DNA of 64,000 nt, from assembly GCF_002105535.1 (NCBI RefSeq), contig NZ_CP015848.1, forward strand, positions 4,020,341 through 4,084,340. Direction: 5' to 3'. A program made the translations under genes and the position numbers. Positions 1 through 64,000 of the stretch are shown in pieces. The notes under the pieces are model-generated. The model was not told where the DNA came from, made no database searches, and worked only from the letters and a program-made list of their open reading frames with translations. Numbering within the stretch: the first letter of the stretch is position 1; every line of letters begins with the position of its first letter. This stretch comes from Magnetospirillum sp. ME-1 (lineage in GTDB: Bacteria > Pseudomonadota > Alphaproteobacteria > Rhodospirillales > Magnetospirillaceae).

Positions 1-14
1 CGGTGAACTACTGA
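1..14 (+). CDS. 3' tip of an upstream gene (possibly msrP)
   Basis: Only four codons are visible: a reading frame running from base 3 ends in V-N-Y and a TGA at 12-14. That TGA overlaps the ATG of msrQ in a TGATG arrangement, typical of translational coupling. By known gene order the catalytic partner msrP commonly precedes msrQ, so this is probably the end of msrP. The identity is inference, because almost no coding sequence is present. Confidence 0.35.
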
Positions 15-676
15 TGGACAGAGTGCTGCGCCAGGCCTGGGTCAAGCCCGTGGTGTTCCTTCTCTGCCTGCTGCCCTTGGGACTGCTGGTCTGGCGGGGG
101 CTGTCGGACGGGTTGGGGGCCAATCCCATCGAGGCCACCAACCGCACTCTCGGCGATTGGGCGTTGCGCTTCCTGCTGATCGCGCTGGCCGTGACGCCCG
201 TACGGCAGATGACCGGCTGGAACGCGGTGGGGCGCTGGCGGCGCATGCTGGGGCTGTTCGCCTTCGCCTATGTGGTGCTGCATCTGAGCTCGTATGTGGG
301 CCTCGACCAGTTCTTCGACTGGAACGCCATCGGCCGCGAGATCGTCAAGCGGCGCTACATCACGCTGGGCATGCTGGCGGTGCTGCTGCTGATCCCCCTG
401 GCCGTCACCTCCACCGATTCCATGGTCCGGCGTTTGGGCGGGCGGCGCTGGCGGGCGCTGCACCGGCTGGTCTACGTCATCGCGCCCTTAGGCGTGACCC
501 ATCACTGGATGATGGTCAAGAAGGACATCACCGAACCGGCCATCCACGCCGCTATCCTGGCCGTGCTGCTCGGCTGGCGGCTGGCGGCCCGGGCGCGGCT
601 GCGGCATACTGGCCCGGCCTCCACAGCCAGGGCAGATCCATGTTCCGCGCCGCAATCGTCCTCGCCCTCGTCCTGA
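14..676 (+). CDS. msrQ: MsrQ, haem b membrane subunit of MsrPQ
   Basis: Inner-membrane haem protein that passes electrons from the quinone pool or flavin reductase to the periplasmic molybdoenzyme MsrP, which repairs oxidised methionine. The 220-residue product has about six hydrophobic helices and the conserved histidines expected as haem ligands: His90 (VVLHLSSYVG), His150 (RALHRLVY) and His163/164 (GVTHHWMM). Length fits the family (about 200 residues). The ATG overlaps the stop of the preceding gene, so the pair is probably co-translated. The last roughly 25 residues (rich in Ala, Ser, Pro) are atypical and overlap the start of the next gene by 37 bases. They may be a non-conserved tail rather than a functional part. 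Family assignment is firm. Confidence 0.9.
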   Translation: MDRVLRQAWVKPVVFLLCLLPLGLLVWRGLSDGLGANPIEATNRTLGDWALRFLLIALAVTPVRQMTGWNAVGRWRRMLGLFAFAYVVLHLSSYVGLDQFFDWNAIGREIVKRRYITLGMLAVLLLIPLAVTSTDSMVRRLGGRRWRALHRLVYVIAPLGVTHHWMMVKKDITEPAIHAAILAVLLGWRLAARARLRHTGPASTARADPCSAPQSSSPSS

Positions 677-1104
677 GCCCGGCCGCCGCCCTGGCCGCCC
701 AGCCCAAGAAGTGCTTTTCCCTGCCCGAGATCAAGGCGGAGCAGGAGGTGCGCCAGGGCATCTTCCTGCGCGAAGCGGCCAACCGCTGCAACGAACGCCT
801 GCTGCCGGGCGCCAGGGACCGCTGGCAGAAGATCGAAGGCGCCAACGGCGCCAAGTTCCGCTCGGCCGTGGACAAGCGCCAGAAAGCCTGGCAACGGGAG
901 TTTCCCGACGACTGGAAGTACCAGATCAACTATGCCGACGGCCGGCTGGTCACCTATGCCCGCAACATCTCGCTGACCGAAGGCTTCTGCGACAATATCG
1001 ACGACTTGCTGCAGACCATCGAGAAGCGGGGCTTCGCCGCCTTTTCCAAGCTGTCCAAGGTGGTCCGCAACCAGGTGACCGACGACTACAAGGTCTGCCA
1101 GTAG
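640..1104 (+). CDS. Small secreted protein with four cysteines, function unknown
   Basis: A 154-residue protein with a clear signal peptide: MFRA, a hydrophobic stretch and an Ala-Leu-Ala-Ala cleavage region near residue 20. The mature part is charged and carries four cysteines (in KKCFSL, NRCNER, EGFCDN and the C-terminal KVCQ), so two disulfides in the periplasm are possible. I do not recognise a domain. The ATG at 640 lies inside the 3' end of msrQ, in another frame. Longer readings from base 157 only extend into msrQ and lose the signal peptide at the N terminus, so 640 is the sensible start. A terminator-like hairpin follows. Being co-transcribed with msrQ hints at a periplasmic role, but no function can be assigned. 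Confidence 0.75.
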   Translation: MFRAAIVLALVLSPAAALAAQPKKCFSLPEIKAEQEVRQGIFLREAANRCNERLLPGARDRWQKIEGANGAKFRSAVDKRQKAWQREFPDDWKYQINYADGRLVTYARNISLTEGFCDNIDDLLQTIEKRGFAAFSKLSKVVRNQVTDDYKVCQ

Positions 1105-1121
1105 CTTGGGCCGAACGAAAA

Positions 1122-1147
1122 CGCCCCGGCCTTTTCGGGCCGGGGCG
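1122..1147. terminator. Bidirectional rho-independent terminator
   Basis: Ten-base stem (CGCCCCGGCC / GGCCGGGGCG) with a six-base loop, preceded on the plus strand by AAAA, which is a T run for the minus strand. It sits between two convergent genes (ends at 1104 and 1171) and can end both transcripts. Confidence 0.8.
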
Positions 1148-1170
1148 CTTCGAAGTCCGGATGGACTGGC

Positions 1171-1410
1171 TTAGCTCTGCGAGGAGCCGCCGCCGGTCGA
1201 GGCCAGATACATCACCAGGCTGGTGAAGACGGCGGTCAGAGCCAAGCCCAGATAGACCGAGAAGCCCAGCGGGCTGGTGGCCGGGCTGGGATTGGCGACG
1301 CCGCCGAAAATGGCGCTCAGCACGGGAACGGCCAGATACAGAGCGATGACCAGCACGCCGGCAACGGTGAGACCCAGAACCTTCGGAAGGACGCCCATAA
1401 CACGCTCCAT
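1171..1410 (-). CDS. Small inner-membrane protein with two predicted helices
   Basis: A 79-residue protein with two hydrophobic segments (about residues 10-35 and 47-68) and a Gly/Ser-rich C terminus. No enzyme motif is visible and I do not recognise the family. The start at 1410 was taken as first ATG. A second in-frame ATG at 1398 (M-G-V-L-P) has a GGAG upstream and could be the true start. It faces the preceding small secreted gene across a shared terminator and points away from glgB, with about 225 bases between them that would hold both promoters. Confidence 0.65.
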   Translation of the reverse strand: MERVMGVLPKVLGLTVAGVLVIALYLAVPVLSAIFGGVANPSPATSPLGFSVYLGLALTAVFTSLVMYLASTGGGSSQS

Positions 1411-1634
1411 GAATTGCGGTGCCGCCCCCGACGGGCCGCACGAATTGTCTAACCGGCCATGAACCCAGGCCGGTCCCCTCAGGCTGATCTACTACCAGAT
1501 TTAGGGGCTTTGCGGAAGGTCCAATCAGACTATTTAAAAACTGGGCTGCGAAAACCTGCCCCCGCGAAATCGTCCTTTGTCTTTCCGGCCAAAGGCGGTG
1601 ACACTTGTGGTCTCGACTGGCAGGAGGGGGCTTG

Positions 1635-3830
1635 ATGCCCGAAGCGGCAAGACTGATCCGGCCCGATGACGCCGAATCCATCGTTCGGGGACGCCACGGC
1701 GACCCCTTCGCCGTCCTGGGGCCCCATGGGGTGAAGGGCGGCACGGTGATCCGCACCTTCCAGCCCCAGGCCGAGAGGGTTTTCGTCCTGGCGGGCGGCA
1801 TCGCCACCGAGATGCAGCGGGTCCATGCCGATGGCCTGTTCGCCGTCAAGCTGAAGGTCGCTTCGCCCTATCGGCTTCGAGTGGTGCGTCCCGATGGCGG
1901 GGTCGAGGAGTTCGACGACCCCTATCGCTTTGCGCCGATCCTGGGCGAGCTCGACCTGCATCTGCTGCGCGAAGGCACCCATCTGCGCACCTTCGAGAAG
2001 CTGGGCGCCCAGGTTCGCTGCGTAGACGGGGTGGACGGCGTGGAATTCGCCGTCTGGGCCCCCAACGCCGCCCGGGTCTCGGTGGTGGGTGACTTCAACC
2101 TCTGGGACGGGCGGTGTCATCCCATGCGCCTGCGCCACGAGGCCGGGCTGTGGGAGATCTTCATTCCCGGCCTGGGCCAGGGAACGCTTTACAAATACGA
2201 GATCGTCGCCGCCGACGGGCGCCTGCTGCCCTTGAAGGCCGACCCTTACGGCCATTTCGCCGAGGTGCCGCCCAAGACCGCGTCGGTGGTGTGGGAGCTG
2301 GGAGAGCGCGACTGGGCCGACGGTGACTGGATGGCGGCGCAGAAGGCGCGCAACGACCGTCACGCGCCGGTCAGCATCTACGAGGTGCATCTGGGGTCGT
2401 GGCGGCGGCGGGTGCCCGAGGACTGGAACCGCCCGCTCTCCTATCTGGAGCTGGCCGACCAACTGGGCGATTACGTGGCCGATCTGGGCTTCACCCATGT
2501 GGAGTTCCTGCCCGTGCACGAGCACCCCTTCGGCGGCTCGTGGGGCTATCAGCCGGTGGGGCTGTTCGCGCCCACGTCGCGCTACGGCACACCCGACGAG
2601 TTCCGCACCCTGGTGGAGCGCCTGCACCAGAAAGGCATCGGGGTGATCGTCGACTGGGTGGCCGGGCACTTCCCCAACGATCCCCACGGGCTGCACCATT
2701 TCGACGGCACCCACCTGTACGAGCACGAGGACCCGCGGCTGGGCGTGCACAAGGACTGGAACACCCAGATCTACAATTACGGCCGCACCGAGGTGGTGAA
2801 CTACCTCTACGCCAACGCGCTGTACTGGATGGAGCAGTATCACGTGGACGGCCTGCGCGTGGACGCGGTGGCCTCCATGCTCTATCTCGACTACTCGCGC
2901 CAGCCCGGCGAGTGGATCCCCAACCGTCACGGCGGTAACGAGAATCTGGAAGCCATCGACTTCCTGCGCCGCATGAACCAGGTGGTCTATGCCGAGCATC
3001 CCGGCGTCATGACCATCGCCGAGGAATCCACCGCCTGGCCCATGGTGTCGCGCCCCGTGCACCTGGGCGGGCTGGGCTTCGGCTACAAGTGGAACATGGG
3101 GTGGATGCACGACACGCTGCGCTACTTCTCCAAGGACCCCATCCACCGCCGCTATCACCACGACGCGCTTACCTTCGCCCAGCTCTATGCCTATCACGAG
3201 AATTTCGTGCTGCCGCTGTCCCACGACGAGGTGGTCCACGGCAAGGGCTCCATCTTCGGCCGCATGCCGGGCGATCCCTGGCAGCGCTTCGCAAACTTGA
3301 GGGCCTATTACGCCTTCATGTGGACCCAGCCGGGCAAGAAGCTGCTGTTCATGGGCTCCGAATTCGCCCAGGAGCGCGAATGGAACGAGGATGCCAGCCT
3401 GGACTGGCACCTCTTGGGCGACGGACGGCACGAGGGGGTAAGGCGGCTGATCCGCGACCTCAACCGCCTCTACCGCACCGAGCCGGCGCTGCATCAGCTG
3501 GACAACGAGCAGGCGGGCTTCGCCTGGATCGACTGCAACGACCGCGACAATTCGGTGCTGACCTGGCTGCGCAAGGGCTTCGACCCCTCGGACTTCGTGG
3601 TCGTCGCCGGCAACTACACCCCCATGGTGCGCGAATCCTACCGCGTCGGCGTGCCCGAGCCCGGCTGGTATCGCGAACTGCTCAATACCGATTCCGAGTG
3701 GTATGGCGGCTCCAACATCCACAATGACGGCGGCGTTCAGGCCGACGAGGTGCCGTGGCACGGCCATGGCTGGTCCGTGTGCCTGCGCCTGCCGCCGCTT
3801 GCCACCTGCGTGTTCAAGCGGGAGCGGTGA
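1635..3830 (+). CDS. glgB: 1,4-alpha-glucan branching enzyme GlgB
   Basis: Introduces alpha-1,6 branches into glycogen by cutting and transferring alpha-1,4 chains. The 731-residue product has the bacterial GlgB layout. An N-terminal extension (about 1-110) comes first, then a CBM48 domain ([20 protein letters not shown]). A GH13 barrel follows with nucleophile Asp410 ([10 protein letters not shown]), acid/base Glu463 (IAEESTAWP) and the third acid in SHDEVVHGK, and a C-terminal beta domain closes the protein. Offsets match the E. coli enzyme (D405, E458). The ATG at 1635 follows a strong AGGAGGGGG ribosome site at 1622-1630. A reading from 1605 would swallow that site. First gene of the glycogen cluster. 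No glgA or glgC is in the window, so they lie elsewhere. Confidence 0.97.
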
Positions 3831-3864
3831 GGGCGACGGATGCTTTACCCGGTGCGGAAACTAA

Positions 3865-3882
3865 ATTACCTTTAAAGGTAAT
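3865..3882. promoter_or_regulatory. Perfect 18-bp palindrome, likely toxin-antitoxin operator
   Basis: ATTACCTTTAAAGGTAAT is its own reverse complement. It lies 19 bases before the antitoxin ATG at 3902 and 35 bases after glgB. Phd/YefM antitoxins bind palindromes just upstream of their own gene, so autoregulation is the natural reading. Its AT-richness contrasts with the surroundings. Function is inferred from position. Confidence 0.6.
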
Positions 3883-3901
3883 CTTGTTCAAAGGGTGCTC
3901 C

Positions 3902-4189
3902 ATGGACATCGTCAAGGATATTCAGCCGCTGACGACCTTCCGTAACCACTCGGCGGAGTTTCTCAGCCATATCCGGGAGACCGGCCGTCCGCTGGTCCTG
4001 ACGGTCAACGGCAAGGCGGCGGCCGTATTGCAGGACGCCGAAGCCTATCAGCGTCTGCTCGACATGGCCGCCTCGGCCAACGCCGCCGAGGGAGTCCGCC
4101 AGGGCCGCGAGGACGTCGCCGCCGGCCGGACCATGGGGGCGGCCGAGGCTTTCGCCATGGTGCGGGCCGAGCATGACATACCGCGTTGA
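3902..4189 (+). CDS. Phd/YefM-family antitoxin
   Basis: A 95-residue protein with the N-terminal Phd/YefM fold. It opens with a short beta strand and helix (IQPLTTFRNHSAEFLSHI), followed by TGRPLVLTVNGKAAAVLQD, the family hallmark in which the antitoxin recognises its operator. The C-terminal half (about 65-95) is acidic and probably unfolded until it wraps around the toxin. The ATG at 3902 was chosen because it gives the family's normal N terminus; upstream codons read through the palindromic operator. It overlaps the toxin gene by 17 bases. Sits between glgB and glgX, an odd place for a toxin-antitoxin pair. Confidence 0.88.
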   Translation: MDIVKDIQPLTTFRNHSAEFLSHIRETGRPLVLTVNGKAAAVLQDAEAYQRLLDMAASANAAEGVRQGREDVAAGRTMGAAEAFAMVRAEHDIPR

Positions 4190-4481
4190 GTTGTCTGCGC
4201 GGGCCATCCGCGACCTGCGCCAGCTCTACGAGGCTATTGCCGCCAGCCACCTTCCGGCGGCGGCCATTTGGTTCAACGGCCTCGAGGCCAAGCTCGCCAA
4301 TCTGGCCCGGCTTCCCCGCCGGGGCGGAGCGGTTCCGGAAGATGGGAGGCTACGGCAATTGCTTTACGGGCGGCGGCCGCACGTGTACCGGATCATTTAC
4401 GAGATCAACGAGGATAGCCGGATAGTGTCCGTTCTGCACATTCGCCATGGTGCCCGCGACGCAATGACGGGCGAGGCCTGA
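4173..4481 (+). CDS. RelE/ParE-family toxin
   Basis: A 102-residue basic protein with the ParE-like fold: N-terminal strand (TYRVELSARAIRDLRQLYEAI), two helices and a C-terminal sheet carrying RPHVYRIIYEINEDSRIVSVLHIRHG. ParE members poison gyrase and RelE members cut mRNA on ribosomes. The sequence resembles the ParE/RelE superfamily generally and does not settle which. The ATG at 4173 lies inside the antitoxin gene, a common coupling that keeps toxin below antitoxin. Its TGA at 4479-4481 is directly followed by the glgX ATG with no spacing, so glgX translation is probably coupled to toxin translation. Confidence 0.85.
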   Translation: MTYRVELSARAIRDLRQLYEAIAASHLPAAAIWFNGLEAKLANLARLPRRGGAVPEDGRLRQLLYGRRPHVYRIIYEINEDSRIVSVLHIRHGARDAMTGEA

Positions 4482-6643
<2,162 letters not shown>

Positions 6644-6647
<4 letters not shown>

Positions 6648-8833
6648 GCGGAAGTGACGCCCTGGACCGTCTGGCGCGGTTGGCGGGCATCGAGGACGGC
6701 TGGTGGGATTTCTTTGGGCAGTGGCGCGTGGTGCCGCCCGAGACCAAGCGCGTCTTCCTGGCCGCCATGGGCCTGCCCGCCGACAGCGACGAACAGGTCC
6801 GCGCCAGCTTGCACGACCTGGAAACCCGCTCCTGGCGCCGGGCGCTGGACCCGGTGCTGCTGGCCGACGAGCACGGGGCGCCGCCGTCCATCGCCGTCAC
6901 GCTGCCGGCCGAGGCCGACGACATCCCCCATTCCTGGGTGCTGGAGGAGGAACTGGGCATCCGCCATACCGGCGGCTTCATTCCCTATGAACTGCGCTGG
7001 GGCGAGGAGTATCAGCTGGACGGACGGCTGATCCATCGCCGCTGGCTGGATTTGCCGGCGCTGCCGCCCGCGGGTTATCACCGCCTGACCCTGTCCGGTC
7101 CCAAGGGCGTGCTGGCCGAGATGGCGCTGATCGTCACGCCGCCCAGAGCCTTCGTCCCGGAGGAGCTGGAGCAGGGGGCGGGATGCTGGGGAATCGCCAC
7201 CCAGATCTACTCGTTGCGCTCGGAACGCGACTGGGGCGTGGGCAATTACGGCAATCTGGCCGAACTGGCCGAGGGCGCGGCGCGGGCGGGGGCGGCCTGT
7301 GTCGGAATCAACCCGCTGCACGCCTTGTTTCCCGCCGATCCCGAGCGCTTCAGCCCCTATTCGCCGTCGTCGCGGCGTTTCCTCAACATCGCCTATTTGG
7401 ACGTGGAGGCCATTCCTGAGTTCAAGGAATGCCTGGAAGCCAGGCGCATGTTCGCCTCGCCCGGCTATCAGGCGACGCTGGCCCGGCTGCGCGGCTACCT
7501 GCTGATCGAATACCCGGACGTCATGCGTCTGGCCCGGCCCATGCTCGACGTGCTGTACCGCTGGTTCCGCCGCACCTGCATGGGCGACGACAACCCGCGC
7601 GGCCAGGCCTTCCGCGCCTTCCAGGCCAGGGAGGGCGAATCGGGGCGGCGTTTCGCCGCCTTCGAGGCGCTGCACGACAAATTCGCGCGCGACGGCAAGT
7701 CCTACTGGCGCCAGTGGCCCGAGGAATACCGCCGCCCCGATTCTCCCGCCATCGCCGATTTCATCTTGGAGCATGTGGAGCAGGTGGAGTTCTTCCAGTG
7801 GCTCCAGTTCATCGCCGACGAGCAACTGGCCGAGGCCCAACGAAGGGGCCGCGACGCCGGTTCCGCTATCGGCCTCTACCGCGATCTGGCGGTGGGCATC
7901 GCCGGCGACGGGGGCGAGGCCTGGGCCGAGCAGGATTCCCTGGCGCTCGGCGTCTCGGTCGGCGCGCCGCCCGACCCGCTGGCGCTCAAAGGCCAGGATT
8001 GGGGGCTGGTGCCGTTCAATCCCCTGACCTTGCGCGAGCATTTCTACGGCCCCTTCATCGAGGTGATGGCGGCCAACATGCGCCATGCCGGGGCGTTGCG
8101 CCTGGACCACGCCATGAGTCTGGCGCGGCTTTACTGGGTGCCGCCGGGCCAGCCCGCCGACCAGGGGGCCTATGTGCGCTATCCGGCCGAGGATCTGTTC
8201 CGGCTGGTGGCGCTGGAAAGCCGCCGCAATCGCTGCCTGGTGATCGGCGAGGACCTGGGCACCGTCCCCGAGGGTTTCCGCGAGCGCATGGACCGCATGG
8301 GCATCTTCGCCTATCGGGTGATGGTGTTCGAGAAGACCAAGGACGGCGCCTTCCGCGCCCCCGGCCAGTTTGACGCCCAGGCCCTGGCCATCGCCGCCAC
8401 CCACGACCTGCCCAGTTTGCGCGGCTGGTGGGCGGGCAAGGATATCGACCGGCGGGAAAAGCTGGACCTTTACCCCCGCGAGGGTCAGGCGGGCGAGGAA
8501 CGGGCGGCGCGCGCCGCCGACCGTGCCGCCCTGGCCGCCGCCCTGGCGGAGCAAGGTCTGCTGGCCGCCGACTTCCCCGTTACCCCGGCGCTGACCGATG
8601 CCCAGGCGGTGGCCTTGTCGGCAGCGGTGCATGCTTATCTCGGGCGTTCGGCGTCAAAGCTGATGATGGTGCAGATGGAGGACGTGCTGGGCCAGGAAGT
8701 GCAGATGAACCTGCCCGGCACCACCACCCAGCACCCCAACTGGCGGCTGCGCTACAAGGCCGACACCGCCGCCATCCTGACGGACAAGCGGATGCTGGCG
8801 ACGGCGGAAGGGCTGAAGGCCGGGGGGCGTTGA
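6644..8833 (+). CDS. malQ: 4-alpha-glucanotransferase (amylomaltase) MalQ
   Basis: GH77 enzyme that transfers alpha-1,4-glucan segments between maltooligosaccharides, releasing glucose and longer chains usable by phosphorylase. The 729-residue product matches the long GH77 form with an N-terminal extension of about 150 residues. GH77 motifs are visible, including LRLDHAMSLARLYWVP (nucleophile Asp), VIGEDLGTVPEGFRERM (acid/base Glu) and ATHDLPSLRGWW. The start at 6644 overlaps the glgX stop as ATGA and sits about nine bases after AGAGG. An ATG at 6635 is in frame, but its ribosome site would be too close. The end of the gene is followed by about 160 bases before glgP. Confidence 0.94.
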
Positions 8834-8992
8834 GCGTTCCCCACAACGCCCCTTTCGGGGGGTGGACGGCGGTCATTTCCGTTCTTAATCCGAAATTCAT
8901 AGAATTCCGGTGGTCTGCCGGTATGACCGGTCTTGCCCGCGTTCCCTTTTCGTGGCGGAATGACGAAGGATGGAACTGGCGGGAAGACCGGC

Positions 8993-11449
8993 ATGAAGAA
9001 GGCGAAGCCCCCGGTGGTGCGGTTGCTGGCCGACGATGTGGAAAGCGTCAAGGAAGCGATCAGCAGCCATCTGCTCTACACGGTGGGCAAGGAACCCGTC
9101 AACGCCACGGCGCGCGACTGGTTCATGGCCGCCGCCCACGCGGTGCGCGACCGGGTGACCGAGCATTGGATGCCGACGCTGAACCGCTATTACCGGGAAG
9201 ATTCCAAGCGGGTCTACTACCTGTCCATGGAGTTCCTGATCGGCCGCACCCTGGTCAACAGCCTGATCAATCTGGGCCTCTACGACACGGTGCGCCAGGC
9301 CATCGCCGAACTGGGCCAGGATTTCGACGAACTGTCCGCCTGGGAGGTGGAAGCCGCCCTGGGCAATGGCGGCCTGGGGCGTCTGGCCGCCTGCCTGCTG
9401 GATTCCATGGCCACCATCGGGGTGGCGGGCTTCGGCTACGGCATCCGCTATGATTACGGCATGTTCACCCAGCACGTGGACAACGGCTGGCAGGTGGAAA
9501 GCCCGGAAAACTGGCTGCGCTACGGCAATCCCTGGGAGTTTCCCCGCCCCGGCGTGATCTTCCCCGTCCGCTTCGGCGGCCGCGTCATCCATTTCCGCGA
9601 CGTTCTGGGCCATACCCGTTCGCAATGGGTGGATGCCGAGGAAGTGATGGCCATGGCCTTCGACGTGCCGGTTCCGGGCTTCGGCGGCAAGGTGGTCAAC
9701 AATCTGCGCCTGTGGTCGGCCAAGTCGACGCGCGAGTTCGACCTGAAGTACTTCAACGCCGGCAATTACATCGAGGCGGTGCGCGACAAGAACGAATCCG
9801 AGACCCTGTCCAAGGTACTCTACCCCTCCGACATGACCGACCGGGGCAAGGAGCTGCGCTTCAAGCAGGAATACTTCTTCGTCGCCGCCTCTATCCAGGA
9901 CATCCTGGCCCGTTTCAGGAAAAGCCATTCCGACTGGACCCTGCTGCCCGACAAGGTGGCCATCCAGCTCAACGACACCCACCCGGCGCTGGTGGTGGCG
10001 GAACTGATGCGGGTGCTGGTGGACGAGCACCAGATCGAATGGTCCAAGGCCTGGGAGCTGGTACGGGGCTGCTGCGCCTACACCAACCACACCCTGCTGC
10101 CCGAGGCGCTGGAGACCTGGTCCACCGATCTGTTCGAGCGGGTGCTGCCCCGCCATCTGGAGATCGTCTACGCCCTTAATCACGAATTCCTGCAAAGCGT
10201 GCGGTATCGCCATCCCGGCGATTCGGAATTGCTGCGCCGCGTCTCGCTGATCGCCGAAGGGGCGGAGCGCCGCGTGCGCATGGGCCATCTGGCGGTCATC
10301 GGCAGCCACAAGGTCAACGGCGTCGCCGCCATCCATACCGGCCTGATGAAAAGCACCATCTTCTCGGACTTCGAGCATCTGTCGCCGGGCAAGATCACCA
10401 ACAAGACCAACGGCGTGACGCCGAGGCGCTGGCTGCTGGCCGCCAATCCGGCCCTGTCGGCGCTGATCACCTCCAAGATCGGCGACGGCTGGGTGACCGA
10501 CCTCGACCTTTTGCACAAGCTGGAACCCCTGGCCGACGACGCGGCCTTCCGCAAGGCCTTCGCCGCCGTCAAGCGGGCCAACAAGGAGCGCCTGGCCTCC
10601 ATGCTGTCGCTGCGCTTAGGCGTCGAGGTGGACGTGGATTCCCTGTTCGACGTCCAGGTCAAGCGCATCCACGAATACAAGCGGCAGCTCCTCAACATCT
10701 TGCACGTCATCACCCGCTATGGCCGCATCCGCTCCAACCCGCTGCTCAATCCGGTGCCGCGCACGGTGATCATCGGCGGCAAGGCGGCGCCGGGCTATCA
10801 CGTGGCCAAGCTGATCATCAAGCTGGTCAACGACGTGGCCGAGGTGATCAACAACGATCCCCTGGTGGGCGGCAAGCTGAAGCTGGTCTTCGTGCCCAAT
10901 TACAATGTCTCCACCGCCGAACTGGTCATGCCCGCCGCCGATCTGTCGGAACAGATCTCCACCGCCGGCACCGAGGCGTCGGGCACCGGCAACATGAAGA
11001 TGAGCATGAACGGGGCGCTGACCATCGGCACCTGGGACGGCGCCAACGTGGAAATCTGCGAGGAAGTGGGCGAGGAAAACATGTTCCTGTTCGGCCTTTC
11101 GGCCCAGGAAGTGGCGCGCAAGCGGGTGGACGGCTACGACGCGGTGGCGGCGGTGAAGGCCGATCCCGACCTCTCGTGGGCGCTCGACATGATCGCGTCG
11201 GGCTTCTTCTCGCCCGACCAGCCCGACCGCTTCCACCAGCTGGTGGACATCCTGACCACCGGGGGCGACCACTACCTGCTGTCGGCGGATTTCCCGCTCT
11301 ACATGGCGGCGCAGGAGCGGGTGGACCAGACCTATCGCGACCCGGAGGAGTGGACGCGCAAGGCCATCCTCAACGTGGCGCGCATGGGCAAGTTCTCGTC
11401 CGACCGCACGGTGGCCGAATACGCCAGGGAAATCTGGGGGGCGTTGTAG
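8993..11449 (+). CDS. glgP: Glycogen/maltodextrin phosphorylase GlgP
   Basis: Releases glucose-1-phosphate from the non-reducing ends of glycogen (GT35, pyridoxal-phosphate dependent). From the chosen ATG the protein is 818 residues (E. coli GlgP 815). It begins to align about 30 residues before YTVGKEPV, as in other phosphorylases. The PLP lysine is Lys669 in GTGNMKMSMNGA. Other family blocks are VYYLSMEFLIGRTL, GNGGLGRLAACLLDS and VKRIHEYKRQLLN. In-frame starts at 8960 (ATG) and 8933 (TTG) would add 11 to 20 residues. 8993 was preferred on length and on GGGAAG about 6 bases before it. Last gene of the glycogen cluster. Confidence 0.96.
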   Translation: MKKAKPPVVRLLADDVESVKEAISSHLLYTVGKEPVNATARDWFMAAAHAVRDRVTEHWMPTLNRYYREDSKRVYYLSMEFLIGRTLVNSLINLGLYDTVRQAIAELGQDFDELSAWEVEAALGNGGLGRLAACLLDSMATIGVAGFGYGIRYDYGMFTQHVDNGWQVESPENWLRYGNPWEFPRPGVIFPVRFGGRVIHFRDVLGHTRSQWVDAEEVMAMAFDVPVPGFGGKVVNNLRLWSAKSTREFDLKYFNAGNYIEAVRDKNESETLSKVLYPSDMTDRGKELRFKQEYFFVAASIQDILARFRKSHSDWTLLPDKVAIQLNDTHPALVVAELMRVLVDEHQIEWSKAWELVRGCCAYTNHTLLPEALETWSTDLFERVLPRHLEIVYALNHEFLQSVRYRHPGDSELLRRVSLIAEGAERRVRMGHLAVIGSHKVNGVAAIHTGLMKSTIFSDFEHLSPGKITNKTNGVTPRRWLLAANPALSALITSKIGDGWVTDLDLLHKLEPLADDAAFRKAFAAVKRANKERLASMLSLRLGVEVDVDSLFDVQVKRIHEYKRQLLNILHVITRYGRIRSNPLLNPVPRTVIIGGKAAPGYHVAKLIIKLVNDVAEVINNDPLVGGKLKLVFVPNYNVSTAELVMPAADLSEQISTAGTEASGTGNMKMSMNGALTIGTWDGANVEICEEVGEENMFLFGLSAQEVARKRVDGYDAVAAVKADPDLSWALDMIASGFFSPDQPDRFHQLVDILTTGGDHYLLSADFPLYMAAQERVDQTYRDPEEWTRKAILNVARMGKFSSDRTVAEYAREIWGAL

Positions 11450-11513
11450 ACGCGTCCCGTCAGGTGGGGCGGCTTTATAGTCAGCCCGACTTAGGTTGAA
11501 GCTCCTGACCTCG

Positions 11514-11602
11514 TCGTCCCGGACTTGATCCGGGACCCAGGAGTCGCAGACGATGACATTTGTCATGCTCCCCCTGGACCCCGGCTCAAGGCCGGGGTGA
11601 CG
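11514..11602. repeat. Intergenic inverted-repeat element
   Basis: Between glgP and the convergent TolC-like gene, two hairpin-forming units occur. One is TCCCGGACTTGATCCGGGA and the other ACCCCGGCTCAAGGCCGGGGT. The outer ends (GTCGTCCCGG and CCGGGGTGACGG) are roughly complementary. This style of short palindromic element is frequent between genes in alphaproteobacteria. It may also end transcription of both genes. Confidence 0.65.
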
Positions 11603-11643
11603 GGCGAGGAGGCGGCATCGATTCAACCAGACCCGGACAAACT

Positions 11644-13269
11644 CTAGCGGACGGTCCAGAAGGAATTGTCGGGCTGCTGCTGCGAGGCGACCAGATCGCG
11701 CACCCGCTCCATGACCGCAGCGTCGGCGGCCTGGCCCTTGGCGGCGGGTGGAGGTTCGGCCACGACAGGCGCTGGCGCCGAGGCCGGCGCCGGAGACGCG
11801 GCGGTGGGCGCCGGAACCGCGGGCGCTTTGGCGGCGGCGGCAGGCTTGGGGGCCTGCCCCCGGGGATAGGTGTATTCGGCGGCGCGAAGCGGCGTGACGT
11901 CCAGCGAGGTGGCGGGCTTGGCGCGGCTCAGATTGTCCACCTCCAGGCGGCCCATGGCGGTCAGCAATTCATAGGACGCCTGGTACATGTCGTAATAGGC
12001 GCCGGTATAGTTGATCCGCGCATCGTTGATGCGGGTCGCTTCGTCCAGCACCTCGGTGACGGTGGCCTTGCCGGCGTCCAGCTTCTTCTTGGTGGCTTCC
12101 CACACTTCCTCGGCCAGGACAGCGGCGTTTTCAAGCAGGTCCAGGCGCTGGCGGGCGGTCTGCAGCTTATGCCAGGCGGTGCGGGTCTGCTCGGCGATCT
12201 TGCGGCTGGTGTGGAAACGGTTGTCCTTGCTGGCCCCATGGTCCCATGACGCCTGGGCCACGGTGGCGTCGGTCTTGAAGCCGGAGAACATCTCCCAGCT
12301 GGCCATCAGCATCAGCGACCAGTCGCGGCGCACGCCGACGGTGGCGTTCTTGCCGTGCTCGTAATTGGCCTTGCCCACCAGATCGAGGGTCGGCCAATAG
12401 CCGGCCTCGGCGATGTTGCGCTTGTCCTTGGTCAGGTCGATGGTGCTGGTCGCCGATTCCAGGCTGGGGTTGTCCTTCTCCGCCACTTCCAGCGACTGAT
12501 CGACGGTGGCGGGGATCAGGTCCATGGGCAGGGGCGGGTCGGACAGGGCCGCCACGTCGGGGGCGTGGCCGAATACCTGGGTGTATTTGGCGACGGCGGC
12601 GTGGAAGTCGCCCTCGTACTTGACGCGGCGCTCCTTGGCCACCTGAAGGCGCTGCTTGGCCGCCAGCACGTCGGAGGCGATGCCCGATCCCTTCTGGACG
12701 CGCTCGTCCTCCAGGTTCTGCTGCTCGGCCAGCCTGCGCTCGTTTTCCCGCGACAGGGCCACCAGCTTGGTGTTGCGCATGACGTCGAGATAGGCGATGG
12801 CGCCTTCCAGCAATGCGGCCTGGCGGGTGTTGCGCAGATCGGATTCCGAGATGCGCCGGGTGGTCTTGGCCGAATCCACCGTGGAATCGGTGGCGAACCC
12901 GTCGAAGATCTTCTGGGTGACGGTCACGCCGGTGGTGTTGCGCTTGTCGAGGAAGGCCTTGCCCTGGGTGCCGCGGCGGTCGGGGCTGTCCACATATTCG
13001 TGGCCCTGGTCGCCGGTAAGCTTCACCGTGGGCATGTATCCGGACCGGGCGCTGCGGATGCCCTCGTCGGCGGAGTTGACGCCCTTCATCTTGGCCTGGA
13101 TCTGGGGATGGTTGGCGACGAGGTCGCGCATCTCGTCTTCCAGCGTGCTGGCGGATACGGGCGTCCAGCAGCCGGCCAGGATGGTTCCGAGCAAGGCCCA
13201 GACCTTGAACGAGTGCGGCCGAATTGTTGCGTCCCCCGGGAAATGCACGTGATCTGGTCCCCAATCCAT
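11644..13269 (-). CDS. TolC-family outer membrane efflux/secretion protein
   Basis: Outer membrane channel of the TolC type, the exit duct of type I secretion or efflux systems. The 541-residue product has a signal peptide (hydrophobic run ending WTPVSA-ST) and two repeats of the outer-membrane-efflux fold. The first opens with EDEMRDLVANHPQIQAK and GYMPTVKLTGDQGHE; the second contains AEAGYWPTLDLVGKANYEHG. Long heptad-rich helices would form the periplasmic tunnel. After about residue 450 the protein has an unusual Pro/Ala-rich tail ending in a short charged segment (AVMERVRDLVASQQQPDNS). ATG at 13269 was preferred to an in-frame GTG at 13284. No inner-membrane ABC or adaptor partner is adjacent, so the substrate cannot be stated. 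Confidence 0.85.
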   Translation of the reverse strand: MDWGPDHVHFPGDATIRPHSFKVWALLGTILAGCWTPVSASTLEDEMRDLVANHPQIQAKMKGVNSADEGIRSARSGYMPTVKLTGDQGHEYVDSPDRRGTQGKAFLDKRNTTGVTVTQKIFDGFATDSTVDSAKTTRRISESDLRNTRQAALLEGAIAYLDVMRNTKLVALSRENERRLAEQQNLEDERVQKGSGIASDVLAAKQRLQVAKERRVKYEGDFHAAVAKYTQVFGHAPDVAALSDPPLPMDLIPATVDQSLEVAEKDNPSLESATSTIDLTKDKRNIAEAGYWPTLDLVGKANYEHGKNATVGVRRDWSLMLMASWEMFSGFKTDATVAQASWDHGASKDNRFHTSRKIAEQTRTAWHKLQTARQRLDLLENAAVLAEEVWEATKKKLDAGKATVTEVLDEATRINDARINYTGAYYDMYQASYELLTAMGRLEVDNLSRAKPATSLDVTPLRAAEYTYPRGQAPKPAAAAKAPAVPAPTAASPAPASAPAPVVAEPPPAAKGQAADAAVMERVRDLVASQQQPDNSFWTVR

Positions 13270-13344
13270 GGCTCTGATATACACCGGATTATCTAGTTTG
13301 TGAATTGCCTTAAGCGCTACTGGACCTCAATATCGGGTGATGGC

Positions 13345-15078
13345 ATGGCCGGCTTGGATGTGGAAGACGAGCGTTTCCTGACGCGGCTGGCGGACCGGAT
13401 GCCCAATGATGGGGAAATCCTGGCGCGTCTGGCGTCGCTGCGGTTGCGCCAAGGCGCGCTGGATGCGGCCAGAACCCTGGCGGAGCGGGCGGTTGAGCTG
13501 GCGCCGGGACTGGCCGAGGCCCATGCCGCGCTCGGTCAGGTCCAGGCCCGGAGCCGGCAGTCCGACGCGGCGCGCGCCAGTCTGGAACGGGCCGTTCAGC
13601 TGGATTCCGGGCTGGGCGTGGCCTGGATGTGCCTTGGCGAAGTGCTGGCCCAGGTGCCGGATCAGGCCCAACCGGCGGTTGATGCCCTGCGGCGCGCCTG
13701 CGGGCTGATGCCGCGTGATTCCCGGCCGCTGAACGCCTTGGCCAACGTGCTGATGGGCTTCAAGCGCTATGAGGACGCCGTCGCGTCCTATCGCGCCGCC
13801 ACCGCGCTGGCCGCGGATCCCAACCCGGCGGACATGCTGAACAACATGGGCGTGGCGCTGGAGCGCCTGGAGCGGCGTGACGAGGCGGTGGCCATGATCC
13901 GCTCCGCCGCGCTGATCCGCCCGGATTCACCGGCCATCCACGACAATCTGGGCAATGCCCTGCTGGGCACGGCGCGGGCCGAGGAGGCCGAGGCCTGCCA
14001 CCGCAAGGCTTTGGCGCTGGGCGCCCGGGGGGCCGAAACCTGGAGCAACCTGGGCAATTCCCTGCATCGGCAGGGACGGCTGGACGAAGCGGATTCCGCC
14101 TATCGCCGCGCCATCCAGATCAACCCCGAGGGGGCCAAGTTCCATACCAACCTGGCGCTCAATCTCCTGCTTTCGGGACGCATGGAGGAGGGGTGGCGGG
14201 AATACGAATGGCGTTGGCGCGACCACCCGAACCTGCCGCCCTATCTGCTCGACCGCGCCTGGAAGGGCGAGGCCCTGGCTTCCGACCTGCCCGCCGGCGG
14301 CACCTTGCTGCTGCAGGCGGAACAGGGATACGGCGACACGCTGCAATTCGTGCGTTACGCCCCGCTGCTCAAGTCCCGCGGCGTCAGCCGGGTGGTGCTG
14401 GCCTGCCAGCCGGAACTGGTCCGCCTGATGCAGACCGCTCCCGGCCTGGACCAGGTGGTGAGCGAGACGGCGTCCCTGCCGCCTTTCGACAAGGCGGTGA
14501 CCCTGCTGTCGCTGCCGGGCCTGCTGGCCGGCCTGCCGGCTCCGCAGGACTTTCCCTATCTGGGCGTTCCCAAGGGCGTCCGGGCGAAACTGCCCGCTTG
14601 TCCGGCCGGAACGCTCAAGGTCGGCCTCGCCTGGGCCGGACGGCCGACCCATGGCGACGACTGGAACCGGTCCATACCCGCCCGCATGCTCGATCCCATT
14701 CTCGAGGTGCCGGGTGTCACCTTCTATTCCCTCCAGCGCGGCGCGGTGGGGCCGCGCATCGGCAGGCCGCCGGCGGACCGGCTGATCGAGGCCGCCGATC
14801 TCTGCGCCGATTTCTGCGATACCGCCGCCATGCTGAAAGGGCTGGACCTGATCATTTCGGTGGACACCGCCGTGGTGCATCTGGCCGGGGCCCTGGGCAA
14901 GCCTGTCTGGGTGCTGCTGCCTTTCGTTCCCGATTTCCGCTGGCGCATGGAGGGTGACGAGACCGAGTGGTATCCGGCCTTCCGGCTGTTCCGCCGCAAG
15001 CCCCAGCACGGCTGGGAGATGCCCATCGCCCGCGTCGCCGAGGCCTTGCGGGCCCGGGTGGCCAATGGGGCGGCCTGA
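13345..15078 (+). CDS. TPR protein with C-terminal glycosyltransferase-like domain
   Basis: A 577-residue protein. Residues about 20-290 are tandem tetratricopeptide repeats, seen in LAEAHAALGQVQARSRQSDA, MLNNMGVALERLERRDEA and TWSNLGNSLHRQGRLDEA. The C-terminal half (from about 300) resembles the GT9/GT41-like fold often fused to TPR in alphaproteobacteria: LLLQAEQGYGDTLQFVRYA, LKVGLAWAGRPTHGDDWNRS, LDLIISVDTAVVHLAGALGK and PDFRWRMEGDETEWYP. Such proteins are thought to act on protein or polysaccharide glycosylation, but the substrate is unknown. A GTG at 13300 is an alternative start. No signal peptide. It is divergent from the TolC-like gene (about 75 bases between them). Confidence 0.8.
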   Translation: MAGLDVEDERFLTRLADRMPNDGEILARLASLRLRQGALDAARTLAERAVELAPGLAEAHAALGQVQARSRQSDAARASLERAVQLDSGLGVAWMCLGEVLAQVPDQAQPAVDALRRACGLMPRDSRPLNALANVLMGFKRYEDAVASYRAATALAADPNPADMLNNMGVALERLERRDEAVAMIRSAALIRPDSPAIHDNLGNALLGTARAEEAEACHRKALALGARGAETWSNLGNSLHRQGRLDEADSAYRRAIQINPEGAKFHTNLALNLLLSGRMEEGWREYEWRWRDHPNLPPYLLDRAWKGEALASDLPAGGTLLLQAEQGYGDTLQFVRYAPLLKSRGVSRVVLACQPELVRLMQTAPGLDQVVSETASLPPFDKAVTLLSLPGLLAGLPAPQDFPYLGVPKGVRAKLPACPAGTLKVGLAWAGRPTHGDDWNRSIPARMLDPILEVPGVTFYSLQRGAVGPRIGRPPADRLIEAADLCADFCDTAAMLKGLDLIISVDTAVVHLAGALGKPVWVLLPFVPDFRWRMEGDETEWYPAFRLFRRKPQHGWEMPIARVAEALRARVANGAA

Positions 15079-15174
15079 AAGGCGCTATCAACTATTAGGG
15101 GTTTTATCTAGGCTATGCCGCCTCGAATGGATGGTGTGCGCCTAATCGCGTCTCTCAGCGCGTAATATGCTTGA

Positions 15175-15182
15175 TGTATACA
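15175..15182. promoter_or_regulatory. Possible GntR-type operator
   Basis: TGTATACA is an eight-base palindrome about 110 bases before the GntR gene. FCD-type GntR regulators often bind short palindromes centred on GTATAC. The surrounding 208-base gap also carries ATGCAATGCGTGCAT at about 15245-15259, another imperfect dyad. Both are weak evidence. Confidence 0.25.
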
Positions 15183-15286
15183 ATCTCAGCATGCAATCTA
15201 TGCCAATGTGTCCGTTGCGTTGTTAATGCCTGTGGCAAAAGACATGCAATGCGTGCATTTAGGTGCTGAAATTGGATGCGAATGGC

Positions 15287-15949
15287 ATGACCCGGGTGCG
15301 CAGGCCCAAAGACCCTACGGAATTGTCGGCGGCCGAGTGGGTTCGACAGCAACTGATCGAGGACATCGTCGCCGGCCGGTTGCGGCCGGGCGAGAAGCTG
15401 TGCGAGGTGAAGATCGCGGCGCGGCTGGGATGTTCGCGCACTCCGGTGCGCGAGGCCTTCCGTCACCTCGGCGCCTTGGGCCTGGCCAATTTCGAGAAAA
15501 ACCGCGGCGGCAACGTCGTGCGGCTGGAACGCGCCATGATGCAGGAGCTTTTCGAAGCCCTGGCCGAGGTCGCCGCCGCCTGTGCCGGCCTTGCCGCCGC
15601 CCGCCCCGAACAGCTTCGCCGGGGGCTGGCCGGGCGGGAAACCCAGCCGGCCGCCAGCCCCGCCGGCACCGGCGGCGAGGATGACCTGTTCGCCGGTCTT
15701 TTCCGTCTGTGCAACAACCGCCTGCTGGCGGAAACCGGGATGGCCATCCGTTGCCGCCTGCTGCCCTATTGGCGGCTGCTGGGAGGGATGGCCGACGCCT
15801 GGCCGGCCCTTGGGGCCGAGCGGCAGTCCGAGATGGTCCGGGCCATCCTGGCCGGCGAGGCCCGTGCCGCCAGGCGAAGCGCGCGGGCCCTGGTTCTGGC
15901 GGCCTGCGACCTGGCGCGGCGCGGATTGCCGCAAAGCGTCCTGCCCTGA
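15287..15949 (+). CDS. GntR-family (FCD-type) transcriptional regulator
   Basis: A 220-residue regulator. The N-terminal winged helix matches GntR: WVRQQLIEDIVAGRLRPGEKL, then EVKIAARLGCSRTPVREAFRHL, then a wing (ANFEKNRGGNVV). The C-terminal part is helical, as in FCD ligand domains, but is short and Ala-rich. The metal-binding Asp/His pattern of FCD is not obvious, so the ligand is unknown. ATG at 15287 was chosen; a GTG at 15263 would add eight residues. It is a single gene between a TPR protein and a two-component pair, with no metabolic neighbour to suggest an effector. Confidence 0.82.
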   Translation: MTRVRRPKDPTELSAAEWVRQQLIEDIVAGRLRPGEKLCEVKIAARLGCSRTPVREAFRHLGALGLANFEKNRGGNVVRLERAMMQELFEALAEVAAACAGLAAARPEQLRRGLAGRETQPAASPAGTGGEDDLFAGLFRLCNNRLLAETGMAIRCRLLPYWRLLGGMADAWPALGAERQSEMVRAILAGEARAARRSARALVLAACDLARRGLPQSVLP

Positions 15950-16058
15950 CCCGAGCTGAGCGTTTCGTCCCGTCCGTAAGGGGAAAGCCCCATTGCGGCG
16001 CCTGTCGGCCGTGACCATGTCTTTCGTCGGATGGGCGTTGGCGTGAAAGGTTCCCCGA

Positions 16059-17105
16059 GTGGCGAAGGTCGGGGCCGTGCCGGCCGGAACGGCACCGCAC
16101 AGGGACGAGGAGCGCTTCCGGCGGGTGGTCGAGGCCGCTCCCAATGCCATGGTGATGGTCAATTCCGCCGGCCTGATCGAGATGGTCAATGCCCAGGCCG
16201 AGCGGGTGTTCGGCTATTCCCGCGACGAGATGCTGGGCCGGTCGGTGGAAATGCTGGTGCCCGAACGCTACCGGCATGATCATCCCGGCCTGCGCGCCAC
16301 CTTCAACGCCGATCCCCTCTCGCGCCCCATGGGCGCCGGCCGCGATCTCTATGCCCGGCGCAAGGACGGCAGCGAGTTTCCCGTCGAGATCGGCCTCAAT
16401 CCCATCGACACCGAGGACGGCCCCATGGTGCTGTCGGCCATCGTCGACATCTCCGACCGCAAGCAGAAGGAGGAGAAGATCCGCGCCGCCCTGCGGGAGA
16501 AGGAGATCCTGCTGGGTGAGATCCACCACCGGGTCAAGAACAACCTGCAGATCATCGACAGCCTGCTGGACCTGCAACTGTCCAAGCTGGAGGATCCCCT
16601 GGTCGCCGGCATGCTGCGCGACAGCCAGAGCCGCATCCGCTCCATGGTGCTGATCCACCAGACCCTGTACCAGTCCAAGGACTTCGCCCGGGTGGATTTC
16701 GCCGCCTTCCTCGATACCCTGATTCCCACCCTGGTGGCGTCCTACGGGCTGGATTCCAACCGCATCACGCTGACCCTCGAGGCCAGGGACGTGCAGCTTC
16801 CGCTCAGTACCGCCATTCCCTGCGGGCTGATCGTCAACGAACTGGTGACCAACGTCTTCAAGCACGCCTTTCCCGATGGACGGCGGGGCGGCGTCCGGGT
16901 CCGTCTGGCCAATGACGGGGAAAACAACGTCGAACTCGAGGTGATCGACGACGGAATCGGCCTGCCGCCCGATCTCGACGCGAAGAATACCGCCACGCTC
17001 GGTTTGCAGCTCGTCTGCCTGCTGGCCGATCAGGTGGGGGGAGAGATCCGGATCGATCGGGCCGCGCCCACCCGGTTCGGGCTGCATTTTCCCATTCAAC
17101 GCTGA
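16059..17105 (+). CDS. Cytosolic PAS sensor histidine kinase (HisKA_2 type)
   Basis: A 348-residue soluble kinase with no membrane segment. Residues about 18-135 form a PAS domain (FRRVVEAAPNAMVMVNSAGL, FGYSRDEMLGRSVEMLVP). The phosphoacceptor region is of the HisKA_2/HWE-like type: EILLGEIHHRVKNNLQIIDS, with the second His of IHHRVKNN as likely phosphorylation site. An ATPase domain follows (GLIVNELVTNVFKHAFPDG for the N box, DDGIGLPPD for G1, GLQLVCLLADQVGG). The GTG start at 16059 is preceded by GAAAGG at a spacing of eight. It is 16 bases upstream of a receiver-domain protein, most likely its partner. Confidence 0.92.
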   Translation: MAKVGAVPAGTAPHRDEERFRRVVEAAPNAMVMVNSAGLIEMVNAQAERVFGYSRDEMLGRSVEMLVPERYRHDHPGLRATFNADPLSRPMGAGRDLYARRKDGSEFPVEIGLNPIDTEDGPMVLSAIVDISDRKQKEEKIRAALREKEILLGEIHHRVKNNLQIIDSLLDLQLSKLEDPLVAGMLRDSQSRIRSMVLIHQTLYQSKDFARVDFAAFLDTLIPTLVASYGLDSNRITLTLEARDVQLPLSTAIPCGLIVNELVTNVFKHAFPDGRRGGVRVRLANDGENNVELEVIDDGIGLPPDLDAKNTATLGLQLVCLLADQVGGEIRIDRAAPTRFGLHFPIQR

Positions 17106-17121
17106 GGAAGGGACCTGACCC

Positions 17122-19560
17122 ATGTCGGCGATACGGATCATGGTGGTCGAGGACGAGCGGATCGTCGCCCTGCATCTGCGCCAGCAGCTGCTCAAACTCG
17201 GCTACGACGTGGTGTTCATCGCCTCGTCGGGCGAGCAGGTGCTGCGGCAGATCGGCAATCTCAGGCCCGACGTCGTCTTGATGGACATCCATATCGAGGG
17301 CGACCTGGACGGCATCGAGACGGTGGCGCGCCTGCCGGCCGAGCTCCACATTCCGGTGATCTATCTCACCGCCTATTCCGAGGAAGCCATCCTGGCCCGC
17401 GCCCGGGCCACCAAGCCGTTCGGTTTCCTGTTGAAGCCGTTTTCCGAGCGCGAACTGCACGCCACCATCCAGATGGCGCTGGAGCGCCGCAAGGTGGAGG
17501 AGGCGCTGCGCGACAGCGAGGAGCATCTGACCCTGGCTCTCGACGCCGCCGGCATGGGGGCCTGGGAGGTGGACGCCCAGTCGCGCCGCATCGTCCGTGC
17601 CGGCCATATCGAGCGGGTGTTCGGCTGCGCCGGCCAAGGCTTCGGCGGCAGTCTGGACCGCTTTCTCGATCATGTGGTCGAGGATGACCGGGTGGTGCTG
17701 GCCCGGGCCTACGAGCGGCTGCTGAGCGAGACCGCGCCGCTTCAGGTGGAGTTCCGCGGCATCCGTCCCGACGGTACCGTGCGGTGGCTGCGCGCCCAGG
17801 GCAAGGCCATTCCCCCCCGGGCCGAGCGGCCCCAGCGTATCATCGGTGTGCTGCAGGACGTCAGCGACCACAAGGCGGCCGAGGACCGCCAGCGCCAGGC
17901 CCTGACCGTCTTCGAGGCGACCCGCGACGGGCTGCTGATCCTCGATCCCCTGCTGCGGGTGGTCACCGTCAATCCCGGCTATTGCGCCATCACCGGCTTC
18001 GACGAGGCCGAGCTGCTGGGGCGCCGCCCGCGCATGCTGGAGGCCGGCGCCCAGCCCGCCGACCTGCATGACGAGATCATGGAGGCCCTGAAGGAGGGCG
18101 GGCGCTGGCGCGGCGAGATCGCCGCCAGGAACCGCGCCGGCGAGGTTCTGCCGCTCTTGATGAATATCGCCGCCGTGCGCAGCGAACACGACAGCGTCGT
18201 CCATTACGTGGCGGCCTTCACCGATCTGACCGCCATCCGCGCCGCCGAGGAGCGGCTGCAGCATCTGGCTCATTACGACCCCCTGACGGACCTGCCCAAC
18301 CGGCTGCTGGCCGCGGACCGGCTCGACCACGCCATGGAGCGCTGCCGCCGCGACCGCACGTCCCTGGCGGTGCTGTTCGTGGACCTGGACTACTTCAAGC
18401 GCATCAACGATACCCTGGGCCACAGCGTCGGCGATGTGGTGCTGAAAACCGTGGCCCAGCACATGCGGGGCGCGGTGCGTGCCGAGGATACGGTGGCGCG
18501 GCTGGGCGGCGACGAGTTCATGGTGATCCTGGAACAGGCGGATCATCCCGACGACATCGCCGCCGTCGCCATGAAGATCCGGGCGGCGGTGACCCGGCCC
18601 CTGACGGTCAACGGCCGCGAGCTGGCCACCTCGGCCAGCATCGGCATCAGCCTGTTTCCCGGAGACGGCCAGACCCGCGAAGTGCTGATCCAGGCCGCCG
18701 ACACCGCCATGTACGCCGCCAAGGAAACCGGGCGCAACGGCTATGCCTTCTATACGCGGGAAATGACCGAGCGGGTGTTCCAGGCGGTGGCGTCCGACAG
18801 CGACGTGCGCCGGGCGCTGGCCGCCGACGAGCTGGTGCTGTTCTACCAGCCGCAGATCTCGCTGGACTCGGGCGAGGTGGAAGGGGTCGAGGCGCTGATC
18901 CGCTGGAATCATCCCGAACGGGGACTGGTCGGCCCGGCCGAGATCATACCCGCCGCCGAACGGGGCGGTTTCATCATCGATATCGGCGATTGGGTGGTGG
19001 CCCAGGCCTGCCGCCAGATCCGGCAGTGGCAGGCGGCCGGGCTGGCGTCCTTGCGGGTGGCGGTCAACGCCTCGGCCCAGCAGATGCGCAACGGACGCCT
19101 GCTCCGCGCCGTGCAGGACGCCCTGGCCGAAACCGGAATCTCGCCCGACATGCTGGAAATCGAGATCACCGAAAGCATGCTGCAGAACGAGGACGAATGC
19201 ATCGCCACCCTGCACGCCCTGAAGCAGCTGGGCGTGACGCTGGCCATCGACGATTTCGGCACCGGCTATTCCTGCCTCAGCTCGCTGAAAAGCCTGCCCA
19301 TCCAGCGCCTGAAGATCGACCGCGCCTTCATCGAGGGAATCCCCGAGGATCTCAACGACGTGGCCATCGCCGAGGCCATCGTCGCCATGGCCCACCGGCT
19401 GCGCCTGTCCGTGGTGGCGGAAGGGGTGGAGACCGAGGCCCACATGGAGTTTCTTCGCGCCGTAGGGTGCGAGGGCGTTCAGGGCTTCTTCCACGCCCGC
19501 CCCATGCCCGCCGAGGAGGTGGCGGCCTTCATCACCGGCAGGGCGGTGCCGCCGGGCTGA
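17122..19560 (+). CDS. REC-PAS-PAS-GGDEF-EAL response regulator
   Basis: An 812-residue protein that should make and/or degrade c-di-GMP under phosphorylation control. Domains in order: receiver (1-120; VVEDERIV acids, PDVVLMDIHI phosphoacceptor Asp, YLTAYSEE, LKPF Lys); two PAS domains (about 135-255 and 265-385); GGDEF (about 395-555) with an intact GGDEF motif and an upstream RAED inhibitory site five residues before it; EAL (about 570-805) with EALIRWNHP, EITESML and DDFGTGYS motifs. Both catalytic motifs look complete, so bifunctionality is possible. Directly behind the histidine kinase gene (16 bases), so the two form a sensory pair feeding c-di-GMP signalling. Confidence 0.95.
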   Translation: MSAIRIMVVEDERIVALHLRQQLLKLGYDVVFIASSGEQVLRQIGNLRPDVVLMDIHIEGDLDGIETVARLPAELHIPVIYLTAYSEEAILARARATKPFGFLLKPFSERELHATIQMALERRKVEEALRDSEEHLTLALDAAGMGAWEVDAQSRRIVRAGHIERVFGCAGQGFGGSLDRFLDHVVEDDRVVLARAYERLLSETAPLQVEFRGIRPDGTVRWLRAQGKAIPPRAERPQRIIGVLQDVSDHKAAEDRQRQALTVFEATRDGLLILDPLLRVVTVNPGYCAITGFDEAELLGRRPRMLEAGAQPADLHDEIMEALKEGGRWRGEIAARNRAGEVLPLLMNIAAVRSEHDSVVHYVAAFTDLTAIRAAEERLQHLAHYDPLTDLPNRLLAADRLDHAMERCRRDRTSLAVLFVDLDYFKRINDTLGHSVGDVVLKTVAQHMRGAVRAEDTVARLGGDEFMVILEQADHPDDIAAVAMKIRAAVTRPLTVNGRELATSASIGISLFPGDGQTREVLIQAADTAMYAAKETGRNGYAFYTREMTERVFQAVASDSDVRRALAADELVLFYQPQISLDSGEVEGVEALIRWNHPERGLVGPAEIIPAAERGGFIIDIGDWVVAQACRQIRQWQAAGLASLRVAVNASAQQMRNGRLLRAVQDALAETGISPDMLEIEITESMLQNEDECIATLHALKQLGVTLAIDDFGTGYSCLSSLKSLPIQRLKIDRAFIEGIPEDLNDVAIAEAIVAMAHRLRLSVVAEGVETEAHMEFLRAVGCEGVQGFFHARPMPAEEVAAFITGRAVPPG

Positions 19561-19620
19561 AATCCCTCTTCCCTTCCGGGGGGCGGCGGGGTCATCATCG
19601 CCGATCCAAAGGGGAAGACC

Positions 19621-19983
19621 ATGAACCAATCGCATCCCGGCCGGCGCCTTGAAACGGGCATTTCAGATCGCGGTATGGGCGACAATTCCGGACAGGCGGC
19701 GACCATCGCCATCCGCCTCAAGATGTTCAACAGCCTGTCGCCCTATGCCGGCGGCAGCGCGCCGCTGGCCATCGAGGTGCCGGCGGGAACGGTGATCGGC
19801 GATCTGGTCAGGCGTTTCGGCGTGCCCGCCGACAAGATATTCCTGGTCCTGGTCAACGGCAAGGACGTCACCCGCCAGCTGGGCGCGCCGGTCAATCTGG
19901 AGCGTGAACTGGACGATGGCGACGAGGTGGCCCTGTCCGGGCCGGTGCCCTATTCCTGGGGCTATGGCGCGCCCATCGTCTGA
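19621..19983 (+). CDS. MoaD/ThiS-like beta-grasp protein without terminal Gly-Gly
   Basis: A 120-residue protein. The first 28 residues look disordered. Residues about 29-105 show the ubiquitin-like sulfur-carrier pattern (IAIRLKMFNSLSPY, LAIEVPAGTVIGDLVRRFGV, IFLVLVNGKDVTRQ, LDDGDEVALSGPV). The C terminus is SWGYGAPIV rather than Gly-Gly, so classical adenylation and thiocarboxylation at the tail is unlikely. AAGGGGAAGA precedes the ATG. It converges on the AOR operon: its stop (19981-19983) is followed at once by the stop of the minus-strand gene. A role as a cofactor-assembly or structural relative of MoaD is inference from the neighbourhood. Confidence 0.75.
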   Translation: MNQSHPGRRLETGISDRGMGDNSGQAATIAIRLKMFNSLSPYAGGSAPLAIEVPAGTVIGDLVRRFGVPADKIFLVLVNGKDVTRQLGAPVNLERELDDGDEVALSGPVPYSWGYGAPIV

Positions 19984-20253
19984 TTACCCGCCGCCCCGCT
20001 GAAATGCCCGGTCCCAGGCGGCCAGGAAGTCCGCCCCGTCGCCCTGGGCGAAGGTGAAGGCGATGTGCAGCCGGGGCAGGCGAAGCAGGCCGGAAAGCAC
20101 CAGTGGCGGCATTTCCTCCACCGTGACGGTGACGCCGCCCTCGACCATCAGGGTGCGTCCGTCGGCCCATTCGTAGGCGCGGCCGCGCAGGGCCAGCGGC
20201 AGGTGGCGGCGGAATTCGTCCAGCGCCATGGAGGCGACGCGCTCGCTGCTCAT
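19984..20253 (-). CDS. Small uncharacterised protein at the end of the AOR operon
   Basis: An 89-residue soluble protein of mixed charge (VASMALDEFRRHLPLALRGR, then alternating strand-like segments, then a Gly-rich end). I do not recognise a family. Its ATG overlaps the stop of the MoaD-like gene as ATGA, so it is translated with the AOR operon. The position behind a sulfur-carrier gene makes an assembly or accessory role for the tungsten enzyme plausible, but this is inference only. No membrane segment, signal peptide or Cys residue. Confidence 0.65.
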   Translation of the reverse strand: MSSERVASMALDEFRRHLPLALRGRAYEWADGRTLMVEGGVTVTVEEMPPLVLSGLLRLPRLHIAFTFAQGDGADFLAAWDRAFQRGGG

Positions 20254-20501
20254 CCCCCTCCGATCGGCGGCCAGATGCTCACCACGTCGCCCTCGGCCAG
20301 CCGGGTGGTGGCCCTGGCGTCGGGGGGCACGAAATTGCCGTTCTTCAGCACCAGATGGCAGTCCTTTTCCGTCAGGTCGAAGCGGGCGATCAGGGCGGCG
20401 ATGTCGGTGCCTTCGGGCACCTCCACCGGGGCGGCGTTGGCCACCGAGCCGGGCGGAAGAAAGCGGCCCAGCAGGGCGAACAGCTTCAGCGTCACCCGCA
20501 T
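20250..20501 (-). CDS. MoaD-like sulfur carrier of the AOR operon
   Basis: An 83-residue beta-grasp protein (MRVTLKLFALLGRFLPPG, VEVPEGTDIAALIARFDL, HLVLKNGNFVPPDARATT, LAEGDVVSIWPPIGGG). The end in Gly-Gly-Gly fits MoaD, whose terminal Gly-Gly is adenylated and loaded with sulfur for the molybdopterin/tungstopterin dithiolene. The ATG at 20501 is 7 bases after the stop of the upstream FAD gene. A longer reading from 20534 would overlap that gene by 26 bases and is less likely. The location inside an AOR operon suggests a dedicated carrier for the tungsten cofactor. Confidence 0.85.
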   Translation of the reverse strand: MRVTLKLFALLGRFLPPGSVANAAPVEVPEGTDIAALIARFDLTEKDCHLVLKNGNFVPPDARATTRLAEGDVVSIWPPIGGG

Positions 20502-20508
20502 GGCGGCC

Positions 20509-21759
20509 TCAAGCTCCGTGCTCGCAGGCCACATAGGCCTCGGCCAGGCGCGACGGGTCGCGCTTCAGGCGCTCGATCCAGGCGCCCAGCCGCACTTCGG
20601 TCTGGATCAGGCCATGGATGATGCCGATCTCGCTGGTCATGCCCACCGTGTTGGCTCCGATCAGGCGGTCTGCGAAGAACTCCAGGCGAAGATAGCGGAA
20701 GCGGTCCTCGTCCACCATGCGCGCCTGCTGGCCGCCGTCCCTGCCCGACCATTGCCCGAAGGAGCAGGAAATCAGCCCCAGCGTCTCCAGGGTGTTCATG
20801 GCGAGCGAGCCGGGATAGGCGGTGGGCGTGCCGCTCATGTTCAGCGCCGCGATGCGGCCATGTTCCACCGCCGTGGGCTGGATGGCGTGGACCTCTTTCA
20901 GGCCGGTGCAGCAATTGAAGCCCTGGGCCACGTCACCCGCCGCCCATATGCCCTCGACGTTGGTGCGCAGGTGCTGGTCGACGACGATGCCGTCCTCCAC
21001 CGCGATGCCCGAACCGTCGAGAAAGGCGGTGTTGGTCTTCACCCCGGTGCCGACGATGACCAGATCGGCCTCGGCGGTGCGCCCTGAATCCAGCGTCACG
21101 CGCAGTCCCGGTCCGGCCTGTTCGATGGCGGTGGGCCGCCCGGCGGTCAGCACCTCGACGCCCTTGGCCCGGCACCAGCGCATGATCATGCCGCCGGCGG
21201 TCTCGTCCATCATGGAGCGCACCATGCGCCCCGACGCGCCGCAGCTTACCGTGACCCTGGCGCCCCTCTGCACCAGGGATTGCAGGATGATGCACGACAC
21301 GAAGCCCGCGCCCAGCAGCAGCACCCGGCAGCCGGGTTTCAGGTGCGGGTCCATGCGGCGCAGATCCTCCAGCGTCCAGCAGGACTGGACGCCGGGCAGC
21401 TCCAGGCCGGGAATGCGCGGCCGGGCCGGCGACGAGCCGGTGGCGATCAGAAGGGCGTCATAGGCCAGTTCGCCCCCGCCGGCCAGACGCACCCGCCGCG
21501 AGGCGGGGTCGACTCCCGTCACCCGGTCATGCAGGGCGGTGATGTCCAGCGCCTGGTAATGGTCCGGCTCCTTGCGCAGCCAGGTGCCGGCCTCGTCGAT
21601 CTTGCCGGCCATGGCGTAGGGAATGGCCATGCGGGCATAGGGCGGGCCGGGCTCGCCGCAGACCAGGGTGATGGAGCCTTGGGAATCCTGATGACGCAGG
21701 GTCTCGGCGGCGATCACTCCGGCCGGGCCGCCCCCGACGACGACGTAGCGACGTGCCAT
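20509..21759 (-). CDS. FAD-dependent oxidoreductase, AOR-associated paralogue 2
   Basis: A 416-residue pyridine nucleotide-disulfide oxidoreductase-like flavoprotein. FAD motifs are intact: VVVGGGPAGVIAAET at the N terminus and GIWAAGDVAQG near 280. It is clearly a paralogue of the gene upstream (shared PYARMAIPY / PYSRMAIPY and SCSFG blocks). The second nucleotide-binding fold is degenerate. The motif at 150-155 is G-A-G-F-V-S rather than G-x-G-x-x-G. The acidic residue normally ending the second strand (Glu174 in the paralogue) is replaced by Cys173 in VTVSCGASG. NAD binding may therefore be lost. Fits an AorC-like or structural flavin subunit. Part of the AOR operon, 19 bases after the paralogue. 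Confidence 0.85.
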   Translation of the reverse strand: MARRYVVVGGGPAGVIAAETLRHQDSQGSITLVCGEPGPPYARMAIPYAMAGKIDEAGTWLRKEPDHYQALDITALHDRVTGVDPASRRVRLAGGGELAYDALLIATGSSPARPRIPGLELPGVQSCWTLEDLRRMDPHLKPGCRVLLLGAGFVSCIILQSLVQRGARVTVSCGASGRMVRSMMDETAGGMIMRWCRAKGVEVLTAGRPTAIEQAGPGLRVTLDSGRTAEADLVIVGTGVKTNTAFLDGSGIAVEDGIVVDQHLRTNVEGIWAAGDVAQGFNCCTGLKEVHAIQPTAVEHGRIAALNMSGTPTAYPGSLAMNTLETLGLISCSFGQWSGRDGGQQARMVDEDRFRYLRLEFFADRLIGANTVGMTSEIGIIHGLIQTEVRLGAWIERLKRDPSRLAEAYVACEHGA

Positions 21760-21778
21760 GGCGGTTCCCCCCTCTGGT

Positions 21779-23050
21779 TCAACGATGCAGGGTCTGGACG
21801 AATCCGGTCATGAAGCGGGCGGGATCGGCCAGCAGTTTCTCCTTCATGGCGCCCAGGCGGCGCTTGCTTTGGATCAGGCCGCGCAGCGCTCCCACATGGT
21901 CGGTGGTGCCCACCGCCTGGGCGCCGATCACCACGTCGCCGGCCCCGTCGAATTCCAGGCGGAGATAGCGGAAGCCCGCCTCGTCCACCAGCCGGGCGCA
22001 ATCGCCGCCATTGCCCTGCCACGCCCCGAATGAACAGGTGATCAGGCCCAGGGTGTCCAGCACGTTCATGTTGAGCGAGCCGTGATAGGCCTGGTCGTTG
22101 CCGGTCATGTTGTGGGCGGCGACGCGGCCATGGGCGGCGGCCGTGATCTGGATGGCGTGGACATGGGCCTCGCCCGAGATGAAGTCGCGCCCCTGGGCCA
22201 CGTCGCCCGCCGCATAGATTTCGGCCAAGCTGGTGCGCATGTGGTCGTTGACCAGGATGCCGTGATCGAGATCGATGCCGGAACCGGCCAGAATTTCGGT
22301 GTTGGAGCGCACGCCCGCCGAGACCACCACCAGATGGGCCGGCAGGCTGGACCCGTCCGACAGCTCCACCACCAGGGAATCGCGGGCCTCGGCGGCGGGG
22401 CTGGCGGCCTTGGCGATGCGGCGGATGGCGGTGCCGGTCAGGACGCGCACGCCCTTGGCCTCGCACCAGCGCTTGAGCATTCCTCCCGCCACCTCGTCCA
22501 TCATGCGCGGCACCATGCGGTCGCCCATTTCCACCACGGTCAGGCTGACCTGACGCAGGGCCAGGGCTTCCAGCACGATGGTGCCGACGAAGCCGGCCCC
22601 CAGCAGCACCACATGCGAGCCGGGAACGGCCAGGGCGGCGATGCGCCTTGCGTCGGCCAGGGTCCAGCAGGTGTGGATGCCGGGCAGGTCCAGGCCCTCG
22701 ATGGCGGGCCGCAGCGGCCGGGCGCCCAGCGCCAGCAGCAGGCGGTCATAGGCCAGGGTCTCGCCGCCATCCAGGGCGATGCGCCTGGCCTTTGGGTCCA
22801 GGCCGGTCATCCGCCGTCCGGGCATCAGGGTGATGCCGAGGCGTTCATAATGGTTGGGACCCTTGCGCAGGTAAGTCCCTTCCTCGCCGACCTTGCCGGT
22901 CAGCAGATAGGGGATGGCCATGCGGGAATAGGGCGGCTCGGGCTCGTCGCCCACCAGGGTGATGGCCGCCCCAGGGTCCAGTTCGCGGATGGTTTCGGCC
23001 GCCGTGACCCCCGCGGGGCCGGCTCCGACGATGACGTGATGCATGGCCAT
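21779..23050 (-). CDS. FAD/NAD oxidoreductase subunit of AOR (AorC-like)
   Basis: A 423-residue flavoprotein of the NADH-ferredoxin/rubredoxin reductase type. N-terminal FAD motif HVIVGAGPAGVTAAET; NAD motif at 151-156 (G-A-G-F-V-G) with Glu174 ending the second strand (LTVVEMGDRMV), the pattern of NAD(H) binding; C-terminal FAD motif IYAAGDVAQGRD. In the three-subunit aldehyde oxidoreductase of Aromatoleum aromaticum a flavin subunit of this kind links the tungsten and Fe-S subunits to NAD. The same job is inferred here. A GC-rich triple-hairpin repeat of about 110 bases separates it from the AOR gene upstream. Confidence 0.87.
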   Translation of the reverse strand: MAMHHVIVGAGPAGVTAAETIRELDPGAAITLVGDEPEPPYSRMAIPYLLTGKVGEEGTYLRKGPNHYERLGITLMPGRRMTGLDPKARRIALDGGETLAYDRLLLALGARPLRPAIEGLDLPGIHTCWTLADARRIAALAVPGSHVVLLGAGFVGTIVLEALALRQVSLTVVEMGDRMVPRMMDEVAGGMLKRWCEAKGVRVLTGTAIRRIAKAASPAAEARDSLVVELSDGSSLPAHLVVVSAGVRSNTEILAGSGIDLDHGILVNDHMRTSLAEIYAAGDVAQGRDFISGEAHVHAIQITAAAHGRVAAHNMTGNDQAYHGSLNMNVLDTLGLITCSFGAWQGNGGDCARLVDEAGFRYLRLEFDGAGDVVIGAQAVGTTDHVGALRGLIQSKRRLGAMKEKLLADPARFMTGFVQTLHR

Positions 23051-23079
23051 TTCCCAAATAAGGAGCGGTTGTTGGTGTT

Positions 23080-23189
23080 ACCCCACCCCCAACCCCTCCC
23101 CATCAAGGGGAGGGGAGGAAAAAGGGGGCCTCCCCATCAAGGGGAGGTTTTAGCCCCTCCCCCTCGTGGGGAGGGGGGGTGGGGGCAGG
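23080..23189. repeat. Triple-hairpin GC-rich element inside the AOR operon
   Basis: Three inverted units occur in tandem: CCCCTCCCC/GGGGAGGGG with a five-base loop at 23093-23115, CCTCCCC/GGGGAGG at 23129-23147 and CCCCTCCCC/GGGGAGGGG at 23154-23176. Outer flanks CCCCACCCCC (23081-23090) and GGGGTGGGGG are also complementary, so the whole is one large imperfect inverted repeat. It lies between the AOR gene and the first FAD gene. Confidence 0.75.
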
Positions 23190-23190
23190 A

Positions 23191-25041
23191 TCAAGCCAGA
23201 TGCAGGCGCTTCAGGGTTTCGGCGGTGGGCACGCCGTCCGGCGTCCAGCCGCGCAGCTGGTAGTATTCGGGCAGCATCTTGTCGAGCCCGGAGGCCAGCC
23301 CCTTGGCCGGGCCGGTCTTGGCCGCGTCCTTCAAAAGGCGCTTGGGCAGGGTGTCGTCGGCGGCCGTCATGCCGGCCGCCAGATTGAACTGGCGTTCCAG
23401 CGTCCAGATGCGCTCGCCCACCTCCAGCAGGACTTCGGGCGTCCAGCTTCCTTCGCAGGCGGCGTCCAGCTGGGGGGCCAGATTCTCCAGGCTCCAGGCG
23501 AAGGTGGTGAAGATGCAGATGCCCGACGCGTCGAAGGCCGCGGTGGCGTCCTGGAACGCCTTGACCAGGCCCGCCTTGCCCTCGGTGGCCAGGGGATCGG
23601 TCTTGAAGGGAATGCCCAGCACTTCCGACGCCACGGTATAGGAGCGCAGGTGACAGGCGCCGCGATTGGAGGTGGCGTAGGTCAGCCCCATGCCCTGGAT
23701 GCCGCGCGGATCATAGGCGGGGAATTCCTGGCCCTTGACCGTCATGGACAGGTCGGGCTGTCCGTATTTGGCGGTCAGCCGCCTGGAGCCCTGGCCCAGT
23801 TCCAGGCCGAAGCCCTCGCCCTTGCCGGTCAGCTCGGCCGCCTTGACCAGGGCCTCGGCCGAGCCGAATTTCAGGTCGATGCCGCCGGTCTGCTCCTTGG
23901 TCAGCACGCCCATCTCGTACAGTTCCATGGCCGCCGCCAGGGTCGAGCCGAAGGAAATGGGGTCGATGCCGTGCTCGTTGCACATGAAGTTGGCGAAGGT
24001 GCAGGCCTCGATGTCGTCCACGCCGCAGGCCGAGCCCAGCGCCCAGGCCGCCTCGTATTCCAGGCCGCCCGAGGGCTCCTTGTACTGGGGCCGCGACGCG
24101 ATGGAGAAGTGGCCGGGATCCATGCGCGAGATGCGGCCGCAGGCGATGGTGCAGCCGAAGCAGGCGCCGTTGGTGGCCAGGTTGGTCTTGCCATCGGAAA
24201 GCCGCGGCTCGTGCATGGCCTCGGCCGAGATCTTGTGGGCGCCCTCGAACTGCACGTCGCGGGAATTGCGGGTCGGCATGGCGCCGATCTCGTTGATGAC
24301 GTTCATCAGCACCTGGGTGCCGTATTTGGGCAGGCCCTGGCCGGTGACGGCGTTGTCGGCCAGCACCTTCTTCTGCTCGGTGGCGGCCTTGATGAAGCGG
24401 TCGGGGTCCTTGACGGTGACGCCCCTGGTGCCGCGCACCGCGACGGCCTTCAGGTGCTTGGAGCCCATCACCGCGCCGACGCCCGAGCGCCCGGCGGCGC
24501 GGTGCAGGTCGTTGACGATGCAGGCGTAGAGCACGCCCTTCTCGCCGGCGGCGCCGATGGAGGCGACGCGCAGCATGGGGTCCTGGTGCCGGGCCTTCAG
24601 GCCGTTCTCGGTCTCCCACACCGTCTTGCCCCAGAAGTCCGAGGCGTCGCGGATCTCCACGGTCTCGTTCTCGACCGAGAGGTAGACGGGCTTGGGCGAG
24701 CGGCCCTCGACGATGATCATGTCCCAGCCGGCGTTCTTCAGCTCGTTGCCGAAGAAGCCGCCGGAATTGGAGCAGGCGATGCAGCCCGTCAGCGGCCCCT
24801 TGGTCACCACGGAATAGCGCCCGCCGGTGGAGGCGGCGGTCCCCGTCAGCGGCCCGGTGGTGAAGATCAGCTTGTTGGCGGGCGACAGGGGATCGACCTT
24901 GGGATCGACCTCCTCGGTGAAGTACTTGGTGGCCAGTCCGCGCTGGCCCAGGTACTGCCGCGTCCACTCGCGGTTCAGCTCCTCGGCCTTGACGGTGCCC
25001 TTGGAAAGATCGACGCGGAGAAACTTGCCGGTCCAGCTCAT
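23191..25041 (-). CDS. aor: Tungsten-containing aldehyde:ferredoxin oxidoreductase
   Basis: Oxidises aldehydes to acids (or reduces acids at low potential) at a tungsten bis-pyranopterin centre beside a [4Fe-4S] cluster. The 616-residue length is the family norm. The N-terminal domain opens TGKFLRVDLSKGTVKAEELN. Cluster cysteines lie in ACFGCTIACGR (C-x2-C-x3-C), with the fourth probably in DASGICIFT near the C terminus. The pterin-contact region includes GRSGVGAVMGSKHLKAVAVR, typical of AORs. It is co-directional with a 16-Cys ferredoxin 17 bases upstream and two FAD genes downstream, like the Aromatoleum-type heteromeric enzyme and unlike single-subunit archaeal AORs. A tungstate ABC transporter about 12 kb away fits. 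Confidence 0.95.
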   Translation of the reverse strand: MSWTGKFLRVDLSKGTVKAEELNREWTRQYLGQRGLATKYFTEEVDPKVDPLSPANKLIFTTGPLTGTAASTGGRYSVVTKGPLTGCIACSNSGGFFGNELKNAGWDMIIVEGRSPKPVYLSVENETVEIRDASDFWGKTVWETENGLKARHQDPMLRVASIGAAGEKGVLYACIVNDLHRAAGRSGVGAVMGSKHLKAVAVRGTRGVTVKDPDRFIKAATEQKKVLADNAVTGQGLPKYGTQVLMNVINEIGAMPTRNSRDVQFEGAHKISAEAMHEPRLSDGKTNLATNGACFGCTIACGRISRMDPGHFSIASRPQYKEPSGGLEYEAAWALGSACGVDDIEACTFANFMCNEHGIDPISFGSTLAAAMELYEMGVLTKEQTGGIDLKFGSAEALVKAAELTGKGEGFGLELGQGSRRLTAKYGQPDLSMTVKGQEFPAYDPRGIQGMGLTYATSNRGACHLRSYTVASEVLGIPFKTDPLATEGKAGLVKAFQDATAAFDASGICIFTTFAWSLENLAPQLDAACEGSWTPEVLLEVGERIWTLERQFNLAAGMTAADDTLPKRLLKDAAKTGPAKGLASGLDKMLPEYYQLRGWTPDGVPTAETLKRLHLA

Positions 25042-25058
25042 GTCTCGTTCCTCCCCGG

Positions 25059-25538
25059 TCAGGCGTGGGCGTGCGACTGGGTGTCGGTCTTCACCGCCCA
25101 GGCGCGCATCTTGTCATAGCCGGTCTGCTCGGCATCCACATAGGTGATGGCCCCGGTGGGACAGGCCTTGGCGCAGGCGGGATCGCCGCCGCACAGATCG
25201 CACTTGGCCACCTTGCCGCTGTCGGCCACGTAGTTGATGGTGCCGAAGGGGCAGGCGATGGTGCAGACCTTGCAGCCCACGCAGGTGTTGTCGTTGACCA
25301 CCTTGGCCTTGGTGGCGGCATCGATTTTGATGGCGTCCACCGGACAGGCCTGCAGGCACCAGGCCTGGGCGCATTGGGTGCAGGTATAGGGGACGAAGCG
25401 CGCCTCGGAATGGATGTCGAAGACGCGGATGCGCGACCTGGACGGGTTGAAGCTTCGTTCCTTCTCGAACGAGCAGGCCATTTCGCACTGGCGGCAGCCG
25501 GTGCATTTGGCCGGTTGAATGAGCAGCGACTTCTCCAT
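25059..25538 (-). CDS. Four-cluster ferredoxin subunit of AOR
   Basis: A 159-residue DmsB/HycB-like electron-transfer protein. It has four cysteine groups: CTGCRQCEMAC, CTQCAQAWCLQACP, CVGCKVCTIACP and CDLCGGDPACAKACP. These give sixteen Cys, enough for four [4Fe-4S] clusters. Such subunits form a wire between the tungsten site of AOR and a flavin or ferredoxin partner. The start at 25538 (M-E-K-S) is preceded by GGGGAGA. A reading from 25559 adds seven basic residues without a better ribosome site. First gene of the AOR operon; the promoter should lie in the roughly 270 bases upstream. Confidence 0.92.
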   Translation of the reverse strand: MEKSLLIQPAKCTGCRQCEMACSFEKERSFNPSRSRIRVFDIHSEARFVPYTCTQCAQAWCLQACPVDAIKIDAATKAKVVNDNTCVGCKVCTIACPFGTINYVADSGKVAKCDLCGGDPACAKACPTGAITYVDAEQTGYDKMRAWAVKTDTQSHAHA

Positions 25539-25812
25539 CCGACGTCTCCCCTTCCGCAAGGGCGCCCGGGCATGGGCGCGCGGCGAAACCGGTCAGGGGA
25601 ATCCGGCCGCGCGCGGCGGCCTGCGGCCCTTCGAGCCTTCCCCTGCCGATCCCAGACTTTTCAACCCCCGATACTCTAGCACGGGGGGAGTCCGGAGGGT
25701 ATTGGAGAAAGGGATGATGCGGCTTTGCGCGCTTTTGCGGGCGGTGCTCGTAAAAATAACGTAAATATGCAAAATCTAGCGGAGCGTGTAAAATGCCGTG
25801 CCTGAAACGCAA
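25539..25812. other. Intergenic region upstream of the AOR operon
   Basis: No gene was found between the AOR ferredoxin start and the terminator of the minus-strand MCP gene. The part next to the ferredoxin is very GC-rich. About 25735-25795 is AT-rich (TAAAAATAACGTAAATATG), the likeliest place for promoter elements. I could not identify a convincing sigma-70 or sigma-54 pair, and saw no fold resembling a Moco/Tuco riboswitch by eye. Confidence 0.5.
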
Positions 25813-25844
25813 CCGGCCCGCCGCCTTCTCAGGCGACGGGCCGG
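25813..25844 (-). terminator. Rho-independent terminator behind the MCP gene
   Basis: Stem CCGGCCCG...CGGGCCGG extended by CCGCCT/AGGCGA with one mismatch and a TCTC loop. It lies 22 bases after the end of the minus-strand MCP gene. Confidence 0.65.
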
Positions 25845-25865
25845 CCGGTGCGGGTTTGCGCGGGG

Positions 25866-27845
25866 TCAGGCGGCGATTCGGGTCAGGGTTCCCTCGAGCC
25901 GGTCCTGGGTGGCGGCGTCCATGGCGAACTGGAAGCGGGTGGCGTTGTTTTCCGCTCCCACGATCCGGGCCTTCACCGGGACGTTGTCGATGGTGATCTC
26001 CACCTGGCTGCCGATGGGCTGGGGCAGCATCGTGTCGATGCGGCAGCCGTTCTGGGAGACGTCCACCATGGTGACGGTGGCGCGCGGCGTGGCGCCGACC
26101 TGCACCTGGATGGAGGTGCGACACGAGCGGCGCAGGGCGTGGCGGCGGTCGCCGGCGGTCTTGATGGCGGTAAGGAAATCCCGCACCTCCGAGGCCAGCT
26201 GATCGGACTGGCGTGACAATTCGTCGGCGCTGCCCAGCAACTGATGGGCAGCGCCGCCGGTGGTGGCGGCGCCCTCGTTGACCAGGGTGATGGAGGAGGT
26301 GACCTCGCGGGTGCCGCTGGAGGCCTGCTGGACGTTGCGGGCGATCTCGCCGGTGGCGGCGGTCTGCTCCTCCACCGCCGCGGCGATGGCCGAGGCGCTT
26401 TCGGTGATGCTGGAGATGGTGTGGCCGATGCCGCCGATGGCGGACACCGCGTCACGGGTCACCGCCTGCACCGAATTGATCTGGGCGACGATGTCGTCGG
26501 TGGCCTTGGCGGTCTGGTTGGCGAGGTTCTTCACCTCGTTGGCCACCACGGCGAAGCCCTTGCCGGCATCGCCGGCGCGCGCCGCCTCGATGGTGGCGTT
26601 GAGCGCCAGCAGGTTGGTCTGGGACGCGATGTCGTTGATCAGGGTCACCACCTCGCCGATGCGCGAGGTGGCCTGCGACAGCGACAGCACGATGCCGTTG
26701 ACCCGCTCGGCCTCCTCGGCGGCGCGGCGCGAGATCTCGCTGGAATTGGCCACCTGGCGGGCGATCTCCTGCTCGGAAGCGGCCAGCTCCTCGGCGGCGG
26801 CGGCCACCGTCTCGACGTTGACCGAGGCCTGCTCGGCGGCGGCGGCCACCACGGTGGACTGACGCGAGGTGTCCTCGGCCACCGTGGTCATGGACTGGGC
26901 GGAATCGCGCAGCTGGTGGGCGGTGGCGGTGACGCCCTGCAGCACGGCGAAGACGCTGGTGTTGAAGTCGGCGGTCAGGCGCTCGATGGCCTCCTGGCGG
27001 CGGTTGCGGGCGGTCTGTTCGGCGGCCTGGGCGGCCTCCAGGCGCTGGCGGGCCAGGCCGTTCTCCTTGAAGATTTCCAGCGCCCGGATCATCTCGCCGA
27101 TCTCGTCCTGGCGGCTGGTGTGGCGGATGTCCACCGCCAGATTGCCGTCGGCCAGCTCGCGCATGGCGGAAATGCTGCGCTTGAGCGGCAGGGCCAGGTT
27201 GCGCCGGGCGATGATCCAGCTGACCATGATGGTCAGCAGCCCCACCAGGACGGTGGCGGCCACCATGGAGACCAGGGTGCGGTTGGCGGCGGTCAGGAAT
27301 TCGGCCTTCTTGATGCCCACATAGAGCACGCCGATGACGTTGCCGCCGGAATCGAGGATGGGGTCGTAGGCGGTCATGTAGGGCTCGCCCAGGATTTCCA
27401 CCTCGCCGCGGAAGGGAGTCTTCTTGTTGAACACCGAATCATAGGCGGCGGTCTTGGCCAACTGAGTACCGATCGCGCGGGTTCCATCGGCCTTGATGAC
27501 GTTGGTGGTGACGCGGGTGTCGCCCATGAACACCGTGGCGGTGCCGCCAACCAGCGTCTTGACCTTGTCGACCACCTCGAAATTGCCGTTGAGCACGTGC
27601 TCGCCCGCCAGGATCTTGCCGTCGGCGATGGAGAAGGTGGCGCCCTTGGCCTTCAGCGCGTCCCAGGCCACCTTCATGTTGGTGTCCACCCGCTCGCGCG
27701 CCGCGTCGACGGCGCTGGCGTGCAGCAGTGTCCGGCTCAGCAGGGTGACGCTTATTCCCAGAAGCAGGACCCCCGATACGGCCAGGGCCATGATGCGGGG
27801 AACGATCCCCAAGGTGGCGATGCGACGGCGAAGCGAAGCGAGCAT
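25866..27845 (-). CDS. Methyl-accepting chemotaxis protein with C-terminal PilZ-like domain
   Basis: A 659-residue chemoreceptor. Layout: first membrane helix (about 15-38); periplasmic single-Cache domain (about 45-190; [34 protein letters not shown]); second helix (about 197-217); HAMP ([17 protein letters not shown]); MCP signalling domain (about 290-560), whose tip carries [18 protein letters not shown]; and a C-terminal PilZ-like domain (about 565-655). The last shows RRSCR (R-x3-R) and DVSQNGCRI (D-x-S-x2-G), the two c-di-GMP-binding motifs. The receptor may thus tune chemotaxis to c-di-GMP. ATG at 27845. The hairpin at 27955-27992 separates it from the upstream GT gene. Confidence 0.92.
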
Positions 27846-27954
27846 GGCGAATCACTCATGATTTTATACGTAACTACACCTATGTATACGACATGCTGCG
27901 CTGCGGGACTATCCTGTAAATTGTCAGGTTGCGTCGCGAAATGTTGTATTGACG

Positions 27955-27992
27955 CATATAAGGGCTTGTGCGTGTGCACAAGCCCTTATGTG
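27955..27992. terminator. Long perfect hairpin between glucan synthase and MCP genes
   Basis: ATAAGGGCTTGTGC and GCACAAGCCCTTAT pair perfectly around a GTGT loop (27958-27989), with two or three further pairs outside. It begins 13 bases after the stop of the minus-strand GT gene. A clear T run is absent, so it could be a terminator, an attenuator or an mRNA-stabilising hairpin. Confidence 0.55.
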
Positions 27993-28004
27993 TCGCGTCG
28001 GGCG

Positions 28005-30746
28005 CTATGACGCCGCTTCGGGCTTGGCGTCGCTGAGGCTGTGGGCGGGGTGCTCGGGGCCGTTCGAGGGCATGACGCTGATCAGCGAGGCCACCAGCGC
28101 CGCCAGGAACGGCATGGCCTGCACCACCAGGGTCAGCGACCAGATGCGCACGTCGGGGTCGGTGAAGTTGTTCCTGGGGATCAAGACGGCGATGGCGGCG
28201 ACGTAATGCAGCAGGGCCAGGATCGCTTCCGACGACGCCATCAGGAAGCCCTGGGTGAAGGCCGCCTTGTTGGCCATCTTGGGCGTACGCATGAAGGGCG
28301 TGGACTTGGTGAAGATGCCCTGCCACATGGCCCAGGCGATGGAATAGGTGAGGCCCATGCCGGCGATGGCCGCCAGGCCCCGACGCTTGAAGCCGCAATC
28401 CACCCGGTTCGAGTAGAGGAAGAAGTGGTGGAAGATCTTCGCCACGAATACGCCCACGGTGGGCAGGGTGAAGAAGGGCAGGGGGGTGCTGAAATAGCGG
28501 GGCGACAGGATCATGCCCAGCGACCAGGCCAGCGACGCCACGCAGAAGAGCAGGTAGAAGGCGTCGGCGAACCACGGCAGCCAGCCGGCCACGAAGTGGT
28601 ACTTCTGTCCCGTGGTCAGGCCGGTGTCCTTGAAGGGAATCAGCGAGCGCCAGTGGGCCTTGAGGATCTGCACCGCGCCATAGGCCCAGCGGAAGCGCTG
28701 CTTCTTGTAGGCCATGAAGGAATCCGGCACCAGCCCATGGCCCAGGCGGTCCTGGACGTAGACCGAGGAATAGCCCGCCTTCATCATGCGCAGGCCCAGC
28801 TCGGCGTCCTCGACGATGCACCACTCGCCCCAGCGCCCGGCATCCTCCAGCGTCTTCTTGCGCACCAGGGTCATGGTGCCGTGCTGGATGATGGCGTCGG
28901 CCTCGTTCCGGAACACCATGCCGATGTCGAAGAAGCCGGCATATTCCCAGTTGATCATCTCCTTGAACAGGTCGTGTTCCCATTCGCGGTGATCCTGGGG
29001 CGCCTGGACGTGGCCGACCTTGGGGTCCTCGAAATAGGGGACCAGACCGCGCAGCCAGTTCTTGTCGACGATGTAGTCGGAATCCACCACGCCGATGATC
29101 TCGGCCTCGGGGTCGGTGACGGTGAGGCCGAAGTTCAGGGCGCCCGCCTTGGCGCCGGGCCAAGGCGCCAGATGGTAGAACTTCACTTTCTCGCCCAGGG
29201 ACTTGCAGTACTCCTCGACGGGGCGCCAGACCTCCTCCTTCTTGGTGTTGTTGTCCAACACGATGATTTCGAAGTTGGGGTAGTCCAGCGCCATCAGGCT
29301 GTCGATGGTCAGCTTCACCATGGCCGGCGGCTCGTTGTAGCACGGCAGGTGGATGGAGACCTTGGGGAAGCGCTTGATGTGATCGGGCGGCAGCGCGGTG
29401 AAGCGGCGCTTGAACTTGCTGGCCCAGGTGAGCTCGGTCACCTCGATGCCGGCGATCAGCACCACGATCAGCAGCAACAGCTGGGCCGGCAGCATCAGTC
29501 CCAGCATCAGCCCGGTGCCGGGCGACACGTCGCGGATCACGGGCGTCGACATGGTCCAGATCAGAAGGGTGGAGGCGAACTGCACCAAGAGGGCGAAGAA
29601 GATCTTGCCGGGCAGGCGCAGCGTCTTCCACTTGCCCAGGAACCAGACGACGGGCAGCAGGGCGATCAGGGTGGCGGTGATGGCCTGGACCGGCCATTCC
29701 TCGAACTCCAGCACCGGATTGATCCAGCTGAACTTGGGCTTACGTTCGACGGTGTAGATGCCCCAGTGCTTTTCCGACGCGGTGTTGTCCAGGTTCACCT
29801 TCCAGGGCTGGTCGAAGGCCTCGACGATGTTGTAGTCGAGCTTCTCCTCGTGCGCCCAGTTGACGAAGTTCCTGAGGAACATGGCCTGGTTGATCAGCGA
29901 CGGTTCCGAGACGCCGTAATTGCGCCCCGCCGACGGCCAGCCGACTTCGCCGATGAAGATGGGCTTGTCGGGATACTGGGCCTTGACGTCCCTGACCATG
30001 CGCTTGGTGAAGTCCAGCGCGTTCTCGATGTGGACGCCGCCGGGTTCCCAGAAGGGCAGGGTGTGGATGGTGATGAAATCCACCTCGCGGGCCAGTTCGG
30101 GATAATCCAGCCAGATGGCCCAGGCCTCGGCGGTGCTGATCTTCACCCTGTCGGGCAGCAGGGCGCGGGCGCGGCGCAGGTAGCGGATCATCTGGTCCGG
30201 TGACAGCCGGTGCAGGGTCAGGTTTTCGTTGCCGATGATCACCCGGTCGACATTGGGATTGTCCCGCGCGATGCGCACGATGTTGGCCAGCTCGACCTCG
30301 TTGCGGCCCAGGCGTTCGTCCAGCCAGGCGCCGGGCAGGGCCTTCAGGCCGTACTTGGCGGCCAGCTCGGGCACCTGGTCCAGGCCTTCCAGGGTGGAGT
30401 AGGTGCGGACCTGATGGACCTTGCCGGCCAGCATGGCCAGGTCCTCGTCCATCTCGGCCCGGGTGGGCAGCAGCCACTCGTCCATGTAGGGCAGCTTGCG
30501 CACGATGGTGGGGTCGTCGTCGGCGCGTCCCGGGCTGAACGAGACGGAATTGAGGGTGCCGGACCAGGGCAGGCCGCTCTGGGGGCGATTCATCATCGCC
30601 CAGAAGCCGAGATTGCCCAGAACGATCAGGAGCAGAACCACGAAGCCGGAAAGACGCATGATGCGCGAGATACCCGTATCGAGTTGCAGGGGCGGCCTTC
30701 CGTCCGTGCCCTTGACCCCGTCCTCACGGCGCACCCCATCGCCCAC
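28005..30746 (-). CDS. GH17-GT2 fusion, probable beta-glucan synthase
   Basis: A 913-residue membrane protein. The N-terminal helix (about 30-50) is followed by a glycoside hydrolase family 17-like domain (about 65-345). Both catalytic acids are present: GNENLTLHR (acid/base) and IFIGEVGWPSAG (nucleophile, matching the GH17 signature). Two helices then precede a family 2 processive glycosyltransferase (about 450-700; VVDSDYIVD, QAPQDHREWE, EDAELGLRM, QRFRWAYGA), and four or more helices end the protein. GH17 acts on beta-1,3-glucan, so a cyclic or linear beta-(1,3)/(1,6)-glucan of the NdvB/NdvC kind is the likely product (inference). GTG start at 30746 is uncertain. No partner gene adjacent. 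Confidence 0.85.
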   Translation of the reverse strand: MGDGVRREDGVKGTDGRPPLQLDTGISRIMRLSGFVVLLLIVLGNLGFWAMMNRPQSGLPWSGTLNSVSFSPGRADDDPTIVRKLPYMDEWLLPTRAEMDEDLAMLAGKVHQVRTYSTLEGLDQVPELAAKYGLKALPGAWLDERLGRNEVELANIVRIARDNPNVDRVIIGNENLTLHRLSPDQMIRYLRRARALLPDRVKISTAEAWAIWLDYPELAREVDFITIHTLPFWEPGGVHIENALDFTKRMVRDVKAQYPDKPIFIGEVGWPSAGRNYGVSEPSLINQAMFLRNFVNWAHEEKLDYNIVEAFDQPWKVNLDNTASEKHWGIYTVERKPKFSWINPVLEFEEWPVQAITATLIALLPVVWFLGKWKTLRLPGKIFFALLVQFASTLLIWTMSTPVIRDVSPGTGLMLGLMLPAQLLLLIVVLIAGIEVTELTWASKFKRRFTALPPDHIKRFPKVSIHLPCYNEPPAMVKLTIDSLMALDYPNFEIIVLDNNTKKEEVWRPVEEYCKSLGEKVKFYHLAPWPGAKAGALNFGLTVTDPEAEIIGVVDSDYIVDKNWLRGLVPYFEDPKVGHVQAPQDHREWEHDLFKEMINWEYAGFFDIGMVFRNEADAIIQHGTMTLVRKKTLEDAGRWGEWCIVEDAELGLRMMKAGYSSVYVQDRLGHGLVPDSFMAYKKQRFRWAYGAVQILKAHWRSLIPFKDTGLTTGQKYHFVAGWLPWFADAFYLLFCVASLAWSLGMILSPRYFSTPLPFFTLPTVGVFVAKIFHHFFLYSNRVDCGFKRRGLAAIAGMGLTYSIAWAMWQGIFTKSTPFMRTPKMANKAAFTQGFLMASSEAILALLHYVAAIAVLIPRNNFTDPDVRIWSLTLVVQAMPFLAALVASLISVMPSNGPEHPAHSLSDAKPEAAS

Positions 30747-30896
30747 GCGGGGGCGTCGATAAGGGGAGCGGGCGAGGTGGAGCGGTGGCGGCGGGTGCCG
30801 TTCGAATCCCTTGAATACTATCTGGATTATTAGCCCAGAGGTCGCCCGCTGTCCATGGGGGTGACGACCGGCAAAAGCTCAAGCGTGCAATGCGTT

Positions 30897-30935
30897 CCGG
30901 CCATGCCGCGCCTGGATCGGGGGCGGCATGGCCGG
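30897..30935 (-). terminator. Terminator behind purB
   Basis: Thirteen-base stem CCGGCCATGCCGC / GCGGCATGGCCGG with a 13-base loop. It begins 8 bases past the end of purB on the minus strand. Confidence 0.6.
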
Positions 30936-30942
30936 GGACGCG

Positions 30943-32256
<1,314 letters not shown>

Positions 32257-32314
32257 GGCGGCCTAGCCTCCTCGAACAAGCAAGGAGGGGGAAATAGCAC
32301 GAAGGCGCTTCGGA

Positions 32315-32800
32315 TTAAAGGCCGCGGATGCGTCCGTAATGGACGAAGTCGGTCCAGGTACGTTCCAGACGCTGCATGGTCTCCAGCGTGGTGTCCAACT
32401 GAGCCGCCGTCTTGTCGTCACCGCCCAGCACGCCGGACAGGTCGTCCTGCAGCTTGCGGATGGAATTGCACAGGGACAGGCCCTTGTCGGTCAGTTTCAG
32501 CCGAACCGAACGGCGGTCATGGGTGGAACGTTCCTGCATCAAGTAACCGCACTCGGTCAGCGCCTTGATGTTGTAGGAGACGTTGGAGCCCTGATAGTAA
32601 CCGCGGTCCTTGAGGTCGCGGATCACCACCTCGTTCTCGCCGATGTTGTAGAGCAGCAAAGCCTGGACGGCGTTGATGTCTTCGATGCCCAGACGACGCA
32701 ATTCCGTGCGCAAGACATCGAGGAAATGTCTGTGCAGGCGCTCGATCAAGCGAATTATGTCAAAGTATGGCTGGCTCACGGGGGCGGAGTATAGGGGCAT
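32315..32800 (-). CDS. MarR-type winged-helix regulator, LdtR-like
   Basis: A 161-residue regulator. It opens with helical FDIIRLIERLHRHFLDVLRTELRR and continues with INAVQALLLYNIGENEVVIRDL, RGYYQGSNVSYNIKALTECGY (recognition helix) and ERSTHDRRSVRLKLTDKG (wing). This wording is close to the alphaproteobacterial LdtR group, MarR-family regulators tied to L,D-transpeptidase and cell-wall stress genes in relatives. The family match is from memory, and no ldtP-like target is next door. It is divergent from the ParA-like gene, about 100 bases apart. Confidence 0.82.
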   Translation of the reverse strand: MPLYSAPVSQPYFDIIRLIERLHRHFLDVLRTELRRLGIEDINAVQALLLYNIGENEVVIRDLKDRGYYQGSNVSYNIKALTECGYLMQERSTHDRRSVRLKLTDKGLSLCNSIRKLQDDLSGVLGGDDKTAAQLDTTLETMQRLERTWTDFVHYGRIRGL

Positions 32801-32897
32801 TCCTTTGGCTCGACAACAGCCTATTACAGGCCGATGGTTGCGGCCGCCCCCGGAGGGCGGCTATTGTCCCTTGCGGATTTTGCGAAAGGATCGAGCG

Positions 32898-33932
32898 GTG
32901 AGCGCCAGGCCCAGAATCGTGGTGGTGTTCAACCAGAAGGGCGGTATCGGCAAGACTACCACCAGCGTCAATCTGGCGGTCTGCCTGGCCGAATTGGGGC
33001 GGAAGGTCATCCTGGTCGATCTGGACGCCCAGAGCAACGCCTCGACCAGCGTCGGGCTGACCTCGCCGGCGGCGACGGGCGCCTACCAGCTGTTGCGCGG
33101 CGAGGTGGACCTCGCCCACGCCTCGCGCGCCACGCCCTATCCCAACCTGCGCCTGGTCGCCGGTTCCGACGATCTGTCGTGGGCGGACGTCGAGATCGCC
33201 GTCAAGCCCGAGCCGCAATACGTGCTGGAGCGCGCCCTGGAAACCACGCCCGCCGACGTGGATGTGGTGGTGGTGGATTGCCCGCCGGCCTTCGGCATCC
33301 TGTCGGTCAACGCGGCGGTGGCCGCCGACGCGGTGATCCTGCCGGTGGTGCCGGCGCCGCTGGCGCTGGACGGCCTGCACAAGGCGTGGTGGAACATCCA
33401 GCGGGTGCGCACCCATTTCAACCGTGAACTGGACACCATGGGCATCCTGTTCACCATGACCGAGGACAGCGACGTCATGCACCGCATCACCGATGCGGTC
33501 ATCGCCTCGTTCGGCGGCCGGGTGCTTCCCGTCAGGGTGCCCCGCGACATGAAGGTGGTGGAATCGGCGGCCCGCGACCTGCCCCTGGTGATCTTCGAGC
33601 CCGAAAGCCCGGCGGCCAGGGCGTATGTCCATCTGGCCGATTTCGTCGATGCCCACATGCTGGAGCCGCGCGCTCCCGCCGCCGCGCGGCCGGCGGCCGG
33701 GATGCCGCCGGAGGGCGAGGAGGAAGAGGAACTGCCCCCCGTGCGTCCGTCGCCGCCGCTCGAACCCGGGCCGCAGCCCGGTCCCAACTGGGACCAGCAA
33801 CTGGACGAGACCGTCGATCTCCTGCCCGAAATATCCAACCTGCGCTGGAAGGTCGGCGTCGGGATCATGATGATCCTGCTGGGCTTCTGCCTGGGCTACG
33901 CCTTCGGCCGCTGGATGTATTTCGTCCCTTGA
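32898..33932 (+). CDS. ParA/MinD-like ATPase with C-terminal membrane helix
   Basis: A 344-residue P-loop ATPase. Deviant Walker A (FNQKGGIGKTTTSVNLAVCL), A' (VILVDLDAQSNAS) and Walker B-like VVVDCPPAFG place it in the ParA/Soj group. After about residue 255 there is a Pro/Glu-rich linker (EGEEEEELPPVRPSPPLEPG). The protein ends in a hydrophobic segment, IMMILLGFCLGYAFGRWMYF, that looks like a transmembrane anchor. ParA proteins are normally soluble, so this one is probably tethered to the inner membrane. GTG at 32898 has AAAGGA seven bases upstream. No parB partner is visible, so a cargo-positioning role is inferred rather than chromosome partitioning. Confidence 0.85.
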   Translation: MSARPRIVVVFNQKGGIGKTTTSVNLAVCLAELGRKVILVDLDAQSNASTSVGLTSPAATGAYQLLRGEVDLAHASRATPYPNLRLVAGSDDLSWADVEIAVKPEPQYVLERALETTPADVDVVVVDCPPAFGILSVNAAVAADAVILPVVPAPLALDGLHKAWWNIQRVRTHFNRELDTMGILFTMTEDSDVMHRITDAVIASFGGRVLPVRVPRDMKVVESAARDLPLVIFEPESPAARAYVHLADFVDAHMLEPRAPAAARPAAGMPPEGEEEEELPPVRPSPPLEPGPQPGPNWDQQLDETVDLLPEISNLRWKVGVGIMMILLGFCLGYAFGRWMYFVP

Positions 33933-33935
33933 GTC

Positions 33936-34083
33936 ATACCAAGAAGCGCTGATCGAAACCGATCATCGCATCGCCCTCAATCGCCGGGCGCCGCCCGTGG
34001 CGGCTTGGCTCCCGCCGCATAAGCGGCGCGGCCCCTCGGGCCTAGCCAAACCGCGATGAGTCGGGCTCATCGCGGTTTGGTAT
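33936..34083. repeat. Intergenic element bounded by an inverted repeat
   Basis: The whole space between two convergent genes is framed by ATACCAA (33936-33942) and TTGGTAT (34077-34083). It contains a small hairpin (TGATCG/CGATCA, 33950-33965) and the strong hairpin listed separately. Resembles a miniature dispersed element; no second copy is in the window. Confidence 0.45.
34046..34080. terminator. Strong bidirectional terminator hairpin
   Basis: Perfect 15-base stem CCAAACCGCGATGAG / CTCATCGCGGTTTGG with loop TCGGG. It lies right at the end of the minus-strand membrane peptide gene and about 110 bases after the ParA-like gene. Confidence 0.7.
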
Positions 34084-34220
34084 CACCCCTCCAGCAAAGT
34101 GATGCCGGCGGCCAAAGCCAGGGTGAAGCTTGCGCCCACCGCCAGCAGATAGGCGGCCTGGGCCGCGCCGTGCCACAGTCGGGCGGGAAAAGCCTTAGTG
34201 AAATTGTCGGAATTGCGCAT
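34083..34220 (-). CDS. 45-residue single-helix membrane peptide
   Basis: A short protein with a basic, polar N terminus (MRNSDNFTKAFPARLWHG) and one hydrophobic helix (about 19-42) ending in Leu-Glu-Gly. The ATG at 34220 has an excellent AGGAGA ribosome site; longer readings extend into the kinase gene upstream and lose it. No family recognised. About 70 bases downstream of the sensor kinase and same strand, so possibly co-transcribed. A regulatory membrane peptide is a guess. Confidence 0.6.
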   Translation of the reverse strand: MRNSDNFTKAFPARLWHGAAQAAYLLAVGASFTLALAAGITLLEG

Positions 34221-34290
34221 GTGCGTCTCCTCTGAGCGGGTGTCGTTCAGGGAATATATCCGAGCACAATGGTTAGGTATTTGACTTTGG

Positions 34291-35694
34291 TTAGGCGAGG
34301 ATCCGCGTGGCGGGCAACCGCACCGTGATGCGGGTCCCCTTGCCCAGGGCGCTGTCCAGGGCGACGCTGCCGCCATGGGCTTCCACGAAGTGGCGCACGA
34401 TGGCCAGCCCCAGGCCCGAGCCCTGATGGCGTCGCGACAGGGATGAATCCGCCTGATAGAAGGCCTGCCAGACCTTGGCGTGGTGTTCGGGGGCGATGCC
34501 GATACCGGTGTCGCTTACCGTCAATTCGACGCCTTCGGGAGTGCGGCGGGCGGACAGGGTCACCGTGCCGGGGCCGGGGGTGAATTTGAGGGCGTTGCCG
34601 GTCAGGTTGAGCAGGACCTGACGCATCCGCCTTGGATCGAGGCGCATGCGCGGCAGGCCGGGGGGCAGGTCCATCACCAGCTCGACGCCGGTGATGGCGG
34701 CCTTGTGCTCCAGCAGGCGGGCGGTACTGCGGATCAGTTCGTCCGGGTCCGCCTCGTCCTCGTCCAGTTCGGTGCGTCCCGCCTCGATGCGCGAGACGTC
34801 GAGAATATCCTCGATCAGCGCTTGCAGGTGCAGTCCGGCCGAATGGATGAGATCCATGTATTCGAGGTAGCGGTTGAGATCCATGGTCCCCACCGCGCCG
34901 GCCAGGGCGGCCTCGGAAAACCCGATCACCGCGTTGAGCGGGGTGCGCAGTTCATGGCTGACCGTGGCCAGGAACTGGGATTTGGCCCGGTTGGCGGCCT
35001 CGGCCTCCTGCTTGGCGGAGATCAGGGCGGCCTCGGCCCATTTGCGCTGGGTGATGTCGCGGCCTTCCGGCACGACGAACAGGATGTTGCCGTCCTGGTC
35101 GGGCACCGGCTTCAGCGAGAAGTCCACATAGGCGATGCCGCCGCCCGCATCCACATGGGTGGTCTCGAAGCGCACGAATTCGCCCTTTGCCGCCCGGCTG
35201 ATACCGTCGCGCAGCAGGGCCCGTTCCTCCGGTGAATGCTCCCACCAGGGCGTCTCGGCGAAGTGCATGCCCAGCACCGGCGCGATGGAATCCAGGCCGA
35301 TGAAGGCCAGCGCCGTGCGATTGGCGTCCAGCAGCCGTCCGTCGGGGGACAGCAGGCCGATGAATTCGAAGGTATTCTCGATGATCGCCCGCATTTCCAC
35401 GTTGACCCGCAGGCTGTCGCGCAGGCGGGTTTCCACTTCGGGGGCGAACTCGACCAGGATCTGGCTGCCGGGCAGGGGCGTATGGGAGCAGTCGGGGCCG
35501 TCCACCCAGTCGGGGCGCGTGCCGACCAGGCGGCTTTCCGCAAGCCCAAGCGCCCGCGACAAGGTTTCCCCCACATGGATCAAGTTGCCGTCAGGGCCAA
35601 GGACGGCGAAGGCGCGAGGCGAGTTGGCAAAGGTACCAGGAACGGAGTGAGTCAAAATCGGCGATCCCCATACGACGACGGGCAATTGTCGCAT
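34291..35694 (-). CDS. PAS sensor histidine kinase, probably cytosolic
   Basis: A 467-residue kinase with no membrane segment. An N-terminal PAS-like region (about 25-85; [15 protein letters not shown]) is followed by a second PAS with PAC (about 100-225; [20 protein letters not shown]). HisKA is about 240-305, with phosphoacceptor His in [15 protein letters not shown]. The ATPase domain (about 345-460) has [11 protein letters not shown] (N), [10 protein letters not shown] (G1) and [18 protein letters not shown] (G2). No response regulator is adjacent, so the partner is elsewhere. The ATG at 35694 has only a weak ribosome site, so the N terminus is less certain than the domains. Confidence 0.92.
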
Positions 35695-35730
35695 GCGGCG
35701 AGGAATTCATGAAATTGAATAAGGTATAAT

Positions 35731-37080
35731 TTAGAAACGGCGCGGGCGGGGCGGGGGCAGGCGTTCCACTACGTCGCCCCAGAGGTCGTAATCCTCGGCC
35801 GCCTCCACCTCGACGATCACCAGATCGCCGGGGGCGAGATCGGTTTCGCCGTTCATGAACACCGCACCGTCCACCTCGGGGCTGTCGGCCTTGGAGCGGC
35901 CGATGGCGCCTTCCTCATCCACTTCGTCGACGATGACCTCGATGCGGGTACCTTCCTTGGCGGCGCCGCGCTCGTCGGCGATCTGGCGGGCGGCCTCCAT
36001 GAAGCGCTGGTGGCGTTCCTCCTTGACGTCCTCGTCCACCTGATCGGCGAAGGCGTTGGAGGGCGCGCCCCTGACGTCCTCGTACTTGAAGCAGCCCACC
36101 CGGTCCAGCTGGGCCTCCTCCAGCCATTCCAGCAGGGCCTCGAAATCGTCGTCGGTCTCGCCGGGGAAGCCGACGATGAAGGTGGAACGCAAGGTCAGGT
36201 CGGGGCAGGTCTCGCGCCACGAGCGGATGCGGCCCAGCACCTTTTCCTGGTTGGCCGGGCGGCGCATGGACTTCAGCACGTTGGGGCTGGCGTGCTGGAA
36301 GGGGATGTCCAGATAGGGAAGGATCCTGCCTTCCGCCATCAGCGGAATGATCTCGTCCACATGGGGATAGGGATAGACGTAGTGCATGCGGATCCAGATC
36401 CCCAGCTCGCCCAGGGCGCCGGCCAGATCGGTGAGGTGGGCCCGCACCGGACGGCCGCGCCAGTCGCTTTCGGCGTGGCGCAGGTCGAGGCCATAGGCGC
36501 TGGTGTCTTGCGAGATGATCAGCAGTTCGCGCACCCCCGATTCGGCCAGGCGCTCGGCCTCGCCCAGCACGTCGGCCGCCGTGCGGCTGACCAGTGGGCC
36601 GCGGATGTCGGGGATGATGCAGAACGAGCAGCTGTTGTTGCAGCCCTCGGAAATCTTCAGGTAGGCGTAGTGGTGCGGCGTCAGGTGCAGGCCTTCGGGG
36701 GGCACCAGCGCCAGCTTGGGGTCGTGCAGCGGCGGCACCGTGGCGTGCACCGCCTCGACCACCGCCTGGTACTGGTGCGGGCCGCTGACCGCCAGCACCG
36801 AGGGGTGGGCGGCCCGGATGGCCTTTTCATCGCCGCCCATGCAGCCGGTGACGATCACCTTGCCGTTCTCGGCGATGGCCTCGCCGATGGCCTCCAGCGA
36901 TTCCGCCCGCGCCGAATCCAGGAAGCCGCAGGTGTTGACGATCACCACGTCGGCGCCGTCGTACTCGCCGGTGATGTCGTAGCCCTCGGCGCGGAGCTTG
37001 GTCAGGATGCGCTCGGAATCCACCAGGGCCTTGGAGCAGCCGAGGCTGACGATGCCAACCTTGGGATTCGTCTTGGTCAT
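35731..37080 (-). CDS. rimO: Ribosomal protein S12 methylthiotransferase RimO
   Basis: Radical-SAM enzyme that adds a methylthio group to the conserved aspartate of ribosomal protein S12. The 449-residue product has the UPF0004 N-terminal domain with Cys15, Cys51 and Cys80 (SLGCSK, VNTCGF, VTGCMGG) binding one [4Fe-4S]. The radical-SAM triad is Cys147, Cys151 and Cys154 ([10 protein letters not shown]). A C-terminal TRAM domain ends in [16 protein letters not shown]. The D-L-W-G pattern and IPDIRGP favour RimO over MiaB. ATG at 37080 was chosen; an upstream reading to 37218 has no family similarity. Needs Fe-S clusters from the isc system. Confidence 0.94.
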
Positions 37081-37238
37081 GGGATTATCGCGCCTGCCTT
37101 GGGAAATTCGCCGTGACTTAAGCGGGAATCCCGGGGGAAAAGCAAGCGTCGCGCCATCAATCCCATAATTCCTGCAATGACATTCGTTTCTTAACAGACT
37201 TACGGAAAGAATGCACAATAGGACAGGAAAGGCGCGAA

Positions 37239-37943
37239 ATGTCCGATCTGTCCCAGGCCCTGTCGCTGGCCATCGAACTCGTCGTATCCCTTGATCCGCA
37301 GGTGCTGGGCATCGTGCGGCTGTCGGTGCTGGTGTCGGGGGCGGCGGTATTGCTGGCCGCGCTGATCGGCCTGCCGCTGGGCGCGATGCTGGCGCTGGGG
37401 GCGTTTCCGGGGCGCGGCGCGCTGGTGGTGATGCTCAACGCCTTCATGGGCCTGCCGCCGGTGGTGGTGGGGCTTGCCGTCTATCTGCTGCTGTCGCGGG
37501 CCGGGCCGCTGGGCGAGGCCGGGCTGCTGTTCACGCCCGCCGCCATGGTGGTGGCCCAGACCCTGCTGGTCCTGCCCATCGTCGCCGCCCTGGCCCGGCA
37601 GGTGGTGGCCGATCTGTGGGAGGAATACGGCGAGCAACTGCGGTCGCTGGGCGTACCGCCCGTGGGGCGCATGCTCACCTTGCTGTGGGACGGGCGGTTC
37701 AGCCTGGCCACCGCCGTTCTGGCCGGATTCGGGCGCGCCTGCGCCGAGGTTGGAGCCGTGATGATCGTCGGCGGCAATATCCGGGGTGTGACGCGCACCA
37801 TGACCACCACCATCGCGCTGGAAACCAGCAAGGGCGACCTGCCGCTGGCCCTGGGGCTGGGGCTGATCCTCATCGCCCTGGTGACCGCCGTCAACGCGGC
37901 GGTGTTCGTGATCGGTCAATGGGCGCGGCGGAGGATGGGATGA
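37239..37943 (+). CDS. tupB: Tungstate ABC transporter permease TupB
   Basis: A 234-residue inner-membrane permease with five or six helices and the ABC-permease EAA loop ([20 protein letters not shown], then a Gly). It resembles TupB/WtpB-type permeases ([44 protein letters not shown]). The last codons overlap the ATP-binding gene as ATGA. The assignment to tungstate, rather than molybdate or sulfate, rests mainly on the TupA downstream and on this gene order (B-C-A). First gene of the operon; about 158 bases separate it from rimO on the opposite strand. Confidence 0.88.
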
Positions 37944-38665
37944 GGGCGCCCGACACCATTCTTCCCCTCGTCCTCGACCGGGTGGGCTTCGCCGCCGACG
38001 GGCGCATGCTGCTGGAGGACGTCACCCTGCGGCTGGAGGCGGGGCTGCGTACGGTGATTCTCGGCCCCAACGGCGCGGGCAAGAGCCTGCTGCTGCGCCT
38101 GTGCCACGGATTGCTGCAGCCCAGCGCCGGCGCGGTCCATTGGAGTGGCGGGGATGGGGAAATGGTGCGGCGGCATCAGGCCATGGTCTTTCAGCGCCCG
38201 GTTCTGCTGCGCCGCTCGGCGGTGGCCAATATCCGTTATGTCCTGGCTTTAAGGGGCGTCGCCTGGGGCAGGCGGGCCGCGCTGGCCATGGAGGCGCTTG
38301 AGCGTTTCGGGCTCGCCCATCTGGCCCAGCGTCCGGCCCGGGTGCTGTCGGGCGGCGAGCAGCAGCGTCTGGCCCTGGCGCGGGCCTGGGCCGCGGGGGC
38401 CGAGGTGCTGTTTCTGGACGAGCCCACCTCGTCGCTGGATCCGGCGGCCGCCCTGCAGGTGGAGATGGCGGTGCAGGAATTCCACACCGCCGGCACCAAG
38501 GTGGTGATGACCACCCATGACCTGGGCCAGGCCCGCCGCCTGGCCGACGAGGTGGTATTCCTGTCCCGTGGCCGCCTGGTGGAGCACGCCCCGGCGGGAG
38601 AATTCTTCAAGGGGCCGAGATCGCCCCAGGCGCGGGCCTTCCTGGCCGGCGAACTGGTCTGCTGA
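37940..38665 (+). CDS. tupC: Tungstate ABC transporter ATP-binding protein TupC
   Basis: A 241-residue ABC ATPase with Walker A (GPNGAGKSLLL), Q loop (MVFQRPVLLRRS), signature LSGGEQQRLALARA, Walker B VLFLDEPTSSLD and H-loop MTTHDLGQA. There is no C-terminal MOP/TOBE domain, unlike ModC but like TupC. The ATG overlaps the tupB stop, so translation is coupled. Drives tungstate import with TupB and the binding protein TupA. Confidence 0.92.
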   Translation: MRAPDTILPLVLDRVGFAADGRMLLEDVTLRLEAGLRTVILGPNGAGKSLLLRLCHGLLQPSAGAVHWSGGDGEMVRRHQAMVFQRPVLLRRSAVANIRYVLALRGVAWGRRAALAMEALERFGLAHLAQRPARVLSGGEQQRLALARAWAAGAEVLFLDEPTSSLDPAAALQVEMAVQEFHTAGTKVVMTTHDLGQARRLADEVVFLSRGRLVEHAPAGEFFKGPRSPQARAFLAGELVC

Positions 38666-38681
38666 CGAAAGGAACCAATTC

Positions 38682-39491
38682 ATGAAACGCCTGCTGCTTG
38701 CCGCCCTGGCGGCGCTATCGCTTGCCGCGCCCTCCGCCGTTGCCGAGGAACGCTTCATCACCCTGGCCTCGACCACATCGACCGAGCAGTCGGGGCTGTT
38801 CGGCCACCTGCTGCCCCAGTTCAAGGCCGAGACCGGCATCGAGGTCCGGGTGGTGGCGGTCGGCACCGGACAGGCGCTGAAGCTGGGCGAGCGCGGTGAC
38901 GCCGACGCCCTGCTGGTCCATGACCGGGCCGGCGAGGACCGCTTCGTGGCCGAGGGCTTTGGGCTGGACCGCCGCGACGTCATGTACAACGACTTCGTGG
39001 TGGTGGGCCCGGCCGCCGATCCCGCCGGCATCAAGGGCGGCAAGGACGCGGCCCGGGCCTTCGCCAGGATCGCCGCCGCCAAGGCGCCCTTCGCGTCCCG
39101 CGGCGACGATTCCGGCACCCATCGCAGCGAATTGCGCCTGTGGAAGAAGGCCGAGGTGGACATCAAGGCCGGCGGCGGCTGGTATCGCGAACTGGGAGCC
39201 GGCATGGGGCCGACGCTCAACACGGCGGCCGGCATGAACGCCTATGCCCTGGCCGACCGCGGCACCTGGGCCAGCTTCAAGAACCGCCAGTCGCTGGTCC
39301 TCCTGGTGGAAGGCGACCGCGCCCTGTTCAATCCCTACGGCTCGATCCTGGTCAATCCGGAGAAGCACAAGGGCGTCAAGGCCGCCGATGCCAAGGTCTG
39401 GCACCTGTGGCTGACCGGCCCCAAGGGCCAGGCCGCCATCGCCTCGTTCAAGATCGACGGCGAGCAGCTGTTCTTCGGCGAGTCCAAGTAG
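38682..39491 (+). CDS. tupA: Tungstate-binding protein TupA
   Basis: A 269-residue periplasmic solute-binding protein. Signal peptide: MKRLLL, hydrophobic run, PSAVAEE. The mature N terminus carries TLASTTSTEQSGLFGHLLP, the T-T-S-T motif typical of TupA oxyanion binding. VMYNDFVVVGPAADPAGI and ASRGDDSGTHRSELRLW are further family blocks. GAAAGGAA precedes the ATG. Supplies tungstate to TupBC. The presence of a tungsten AOR about 12 kb upstream in the window gives this importer an obvious client. Confidence 0.92.
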   Translation: MKRLLLAALAALSLAAPSAVAEERFITLASTTSTEQSGLFGHLLPQFKAETGIEVRVVAVGTGQALKLGERGDADALLVHDRAGEDRFVAEGFGLDRRDVMYNDFVVVGPAADPAGIKGGKDAARAFARIAAAKAPFASRGDDSGTHRSELRLWKKAEVDIKAGGGWYRELGAGMGPTLNTAAGMNAYALADRGTWASFKNRQSLVLLVEGDRALFNPYGSILVNPEKHKGVKAADAKVWHLWLTGPKGQAAIASFKIDGEQLFFGESK

Positions 39492-39506
39492 AAAGGGGAG
39501 GGTGCC

Positions 39507-40358
39507 ATGAATAGGCGAATGTTCCTGGGGGCGGCGATGGGGGCCGTTGGCGCGGCGTCCCTCGCCCAGGCGGCCGATCCGGCCGAGGTGGTGTTGCTGG
39601 GCAGCACCATCGGTCCCATCGATTCCGGCATCGTGCCCGCTTTGGCCAAGGCCTTCCATGCCCGCACCGGCGTCGTGGTGCGCTTCGTGGGTGCCGGCAC
39701 CGGGGCCACCTTGGAGATGTCCAAGCGGGGCGAGTTCGATCTGGTGATGGTCCACGCCCTGTCGCTGGAAAAGAAATTCATGGCCGATGGCTTCGGCATC
39801 GACCGCCGCGACGTCATGTACAACGACTTCGTCCTGCTGGGGCCGGCTGCCGATCCGGCCGGCATCAAGGGGATGAACGACCCCAAGGCGGCGTTGCGCC
39901 GGATTGCCGAGACCCAGGCCCGCTTCGTCACCCGGGGCGACAATTCCGGCACCCATGTGGCGGAAAAGGCCCTGTGGGAGAGGGCCGGGCTGCAACCCCA
40001 GGGCGCCTGGTACGAGGTGTTCGAGAAAGGCGCCAGCGGTAACGGCCCCACCCTCCGCCACGCCGATGACCGCGGCGCCTACGTGCTGATGGACCGGGCC
40101 ACCTGGCTGGTGCTGAAGGCCAGGCTGTCGCTGGCTCTGCTGGTGGAGAACCACGCGGACCTGTTCAATTTCATCGCCGTCATCCGCAGCAATCCCGAAC
40201 GCTTCCCCAAGGCCAATGCCGCCGGGGCGCTGCGATTCGCCGACTGGCTGGTGGGCGACGAGGCGCAAGGGCTGATCGCCGAATACGGCAAGGCGGAATA
40301 CGGCGCGCCGCTGTTCTTCGCCAATGCGGGCTCGAAGGTGCGGCCCCCCGGTCTGTGA
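39507..40358 (+). CDS. Second TupA-like binding protein with altered ligand motif
   Basis: A 283-residue periplasmic binding protein. Signal peptide near AASLAQAADPAE. It is clearly homologous to TupA just upstream (shared GFGIDRRDVMYNDFVLLGPA, RGDNSGTHVAEKALW and GNGPTLRHADDRGAYVLMDR). The T-T-S-T motif that contacts tungstate is replaced by LGSTIGPIDSGI, so binding may be to a different anion or with changed affinity. It uses no transporter of its own and would share TupBC. AGGGGAGG precedes the ATG. A strong terminator follows, so it is the last gene of the operon. Confidence 0.88.
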   Translation: MNRRMFLGAAMGAVGAASLAQAADPAEVVLLGSTIGPIDSGIVPALAKAFHARTGVVVRFVGAGTGATLEMSKRGEFDLVMVHALSLEKKFMADGFGIDRRDVMYNDFVLLGPAADPAGIKGMNDPKAALRRIAETQARFVTRGDNSGTHVAEKALWERAGLQPQGAWYEVFEKGASGNGPTLRHADDRGAYVLMDRATWLVLKARLSLALLVENHADLFNFIAVIRSNPERFPKANAAGALRFADWLVGDEAQGLIAEYGKAEYGAPLFFANAGSKVRPPGL

Positions 40359-40378
40359 GGCATTTCCTGAAACGACAA

Positions 40379-40414
40379 GGGCGCGGTCCCCTCGGCTGGC
40401 AGGGGATCGCGCCC
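40379..40414. terminator. Terminator of the tup operon
   Basis: Stem GGGCGCGGTCCCCT / AGGGGATCGCGCCC (one G-T pair), eight-base loop, then ATTTTC. It sits between the tup operon and the convergent small gene at 40431 and could serve both. Confidence 0.8.
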
Positions 40415-40430
40415 ATTTTCGTCCGGCTTT

Positions 40431-40625
40431 CTACTGGATGCGCTTCAGCAGAACGCGGATGTTGGGGTGGTGGTCGAAGGGGTCGCGGTACCAGGCGACG
40501 TCCTTGATCCGGTACCACTTGCCGCTTCGTGTCCTCAGGGCCTTGCCGATGGTCGGGCAGATATCCGCTTCAAAGCAGCGATTGATTTCACTCTTGTCGA
40601 ATGATTCGTGAATGACGTAGCGCAT
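40431..40625 (-). CDS. Small uncharacterised protein
   Basis: A 64-residue protein, charged and aromatic (MRYVIHESFDKSEINRCF; WYRIKDVAWYRDPFDHHPN). I do not recognise a family. Base composition is lower in GC than its neighbours and it is followed on its 5' side by an AT-rich gap, so recent arrival is possible. The ribosome site is weak. Flanked by the tup terminator. Confidence 0.55.
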   Translation of the reverse strand: MRYVIHESFDKSEINRCFEADICPTIGKALRTRSGKWYRIKDVAWYRDPFDHHPNIRVLLKRIQ

Positions 40626-40917
40626 GATAAACCAGCCATGTTTAAGGTTGCCAATTAAGCTTATCTTATAAAGATACTGGTCATCTGTCCGTGAAGGTGT
40701 TCACAGATAAAATTTTAAATAAATTTTTACTATAAATATCGCGGCCTTGACGCCAATGTCCCTAGCCAATCTCTGGGTTTGTTCGGTAACGGAAAGTAAT
40801 TTCGACGCGGCAACGGTTGAAGTCGGGCGGCCGAAGTGTCACCATATTGGGTATGGGCCGGATTCGTGGGCCGTTGTCGCTGTGGCGGCGCGCGGACGAT
40901 GGTTTGGAGAAAAGCGC
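40626..40917. other. AT-rich intergenic region before the RcdA homologue
   Basis: No convincing gene. Bases about 40645-40740 are strikingly AT-rich (AAATTTTAAATAAATTTTT) compared with a window above 65 percent GC by eye. They include an imperfect dyad, ATCTGT/ACAGAT with GTGAA/TTCAC inside (40683-40708). The second half is GC-rich and could encode extra N-terminal codons of the next gene, but lacks a good start. Probably holds divergent promoters. Confidence 0.5.
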
Positions 40918-41319
40918 ATGCCCCAGCCCGCTTTTTTTCGCAGAACCTACGACGAGACCATGACCTTGATGGTCGAGGCCCGGAACTATCTGACTTATGC
41001 CGAGCGTCGGGAACGCGAGCGGGTCGGCGGGATGATCGGCCTGCGCATGAGCTGCGAGGCCATGCGGGTCACTTCGCGCCTGACCCAGGTGATGGCGTGG
41101 CTGATGCTGCAGCGGGCGGTGCATGAGGGCGAGGTGGAGGTCGAGGACAGCTTGCGCGACGAATGCCGTCTGTCGGGGGCGGATGTCTGTCTGGACGAGA
41201 GTTTCAACTGCGACGAAACTCTGCCCAATCATCTGCGCAGCCTGATGGACCGTTCCTACCGCCTGTACGTCCGGGTGGCCAGACTGGAAGAGATGCTGGT
41301 GCAGCGGGTGCTGCATTAA
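40918..41319 (+). CDS. rcdA: RcdA-like (DUF1465) protein
   Basis: RcdA is an adaptor that helps ClpXP degrade the cell-cycle regulator CtrA in Caulobacter. The 133-residue helical protein matches the family (formerly DUF1465) in blocks such as RMSCEAMRVTSRLTQVMAWL and the following MLQRAVHEGEVEVED. It is somewhat shorter than Caulobacter RcdA, lacking part of its C-terminal tail that binds cargo. ATG at 40918 with TGGAGA seven bases before it; a reading from 40747 adds residues unlike the family. Next gene (28 bases on) is a membrane cyclase. Confidence 0.75.
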   Translation: MPQPAFFRRTYDETMTLMVEARNYLTYAERRERERVGGMIGLRMSCEAMRVTSRLTQVMAWLMLQRAVHEGEVEVEDSLRDECRLSGADVCLDESFNCDETLPNHLRSLMDRSYRLYVRVARLEEMLVQRVLH

Positions 41320-41347
41320 GCCTGATTGAATTGGGGGATGGGGCAAG

Positions 41348-43003
41348 ATGATGGTGTTGCGGTTTCGCGCCGACCTGCGCCTGGTGGGCGCATTGGTGAT
41401 TCTGGCATTCGTCATCTGCCATCTCGTCAATCACATGCTCGCCCTGATCTCGCTGGATGTCGCCATGGCGGGCCACGACGTCCTGATGGAGCCGTGGGAG
41501 GGCGCCATCGGCACGGGGCTGCTGCTGACGGCGGGCCTTACCCATTACCTCAATGCCCTGTGGGCGGTGTACGAGCGCCGGACCCTGCGCATGGGCGGCG
41601 TGGAGGCCTGGCAGCTGGGCCTGGGCCTGTCGATCCCGTTCCTGATGATCGTTCATCTGAGCGGTACCCGGCTGGGCGAATTGGTTCTGGGCCTGGAGCC
41701 CGGCTACCCGTCCGTCCTGCTCAGCCAGTGGGTCTTGAGCCCCTGGAAGGGAGTGAGCCAGGCGATACTGGTCCTGGTGGTCTGGGGCCATGCCTGTGCC
41801 GGGCTGCATCTGCGCTTCTCGATGCGCTCCGGCTACGACAGCGCCAGGCCCTGGCTGCTGGCCCTGGCGGTCGTCGTTCCCACCCTGTCGCTGGCCGGCT
41901 GGGTGGCCGGCGGCAGTTTCGTCATGCGGGCCGCCGCCGATCCCCAATGGACGGGCCGGGTGCTGGCCGAGGCCCATATGGGCCCCGATACGGCGGCGGA
42001 CACCTTGCGCCTGATGCTGATCGGGGTCGGGCTTCACGCTCTGCTGATCGCCTTGCCCCTCGGCGGCCGGGCCTTGAGGCTGCTAGGCGGCGGCAAGCGT
42101 CCCCAGCTCACCCATTCCAGCGGCCGGGTGATGCGCATGATGCCCGGGGCGTCGGTGCTCGAGACCTTGCAGGATCACGGGATCGCCCATGCCGCGGCCT
42201 GCGGGGGCAAGGCGCGCTGCACCACCTGCCGGGTGCGCGTTCGCGCCGGGGCCGACCGATTGCCGCCCCCCGGCCCGCAGGAGATGGCGGCCCTGACCCG
42301 AATCGAGGCCCCGCCCGAGGTTCGCCTGGCCTGCCAGCTGCGCCCCGACCACGATCTGGCGGTTCTGCCGCTGCTGCCCTCGGACGCCGCCGCCGCCGAA
42401 GGGCGGCTGCACGGAGGATTGGATGGGCGCGAGCGCCACGTGGTGGTGATGTTCGTCGATCTGCGGGGCTCGACCACCCTGGGCGAGGCCAAGATGCCCT
42501 ACGACATGCTGTTCATCCTGCACCGGTTCTTCCAGCAGATGACCCGCGCCCTGTCGGCCACCGGCGGACACTATTCCAACTTCACCGGCGACGGGTTGAT
42601 GGCGCTGTACGGGCTGAAGGTGGGGGATGCCGGCAAGATGGTGAAAGCGGCCCTGGCGGGGGCGCGTCAGATGGTGGCCGGTCTCGAGGCCTTGAACGCC
42701 GAACTGGCCATGGAGCTCTCGGCCCCCTTGCGCATGGGCATCGGCATCCATTACGGCGAGGCCATCGTCGGCACCATGGGGCCGCCCGGCGCCCAGATCG
42801 TCAGCGCCATCGGCGATACGGTCAACACCACCGCCCGCCTGGAGGGGCTGACCAAGGACCATGACTGCCTGCTGGTGCTGTCCGCCGCCGCCGCCCTGGC
42901 CGGCGGCCTGGACGTCGCCGGAGAGCCCCGGCATCAGGTGACGGTGAAGGGCCGGGTGGAGCCGGTGGAATTCTTCGCGTTCAGGGAAATTCCCGACAGA
43001 TAG
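41348..43003 (+). CDS. Redox-type class III nucleotide cyclase: haem-b-like anchor, [2Fe-2S] domain, cyclase
   Basis: A 551-residue protein. Residues about 10-250 form six helices with paired histidines (His25, His29, His66, His103, His148, His154) like a succinate dehydrogenase/fumarate reductase cytochrome b anchor. CyaC of Sinorhizobium meliloti has such a diheme anchor and responds to quinones. Residues about 260-345 form a plant-type ferredoxin domain with C-G-G-K-A-R-C-T-T-C and a distal LACQ cysteine. The cyclase domain (about 360-545) has metal Asp residues in VMFVDLRGSTTL and FTGDGLMALYG, and GDTVNTTARLE (transition-state Asn/Arg). Expected to make cAMP (possibly cGMP) in response to respiratory redox state. 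Follows the rcdA-like gene by 28 bases. Confidence 0.87.
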   Translation: MMVLRFRADLRLVGALVILAFVICHLVNHMLALISLDVAMAGHDVLMEPWEGAIGTGLLLTAGLTHYLNALWAVYERRTLRMGGVEAWQLGLGLSIPFLMIVHLSGTRLGELVLGLEPGYPSVLLSQWVLSPWKGVSQAILVLVVWGHACAGLHLRFSMRSGYDSARPWLLALAVVVPTLSLAGWVAGGSFVMRAAADPQWTGRVLAEAHMGPDTAADTLRLMLIGVGLHALLIALPLGGRALRLLGGGKRPQLTHSSGRVMRMMPGASVLETLQDHGIAHAAACGGKARCTTCRVRVRAGADRLPPPGPQEMAALTRIEAPPEVRLACQLRPDHDLAVLPLLPSDAAAAEGRLHGGLDGRERHVVVMFVDLRGSTTLGEAKMPYDMLFILHRFFQQMTRALSATGGHYSNFTGDGLMALYGLKVGDAGKMVKAALAGARQMVAGLEALNAELAMELSAPLRMGIGIHYGEAIVGTMGPPGAQIVSAIGDTVNTTARLEGLTKDHDCLLVLSAAAALAGGLDVAGEPRHQVTVKGRVEPVEFFAFREIPDR

Positions 43004-43017
43004 GCAGAAGGGGACGG

Positions 43018-44760
43018 CTAGCGCCAGACCACTTCCCACAGTTGGAACTTTTCCTTGAAGCCCTTCAGGGAGTGGGTGCCGCCGTCCACGAAGGTGCCCA
43101 CCGGCCCGGCCAGATCCTTCACCGACTGGGTGCAGAGGATCTGATCGGAATCGGTGGCGGCGCAGACGCGGGCCGAGAGCTGGACGGTGGAGCCGAACAG
43201 GTCGTCCTCTTCCTGAATGGGTTCGCCGGCGTTCAGCCCGATGCGCAGATGCAGCGGCAGGTTGGGCTGCTTCTCGTTGTGGGCGGTGACCTGGCGCTGG
43301 ACCTGGACCATGGCTTCCACCGCATTGGCCGCCGAGGCGAAGGAGGCCATGATGCCGTCGCCCGTGTGCTTGACCTCGCGCCCGGCGAACTGGGTCAGCG
43401 CCGTGCGCACGATGGCGTTGTGCTTGCGCACGATCTCCTGCGCCGCCTGGTCGCCGCGCGCCTGGGTCAGGTCGGTGGAGCCCACCATGTCGGTGAAGAC
43501 CACGGTCATCAGGCCCGACGCCTTCTTCTCGGCGGCGGGCTTGTTCCAGTCCTTCAGCGAGGACTGGAGCTTGATCATCGGCGTTCCCTCGTCGCCCTCC
43601 GCCCAGGATTCCATGGAGGACTTGCCCGCTTCGAACATGCGGGCATAGCGCTGTTCGCCCATGTATCCCGGCACCTTGTCGTAGAAGAGGGCCGCCTGGT
43701 CGCCCGGCGTGCCCAGCTTCTCGATGATCGACTTCAGCAGCTTGCGCTGGCCCGCCGAATCCAGCTTCTGGGCCCGGGCGATGGTCTGGACGGCGCCGGC
43801 CATGAACAGGTTGAGGCCGAAGGTGGTGTACTTGTCGGTGCTGGGCGCGACCTGGCGGACGATCTCCATGGACTTGTCCACGAAGCGGTCGGTGACCTTT
43901 CTGGTGGCCTCCAGGGCCGGGGTGGAGGGGATGGCATCCACCGCCGCTTCGGCCGCCGACGGCTCCTCGGGCAGGGCGGCCTGAGGCGGGGGCTCTTCCT
44001 CCGCGGGCGGCGGGGGCGGTTCCGGCTCGGGGTCGTCGCCCCAGGTCTCGGGAATCATCTCCGCCTCGGCCTTCCGGGCCAGCTTGTTCAGCGACTTCTT
44101 CACCGCTTCCGAGGGTTGCGGCCTGGGGGGCGGAGCCGCCACCGAGCCGCCCCGGTTGAACTGGATGTTGGCGTTGCGCGGCATGAAGCGCAGGCCCAGC
44201 GGCACGGCGGTCATCAGGAACACCAGACCGAACACCAGCACCAGCATCTGCCCATATTCGTCGGGGGTGATGCGGAAACCGAAATCGTAGAGGAAGACGA
44301 TGGCGGACGGCACCAGGCGCAATGCCCCCAAACCCAACCCCGACGCCACCAGCAAAATGACGGTCAGGCGCAGGATCATGGCGCCGGCCCCGATGGAGGG
44401 GCCGCTGGTCCGCGCCCTGGCGGCCTTGGCGGCCTTCTTGGCCGCCGCCGCCTTGGCGGCGCCGCCCCCTTTGCCGGAATCCCTGCCCGAGCCGCCGCCG
44501 CCGCCGCCGCCCTTGCCGCCGCCCGCCGCCGCGCCCTTCTTGGGCTGGACGTTGTGGCCGGACATGTAGACTTCGGCTTCGTCGAAGACGTTGGTGTCGG
44601 TGTTGTAGGTTTCGCGCAGCACTTTGGTGCGCACGCCAAGGGTGTTTTCCAACTCCTTGGCCTCGCGGACAGCCTCGTCACGCTCCAGCCGCGGGAAGCG
44701 TGCGTGCAGCATCCACCCCCGGCCTTCCATGACGTAAACTTCAAAATGAACGATGATCAT
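43018..44760 (-). CDS. Membrane-bound class III nucleotide cyclase with unusual N-terminal domain
   Basis: A 580-residue protein. The first ~70 residues form a small soluble domain (IIVHFEVYVMEGRGWMLHAR; TKVLRETYNTDTNVFDEAEV) I cannot name. Next come a Gly-rich linker with eight-plus consecutive Gly-rich residues and a Lys/Ala-rich stretch, then two membrane helices (about 130-200). A Pro/Glu-rich cytosolic region and a helical segment (about 290-390) follow. The C-terminal cyclase (about 405-575) has VVFTDMVGSTDLTQ, HTGDGIMASFAS and FGSTVQLSARVC. Metal aspartates and the Arg are intact; the Asn position is Gln (VQLSAR). The start at 44760 is ATG; GTG at 44790 is possible. Convergent with the redox cyclase, 14 bases apart. 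Confidence 0.85.
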   Translation of the reverse strand: MIIVHFEVYVMEGRGWMLHARFPRLERDEAVREAKELENTLGVRTKVLRETYNTDTNVFDEAEVYMSGHNVQPKKGAAAGGGKGGGGGGGSGRDSGKGGGAAKAAAAKKAAKAARARTSGPSIGAGAMILRLTVILLVASGLGLGALRLVPSAIVFLYDFGFRITPDEYGQMLVLVFGLVFLMTAVPLGLRFMPRNANIQFNRGGSVAAPPPRPQPSEAVKKSLNKLARKAEAEMIPETWGDDPEPEPPPPPAEEEPPPQAALPEEPSAAEAAVDAIPSTPALEATRKVTDRFVDKSMEIVRQVAPSTDKYTTFGLNLFMAGAVQTIARAQKLDSAGQRKLLKSIIEKLGTPGDQAALFYDKVPGYMGEQRYARMFEAGKSSMESWAEGDEGTPMIKLQSSLKDWNKPAAEKKASGLMTVVFTDMVGSTDLTQARGDQAAQEIVRKHNAIVRTALTQFAGREVKHTGDGIMASFASAANAVEAMVQVQRQVTAHNEKQPNLPLHLRIGLNAGEPIQEEDDLFGSTVQLSARVCAATDSDQILCTQSVKDLAGPVGTFVDGGTHSLKGFKEKFQLWEVVWR

Positions 44761-44889
44761 GTCCGCCCAATCACCGTCTTGGCCAATCACAGTTTGGCTT
44801 CAATTACAATTCAGCCAGGGAGTATCGCAGCTCCCTTATTAAAAATTTGCTCTACCCGTAGAACGTCAAGAAGTCCACTGCAAACACTT

Positions 44890-44912
44890 TCGGCCGGCAT
44901 GAAGCCGGCCGA
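44890..44912. terminator. Hairpin downstream of rpmE
   Basis: TCGGCCGGC and GCCGGCCGA pair around ATGAA. It lies about 70 bases past the end of rpmE (minus strand). No T run, so termination is uncertain. Confidence 0.45.
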
Positions 44913-44983
44913 TCGTGCAGTCTGATAACTTAGCGCAGGCAAACGCCGCCTGGCCGTGGCCAGTCCGGCATTCCCCATTTCCC

Positions 44984-45217
44984 TTAGGAATTGGTCGACT
45001 TGATGCCGAAGCCTTCGAAGCGCTTCTTGAACTTGGCGAGCTGGCCGGCGGTATCGACCATGCGATGCACGCCGGTCCAGGCCGGGTGCGACTTGGGATC
45101 GATATCCAGGCGCAGGGTGTCGCCAGCCTTGCCCATGGTGGACCGGGTCTTGTACTCGGTGCCGTCCGTCATCACCACGTTGATCTCGTGGTAGTCGGGA
45201 TGAATGTTGTCCTTCAT
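44984..45217 (-). CDS. rpmE: 50S ribosomal protein L31 (zinc-free form)
   Basis: A 77-residue protein matching L31 ([52 protein letters not shown]). The Cys residues that bind zinc in E. coli L31 are absent, so this is the C-minus type. That type does not require zinc and in many bacteria is the main form, or a zinc-starvation form. Single gene divergent from cyaY. Confidence 0.95.
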
Positions 45218-45339
45218 AGCCTGAAGCTCCGCAAATCGAAGGCGCGTATATAGCCAAAAGCGGACCGGGGCGCAAGCGGTCCTTCACCCTTGGGCGGAAT
45301 TTGGGTTAGCATCCGCTCCCCCCAATCCGGAGAACCCCC

Positions 45340-45645
45340 ATGAGCCTCGATGAAAGCCGCTTCGCCAGCCTTGCCGACCCGTTGCTGGAGCGCATCGCCG
45401 ACGCGGTCGAGGATGCCATGGACGATGCCGACGCCGACCTGCATGCCGGCATCCTGACGCTCACCCTGCCGGGCATCGGCCAGTACGTCATCAACAAGCA
45501 TTCCCCCAACCGGGAAATCTGGCTGTCCTCGCCCAAAAGCGGCGCCCATCACTTCGGCTGGAACGGTGAAAAGTGGATGTCCACCCGCAATGCCGAGATC
45601 GAGTTGCTGGGCCTGCTGCTGGCCGAGATCGGCGTGGCGGTGTGA
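45340..45645 (+). CDS. cyaY: Bacterial frataxin CyaY
   Basis: A 101-residue frataxin homologue that binds iron and modulates IscS activity during Fe-S cluster assembly. The acidic first helix (FASLADPLLERIADAVEDAM, then DDADAD) and the sheet with ILTLTLPGIGQYVINKH, EIWLSSPKSGAHHFGW and KWMSTRN match CyaY. It lies about 4 kb before the isc operon. Followed by a dispersed inverted repeat. Confidence 0.93.
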   Translation: MSLDESRFASLADPLLERIADAVEDAMDDADADLHAGILTLTLPGIGQYVINKHSPNREIWLSSPKSGAHHFGWNGEKWMSTRNAEIELLGLLLAEIGVAV

Positions 45646-45652
45646 GCCGCTC

Positions 45653-45736
45653 GTCATCCTGAGCGTAAGCGAAGGATCTTTCAGCCACCGGCAGGCGGCT
45701 TTGGTGAAAGATGCTTCGCCTGGCGCTCGGCATGAC
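45653..45736. repeat. Dispersed inverted-repeat element, copy 1
   Basis: Imperfect inverted repeat. The left arm GTCATCCTGAGCG...GAAGGATCTTTCA pairs with the right arm TGAAAGATGCTTCGCC...GGCATGAC. The same wording recurs at 57092-57169. It lies between cyaY and the convergent tyrS. Confidence 0.75.
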
Positions 45737-45748
45737 AAGGGAGGGGCT

Positions 45749-46996
45749 TCAGACCGCCTTCACCAGGATGTGGCGCTTCTTGCCGGCGGTCAGCTTGACG
45801 GCGCCGTCCTTAAGGTCGCCATTGCCCACCGGCCGGGCCTCGTCCACCGCCTGGTCGTTGACCTTGCCGCCGCCGCCCTTCAAGAGACGGCGGGCCTCGC
45901 CGTTGGAGGCGGCCAGGCCGGCGCGCACGAACAGGGCGAAGGCGGGAATGCCCGCCGCCAGTTCGGCGGCCGGAATCTCGATGGTGGGCAGGTCGGCCGA
46001 GGCCACGCCCTGCTCGAAGGTCTGGCGCGCCGTCTCGGCGGCCTGGAGCGCGGCGGCTTCGCCGTGGCACAGGCGGGTGACCTCGTTGGCGAGGATCTTC
46101 TTGGCCTCGTTGATCTCGGCGCCCTGGAGCGCCTCGAGCTTGGCGATCTCGGACAGCGGCAGTTCGGTGTAGAGCTTGAGGAAGCGGCCGACGTCGGCGT
46201 CCTCGGTGTTGCGCCAGTACTGCCAGAACTCCCAGGCGCTCAGCATGTCGTCGTTCAGCCACACGGCGCCGTTGACGGTCTTGCCCATCTTGGCGCCCGA
46301 GCTGGTGGTCAGCAGCGGGCTGGTCAGGCCGAACAGCTCGGCCTGGTCGCAGCGGCGGCCCAACTCGACGCCGTTGATGATGTTGCCCCACTGGTCCGAG
46401 CCGCCCATCTGCAGGATGCACTTGTTGCGGCGGAACAACTCGAGGAAGTCGTAGCCCTGCAGCAGCATGTAGTTGAACTCGAGGAAGGTCAGCGGCTGCT
46501 CGCGCTCGAGCCGCAGCTTGACCGAATCGAAGGTCAGCATGCGGTTGATGGTGAAATGGTGGCCGTAATCGCGCAGGAAGTCGATGTAGTTCAGCTTGTC
46601 CAGCCAGTCGGCGTTGTTGACCATCATGGCGTCGGTGGCGCCGTTGCCGAAGCTCAGGTACTTGGTGAACACCGTCCTGATGCCCGCCATGTTGGTGGCG
46701 ATGACCTCGTCGGTCAGCATCTTGCGGGCTTCGTCCTTGCCGGTGGGGTCGCCGATGCGGGTGGTGCCGCCGCCCATGAGCACGATGGGCTTGTGGCCGG
46801 TCTTCTGCCACCAGCGCAGCAGCATGATCTGCATCAGCCCGCCCACATGCAGCGAGGTGGCGGTGCAGTCGAAGCCGATATAGGCAGCCTGGCACCCCTC
46901 GGTCAGGCGCTTGTCCAGCGTCTCCAGGTCGGTACACTGGTGCATGTAGCCGCGCTCGGTGACGATACGCAGGAAATCGGACTTGAGAGAGGTCAT
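45749..46996 (-). CDS. tyrS: Tyrosyl-tRNA synthetase TyrS
   Basis: Class I synthetase charging tRNA-Tyr. The 415-residue protein has the HIGH-equivalent in [14 protein letters not shown] and the KMSKS-equivalent as [11 protein letters not shown]. Tyrosine pocket blocks are YIGFDCT and [18 protein letters not shown]-terminal S4 RNA-binding domain ([20 protein letters not shown]) completes the usual architecture. The start at 46996 (M-T-S-L-K) is preceded by GAGCGG-like bases; longer readings to 47074 run into the anmK promoter space. Divergent from anmK. Confidence 0.96.
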
Positions 46997-47073
46997 GGCG
47001 CGCCCGTTCGGCTTGCTGGGAAGAGGCCGCTCGTTTATCACACTTGGGTGAACGCCACAATCGGGGGGACGCA

Positions 47074-48141
47074 ATGCTGGCGCTGGGGCTGATGAGCGGA
47101 ACCTCGCTGGACGGCGTCGACGTCGCCCTGCTCGATACCGACGGCGTGGCCGTGGCCCACATGGGGCCGTCCGCCACCATTCCCTACGGGGCCGAGCAGC
47201 GCCTCGCCCTGATGGGGGTGCTGGGCGGCAACGGTCCGGTGGCCGAGGTGGAGCGCGAGCTGACCCTGTTCCATGCCAAAGTGGTCCGCGACTTCCTGGC
47301 CGAACACGGAATCGATGCCGCCAAGGTGTCGGTGGCCGGCTTTCACGGCCACACCATCCTGCACGCCCCCCAGGAACGCCGCACCTGGCAGATCGGCGAC
47401 GGCGCCCTGCTGGCCTCGGAGATCGGCATCCGGGTGGTCAACGACTTCCGCACCGCCGACGTGGCCGCCGGAGGCCAGGGCGCGCCGCTGGTTCCAGCCT
47501 ATCACCGCGCCCTGGCGGCGGGGCTCGAGACGCCGCTGGCGGTGCTCAACCTGGGCGGCGTCGGCAACGTCACCTGGATATCCGAGAACGGCTCGCTGCT
47601 GGCCTTCGACACCGGACCGGGCAACGCCCTGATCGACGATTGGGCCCAGGCCCATACCGGCAAGCCGGTGGATACGGACGGTCAGCTGGCGGCGGGCGGG
47701 CGGGTCAGGCGCGACGCGGTCGAGGCCTTCCTGCATCACACCTATTTCGACCGCCATCCGCCCAAGTCGCTGGACCGCGACGAATTCCACGCCTTGGCCT
47801 GGGAACTGGTCAAAGGGGCCTCGGCCGAGGACGGGGCGGCGACGCTGACCGCCTTTACCGCCGCCTCGGTGGCGCTGGCCGCCTACAGTTTTCCCCGCCC
47901 GGTCAAGCGCTGGCTGGTCACCGGCGGCGGGCGGCGCAATCCCGAGATGATGAAAGCCCTGCACCGTGGCCTGTCGGCGCCGGTCGAACCGGTGGAGGCG
48001 GTGGGCTGGAACGGTGACGCGCTCGAGGCCCAGGCCTTCGCCTTCCTGGCGGTGCGCTCCCTGGCCGGCCTGCCCCTGACCTATCCCCAGACCACCGGCG
48101 TCGCCGCCCCCCAGACCGGCGGCCGCCTCCATGCTTTTTAA
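47074..48141 (+). CDS. anmK: Anhydro-N-acetylmuramic acid kinase AnmK
   Basis: Phosphorylates and opens 1,6-anhydro-MurNAc during peptidoglycan recycling, yielding MurNAc-6-phosphate. The 355-residue product has the ASKHA-fold motifs: [18 protein letters not shown] at the N terminus, [22 protein letters not shown] and [13 protein letters not shown], and ending with [19 protein letters not shown] precedes the ATG at 47074; the upstream reading from 47044 starts without a ribosome site. The neighbouring secreted protein overlaps closely, so both are probably one transcript. Confidence 0.95.
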
Positions 48142-48154
48142 GCGGAGAGCCTTC

Positions 48155-48478
48155 ATGCGCGCCTTCCTTGCCGTCCTCGCCCTGCTGTTGCTGGCCGCTC
48201 CCGAGGTCCGGGCCGATCAGGCCACCGCCATCGCCGCGGTGCGGGCTCAGCCCAAGGTGCTGGACGCCTCCATCGACGACCGCGGCAATCTCTACGTGGT
48301 GGTGAAGAACGAGACCCTGTCGTGGGAACAGTACGGCGCCGCCATGTGCCGGCTGGTGCGTCCCCACCAGGCCCGGGTGTTCCAGGCCCACATCATCGAC
48401 ATGACCTCGGTGGGCAAGGGGGCCAAGCCGGCCCAGTGGAAGCGCCTGGCCCAGGTCAATTGCTCGGCCATCAACTAG
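48155..48478 (+). CDS. Small secreted protein, function unknown
   Basis: A 107-residue protein with a signal peptide (MRAFLAVLALLLLAAPEVRA-DQ). The mature part (about 82 residues) contains two Cys (AAMCRLVRP and VNCSAIN) that could form a disulfide. I do not recognise a domain. GGAGAG precedes the ATG at 48155; an ATG at 48131 overlaps the anmK end and puts extra basic residues before the signal. Probably co-transcribed with anmK. Confidence 0.72.
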   Translation: MRAFLAVLALLLLAAPEVRADQATAIAAVRAQPKVLDASIDDRGNLYVVVKNETLSWEQYGAAMCRLVRPHQARVFQAHIIDMTSVGKGAKPAQWKRLAQVNCSAIN

Positions 48479-48490
48479 GGACCCCGATCT

Positions 48491-48573
48491 GTCATCCCGA
48501 CGACCAACGGGAGGAGGGATCTCCGCCTGGAGCATTGGTCAGGACGAGATCCCTCGACTGCGCTCGGGATGAC
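48491..48573. repeat. Dispersed inverted-repeat element
   Basis: The left arm GTCATCCCGACG...GGGAGGAGGGATCTC pairs with the right arm GAGATCCCTCGACTGCGCTC and GGGATGAC. Related in style to the elements at 45653 and 57092, but with different inner sequence. Confidence 0.65.
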
Positions 48574-48595
48574 GGAATGATTGGCGTCAACGAAA

Positions 48596-48617
48596 AACCC
48601 CCGCTTTCGCGGGGGTT
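48596..48617 (-). terminator. Rho-independent terminator of the hydrolase gene
   Basis: AACCCCCGC / GCGGGGGTT around a TTTC loop. On the minus strand the stem is followed by a T run (TTTTCG). It lies 7 bases past the hydrolase stop. Confidence 0.85.
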
Positions 48618-48624
48618 GTCGGTA

Positions 48625-49320
48625 TCAGGGCAGGGCGACGGCCAGTTCCGGCTCGGGCACCGGGGGCGGGGCCGTCGGGCGCGCCACCATGGATTCTCCC
48701 AGATAGGCGTCTACCATGCCGTCCAGGGCTTCCAGATGGGTGCCGAAGAAGTGGTTGGCCCCCTCGATGGTCTGGTAGCGCACCTTGATGTTGCGCTGGG
48801 TGGCCAGCTTGGCCGCCAGTTTGGCCACGGTCGGCTCGGGCACCAGGTCGTCGTTGGTGCCGTGCACGATCAGGCCCGACGACGGACAGGGCGCCAGGAA
48901 CGAGAAGTCGAAGACGTTGGCCGGCGGCGCCACCGAGACGAAGCCGTCGATCTCGGGGCGGCGCATCAGGAGCTGCATGCCGATCCAGGCGCCGAACGAG
49001 AAGCCTCCCACCCAGCAGGCCGAGGCGTTGGCGTTGAACGACTGCATCCAGTCCAGCGCCGACGCCGCGTCGGACAGCTCGCCCTGGCCGTTGTCGAACT
49101 TGCCCTGGCTGCGGCCGACACCGCGGAAGTTGAAGCGCAGCGTCGAGAAGCCGCGCCGCACGAAGGCATGGTACAGCGCGTAGACCACCTTGTTGTTCAT
49201 GGTCCCGCCGTGCTGCGGGTGGGGATGAAGCAGGAGGGCCAGCGGGGCATTCGGCGACTTGCCGTGATGGTAGCGGCCTTCTAGGCGGCCGTCGGGTCCA
49301 TTGAAAATCACTTCAGGCAT
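48625..49320 (-). CDS. Alpha/beta hydrolase (dienelactone-hydrolase-like)
   Basis: A 231-residue cytosolic hydrolase. LLLHPHPQHGGTMNNKV (oxyanion-hole strand), FNFRGVGRSQG, nucleophile Ser in GGFSFGAWIGM, the acid region IVHGTNDDLVPEP and catalytic His in EGANHFFGTHL give a complete triad. In many alphaproteobacteria an alpha/beta hydrolase of this kind sits beside iscR/suf genes, which matches its divergent position here before cysE-iscR. The substrate is unknown. A start at 49350 would add ten residues; 49320 (M-P-E-V-I) was preferred. Confidence 0.88.
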   Translation of the reverse strand: MPEVIFNGPDGRLEGRYHHGKSPNAPLALLLHPHPQHGGTMNNKVVYALYHAFVRRGFSTLRFNFRGVGRSQGKFDNGQGELSDAASALDWMQSFNANASACWVGGFSFGAWIGMQLLMRRPEIDGFVSVAPPANVFDFSFLAPCPSSGLIVHGTNDDLVPEPTVAKLAAKLATQRNIKVRYQTIEGANHFFGTHLEALDGMVDAYLGESMVARPTAPPPVPEPELAVALP

Positions 49321-49416
49321 GGCGTGCGTACAGTCTCCCTTGCCCGGCAACCGCTCAAACCTGAGTGGTAATGTCGGGGAAAATACAACAACAAATTGGA
49401 TTTTAGCCCGTCAATC

Positions 49417-49445
49417 TTGACCGGCCTTGTCGGGCATCCTATATT
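49417..49445 (+). promoter_or_regulatory. Sigma-70-type promoter for cysE-isc
   Basis: TTGACC at 49417-49422 and TATATT at 49440-49445 are separated by 17 bases, a near-consensus housekeeping pair. The start point would be near 49452, leaving a leader of about 80 bases before the cysE ATG. Confidence 0.65.
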
Positions 49446-49485
49446 CACCTTCGCTATGTCAGCGCCCGGTTGGGCATTCCCCTGG

Positions 49486-49501
49486 CGGTCGCATGCGACC
49501 G
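49486..49501. promoter_or_regulatory. Perfect palindrome in the cysE leader
   Basis: CGGTCGCATGCGACCG, a 16-base perfect palindrome, lies about 30 bases before the cysE ATG inside the predicted leader. It could be an operator or, in the RNA, a hairpin near the ribosome site. Confidence 0.4.
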
Positions 49502-49530
49502 TCGCGACGTACATTAACATATTGCGAGCT

Positions 49531-50322
49531 ATGATTTTCAAGAGCCTTCAAGAAGATATTGCGTCCATTCGCAAGCGTGACCCGGCCGCCCATTCCTGGC
49601 TGGAGGTTCTGCTGTGCTATCCCGGCCTGCACGCGGTGCTGTTTCATCGCCTGTCCAACTGGTGCTGGAACCATGGATTGCGGGTGCTGGGGCGCTTCGT
49701 CTCGCATGTGGGGAAGATCCTGACCGGCATCGAGATTCATCCGGCCGCCCAGCTGGGCGAGCGCTTCTTCATCGATCACGGCACCGGCGTGGTGATCGGC
49801 GAGACCGCGGTGATCGGCGCCGACGTGACCCTTTACCACGGCGTGACGCTGGGCGGCACCTCGCTGCACAAGGGCAAGCGCCATCCCACCCTGGAGGACG
49901 GGGTGATCGTCGGCTCGGGCGCCCAGGTACTGGGCCCCATCACGGTGGGCAAGGGGGCGCGCATCGGCGCCAACGCCGTGGTGCTGACCGACGTGCCGCC
50001 GGGCGTGACCATGGTGGGCATTCCGGCCCGCATGGTGATGCGCCGCCAGGAAAGCGAATTCTGCGCCTATGGCCTGCCGGTGGAGGAACTGCCCGACCCG
50101 GTGGTGCGGGCCATCGATTCCGTCCGCTCGCAGGTGGCGACCCTGATGGAGCGGGTCAAGGAACTGGAGACCGAGCTGCACGGCCACCCGACCCAGGCCT
50201 GCGCCCGCCTCTCCCAGCCCGAGGGGGCTGAGAAGGGCGAAAAGTCCATACCTATCGAAGCGGTAACCACTCCGGCCAGCGGGACAACCGGCCGGCAACT
50301 GGAACGGGAGGTCATATCGTGA
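49531..50322 (+). CDS. cysE: Serine O-acetyltransferase CysE
   Basis: Makes O-acetylserine, the precursor for cysteine, which is the sulfur donor used by IscS. The 263-residue product has the CysE N-terminal helical domain ([20 protein letters not shown]). A left-handed beta-helix follows ([40 protein letters not shown]). Active-site His residues in DHGTG and YHGVTLGG are present. The C-terminal ~60 residues are a polar, Pro-rich extension. The ATG at 49531 gives the family N terminus. Its stop overlaps the iscR start as GTGA, tying cysteine supply to Fe-S biogenesis. Confidence 0.93.
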
Positions 50323-50774
50323 AACTCAGCACCAAGGGGCGCTATGCCGTGATGGCCATGGTGGATCTCGCCAGCCATTCCGAGGGAAGCCCGGTGGCTC
50401 TGGCCGACATCGCCGAGCGCCAGGAAATCTCGCTGTCCTATCTCGAGCAGCTGTTCGGCAAGCTCAGGAAGGGCGGTCTGGTGAAAAGCGTGCGCGGGCC
50501 GGGCGGCGGCTATCTTTTGTCGCGAATCCCACAACAGACGCGCATTTCCGACATTATCCTGGCGGTGGATGAACCCATCCAGACCACCCGGTGCTCTCCC
50601 GGCTCGCCGGCCGGCTGCCACAACAACAAGGGCCGCTGCCTGACCCACGACCTGTGGGAGGAACTCGGCAACCAGATTTATCTCTATCTCAGCTCGGTGT
50701 CCCTGGCCGATGTGTGCGAGCGCCGCATCCTGGGCAGCTCGGGCATGTTCCACGGCACCGCCGCCGCGCAATAG
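50319..50774 (+). CDS. iscR: Fe-S cluster regulator IscR
   Basis: Rrf2-family repressor that senses Fe-S cluster status and controls the isc operon. The 151-residue protein has the winged helix ([45 protein letters not shown]) and three Cys (92, 100, 107) for [2Fe-2S] binding. Spacing (C-x7-C-x6-C) differs from the E. coli C-x5-C-x5-C pattern. GTG start at 50319 with GGGAGG upstream overlaps the cysE stop. Autorepression of cysE-isc is inferred; I did not find a certain type 1 site. Confidence 0.94.
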
Positions 50775-50799
50775 GGCTCAAGCGAAAGGACAAGGTGAA

Positions 50800-51933
50800 G
50801 TGAGCAGGGCCGTCTACCTCGACTACAATTCCGGCGCCCCCGTGCGCCCCGAGGTGGCGGCCGCGATGGTCGAGGCGCTGGCCGAGCCCGGCAATCCGTC
50901 CTCCGTCCACGGTTTCGGGCGGGCGGCGCGGGCCAGGGTCGAGGCGGCGCGGCGGCAATTGGCCGGGCTGGTGGGCGCCGACCCCGCCGGCATCGTTTTC
51001 ACCTCGGGCGGCACCGAGGCCAACGCCCTGGCGCTTCGGGGCTGCGGGCGCTCCCGCCTGCTGGTGTCGTCCATCGAGCATCCCTCCGTCCTCGATTCGG
51101 CGTCCGAGGCCGAGCGGGTGCCGGTCACCCCCGACGGCATCATCGACCTCGCCGCCCTGGATTGCCTGCTGGCCGCCAATACCCGCCCGGCCCTGGTGTC
51201 GGTGATGCTGGCCAACAACGAGACCGGCATCGTCCAGCCGGTGGCCGAGGCGGCCCGCATCATTCATGCACGCGGCGCATGGCTTCATTGCGATGTCGCC
51301 CAGGCCATGGGCCGCATCAAGGTTTCCCTCGGCCAGCTGGGGGCGGATATCCTCACCCTTTCCGCCCACAAGATGGGAGGCCCGGCCGGCGTGGGCGCGC
51401 TGATTCTCGCCGAATCCGGCCGGACACTGGCACCGATCTTGCTGGGTGGCGGCCAGGAACGCCGCCGCAGGGCTGGCACCGAGAACGTGGCGGGAATTGT
51501 CGGCTTAGGCGCCGCCGCCCAATCGGCGGGGGATGACTTGGCCGGGGCCGACACCACATATGGTGTGCAGGCCTTGCGTGACCGTCTGGAAGAAGGCGCC
51601 CGGCGCCTGGTTCCCGACGCGGTAGTGATCGGGGCCGGCGCGCCCCGTCTGCCCAATACCACCTGCCTGGCTCTGCCGGGGGTGGAGGGGCGGACCCAGG
51701 TGATGGCGCTGGACCTGGCGGGCGTCGCGGTCAGCGCCGGAGCCGCCTGTTCCTCGGGCAAGGTCGCGCCCAGCCACGTGCTGGCGGCCATGGGCCTGGA
51801 GGAGCGGCTCAAGGGCTCGGCCATCCGGGTCAGCCTGGGCTGGTCGAGCCGGCCGGAAGATGTGGACACGTTCCTCGCCGCCTGGGCCGATCTGGCCCGG
51901 CACAAGGGACTAAAGGTTTCGGAGGCGGCCTGA
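50800..51933 (+). CDS. Cysteine desulfurase paralogue (NifS/IscS-like)
   Basis: A 377-residue PLP enzyme that removes sulfur from cysteine as a persulfide. PLP Lys is in LSAHKMGGPAGVGAL and the catalytic Cys in GAACSSGKVAPSHV. The loop around the Cys is short and Ser-rich, as in NifS-like group I enzymes. Other family blocks: YLDYNSGAPVRPEVAAAMVE and FTSGGTEANALALRG. GTG start at 50800 preceded by AAGGA. It sits directly before a second desulfurase, which better matches housekeeping IscS, so this one may serve another acceptor. Identity of that acceptor is unknown. Confidence 0.9.
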   Translation: MSRAVYLDYNSGAPVRPEVAAAMVEALAEPGNPSSVHGFGRAARARVEAARRQLAGLVGADPAGIVFTSGGTEANALALRGCGRSRLLVSSIEHPSVLDSASEAERVPVTPDGIIDLAALDCLLAANTRPALVSVMLANNETGIVQPVAEAARIIHARGAWLHCDVAQAMGRIKVSLGQLGADILTLSAHKMGGPAGVGALILAESGRTLAPILLGGGQERRRRAGTENVAGIVGLGAAAQSAGDDLAGADTTYGVQALRDRLEEGARRLVPDAVVIGAGAPRLPNTTCLALPGVEGRTQVMALDLAGVAVSAGAACSSGKVAPSHVLAAMGLEERLKGSAIRVSLGWSSRPEDVDTFLAAWADLARHKGLKVSEAA

Positions 51934-51978
51934 GCGGCCGTCTTGAGCAAAACGACTAAAGGTAAGGGATCTTTGCAA

Positions 51979-53235
51979 ATGACAGCTCTCGGCAAGACGA
52001 CCCGCCCCAGCCTGCCCCGCCCGCCGGGGGCGCCGGTCTACCTGGACTATCAGGCGACCACGCCCTGCGATCCCCGCGTGGTCGAGGCCATGCTGCCCTG
52101 GTTCACCGAGAAGTTCGGCAATCCCCACTCGCGCAACCACCGCTACGGCTGGGAAGCCGAGGAGGCGGTGGAAAAGGCCCGCGAGCAGATCGCCGACATC
52201 ATCGGTGCCGATGCCAAGGAGGTGATCTTCACCTCGGGCGCCACCGAGTCCAACAATCTGGCCATCAAGGGTGTCGCCCACTTCTACAAGGACAAGAAGA
52301 ACCACATCGTCACCGTGGTGACCGAACACAAATGCGTGCTCGACACTTGTCGCCACCTGGAACAGGAAGGCTTCTCGGTGACCTATCTGCCGGTGAAGAC
52401 CGACGGTCTGGTGGATCTGGCCGAGCTGGAGGCCGCCATCACCGACAAGACCGCCATCGTCTCGGTCATGGCCGTCAACAACGAGATCGGCGTGATCCAG
52501 CCCCTGGCCGAGATCGGCGCCCTGTGCCGCAAGAAGGGTGCCTTCTTTCATACCGACTGTGCCCAGGCGGTAGGCAAGATCCCCCTGGACGTCAACGCCA
52601 TGAACATCGACCTGATGAGCATCTCGGGTCACAAGATCTACGGGCCCAAGGGCATCGGCGCCCTGTACGTGCGCCGCCGTCCCCGCGTCCGTCTGGTGCC
52701 GCTGATCACCGGCGGCGGCCAGGAGCGCGGCATGCGCTCGGGCACCTTAGCCACACCCTTGTGCGTCGGCCTGGGCGAGGCCTGCGCCATCGCCAAGGCG
52801 GAAATGGGGGCCGAGGCCGAGCGGCTGATGGGCTTGCGCAACCGTCTGCTGGGCGGGCTGAAGCAGCGGTTGCCGGAAATCTACGTCAACGGCGACCTGG
52901 ATCACCGCATTCCCGGCAACCTGAACATCTCGTTCGCCTTCGTCGAGGGCGAGGGGCTGATGATGGGCGTCAAGGATCTGGCGGTGTCGTCGGGGTCCGC
53001 CTGTACCTCGGCCTCGCTGGAGCCGTCCTACGTGCTGCGCGCGCTCGGCGTCGACGTGGAGATGGCCCACACGTCCTTGCGCTTCGGCCTGGGCCGCTTC
53101 ACCACCGACGAGGATATCGAGTTCGCCATCGACCACATCGTCGAGGCGGTCGAGCATCTGCGCGCCATGAGTCCGCTGTGGGACATGCATCTGGAAGGCG
53201 TCGACCTCAAGTCCATCGAGTGGGCCGAGCATTGA
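51979..53235 (+). CDS. iscS: Cysteine desulfurase IscS
   Basis: Housekeeping sulfur donor for IscU and for thiolation enzymes such as MnmA. The 418-residue protein has PLP Lys in [16 protein letters not shown], catalytic Cys in [20 protein letters not shown], and a C terminus ending [20 protein letters not shown], the tail that contacts IscU. The N terminus is about 15 residues longer than E. coli IscS. ATG at 51979 follows AAGGGA; a TTG at 51943 would add 12 residues. In the operon it is the second desulfurase. Confidence 0.95.
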
Positions 53236-53248
53236 GTTAAATTTTTGC

Positions 53249-53268
53249 GCAATTCGGTACCGAATTGC
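53249..53268. promoter_or_regulatory. 20-bp perfect palindrome before iscU
   Basis: GCAATTCGGTACCGAATTGC is fully self-complementary. It lies between iscS (stop 53235) and iscU (start 53318), with another small hairpin, CGGGC-TGAG-GCCCG, at about 53282-53295. It could be an RNA processing or attenuation site, or an internal operator. Confidence 0.5.
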
Positions 53269-53317
53269 CTTAGAATGATTCCGGGCTGAGGCCCGATGGT
53301 AAAGTTGGAGAACGGTT

Positions 53318-53698
53318 ATGGCTTACAGCGACAAGGTTATCGACCACTACGAGCACCCCCGCAACGTGGGTGCCCTCGACAAGGACGATTCCGCGGTGGG
53401 CACCGGCCTGGTGGGCGCGCCGGCCTGCGGCGACGTGATGAAGCTGCAGATCAAGGTCAGCGCCGAGGGCATCATCGAGGACGCCAAGTTCAAGACCTTC
53501 GGTTGCGGCTCGGCGATTGCCTCCAGTTCCCTGGTGACCGAGTGGGTCAAGGGCAAGACCCTGGACGAGGCGGCAAGCATCAAGAACACCGACATCGCCC
53601 AGGAACTGGCCCTGCCGCCGGTCAAGATCCATTGTTCCGTGCTGGCCGAGGATGCTATCAAGGCCGCCATCGCCGACTACAAGAAGAAGTCGGGCTGA
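53318..53698 (+). CDS. iscU: Fe-S cluster scaffold IscU
   Basis: Scaffold on which [2Fe-2S] and [4Fe-4S] clusters are built. The 126-residue protein has the three cluster Cys at 37, 63 and 106 (GAPACGDV, FGCGSA, KIHCSVLAEDA), Asp39 and His105. The HscA-recognition motif L-P-P-V-K is at 99-103. Family length 128. Between iscS and iscA as in E. coli. Confidence 0.97.
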   Translation: MAYSDKVIDHYEHPRNVGALDKDDSAVGTGLVGAPACGDVMKLQIKVSAEGIIEDAKFKTFGCGSAIASSSLVTEWVKGKTLDEAASIKNTDIAQELALPPVKIHCSVLAEDAIKAAIADYKKKSG

Positions 53699-53736
53699 GC
53701 GGCGGAACGCGGGTATACGAGAAGAAGGGGAAGATC

Positions 53737-54072
53737 ATGCCTCCTGCTCCCATGACCATCACCGACGCCGCCGCCGAGCGGGTCAAGGTCCTGCTGGCCA
53801 AGCGCGGCAAGCCCAGCGTGGGCATCCGCATCGGCGTGCGTTCCAAGGGCTGCTCGGGCATGTCCTACACCCTGGAATACGCCGACGAGAAGTCGCAGTT
53901 CGACGAAATCCTCGAGGACAAGGGCGTCACCGTGCTGATCGATCCCAAGGCGACCATGTTCATCCTGGGCACCGAGATGGACTTCGTCGAGGACAAGATG
54001 CAGTCGGGCTTCGTCTTCAAGAATCCCAACGAGAAGGGGCGCTGCGGCTGCGGCGAGTCCTTCCACGTCTGA
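53737..54072 (+). CDS. iscA: A-type Fe-S carrier IscA
   Basis: Carrier that receives clusters from IscU and passes them to apoproteins. The 111-residue protein has the A-type signature: a Cys in RSKGCSGMSYTLEYAD and the C-terminal pair in GRCGCGESFHV. SITD-like start (MTITDAAAERVKVLLAKRG) is typical. AGAAGGGG precedes the ATG at 53737. Followed by a dispersed repeat before hscB. Confidence 0.94.
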   Translation: MPPAPMTITDAAAERVKVLLAKRGKPSVGIRIGVRSKGCSGMSYTLEYADEKSQFDEILEDKGVTVLIDPKATMFILGTEMDFVEDKMQSGFVFKNPNEKGRCGCGESFHV

Positions 54073-54083
54073 GTAGTTTGCTC

Positions 54084-54186
54084 GTCACCCCCGCGCAGGC
54101 GGGGGTCCATGCTGGGGACAAGTTGGATGTTCGATAGCCTGTGCCGTGCCGGTGGGACCATGGATTCCCGCTTTCGCGGGAATGAC
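54084..54186. repeat. Dispersed inverted-repeat element
   Basis: GTCACCCCCGCGCAGGCGGG... on the left and CCCGCTTTCGCGGGAATGAC on the right form two hairpins joined by TCCATG/CATGGA pairing. It interrupts the isc operon between iscA and hscB. Style as in the other intergenic elements. Confidence 0.7.
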
Positions 54187-54209
54187 GGTCTGGTGGTGAG
54201 GAGAGGACG

Positions 54210-54833
54210 ATGAACGCCCCCGCCGCCGCCCAGATCGTTTCCTGTTGGTCCTGCAAGGGGCCGGTGGCGACGCGCGCCCTGTTCTGCTCGGTGTGCGGCG
54301 CCGTCCAGGGGCCGGGCACCATCGACCACTTCGCCCGCCTGGGCATTCCGCCGTCCTTCGACTTGGATCTGGACGCCCTGCAGCGCCAGTATTTCGGCTT
54401 TCAGAAGCGCCTGCATCCCGACCGCTTCGCCGCCAAGTCGTCCAAGGAGAAGGCGCTGTCCCAATCCCAGGCCACCGCGCTGAACGAGGCCTACGAGACC
54501 CTGAAGGACCCGTTGAAGCGGGCCGCCTATCTGCTCAACCATCTGGGTCATCCGGTGGATCTCACCGCCTGCGGCACCATCAACGACCGCGAGTTGCTGA
54601 TGGAGCAGATGGAAAAGCGCGAAGCCCTGGCCGAGGCCACCACCCCCGACCAGATCGCCAAGCTGGCCATGCAGGCGGAATCCGAGGTGATCGCCTGCCA
54701 GTGCCACATCTCGGCCGCCATCAACGCCGACAATCTGGAAGAGGCGGGGCATCTGACCATCCGCCTGAAATACCTCGCCAAGCTGGCCGAAGAGGCCCGT
54801 GCCAAGAAAACCCGTGCCCTGAGGCTTCCCTAA
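54210..54833 (+). CDS. hscB: HscB co-chaperone with N-terminal zinc-ribbon
   Basis: J-protein that delivers IscU to HscA and stimulates its ATPase. Of 207 residues, about 1-35 form an extra domain with Cys12, Cys15, Cys26 and Cys29 (SCWSCKG, FCSVCG), a zinc-ribbon absent from E. coli HscB but found in human HSCB. The J domain (38-110) has His-Pro-Asp at 69-71 (KRLHPDRFAA). A C-terminal three-helix IscU-binding domain follows. The stop is immediately followed by the hscA ATG. Confidence 0.94.
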   Translation: MNAPAAAQIVSCWSCKGPVATRALFCSVCGAVQGPGTIDHFARLGIPPSFDLDLDALQRQYFGFQKRLHPDRFAAKSSKEKALSQSQATALNEAYETLKDPLKRAAYLLNHLGHPVDLTACGTINDRELLMEQMEKREALAEATTPDQIAKLAMQAESEVIACQCHISAAINADNLEEAGHLTIRLKYLAKLAEEARAKKTRALRLP

Positions 54834-56726
54834 ATGCTGTTGCAGCTTCACGAACCCGGCGAGAGCCCGGCCCCCCACGAATCCGAGCGCGGCCTGGCGG
54901 TCGGCATCGACCTGGGCACCACCAATTCGGTGGTGGCGCTGGCCCGCGACGGCGAGACCGAGGTTCTGCGCGATGCCGAGGGCAAGGGCCTGATCCCGTC
55001 GGTGGTCTATTACGCCGATGACGGCGAGGTCGTGGTCGGCAATGACGCCCGGCGCATGATCCTGGAAGCTCCCGATCATGTGGTCAGCTCGGTCAAGCGC
55101 CTGATGGGCCGCGGCACCGAGGATCTGAAGACCCTGGCCGGCACGCTGCCCTATACCCTGGACGTGGCCGCCGAGGGCGGCATGGTGCGCCTCAAGGTGG
55201 CGGGGCGCACGCTGACCCCCGTCGAGGTTTCCGCCGACATCCTGCGCGCCGTCAAGGCCCGCGCCGAGGAGGCCCAGGGCAAGAGCGTGGACCGTGCCGT
55301 GGTCACCGTTCCCGCCTATTTCGACGACGCGGCCCGTACGGCGACCAAGGACGCCGCCCGTCTGGCCGGGCTCGAGGTTCTGCGACTGGTCAACGAGCCC
55401 ACGGCGGCCGCCCTGGCCTATGGCCTGGACAATGCCGCCGAGGGGCTCTACGCCGTCTATGATCTCGGCGGCGGCACCTTCGATATCTCCATCCTGCGCA
55501 TGGAAAAGGGCGTGTTCCAGGTCAAGTCCACCGGCGGCGACGCCGCGCTGGGCGGCGACGACATCGATCACGCCATCGCCGAGCGCTTTCTGGCCGAGCG
55601 CGCCAAGGAGCATGGGGTAGAGACCATCACGGCGGGCGAGGCCAAGCAGGCCCTGGCCGCCGCCCGCGTCGCCAAGGAATGCCTGTCGGGCCGCGCCAAT
55701 GGCGACTGGATGATCGAGGTGGACGGCAAGCCCTCCAAGCACGTCATGACCCGCGATGAGTTGGAGGCCCTGGCCGCCCCCTGGGTGGACAAGACCATGG
55801 CCATCTGCCGGGGCGTCATCGCCGACGCCGGCATCGAGGTCGCGGACGTCCAGGGCGTGGTGCTGGTGGGCGGCTCGACCCGCATGCCGCTGGTGCGCCG
55901 CAAGGTGAAGGAACTGTTCGGCCGCGAGCCACTGGCCGACATCAACCCGGACGAGGTGGTGGCCGTGGGCGCCGCGCTGCAGGCCGAGGCCCTGACCATC
56001 GGCTCGGATACCCTGCTGCTGGACGTCACGCCGCTTTCGCTCGGCATCGAGACCATGGGCGGCATCGTGGAAAAGGTCATTCCGCGCAACACCCCCATCC
56101 CCGTGGCCATGGCCCAGGAATTCACCACCTATCAGGACGGCCAGACCGCCATGGCCATCCATGTGCTCCAGGGCGAGCGCGAGATGGTGGACCAGAACCG
56201 TTCGCTGGCCCGCTTCGTGCTGCGCGGCATTCCCAACATGGCCGCCGGCGCGGCGCGCATCCGCGTCACCTTCACGGTGGACGCCGACGGCCTGCTGACC
56301 GTCACTGCCTCCGAGGCCACCACCGGAATCGAGCAGCAGGTGGCGGTCAAGCCGTCCTATGGCCTGACCGAGGACGAAATGGCCAACATGCTGCGCGATT
56401 CCCTGGTCAACGCCAAGGACGACATGGCGTCGCGCCTGTTCGCCGAGACGGCGGTCGAGGCCCGGCGCTCGGTGCTGGCGGTGCAGGCGGCGCTGAAAGT
56501 TGACGCCGACCTCTTGTCTGATGACGAGCGAAAGGGTATCGATGCCGCTATCGCCGCCGTCGATGCCGCCATCGCCGCCGGCGACCGCGATGCCGTGACG
56601 GCCGCGTCGGAAGGCCTGGAGGCCGCCACCAAGACCTTCGCCGAACGGCGGATGGACCGTGGCATCCGCGCCGCCCTGGCCGGCATGGCGGTGGAAAAGC
56701 TCGACGACGCCCTCAGCGGCGAATAG
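54834..56726 (+). CDS. hscA: Fe-S Hsp70 chaperone HscA
   Basis: Specialised Hsp70 that binds the LPPVK motif of IscU and drives cluster transfer. The 630-residue protein has ATPase motifs [50 protein letters not shown] and [14 protein letters not shown] substrate domain ([18 protein letters not shown]) and a helical lid complete it. Length near E. coli HscA (616). ATG at 54834 adjoins the hscB stop, so the pair is translated together. Confidence 0.96.
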
Positions 56727-56742
56727 ATAGGAAAGCCGGCTC

Positions 56743-57081
56743 ATGCCCAAGATGACGTTCATCGCCCCCGACGGGACCCGCAACGAAGTCGACGCCGCCG
56801 AGGGGCTGTCGGTGCTGGAAGTGGCCCATCGCAACAAGATCGAGCTGGAAGGCGCCTGCGAGGGCTCGCTGGCCTGTTCCACCTGCCACGTGATCGTCGC
56901 CAAGGAATGGTACGACAAGCTGTCGCCCGCCACCGAGGACGAGGAGGACATGCTGGACCTGGCCTTCGGCCTCACCGCCACCTCGCGGCTGGGCTGCCAG
57001 ATCATCATGAGCAAGGATTTGGACGGGTTGACCGTCACCCTGCCGGCCGCCACCCGCAACATGCAGGTGGACAAGAAGTGA
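56743..57081 (+). CDS. fdx: Isc [2Fe-2S] ferredoxin
   Basis: A 112-residue adrenodoxin-type ferredoxin that supplies electrons for cluster assembly. Cluster Cys are 39, 45, 48 and 85 ([17 protein letters not shown] and RLGCQIIM). The acidic helix ([12 protein letters not shown]) that docks with IscS and reductase is present. GATAGGAA precedes the ATG. Last metal-cluster protein of the operon before iscX. Confidence 0.96.
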
Positions 57082-57091
57082 CGCCTTTGGC

Positions 57092-57169
57092 GTCATCCTG
57101 AGGCAAGGCCGAAGGATCTTTCACCCGCCGCCGGTGCCTGAAAGACCCTTCGCTTGTGCTCAGGGTGAC
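57092..57169. repeat. Dispersed inverted-repeat element, copy 2
   Basis: GTCATCCTGAGGC...GAAGGATCTTTCA on the left and TGAAAGACCCTTCGC...CAGGGTGAC on the right. The same family as 45653-45736. It lies between fdx and iscX, within the operon. Confidence 0.75.
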
Positions 57170-57186
57170 AGACTGGGGAGAGTCCG

Positions 57187-57381
57187 ATGAAGTGGACCGA
57201 TACCCTCGACATCGCCATCGCCCTGGAAGAAGCGCACGCGGGCGCTGACAACGTCAATCTGCGCTTCACCGACCTGCACAAGTGGGTTTGTGAACTGCCG
57301 GGCTTCGCCGACGATCCCGCCAAGTCCAACGAGAAGATCCTCGAGGCCATCCAGATGGCCTGGATCGACGAGCGGGAATGA
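57187..57381 (+). CDS. iscX: IscX
   Basis: A 64-residue acidic protein that binds IscS and iron and modulates cluster assembly. MKWTDTLDIAIALEEAHAGA, TDLHKWVCELPGF and KILEAIQMAWIDE match IscX at full length (E. coli 66). GGGGAGAG precedes the ATG. Its stop overlaps the next start (ATGA). Confidence 0.93.
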   Translation: MKWTDTLDIAIALEEAHAGADNVNLRFTDLHKWVCELPGFADDPAKSNEKILEAIQMAWIDERE

Positions 57382-58079
57382 ACCCCTTCGCCCTGCTGCC
57401 CCCCATCGATCTGGCCGCCTTCGCCGCCTTCCTGATGCTGTGGGTGGGCTATACCGTCATCGCCGACCGCCTGACCCTGGGTGGCCATTCGCTGCTGGCC
57501 GCCACGGCCAGGCACCGCCGCACCTGGATGCGGGCGCTGTGCGACCGCGAGGCCCGCGTCGCCGACAGTGCCCTGATGGGCAACCTGATGCGCAGCGTGT
57601 CGTTCTTCGCCTCGGCCTCCATCCTGATTCTGGGCGGTCTGGTGGCGCTGATCGGTTCGGGCGAGCGGGCCTATGGGGTGGTGCGCGACCTGCCCCTGGT
57701 GGCGCCCATGGCCCAGGGGGCCTTCGAGGCCAAGGTGATGCTGCTGGCCGGCGTGTTCGTCTACGCCTTCTTCCAGATCACCTGGTCGCTCCGGCAGTTC
57801 AATTACTGTTGCATCCTGCTGGGCGCGGCACCCGAGCCCTCGGCCACGCCCGAGGCCAAGGAGCTGTTCGCCGAGCATGCTGCCCGCCTCAACGCCCTGG
57901 CCGCCAACAGCTTCAACCGGGGTTTGCGGGCCTATTACTTCGCGCTGGCCATGATGATCTGGTTCTTTCATGCCGGAGCCTTCGTGGCGGCGACGGCCGT
58001 GGTGGTGGCGGTGCTCTATCGCCGCGAATTCAGGTCCAAGACGCTGAAGGCGCTCAACGCGGCGGTGCCGCCGGTCTAG
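57378..58079 (+). CDS. DUF599 membrane protein
   Basis: A 233-residue inner-membrane protein with about four helices (about 12-30, 70-95, 110-140, 190-215). LWVGYTVIADRL near the N terminus and the following RTWMRALCDREARVADSALM stretch match the DUF599 family, whose function is unknown. The ATG overlaps the iscX stop, so it is probably expressed with the isc operon. Whether it contributes to Fe-S biogenesis is unknown. Confidence 0.82.
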   Translation: MNPFALLPPIDLAAFAAFLMLWVGYTVIADRLTLGGHSLLAATARHRRTWMRALCDREARVADSALMGNLMRSVSFFASASILILGGLVALIGSGERAYGVVRDLPLVAPMAQGAFEAKVMLLAGVFVYAFFQITWSLRQFNYCCILLGAAPEPSATPEAKELFAEHAARLNALAANSFNRGLRAYYFALAMMIWFFHAGAFVAATAVVVAVLYRREFRSKTLKALNAAVPPV

Positions 58080-58080
58080 G

Positions 58081-58683
58081 TCACTCCACCAACGCGATCT
58101 TGATGTTGGCGGCCTGCATCAGCTCCTTCCTGGGCTGGCGCAGCGGCTTGACCGCCACCAGATCGACCACCATCTCGCTGACCACGTTGCGAAGCGCGTC
58201 GATCTGCTCCAGGACCTGCTGCGGCATCATGCCGTTGAAGCGCCGGCGGGCGACCGAATAGGTGACCAGTTCCGGCTGCCAGTCGCCGCGATAGCCGTAA
58301 TCGGCCCGCCAGTACCAGGGCTGGGAGAAATAGCCGAAGCTGCGGGCGAAATAGGGCTTCACATGGGTGGGATCGGTCCAGGCGTCGTCATGGGCGCCGT
58401 GGGGGACCCTGATCTGCATCTTGGCGCCGGGCTTGGCGATGCGCCACAACTCCTGCATCAGCGGCAGGGGCTCGGCGATGTGTTCCAGCAGGTGGGACAG
58501 CAGCAATTCGTCGAAGGTGTCGTCCTCGAAGGGGAGCGGCGTGGTGGCGCACCGGCCCAGGTCGGCGACCACATCGACGCCCGGCAGGGGCATGACGTCA
58601 AGGTTGGTCCAGCCCTCGCGCACGTCGCGGCCGCAGCCGAGGTTGAGCTTCCGGGGCGAAGCGGACTTCTTCTTGGGGGCCAT
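58081..58683 (-). CDS. Class I SAM-dependent methyltransferase
   Basis: A 200-residue soluble methyltransferase. SAM-binding motif I is KLNLGCGRDVREGWTNLDV. Asp ends the second strand (LPGVDVVADLG), motif IV is FDELLLSHLLEHI, and IAKPGAKMQIRVPH follows. Related enzymes act on sugars or small molecules in cell-surface gene clusters, but the substrate here is unknown. ATG at 58683; the reading frame is open far upstream (into mnmA antisense), which is not coding. It converges on the DUF599 gene with one base between the stops. Confidence 0.85.
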   Translation of the reverse strand: MAPKKKSASPRKLNLGCGRDVREGWTNLDVMPLPGVDVVADLGRCATTPLPFEDDTFDELLLSHLLEHIAEPLPLMQELWRIAKPGAKMQIRVPHGAHDDAWTDPTHVKPYFARSFGYFSQPWYWRADYGYRGDWQPELVTYSVARRRFNGMMPQQVLEQIDALRNVVSEMVVDLVAVKPLRQPRKELMQAANIKIALVE

Positions 58684-58776
58684 GACGCATCCGAAAAAAG
58701 GGAAAGCCGAAGGAGCAGTTCTACAGCCAGCACGGCCCCGTTGCAACGCGCCCCGCCCATCCCCTAAAACAAGGGC

Positions 58777-59898
58777 ATGAACACTCTGGACATCGACAAA
58801 CCCCCTTCGGCCACCCGCGTGGTGGTGGCCATGTCGGGCGGCGTGGATTCGTCGGCCACGGCGGCACTTCTCAAGGAGCAGGGCTACGACGTGGTGGGCG
58901 TGACGCTGCAGCTTTACGATCTGGCCGCCAGCGGAATCGAACCGGGTGCCTGCCGCCCCAATACCTGCTGCGCCGGCAAGGACATCCATGACGCCCGCGC
59001 CGTGGCCGATGCGCTGGGCATTCCCCATTACGTGCTGGATTTCGAGGAGACGTTCCGCAAGGACGTGATCGAGCGCTTCGCCGAATCCTATCTGCAGGCC
59101 CGCACGCCGGTTCCTTGCGTCGAATGCAACCGCACGGTCAAGTTCCGCGACCTGCTGGCCGTGGCCAGGGATCTGGGTGGCGACGCCCTGGTCACCGGCC
59201 ATTACGTGCGCCGCCGTCTCGGACCCCAGGGGCCGGAACTGTGGACCGGCAGCGATCCGGCCCGCGACCAGAGCTATTTCCTGTTCGCCACCACCCGCGC
59301 GCAGCTGGACTTCCTGCGCTTTCCCCTGGGCGGCATGGCGGGCAAGGCCGAGACGCGGGCCATCGCGGCGCGCCACAACCTGCCGGTGGCCGCCAAACGC
59401 GACAGCCAGGACATCTGCTTCGTGCCCGACGGCGACTACGCCGCCCTGGTCACCCGCCTGCACCCGGACGCGGCAAGGCCGGGCGAGATCGTCGATACCT
59501 CGGGCAAGGTGCTGGGCCGCCATCCCGGCCTGATCCACTACACCATCGGCCAGCGCAGGGGGCTGGGGCTGGGCGGCGGCCCGCCGCTCTATGTGGTGGC
59601 GCTGGAGCCCGAAACCGCCCGTGTGGTGGTGGGCGGCCGTTCCGACCTGAACTGCCTGACCGTCCCGGTGGAGGGCGTCAACTGGCTGGGCGGCGACGAG
59701 ACGGAATTGCGCGTCGCGGTCAAGGTCCGCTCCACCCGCCCGCCCGCCCCGGCCGTGCTGCGCCGCCTGGACGGGGATCGCGCCGAAGTGATTCTGGACG
59801 GGCCGGAACAGGGCGTCGCCCCCGGCCAGGCCTGCGTTTTCTACCAGGGCGAACGGGTCCTGGGCGGCGGTTGGATTTGCCGTGCGCGAGAGTCTTGA
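58777..59898 (+). CDS. mnmA: tRNA 2-thiouridylase MnmA
   Basis: Thiolates U34 of tRNA-Glu, -Gln and -Lys using sulfur relayed from IscS. The 373-residue protein has the PP-loop [20 protein letters not shown], the first catalytic Cys in [15 protein letters not shown] and the second in [16 protein letters not shown]-like [11 protein letters not shown] and [10 protein letters not shown] are further family blocks. Its TGA overlaps the -35 element of the following tRNA gene. Confidence 0.95.
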
Positions 59899-59923
59899 CA
59901 GGGCCCTCCGAGGCTATTATACG
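59895..59923 (+). promoter_or_regulatory. Promoter of the tRNA-Met gene
   Basis: TTGACA (59895-59900), 17 bases, TATACG (59918-59923). The tRNA begins 19 bases after the -10 element. The -35 box contains the mnmA stop codon. Confidence 0.6.
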
Positions 59924-59941
59924 AACCGCTCTCGACGCGAT

Positions 59942-60018
59942 GGCGGGGTAGCTCAGCTGGTTAGAGCACGGGAATCATAATCCTGGGGTCGGGGGTTCAA
60001 GTCCCTCTCCCGCTACCA
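59942..60018 (+). tRNA. tRNA-Met (CAT), elongator type
   Basis: A 77-base cloverleaf: acceptor GGCGGGG/TCCCGCT (G-T at both ends), D stem GCTC/GAGC, anticodon stem CGGGA/TCCTG with loop ATCATAA (anticodon 59976-59978), T arm GGGGG-TTCAAGT-CCCTC, encoded ACCA end. A paired first base and no initiator features argue for elongator Met; a lysidine-modified tRNA-Ile with CAT is less likely but cannot be excluded by eye. Confidence 0.93.
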
Positions 60019-60035
60019 TCGAGACAGTCAGAGAA

Positions 60036-60075
60036 ACGCCCGGCAGGTCACCGACTTGCCGGGCGTTCTGTTTTT
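60036..60075 (+). terminator. Terminator behind the tRNA
   Basis: ACGCCCGGCA / TGCCGGGCGT with an 11-base loop, followed by TCTGTTTTT. A textbook rho-independent terminator. Confidence 0.88.
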
Positions 60076-60121
60076 GCCGGGGTAGGTAAGCCCGGTTCGC
60101 TGCATCCCGTGAGGCCCCCGC

Positions 60122-61405
60122 ATGTTCGTCGGAATGGATTTCGGCACCACCAACAGCGCCGTCGCCCTGGCCGGTGCCGGCCGGGATGTGGAGGTTCTCG
60201 ACTTCGTCACTGCGGCGGGGCCGAGTTCGACCTTGCGCTCGGTTCTGGCCTTCGAGAACGCCCGGCGCGACGCCCAGCGCCGTATCGTGCCCCTGGTCGG
60301 GCACGACGCCATCGAGGCCTATGTGCATGGCGACGGGGATTGCCGCTTCCTGCAATCCTTCAAGTCCTACCTGACCAGCCGGTCGTTCACCAGCACGGCC
60401 ATCTATGGGAAAGCCTACGCCCTGGAAGACCTGGTGGCGCTGATCGTCGCCCGATTGCGGCAAGCCGCCGTGGCCAGGGGAGGGCAGGTCGAGCGGGTGG
60501 TGGCCGGCCGTCCGGTGCGCTTCGTCGCCGAGGGCGGCGAGCAGGAGGATGCCTACGCCACCGGCCGGCTGGTCGATGCCTTCGCGCGGGCCGGTATCGG
60601 CGAGGTGGCCTTCGAGTACGAGCCCATCGCCGCCGCCTATTACTACGAAAGCACGCTCCGCCGCGATCAGACCGTGCTGGTGGCCGATTTCGGCGGCGGC
60701 ACCAGCGATTTCTGCCTGATCCGCCTGGGGCCGGGGCGTGCCGGTCTGGCTCGGCCCGAGGACGCCATCATCGGCACCGCCGGACTTGGCCTTGCCGGCG
60801 ACGCCTTCGACCGCCGCATCGTCGAGCACGGAATTTCCGACCAGTTCGGCAAGCGCACCACCTATGCCAGCGACGGCAAGATCCTGCCCATGCCGGCCTG
60901 GGTCTACGCCAAGCTGGAGCGCTGGCACCATGTCGCCTTTCTCAACACGCCCTCGACCCTGCGCATGTTGCGCGATCTCAAGCGCCACGTGGAGCATCCC
61001 GATCAGCTGGAGATGCTGCTGGACCTGATCGAGCACAATCTCGGCTATCACCTCTACCGTTCGGTGGAGCAGGCCAAGCGCGAGCTGTCCCTGGCCGACG
61101 AGACGGTGCTGCGCTTCGACCACGATCCGGTGGTGGTCGAGCGCCGCATCACCCGAGCCGAGTTCGAGGGCTGGATCGGCAAGGAGCTGGCCGCCATCGA
61201 GGCCTGCGTCGATGGTCTGCTCGACGCTACCGGCACCGGACCGGCCCAGGTGGACCGGGTGTTCCTGACCGGCGGCTCGTCCCTGGTGCCGGCGGTGCGC
61301 GCCATCTTCGCCCGCCATTTCGGCGAGGACCGCCTGAGCGCCGGCGGCGAATTCATCTCGGTCGCCACCGGCCTGGCCCAGCGCGCCCGCGAGCTGTTCG
61401 GCTGA
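60122..61405 (+). CDS. YegD-like Hsp70-family protein
   Basis: A 427-residue ATPase of the Hsp70/actin fold lacking a normal substrate-binding domain, as in E. coli YegD. Phosphate motifs: VGMDFGTTNSAVALAGAG, VLVADFGGGTSDFCLIRL and VFLTGGSSLVPAVRAIF. It contains EPIAAAYYYES, the Hsp70 connect region. Role is not well known; members are treated as chaperone-like. GTGAGGCCC-type bases precede the ATG. Single gene after the tRNA terminator. Confidence 0.87.
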   Translation: MFVGMDFGTTNSAVALAGAGRDVEVLDFVTAAGPSSTLRSVLAFENARRDAQRRIVPLVGHDAIEAYVHGDGDCRFLQSFKSYLTSRSFTSTAIYGKAYALEDLVALIVARLRQAAVARGGQVERVVAGRPVRFVAEGGEQEDAYATGRLVDAFARAGIGEVAFEYEPIAAAYYYESTLRRDQTVLVADFGGGTSDFCLIRLGPGRAGLARPEDAIIGTAGLGLAGDAFDRRIVEHGISDQFGKRTTYASDGKILPMPAWVYAKLERWHHVAFLNTPSTLRMLRDLKRHVEHPDQLEMLLDLIEHNLGYHLYRSVEQAKRELSLADETVLRFDHDPVVVERRITRAEFEGWIGKELAAIEACVDGLLDATGTGPAQVDRVFLTGGSSLVPAVRAIFARHFGEDRLSAGGEFISVATGLAQRARELFG

Positions 61406-61472
61406 CCGGAAGGCCCCCGAAACCCGCCGCCACGGCGTCGGAGGTCCTTGCATCGGGGGGTGTCATGGAAGT

Positions 61473-61498
61473 ATCATTTTGCTGAATGGCGAAATGAT
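61473..61498. promoter_or_regulatory. ArsR operator
   Basis: Inverted repeat ATCATTT (61473-61479) and AAATGAT (61492-61498), spaced by 12 bases, 15 bases before the arsR ATG. Placement and AT-rich arms fit ArsR-family operators. Confidence 0.6.
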
Positions 61499-61512
61499 GG
61501 CAGTGTCCGCCC

Positions 61513-61917
61513 ATGATCGAAACCTTTGAAACCGTGGCCAAGGCCGTCGCCGACCCAAGCCGGGTGCGCATCCTCAAGCTGCTGGAAGGCGGCGAGTTGT
61601 GCGTGTGCCAGATCACCACTGTGCTGGGCCTGGCGACCGCCACCATCTCCAAGCATCTGGCGGCCTTGAAGGTCGCCGGTCTGCTGCAGCAGCGCCGCGA
61701 CGGCAAGTGGGTCTATTACCGGCTGGCGGAGCGGGGCCTCAACCCCTATGCCCCGCAGTTTCTCGGCATGATCCGGTCGTCGCTGGCCGACGACCCCACC
61801 ATCGCGGGGGACCGCAGGCTGCTTGCCCTGGTCGATCAGGTTCCGGTCCAGGTGCTGTGCGATCAGGGCCGTTCGGCCCTGCCTGCCGTTTCTTCCTGCT
61901 GCGAGGCTTCCCGATGA
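61513..61917 (+). CDS. arsR: Arsenic-responsive repressor ArsR
   Basis: A 134-residue winged-helix regulator. Metal-binding E-L-C-V-C-Q motif (Cys30, Cys32) lies at the recognition region, and DNA-binding helix LATATISKHLAALKVAGLLQ follows. The C-terminal tail adds Cys residues (QVLCDQGRS and SSCCEASR) that could complete the arsenite site. Represses its own operon until arsenite binds. ATG overlap with arsC: the stop (61915-61917) lies inside the arsC start. Confidence 0.93.
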   Translation: MIETFETVAKAVADPSRVRILKLLEGGELCVCQITTVLGLATATISKHLAALKVAGLLQQRRDGKWVYYRLAERGLNPYAPQFLGMIRSSLADDPTIAGDRRLLALVDQVPVQVLCDQGRSALPAVSSCCEASR

Positions 61918-62360
61918 TCAACGTACTTGTTCTGTGCACCGGCAATTCCGCCCGTTCCGTTCTGGGCGAAGCCCTGATCAACCATCTTGGCGCGGGCAAG
62001 TGGAGGGCGTTCAGCGCCGGCAGCAATCCGACCGGCAAGGTCAATCCCCTGTCGCTGGAGGTGCTGGCCGAGAAGGGGCTGCCGGCCGAGGGCTACCGGT
62101 CCAAGTCGTGGGACGAATTCGCCCTGCCCGATGCGCCGAAGATGGATCTGGTCATCACCGTCTGCGACAACGCCGCCGGCGAGGTCTGCCCCGTCTGGCC
62201 GGGCCATCCCGCCAAGCTCCACATGGGCTTTCCCGACCCGGCGGCGGCCGAGGGCACCCACGAGGAGCGGCTGGCCGAGTTCCGCCGGGTCTATGCCATG
62301 ATCGAGGCCAAGGTGAAGCGCCTGATCGAACTCGGTCCGCAAAGGGCCGGGGAGGTCTGA
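61914..62360 (+). CDS. arsC: Arsenate reductase ArsC (thioredoxin-linked, LMW-PTPase type)
   Basis: Reduces arsenate to arsenite. The 148-residue protein has the P-loop CTGNSARSV with Cys8, and the two redox Cys (84 and 92) in VCDNAAGEVCPVWPGHP, as in Staphylococcus-type ArsC (10, 82, 89). The catalytic Asp of the DP pair is in GFPDPAAAEG. Translation is coupled to arsR (ATG overlaps its stop). Feeds arsenite to Acr3. Confidence 0.93.
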   Translation: MINVLVLCTGNSARSVLGEALINHLGAGKWRAFSAGSNPTGKVNPLSLEVLAEKGLPAEGYRSKSWDEFALPDAPKMDLVITVCDNAAGEVCPVWPGHPAKLHMGFPDPAAAEGTHEERLAEFRRVYAMIEAKVKRLIELGPQRAGEV

Positions 62361-62361
62361 G

Positions 62362-63381
62362 ATGAACCTGTTCGAACGCTATCTGACCCTGTGGGTCGCG
62401 CTGTGCATCCTGGCCGGCGTGGCGCTGGGCCACTGGCTGCCGGGGCCGTTCCAGGCCATCGGGCGGCTGGAGGTGGCCCAGGTCAACCTGCCGGTGGCGG
62501 TGCTGATCTGGGCCATGATCATCCCCATGCTGCTGAAGATCGATTTCGGGGCCTTGCATCAGGTCCGGGAGCACTGGCGGGGCATCGGCGTGACGCTGTT
62601 CATCAACTGGGCGGTCAAGCCGTTCTCCATGGCGCTCCTTGGCTGGATATTCGTCAGCCATCTGTTCAAGCCCTGGCTGCCCGCCGACCAGATCGAATCC
62701 TACATCGCCGGTCTGATCCTGCTGGCCGCCGCGCCCTGCACCGCCATGGTGTTCGTGTGGTCCAACCTGACCAACGGCGAACCGCATTTCACGCTGTCCC
62801 AGGTGGCGGTCAACGATCTGATCATGGTGGTGGCCTTCGCCCCCATCGTCGGATTGCTGCTGGGCCTGTCGGCCATCACCGTGCCGTGGGACACCCTGTT
62901 CCTGTCGGTGGTGCTCTACATCGTGGTGCCGGTGATCGTGGCGCAACTCTGGCGCAAGGCGTTGCTGCGGAGCGGCCGGCTGGCCGCCACCCTGGCCAGG
63001 CTGGGGCCGGTGTCCCTGGTGTCGCTGCTTGCCACCCTGGTGCTGCTGTTCGGCTTCCAGGGCGAGCAGATCATCAGGCAGCCCCTGGTGATCGTCCTGC
63101 TGGCGGTGCCCATCACCATCCAGGTCTATTTCAATTCCGGGCTGGCCTATCTTCTCAACAAGAAACTGGGCGTGGCCCATTGCGTCGCCGGTCCCTCGGC
63201 CCTGATCGGGGCAAGCAACTTCTTCGAACTGGCGGTGGCCGCCGCCATCTCGCTGTTCGGCTTCCAGTCGGGGGCGGCGCTGGCCACCGTGGTGGGCGTG
63301 CTGATCGAGGTGCCGGTGATGCTGTCGGTGGTGAAAATCGTCAATTCCAGCAAGGGCTGGTACGAGAGGAGCTCATCATGA
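62362..63381 (+). CDS. acr3: Arsenite efflux transporter Acr3
   Basis: A 339-residue membrane protein with ten helices of the ACR3/BART superfamily. The essential Cys (Cys126) lies in AAAPCTAMVFVWSNLTNGEP, and the family block VAGPSALIGASNFFELAVAA occurs near helix 9. Exports arsenite driven by the proton gradient, and by ATP if coupled to ArsA. It begins one base after arsC and overlaps arsD (ATGA). Confidence 0.95.
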   Translation: MNLFERYLTLWVALCILAGVALGHWLPGPFQAIGRLEVAQVNLPVAVLIWAMIIPMLLKIDFGALHQVREHWRGIGVTLFINWAVKPFSMALLGWIFVSHLFKPWLPADQIESYIAGLILLAAAPCTAMVFVWSNLTNGEPHFTLSQVAVNDLIMVVAFAPIVGLLLGLSAITVPWDTLFLSVVLYIVVPVIVAQLWRKALLRSGRLAATLARLGPVSLVSLLATLVLLFGFQGEQIIRQPLVIVLLAVPITIQVYFNSGLAYLLNKKLGVAHCVAGPSALIGASNFFELAVAAAISLFGFQSGAALATVVGVLIEVPVMLSVVKIVNSSKGWYERSSS

Positions 63382-63749
63382 AAAAGCTCGAAGTCTACGA
63401 TCCCGCCATGTGCTGCTCGACCGGCGTGTGCGGACCCGAGGTCGACCCCGTCCTGGTCGCCTTCGCCGCCGACCTGGCCTGGGTGGCCACCCAGGGCGTC
63501 GAGGTGCGGCGCTACAATCTGGGCACCGAGCCCCAGGCCTTCGCCGCCAACCCCGCCGTGGTCAAGGAAATGGAGGCTGGCATGGATCGCCTGCCGATCA
63601 TCGCGGTGGACGGCCACATCATCTCCACCGGGGTGCATCTGTCCCGCGACCAGCTGGCGGCCAAGCTGAATCTCACGGCCAAGCCGCGCGTGACCGTCAA
63701 GGCCGACGGCAGCATGTCCTGCTGCTCGCCCAAGAGCGGGTGCTGCTGA
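63378..63749 (+). CDS. arsD: Arsenite chaperone ArsD
   Basis: A 123-residue metallochaperone that hands arsenite to ArsA. Conserved Cys12, Cys13 and Cys18 (YDPAMCCSTGVCGPEVDP) are intact. C-terminal Cys pairs 115-116 and 122-123 are also present, as in R773 ArsD. Start overlaps the acr3 stop. Confidence 0.94.
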   Translation: MKKLEVYDPAMCCSTGVCGPEVDPVLVAFAADLAWVATQGVEVRRYNLGTEPQAFAANPAVVKEMEAGMDRLPIIAVDGHIISTGVHLSRDQLAAKLNLTAKPRVTVKADGSMSCCSPKSGCC

Positions 63750-63750
63750 G

Positions 63751-64000
63751 GTGGACTACACCCGCACCCTGTTCTTCACCGGCAAGGGCGGCGTGGGCAA
63801 GACCTCGCTGTCCTGCGCCACCGGCCTTGCCCTGGCTGAAGGCGGGAACAGGGTGCTGATCGTCAGCACCGACCCGGCCTCCAACCTGGACGAAGTGCTG
63901 GGCACGCCCCTGGGGCAAAGCCCCACAGGCATCGCCGGCGCCCCCGGGCTGTTCGCCATGAACATCGACCCCGAGGCCGCCGCCCATGCCTATCGCGAGC
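63751..64000 (+). CDS. arsA: Arsenite-stimulated ATPase ArsA, N-terminal part (cut by window)
   Basis: The window ends after 83 codons. The start GTG-GAC-TAC is one base beyond the arsD stop. P-loop FFTGKGGVGKTSLSCATGLA and the A' motif VLIVSTDPASNLDEVLG identify ArsA/GET3-type ATPases. ArsA energises arsenite export and takes metal from ArsD, so the operon is arsR-arsC-acr3-arsD-arsA. Most of the gene lies outside the window. Confidence 0.93.
   Translation, partial: MDYTRTLFFTGKGGVGKTSLSCATGLALAEGGNRVLIVSTDPASNLDEVLGTPLGQSPTGIAGAPGLFAMNIDPEAAAHAYRE

Follow-up and report, generated by a model that had tools for sequence, protein, structure and literature searches.

Background

The gene at 41348..43003 (+) of the window (the whole 64,000-nucleotide stretch of Magnetospirillum sp. 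ME-1 DNA analysed here, from a genome that is a single 4.55 Mb contig) encodes a six-helix membrane anchor (6TM), a [2Fe-2S] domain and a class III nucleotide cyclase in one chain, and the question it raises is what such a protein senses, which nucleotide it makes and whether its combination of parts is new. The initial annotation took it for a CyaC-type dihaem anchor and cyclase to which a redox module had been added, probably serving as a respiratory redox sensor.

CyaC (SMc01818) of Sinorhizobium meliloti was reportedly the subject of a study by Wissig in 2019. This cyclase has a [2Fe-2S] cluster besides two haems b, its haems respond to ubiquinone and its redox state alters cyclase activity (PMC10463352), and the cited CyaC descriptions assign no relay role to the cluster. 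Cluster 1 of Beltz 2016 comprises 30 class IIIb cyclases from alpha- and betaproteobacteria with predicted binding of two haems, in which a ferredoxin lies between a four-histidine 6TM anchor and the catalytic domain; its example, R. palustris Q132R4, was presented there without experimental data (PMC4821796). In this study, the window protein was compared with these systems and with 110 relatives, and by analogy with CyaC it is very probably, like that enzyme, a class III nucleotide cyclase that is bound to the membrane and regulated by redox state.

Gene and domain order

The open reading frame at 41348-43003 (+) begins with ATG, runs for 551 aa with no internal stops and agrees to the base with the frame first proposed. 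Pfam analysis of the protein identified, both above the gathering score, a Fer2 domain at residues 261-333 (42128..42346 (+), E 7e-8) and a Guanylate_cyc domain at residues 363-543 (42434..42976 (+), E 1.6e-14), preceded by the anchor at residues 1-250 (41348..42097 (+)). Full-length relatives within the genus are 69-90% identical to the protein, and a relative from Magnetospirillum moscoviense is 78% identical over almost its whole length. The model of the full-length protein reached a pTM of only 0.52.

Six-helix anchor and predicted haem ligands

When the anchor alone was modelled with 36 relatives by AlphaFold, six long helices were obtained (mean pLDDT 95.5, pTM 0.89). Residues 1-250 of the window protein matched no Pfam or NCBIfam model. 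A fold search of 350,542 PDB chains gave as its best match 2bs4_C, the cytochrome subunit of the dihaem quinol:fumarate reductase of Wolinella succinogenes (prob 0.99, TM 0.51, E 0.32), and the D. gigas enzyme was also among the matches (prob 0.84). In a profile search of PDB sequences the sole match was SdhC 6lum_C (E 0.029), and NCBIfam sdhC_b558 was matched by 9 of the 36 anchors (best E 0.003). Although SdhC/FrdC proteins head the lists from both the fold and the profile search, the E-values of 0.32 and 0.029 are weak, as is that of the NCBIfam match; it is from the agreement of the fold, profile and NCBIfam matches, not from any single value, that we take the anchor to be related to SdhC/FrdC cytochrome b. 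The same SdhC-like similarity was described for the anchors of cluster 1 cyclases (PMC4821796). Positive charges are commoner in the cytoplasmic loops of the predicted N-in/C-in topology, and this positive-inside pattern would place the ferredoxin and cyclase domains in the cytoplasm. Like W. succinogenes FrdC and SdhC b558, the anchor has candidate ligand histidines on four successive helices, and FrdC is its best fold match; it differs in having six helices instead of five, in being fused to ferredoxin and cyclase and in having no flavoprotein partner. A b558-type SdhC, sought for a residue-level alignment of haem ligands, did not turn up among 299 genomes from the phylum or in five others.

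The six helices and six histidines of the initial annotation are all present. H25 (41420..41422) and H29 (41432..41434) lie on predicted TM1, H66 (41543..41545) on TM2, H103 (41654..41656) on TM3, and H148 (41789..41791) and H154 (41807..41809) on TM4, all on the + strand. At the first four of these positions the family alignment holds letters for 108 of the 110 relatives, and histidine is found at H25, H66 and H103 in 108/108 and at H148 in 110/110. H29 is histidine in 104/108 and H154 in 86/110, the latter being replaced in 24/110 (Tyr in 18). Ten aligned relatives that have no cyclase keep the four universal histidines and the four cluster cysteines described below, but neither H154 nor H29, whose position is non-His in these ten. 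Since H29 and H154 both vary and the other four do not, the two are taken as accessory, H29 probably not being an axial ligand, and a scheme with six axial ligands is ruled out. The universal H25, H66, H103 and H148 match the four-histidine signature from which two haems are predicted. In FrdC, the distal haem is held by helices 1 and 3 and the proximal haem by helices 2 and 4. The helix positions in the window protein fit this plan, and so the predicted pairs are H25/H103 for a distal haem near the periplasm and H66/H148 for a proximal haem nearer the cytoplasm.

Ferredoxin domain and assignment to a known class

The predicted cluster ligands C285, C291, C294 and C329 (42200..42334 (+)) follow the pattern C-x5-C-x2-C-x34-C, and each is cysteine in 110/110 relatives; the conservation of the four histidines and four cysteines in this alignment is far beyond chance. 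The domain had been called plant-type, which is incorrect: plant-type ferredoxins have C-x4-C-x2-C. The nearest NCBIfam models are nqrF and fdx_isc, both below cut-off, and the nearest solved structures are ISC ferredoxins and putidaredoxin. Judged by spacing and by these nearest models and structures, the domain is of the adrenodoxin/ISC/NqrF kind.

Among solved structures, the catalytic domain is nearest to Cya2 (2w01) and Spirulina CyaC (1wc1/1wc0). Alignment places the metal-binding aspartates at D371 and D415 and the transition-state residues at N493 and R497. The window protein therefore has every architectural feature of cluster 1 that was examined, namely a six-helix N-terminal anchor, four spaced intramembrane histidines, a four-cysteine ferredoxin between anchor and cyclase, and a class III domain with D371, D415, N493 and R497. 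R. palustris Q132R4 likewise has an SdhC-like four-histidine 6TM anchor and a ferredoxin before the cyclase. S. meliloti CyaC shares the 6TM two-haem-b anchor (predicted here), the [2Fe-2S] domain, the class III cyclase and the transition-state Asn/Arg. Because of this match, we assign the protein on sequence to the CyaC type, cluster 1 of Beltz 2016, a class already described, and see no added module in it. The universal histidines and the identical published order of parts bear out the idea of a cyclase joined to a predicted two-haem anchor of the CyaC kind, and the architecture favours a respiratory redox sensor of that type. The ferredoxin is no extra, for it defines cluster 1 (PMC4821796) and CyaC itself has the cluster (PMC10463352).

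Neighbouring genes

A DUF1465/RcdA-like gene (40747-41319 (+), Pfam E 3.5e-29, with a match to NCBIfam ProtaseAdptRcdA below cut-off) lies 28 bp upstream of the cyclase gene. The two genes are kept together in three relatives and may form an operon. In S. meliloti, by contrast, the gene before cyaC is cycR, which encodes a TetR regulator; with the DUF1465 gene directly upstream (E 3.5e-29), the locus does not have the TetR neighbour that goes with a CyaC-CycR-Clr complex. Before the DUF1465 gene are two adjacent related TupA-like (tungstate-binding) genes (38517-39491 and 39507-40358, both (+)), and a search of relatives with either one also hits the other copy at ~45% identity. Convergent with the cyclase gene, and ending 14 bp from its end, is another class III cyclase gene whose N-terminal region differs (43018-44790 (-)); this pair too is kept in three relatives. 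Of six related genomes inspected, three share the gene order around the cyclase gene and three lack it, and function therefore seems not to depend on it.

Relatives without the anchor or without the cyclase

In three same-genus genomes without the anchored form (G003, G011 and G014), the only close relative is an anchorless ferredoxin-cyclase (L121 3883-4845, L122 and L123) of about 300-390 aa, with 62-65% identity across the shared part. In G011, the start of a divergent gene lies ~80 bp before that of the ferredoxin-cyclase gene and leaves no room for an anchor. A further candidate, L124 (G060), was set aside because a contig end cuts the gene and the anchor part is on another contig. In a quick tree the anchorless group (support 99) is sister to the anchored clade of the genus (98), and the outer relatives are anchored; on this basis one loss of the anchor is the simplest reading. 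The anchorless relatives indicate that haems are dispensable in some versions of the protein.

Proteins with the 6TM anchor and ferredoxin but no cyclase, about 370-425 aa long, occur in Alphaproteobacteria (L156-L165, L170 and L176). At 12/12 of these loci the next same-strand gene downstream encodes an MscS-type channel, and the gene ends often overlap by a few bases, as in L158 (6073-7179, then 7176-9479). The channel was identified by Pfam for six loci and by tblastn with one of those six for all twelve. L189 was rejected as a cyclase-less case because the sequence right after it matches a cyclase, evidently in another frame. A literature search found no description of the anchor-ferredoxin/MscS pairing. 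The gene pair may encode a redox-controlled channel, and the pairing suggests that haem anchor and [2Fe-2S] domain may form one redox-input unit with exchangeable outputs.

Proposed mechanism and alternatives

For the CyaC-type reading, the gene, its architecture and the conserved haem-type histidines, cluster cysteines and catalytic residues are observed here, and the two haems b, the cluster and the response to quinone are carried over from CyaC. The two haems b of the anchor would exchange electrons with the ubiquinone pool. Their redox state would set how active a homodimeric cyclase is, probably in concert with the [2Fe-2S] domain located where TM6 emerges into the cytoplasm. The cyclic nucleotide may then act via CRP-type regulators; the genome contains 27 matches to cNMP-binding domains. 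Our working hypothesis is the complete route quinone -> haem -> [2Fe-2S] -> cyclase, and we infer the ligand pairing, the passage of electrons through the cluster, the sign of the response and the nucleotide made. Against the CyaC-type reading count Asn at position 411 in place of Lys, an upstream gene that is not TetR (CycR), the weak E-values of the fold and profile matches, and the anchorless relatives within the genus.

The [2Fe-2S] domain might itself do the sensing, its signal being O2, oxidants, NO or cluster supply and the anchor mainly a membrane tether, as the three same-genus genomes that keep a ferredoxin-cyclase without an anchor, and the supported sister position of these forms, would allow. 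We consider this unlikely, as the four haem histidines are invariant among anchored members and the CyaC haems respond to quinone with a change in activity on redox change (PMC10463352). It is also conceivable that the protein is an electron carrier first, with quinol as donor, haem and [2Fe-2S] as the route and a soluble partner as acceptor, while the cyclase reports the flux. Haems and an adrenodoxin/ISC-type ferredoxin would make a plausible wire, and the anchor-ferredoxin unit is also found without a cyclase; however, a fusion to a reductase or oxidase is absent, and the gene beside the cyclase-less copies encodes a channel instead of an oxidoreductase, which makes this idea very improbable.

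The third alternative concerns the product. In the numbering of CyaC, K410/T484 are the nucleotide residues of a class III cyclase and N491/R495 the transition-state pair. Both pairs were mutated in CyaC (PMC10463352), and their equivalents in the window protein are N411 (42578..42580 (+), placed by the alignment of 110 relatives), S486, N493 and R497. Compared by published residue numbers, CyaC thus has K410/T484 where the window protein has N411/S486; a cAMP-specific enzyme would have the adenine-selecting Lys with Asp, or with Thr/Ser in class IIIb, and with N411 beside S486 we do not file the protein as one. Across the family, position 411 is Gln in 61/110, Lys in 33/110 and Asn in 12/110; non-Lys being the majority state, cAMP specificity is not transferable from CyaC. 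A cGMP product, alone or alongside cAMP, instead of the activity of a cAMP-specific adenylate cyclase would agree with N411/S486 and with Lys in just 33/110 relatives. A preference for ATP is kept by some cyclases with other non-canonical pairs, Rv1900c among them. It is Glu that takes the Lys position in guanylate cyclases (PMC4215837), which lends the idea some support, yet Asn and Gln differ from Glu, and we regard a cGMP product as possible but rather doubtful.

In ~2/3 of 6TM-ferredoxin cyclases, Gln or Asn replaces the adenine-selecting Lys; the R. palustris homologue L078 has Gln where the window protein has Asn. Two Rhizobiaceae-family proteins (L142 and L149) have K410/T484/N491/R495 at exactly the numbers of CyaC, and neither is claimed as its orthologue, the neighbouring ORFs examined being without a TetR domain.

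Conclusions

Most of the family has Asn or Gln at the specificity position, and a cAMP product should therefore not be assumed. With natural relatives that lack either the anchor or the cyclase, experiments can tell apart what haem and cluster each do. More tentatively, the anchor and ferredoxin may be a portable sensor of the quinone pool, with electrons that would gate a fused cyclase of non-canonical nucleotide preference here and a separate MscS-type channel elsewhere in Alphaproteobacteria. A class of quinone-sensing cyclases whose known tested example is only rhizobial would now reach a Magnetospirillum-like bacterium, for which redox position is probably important in a life spent at oxic-anoxic boundaries.
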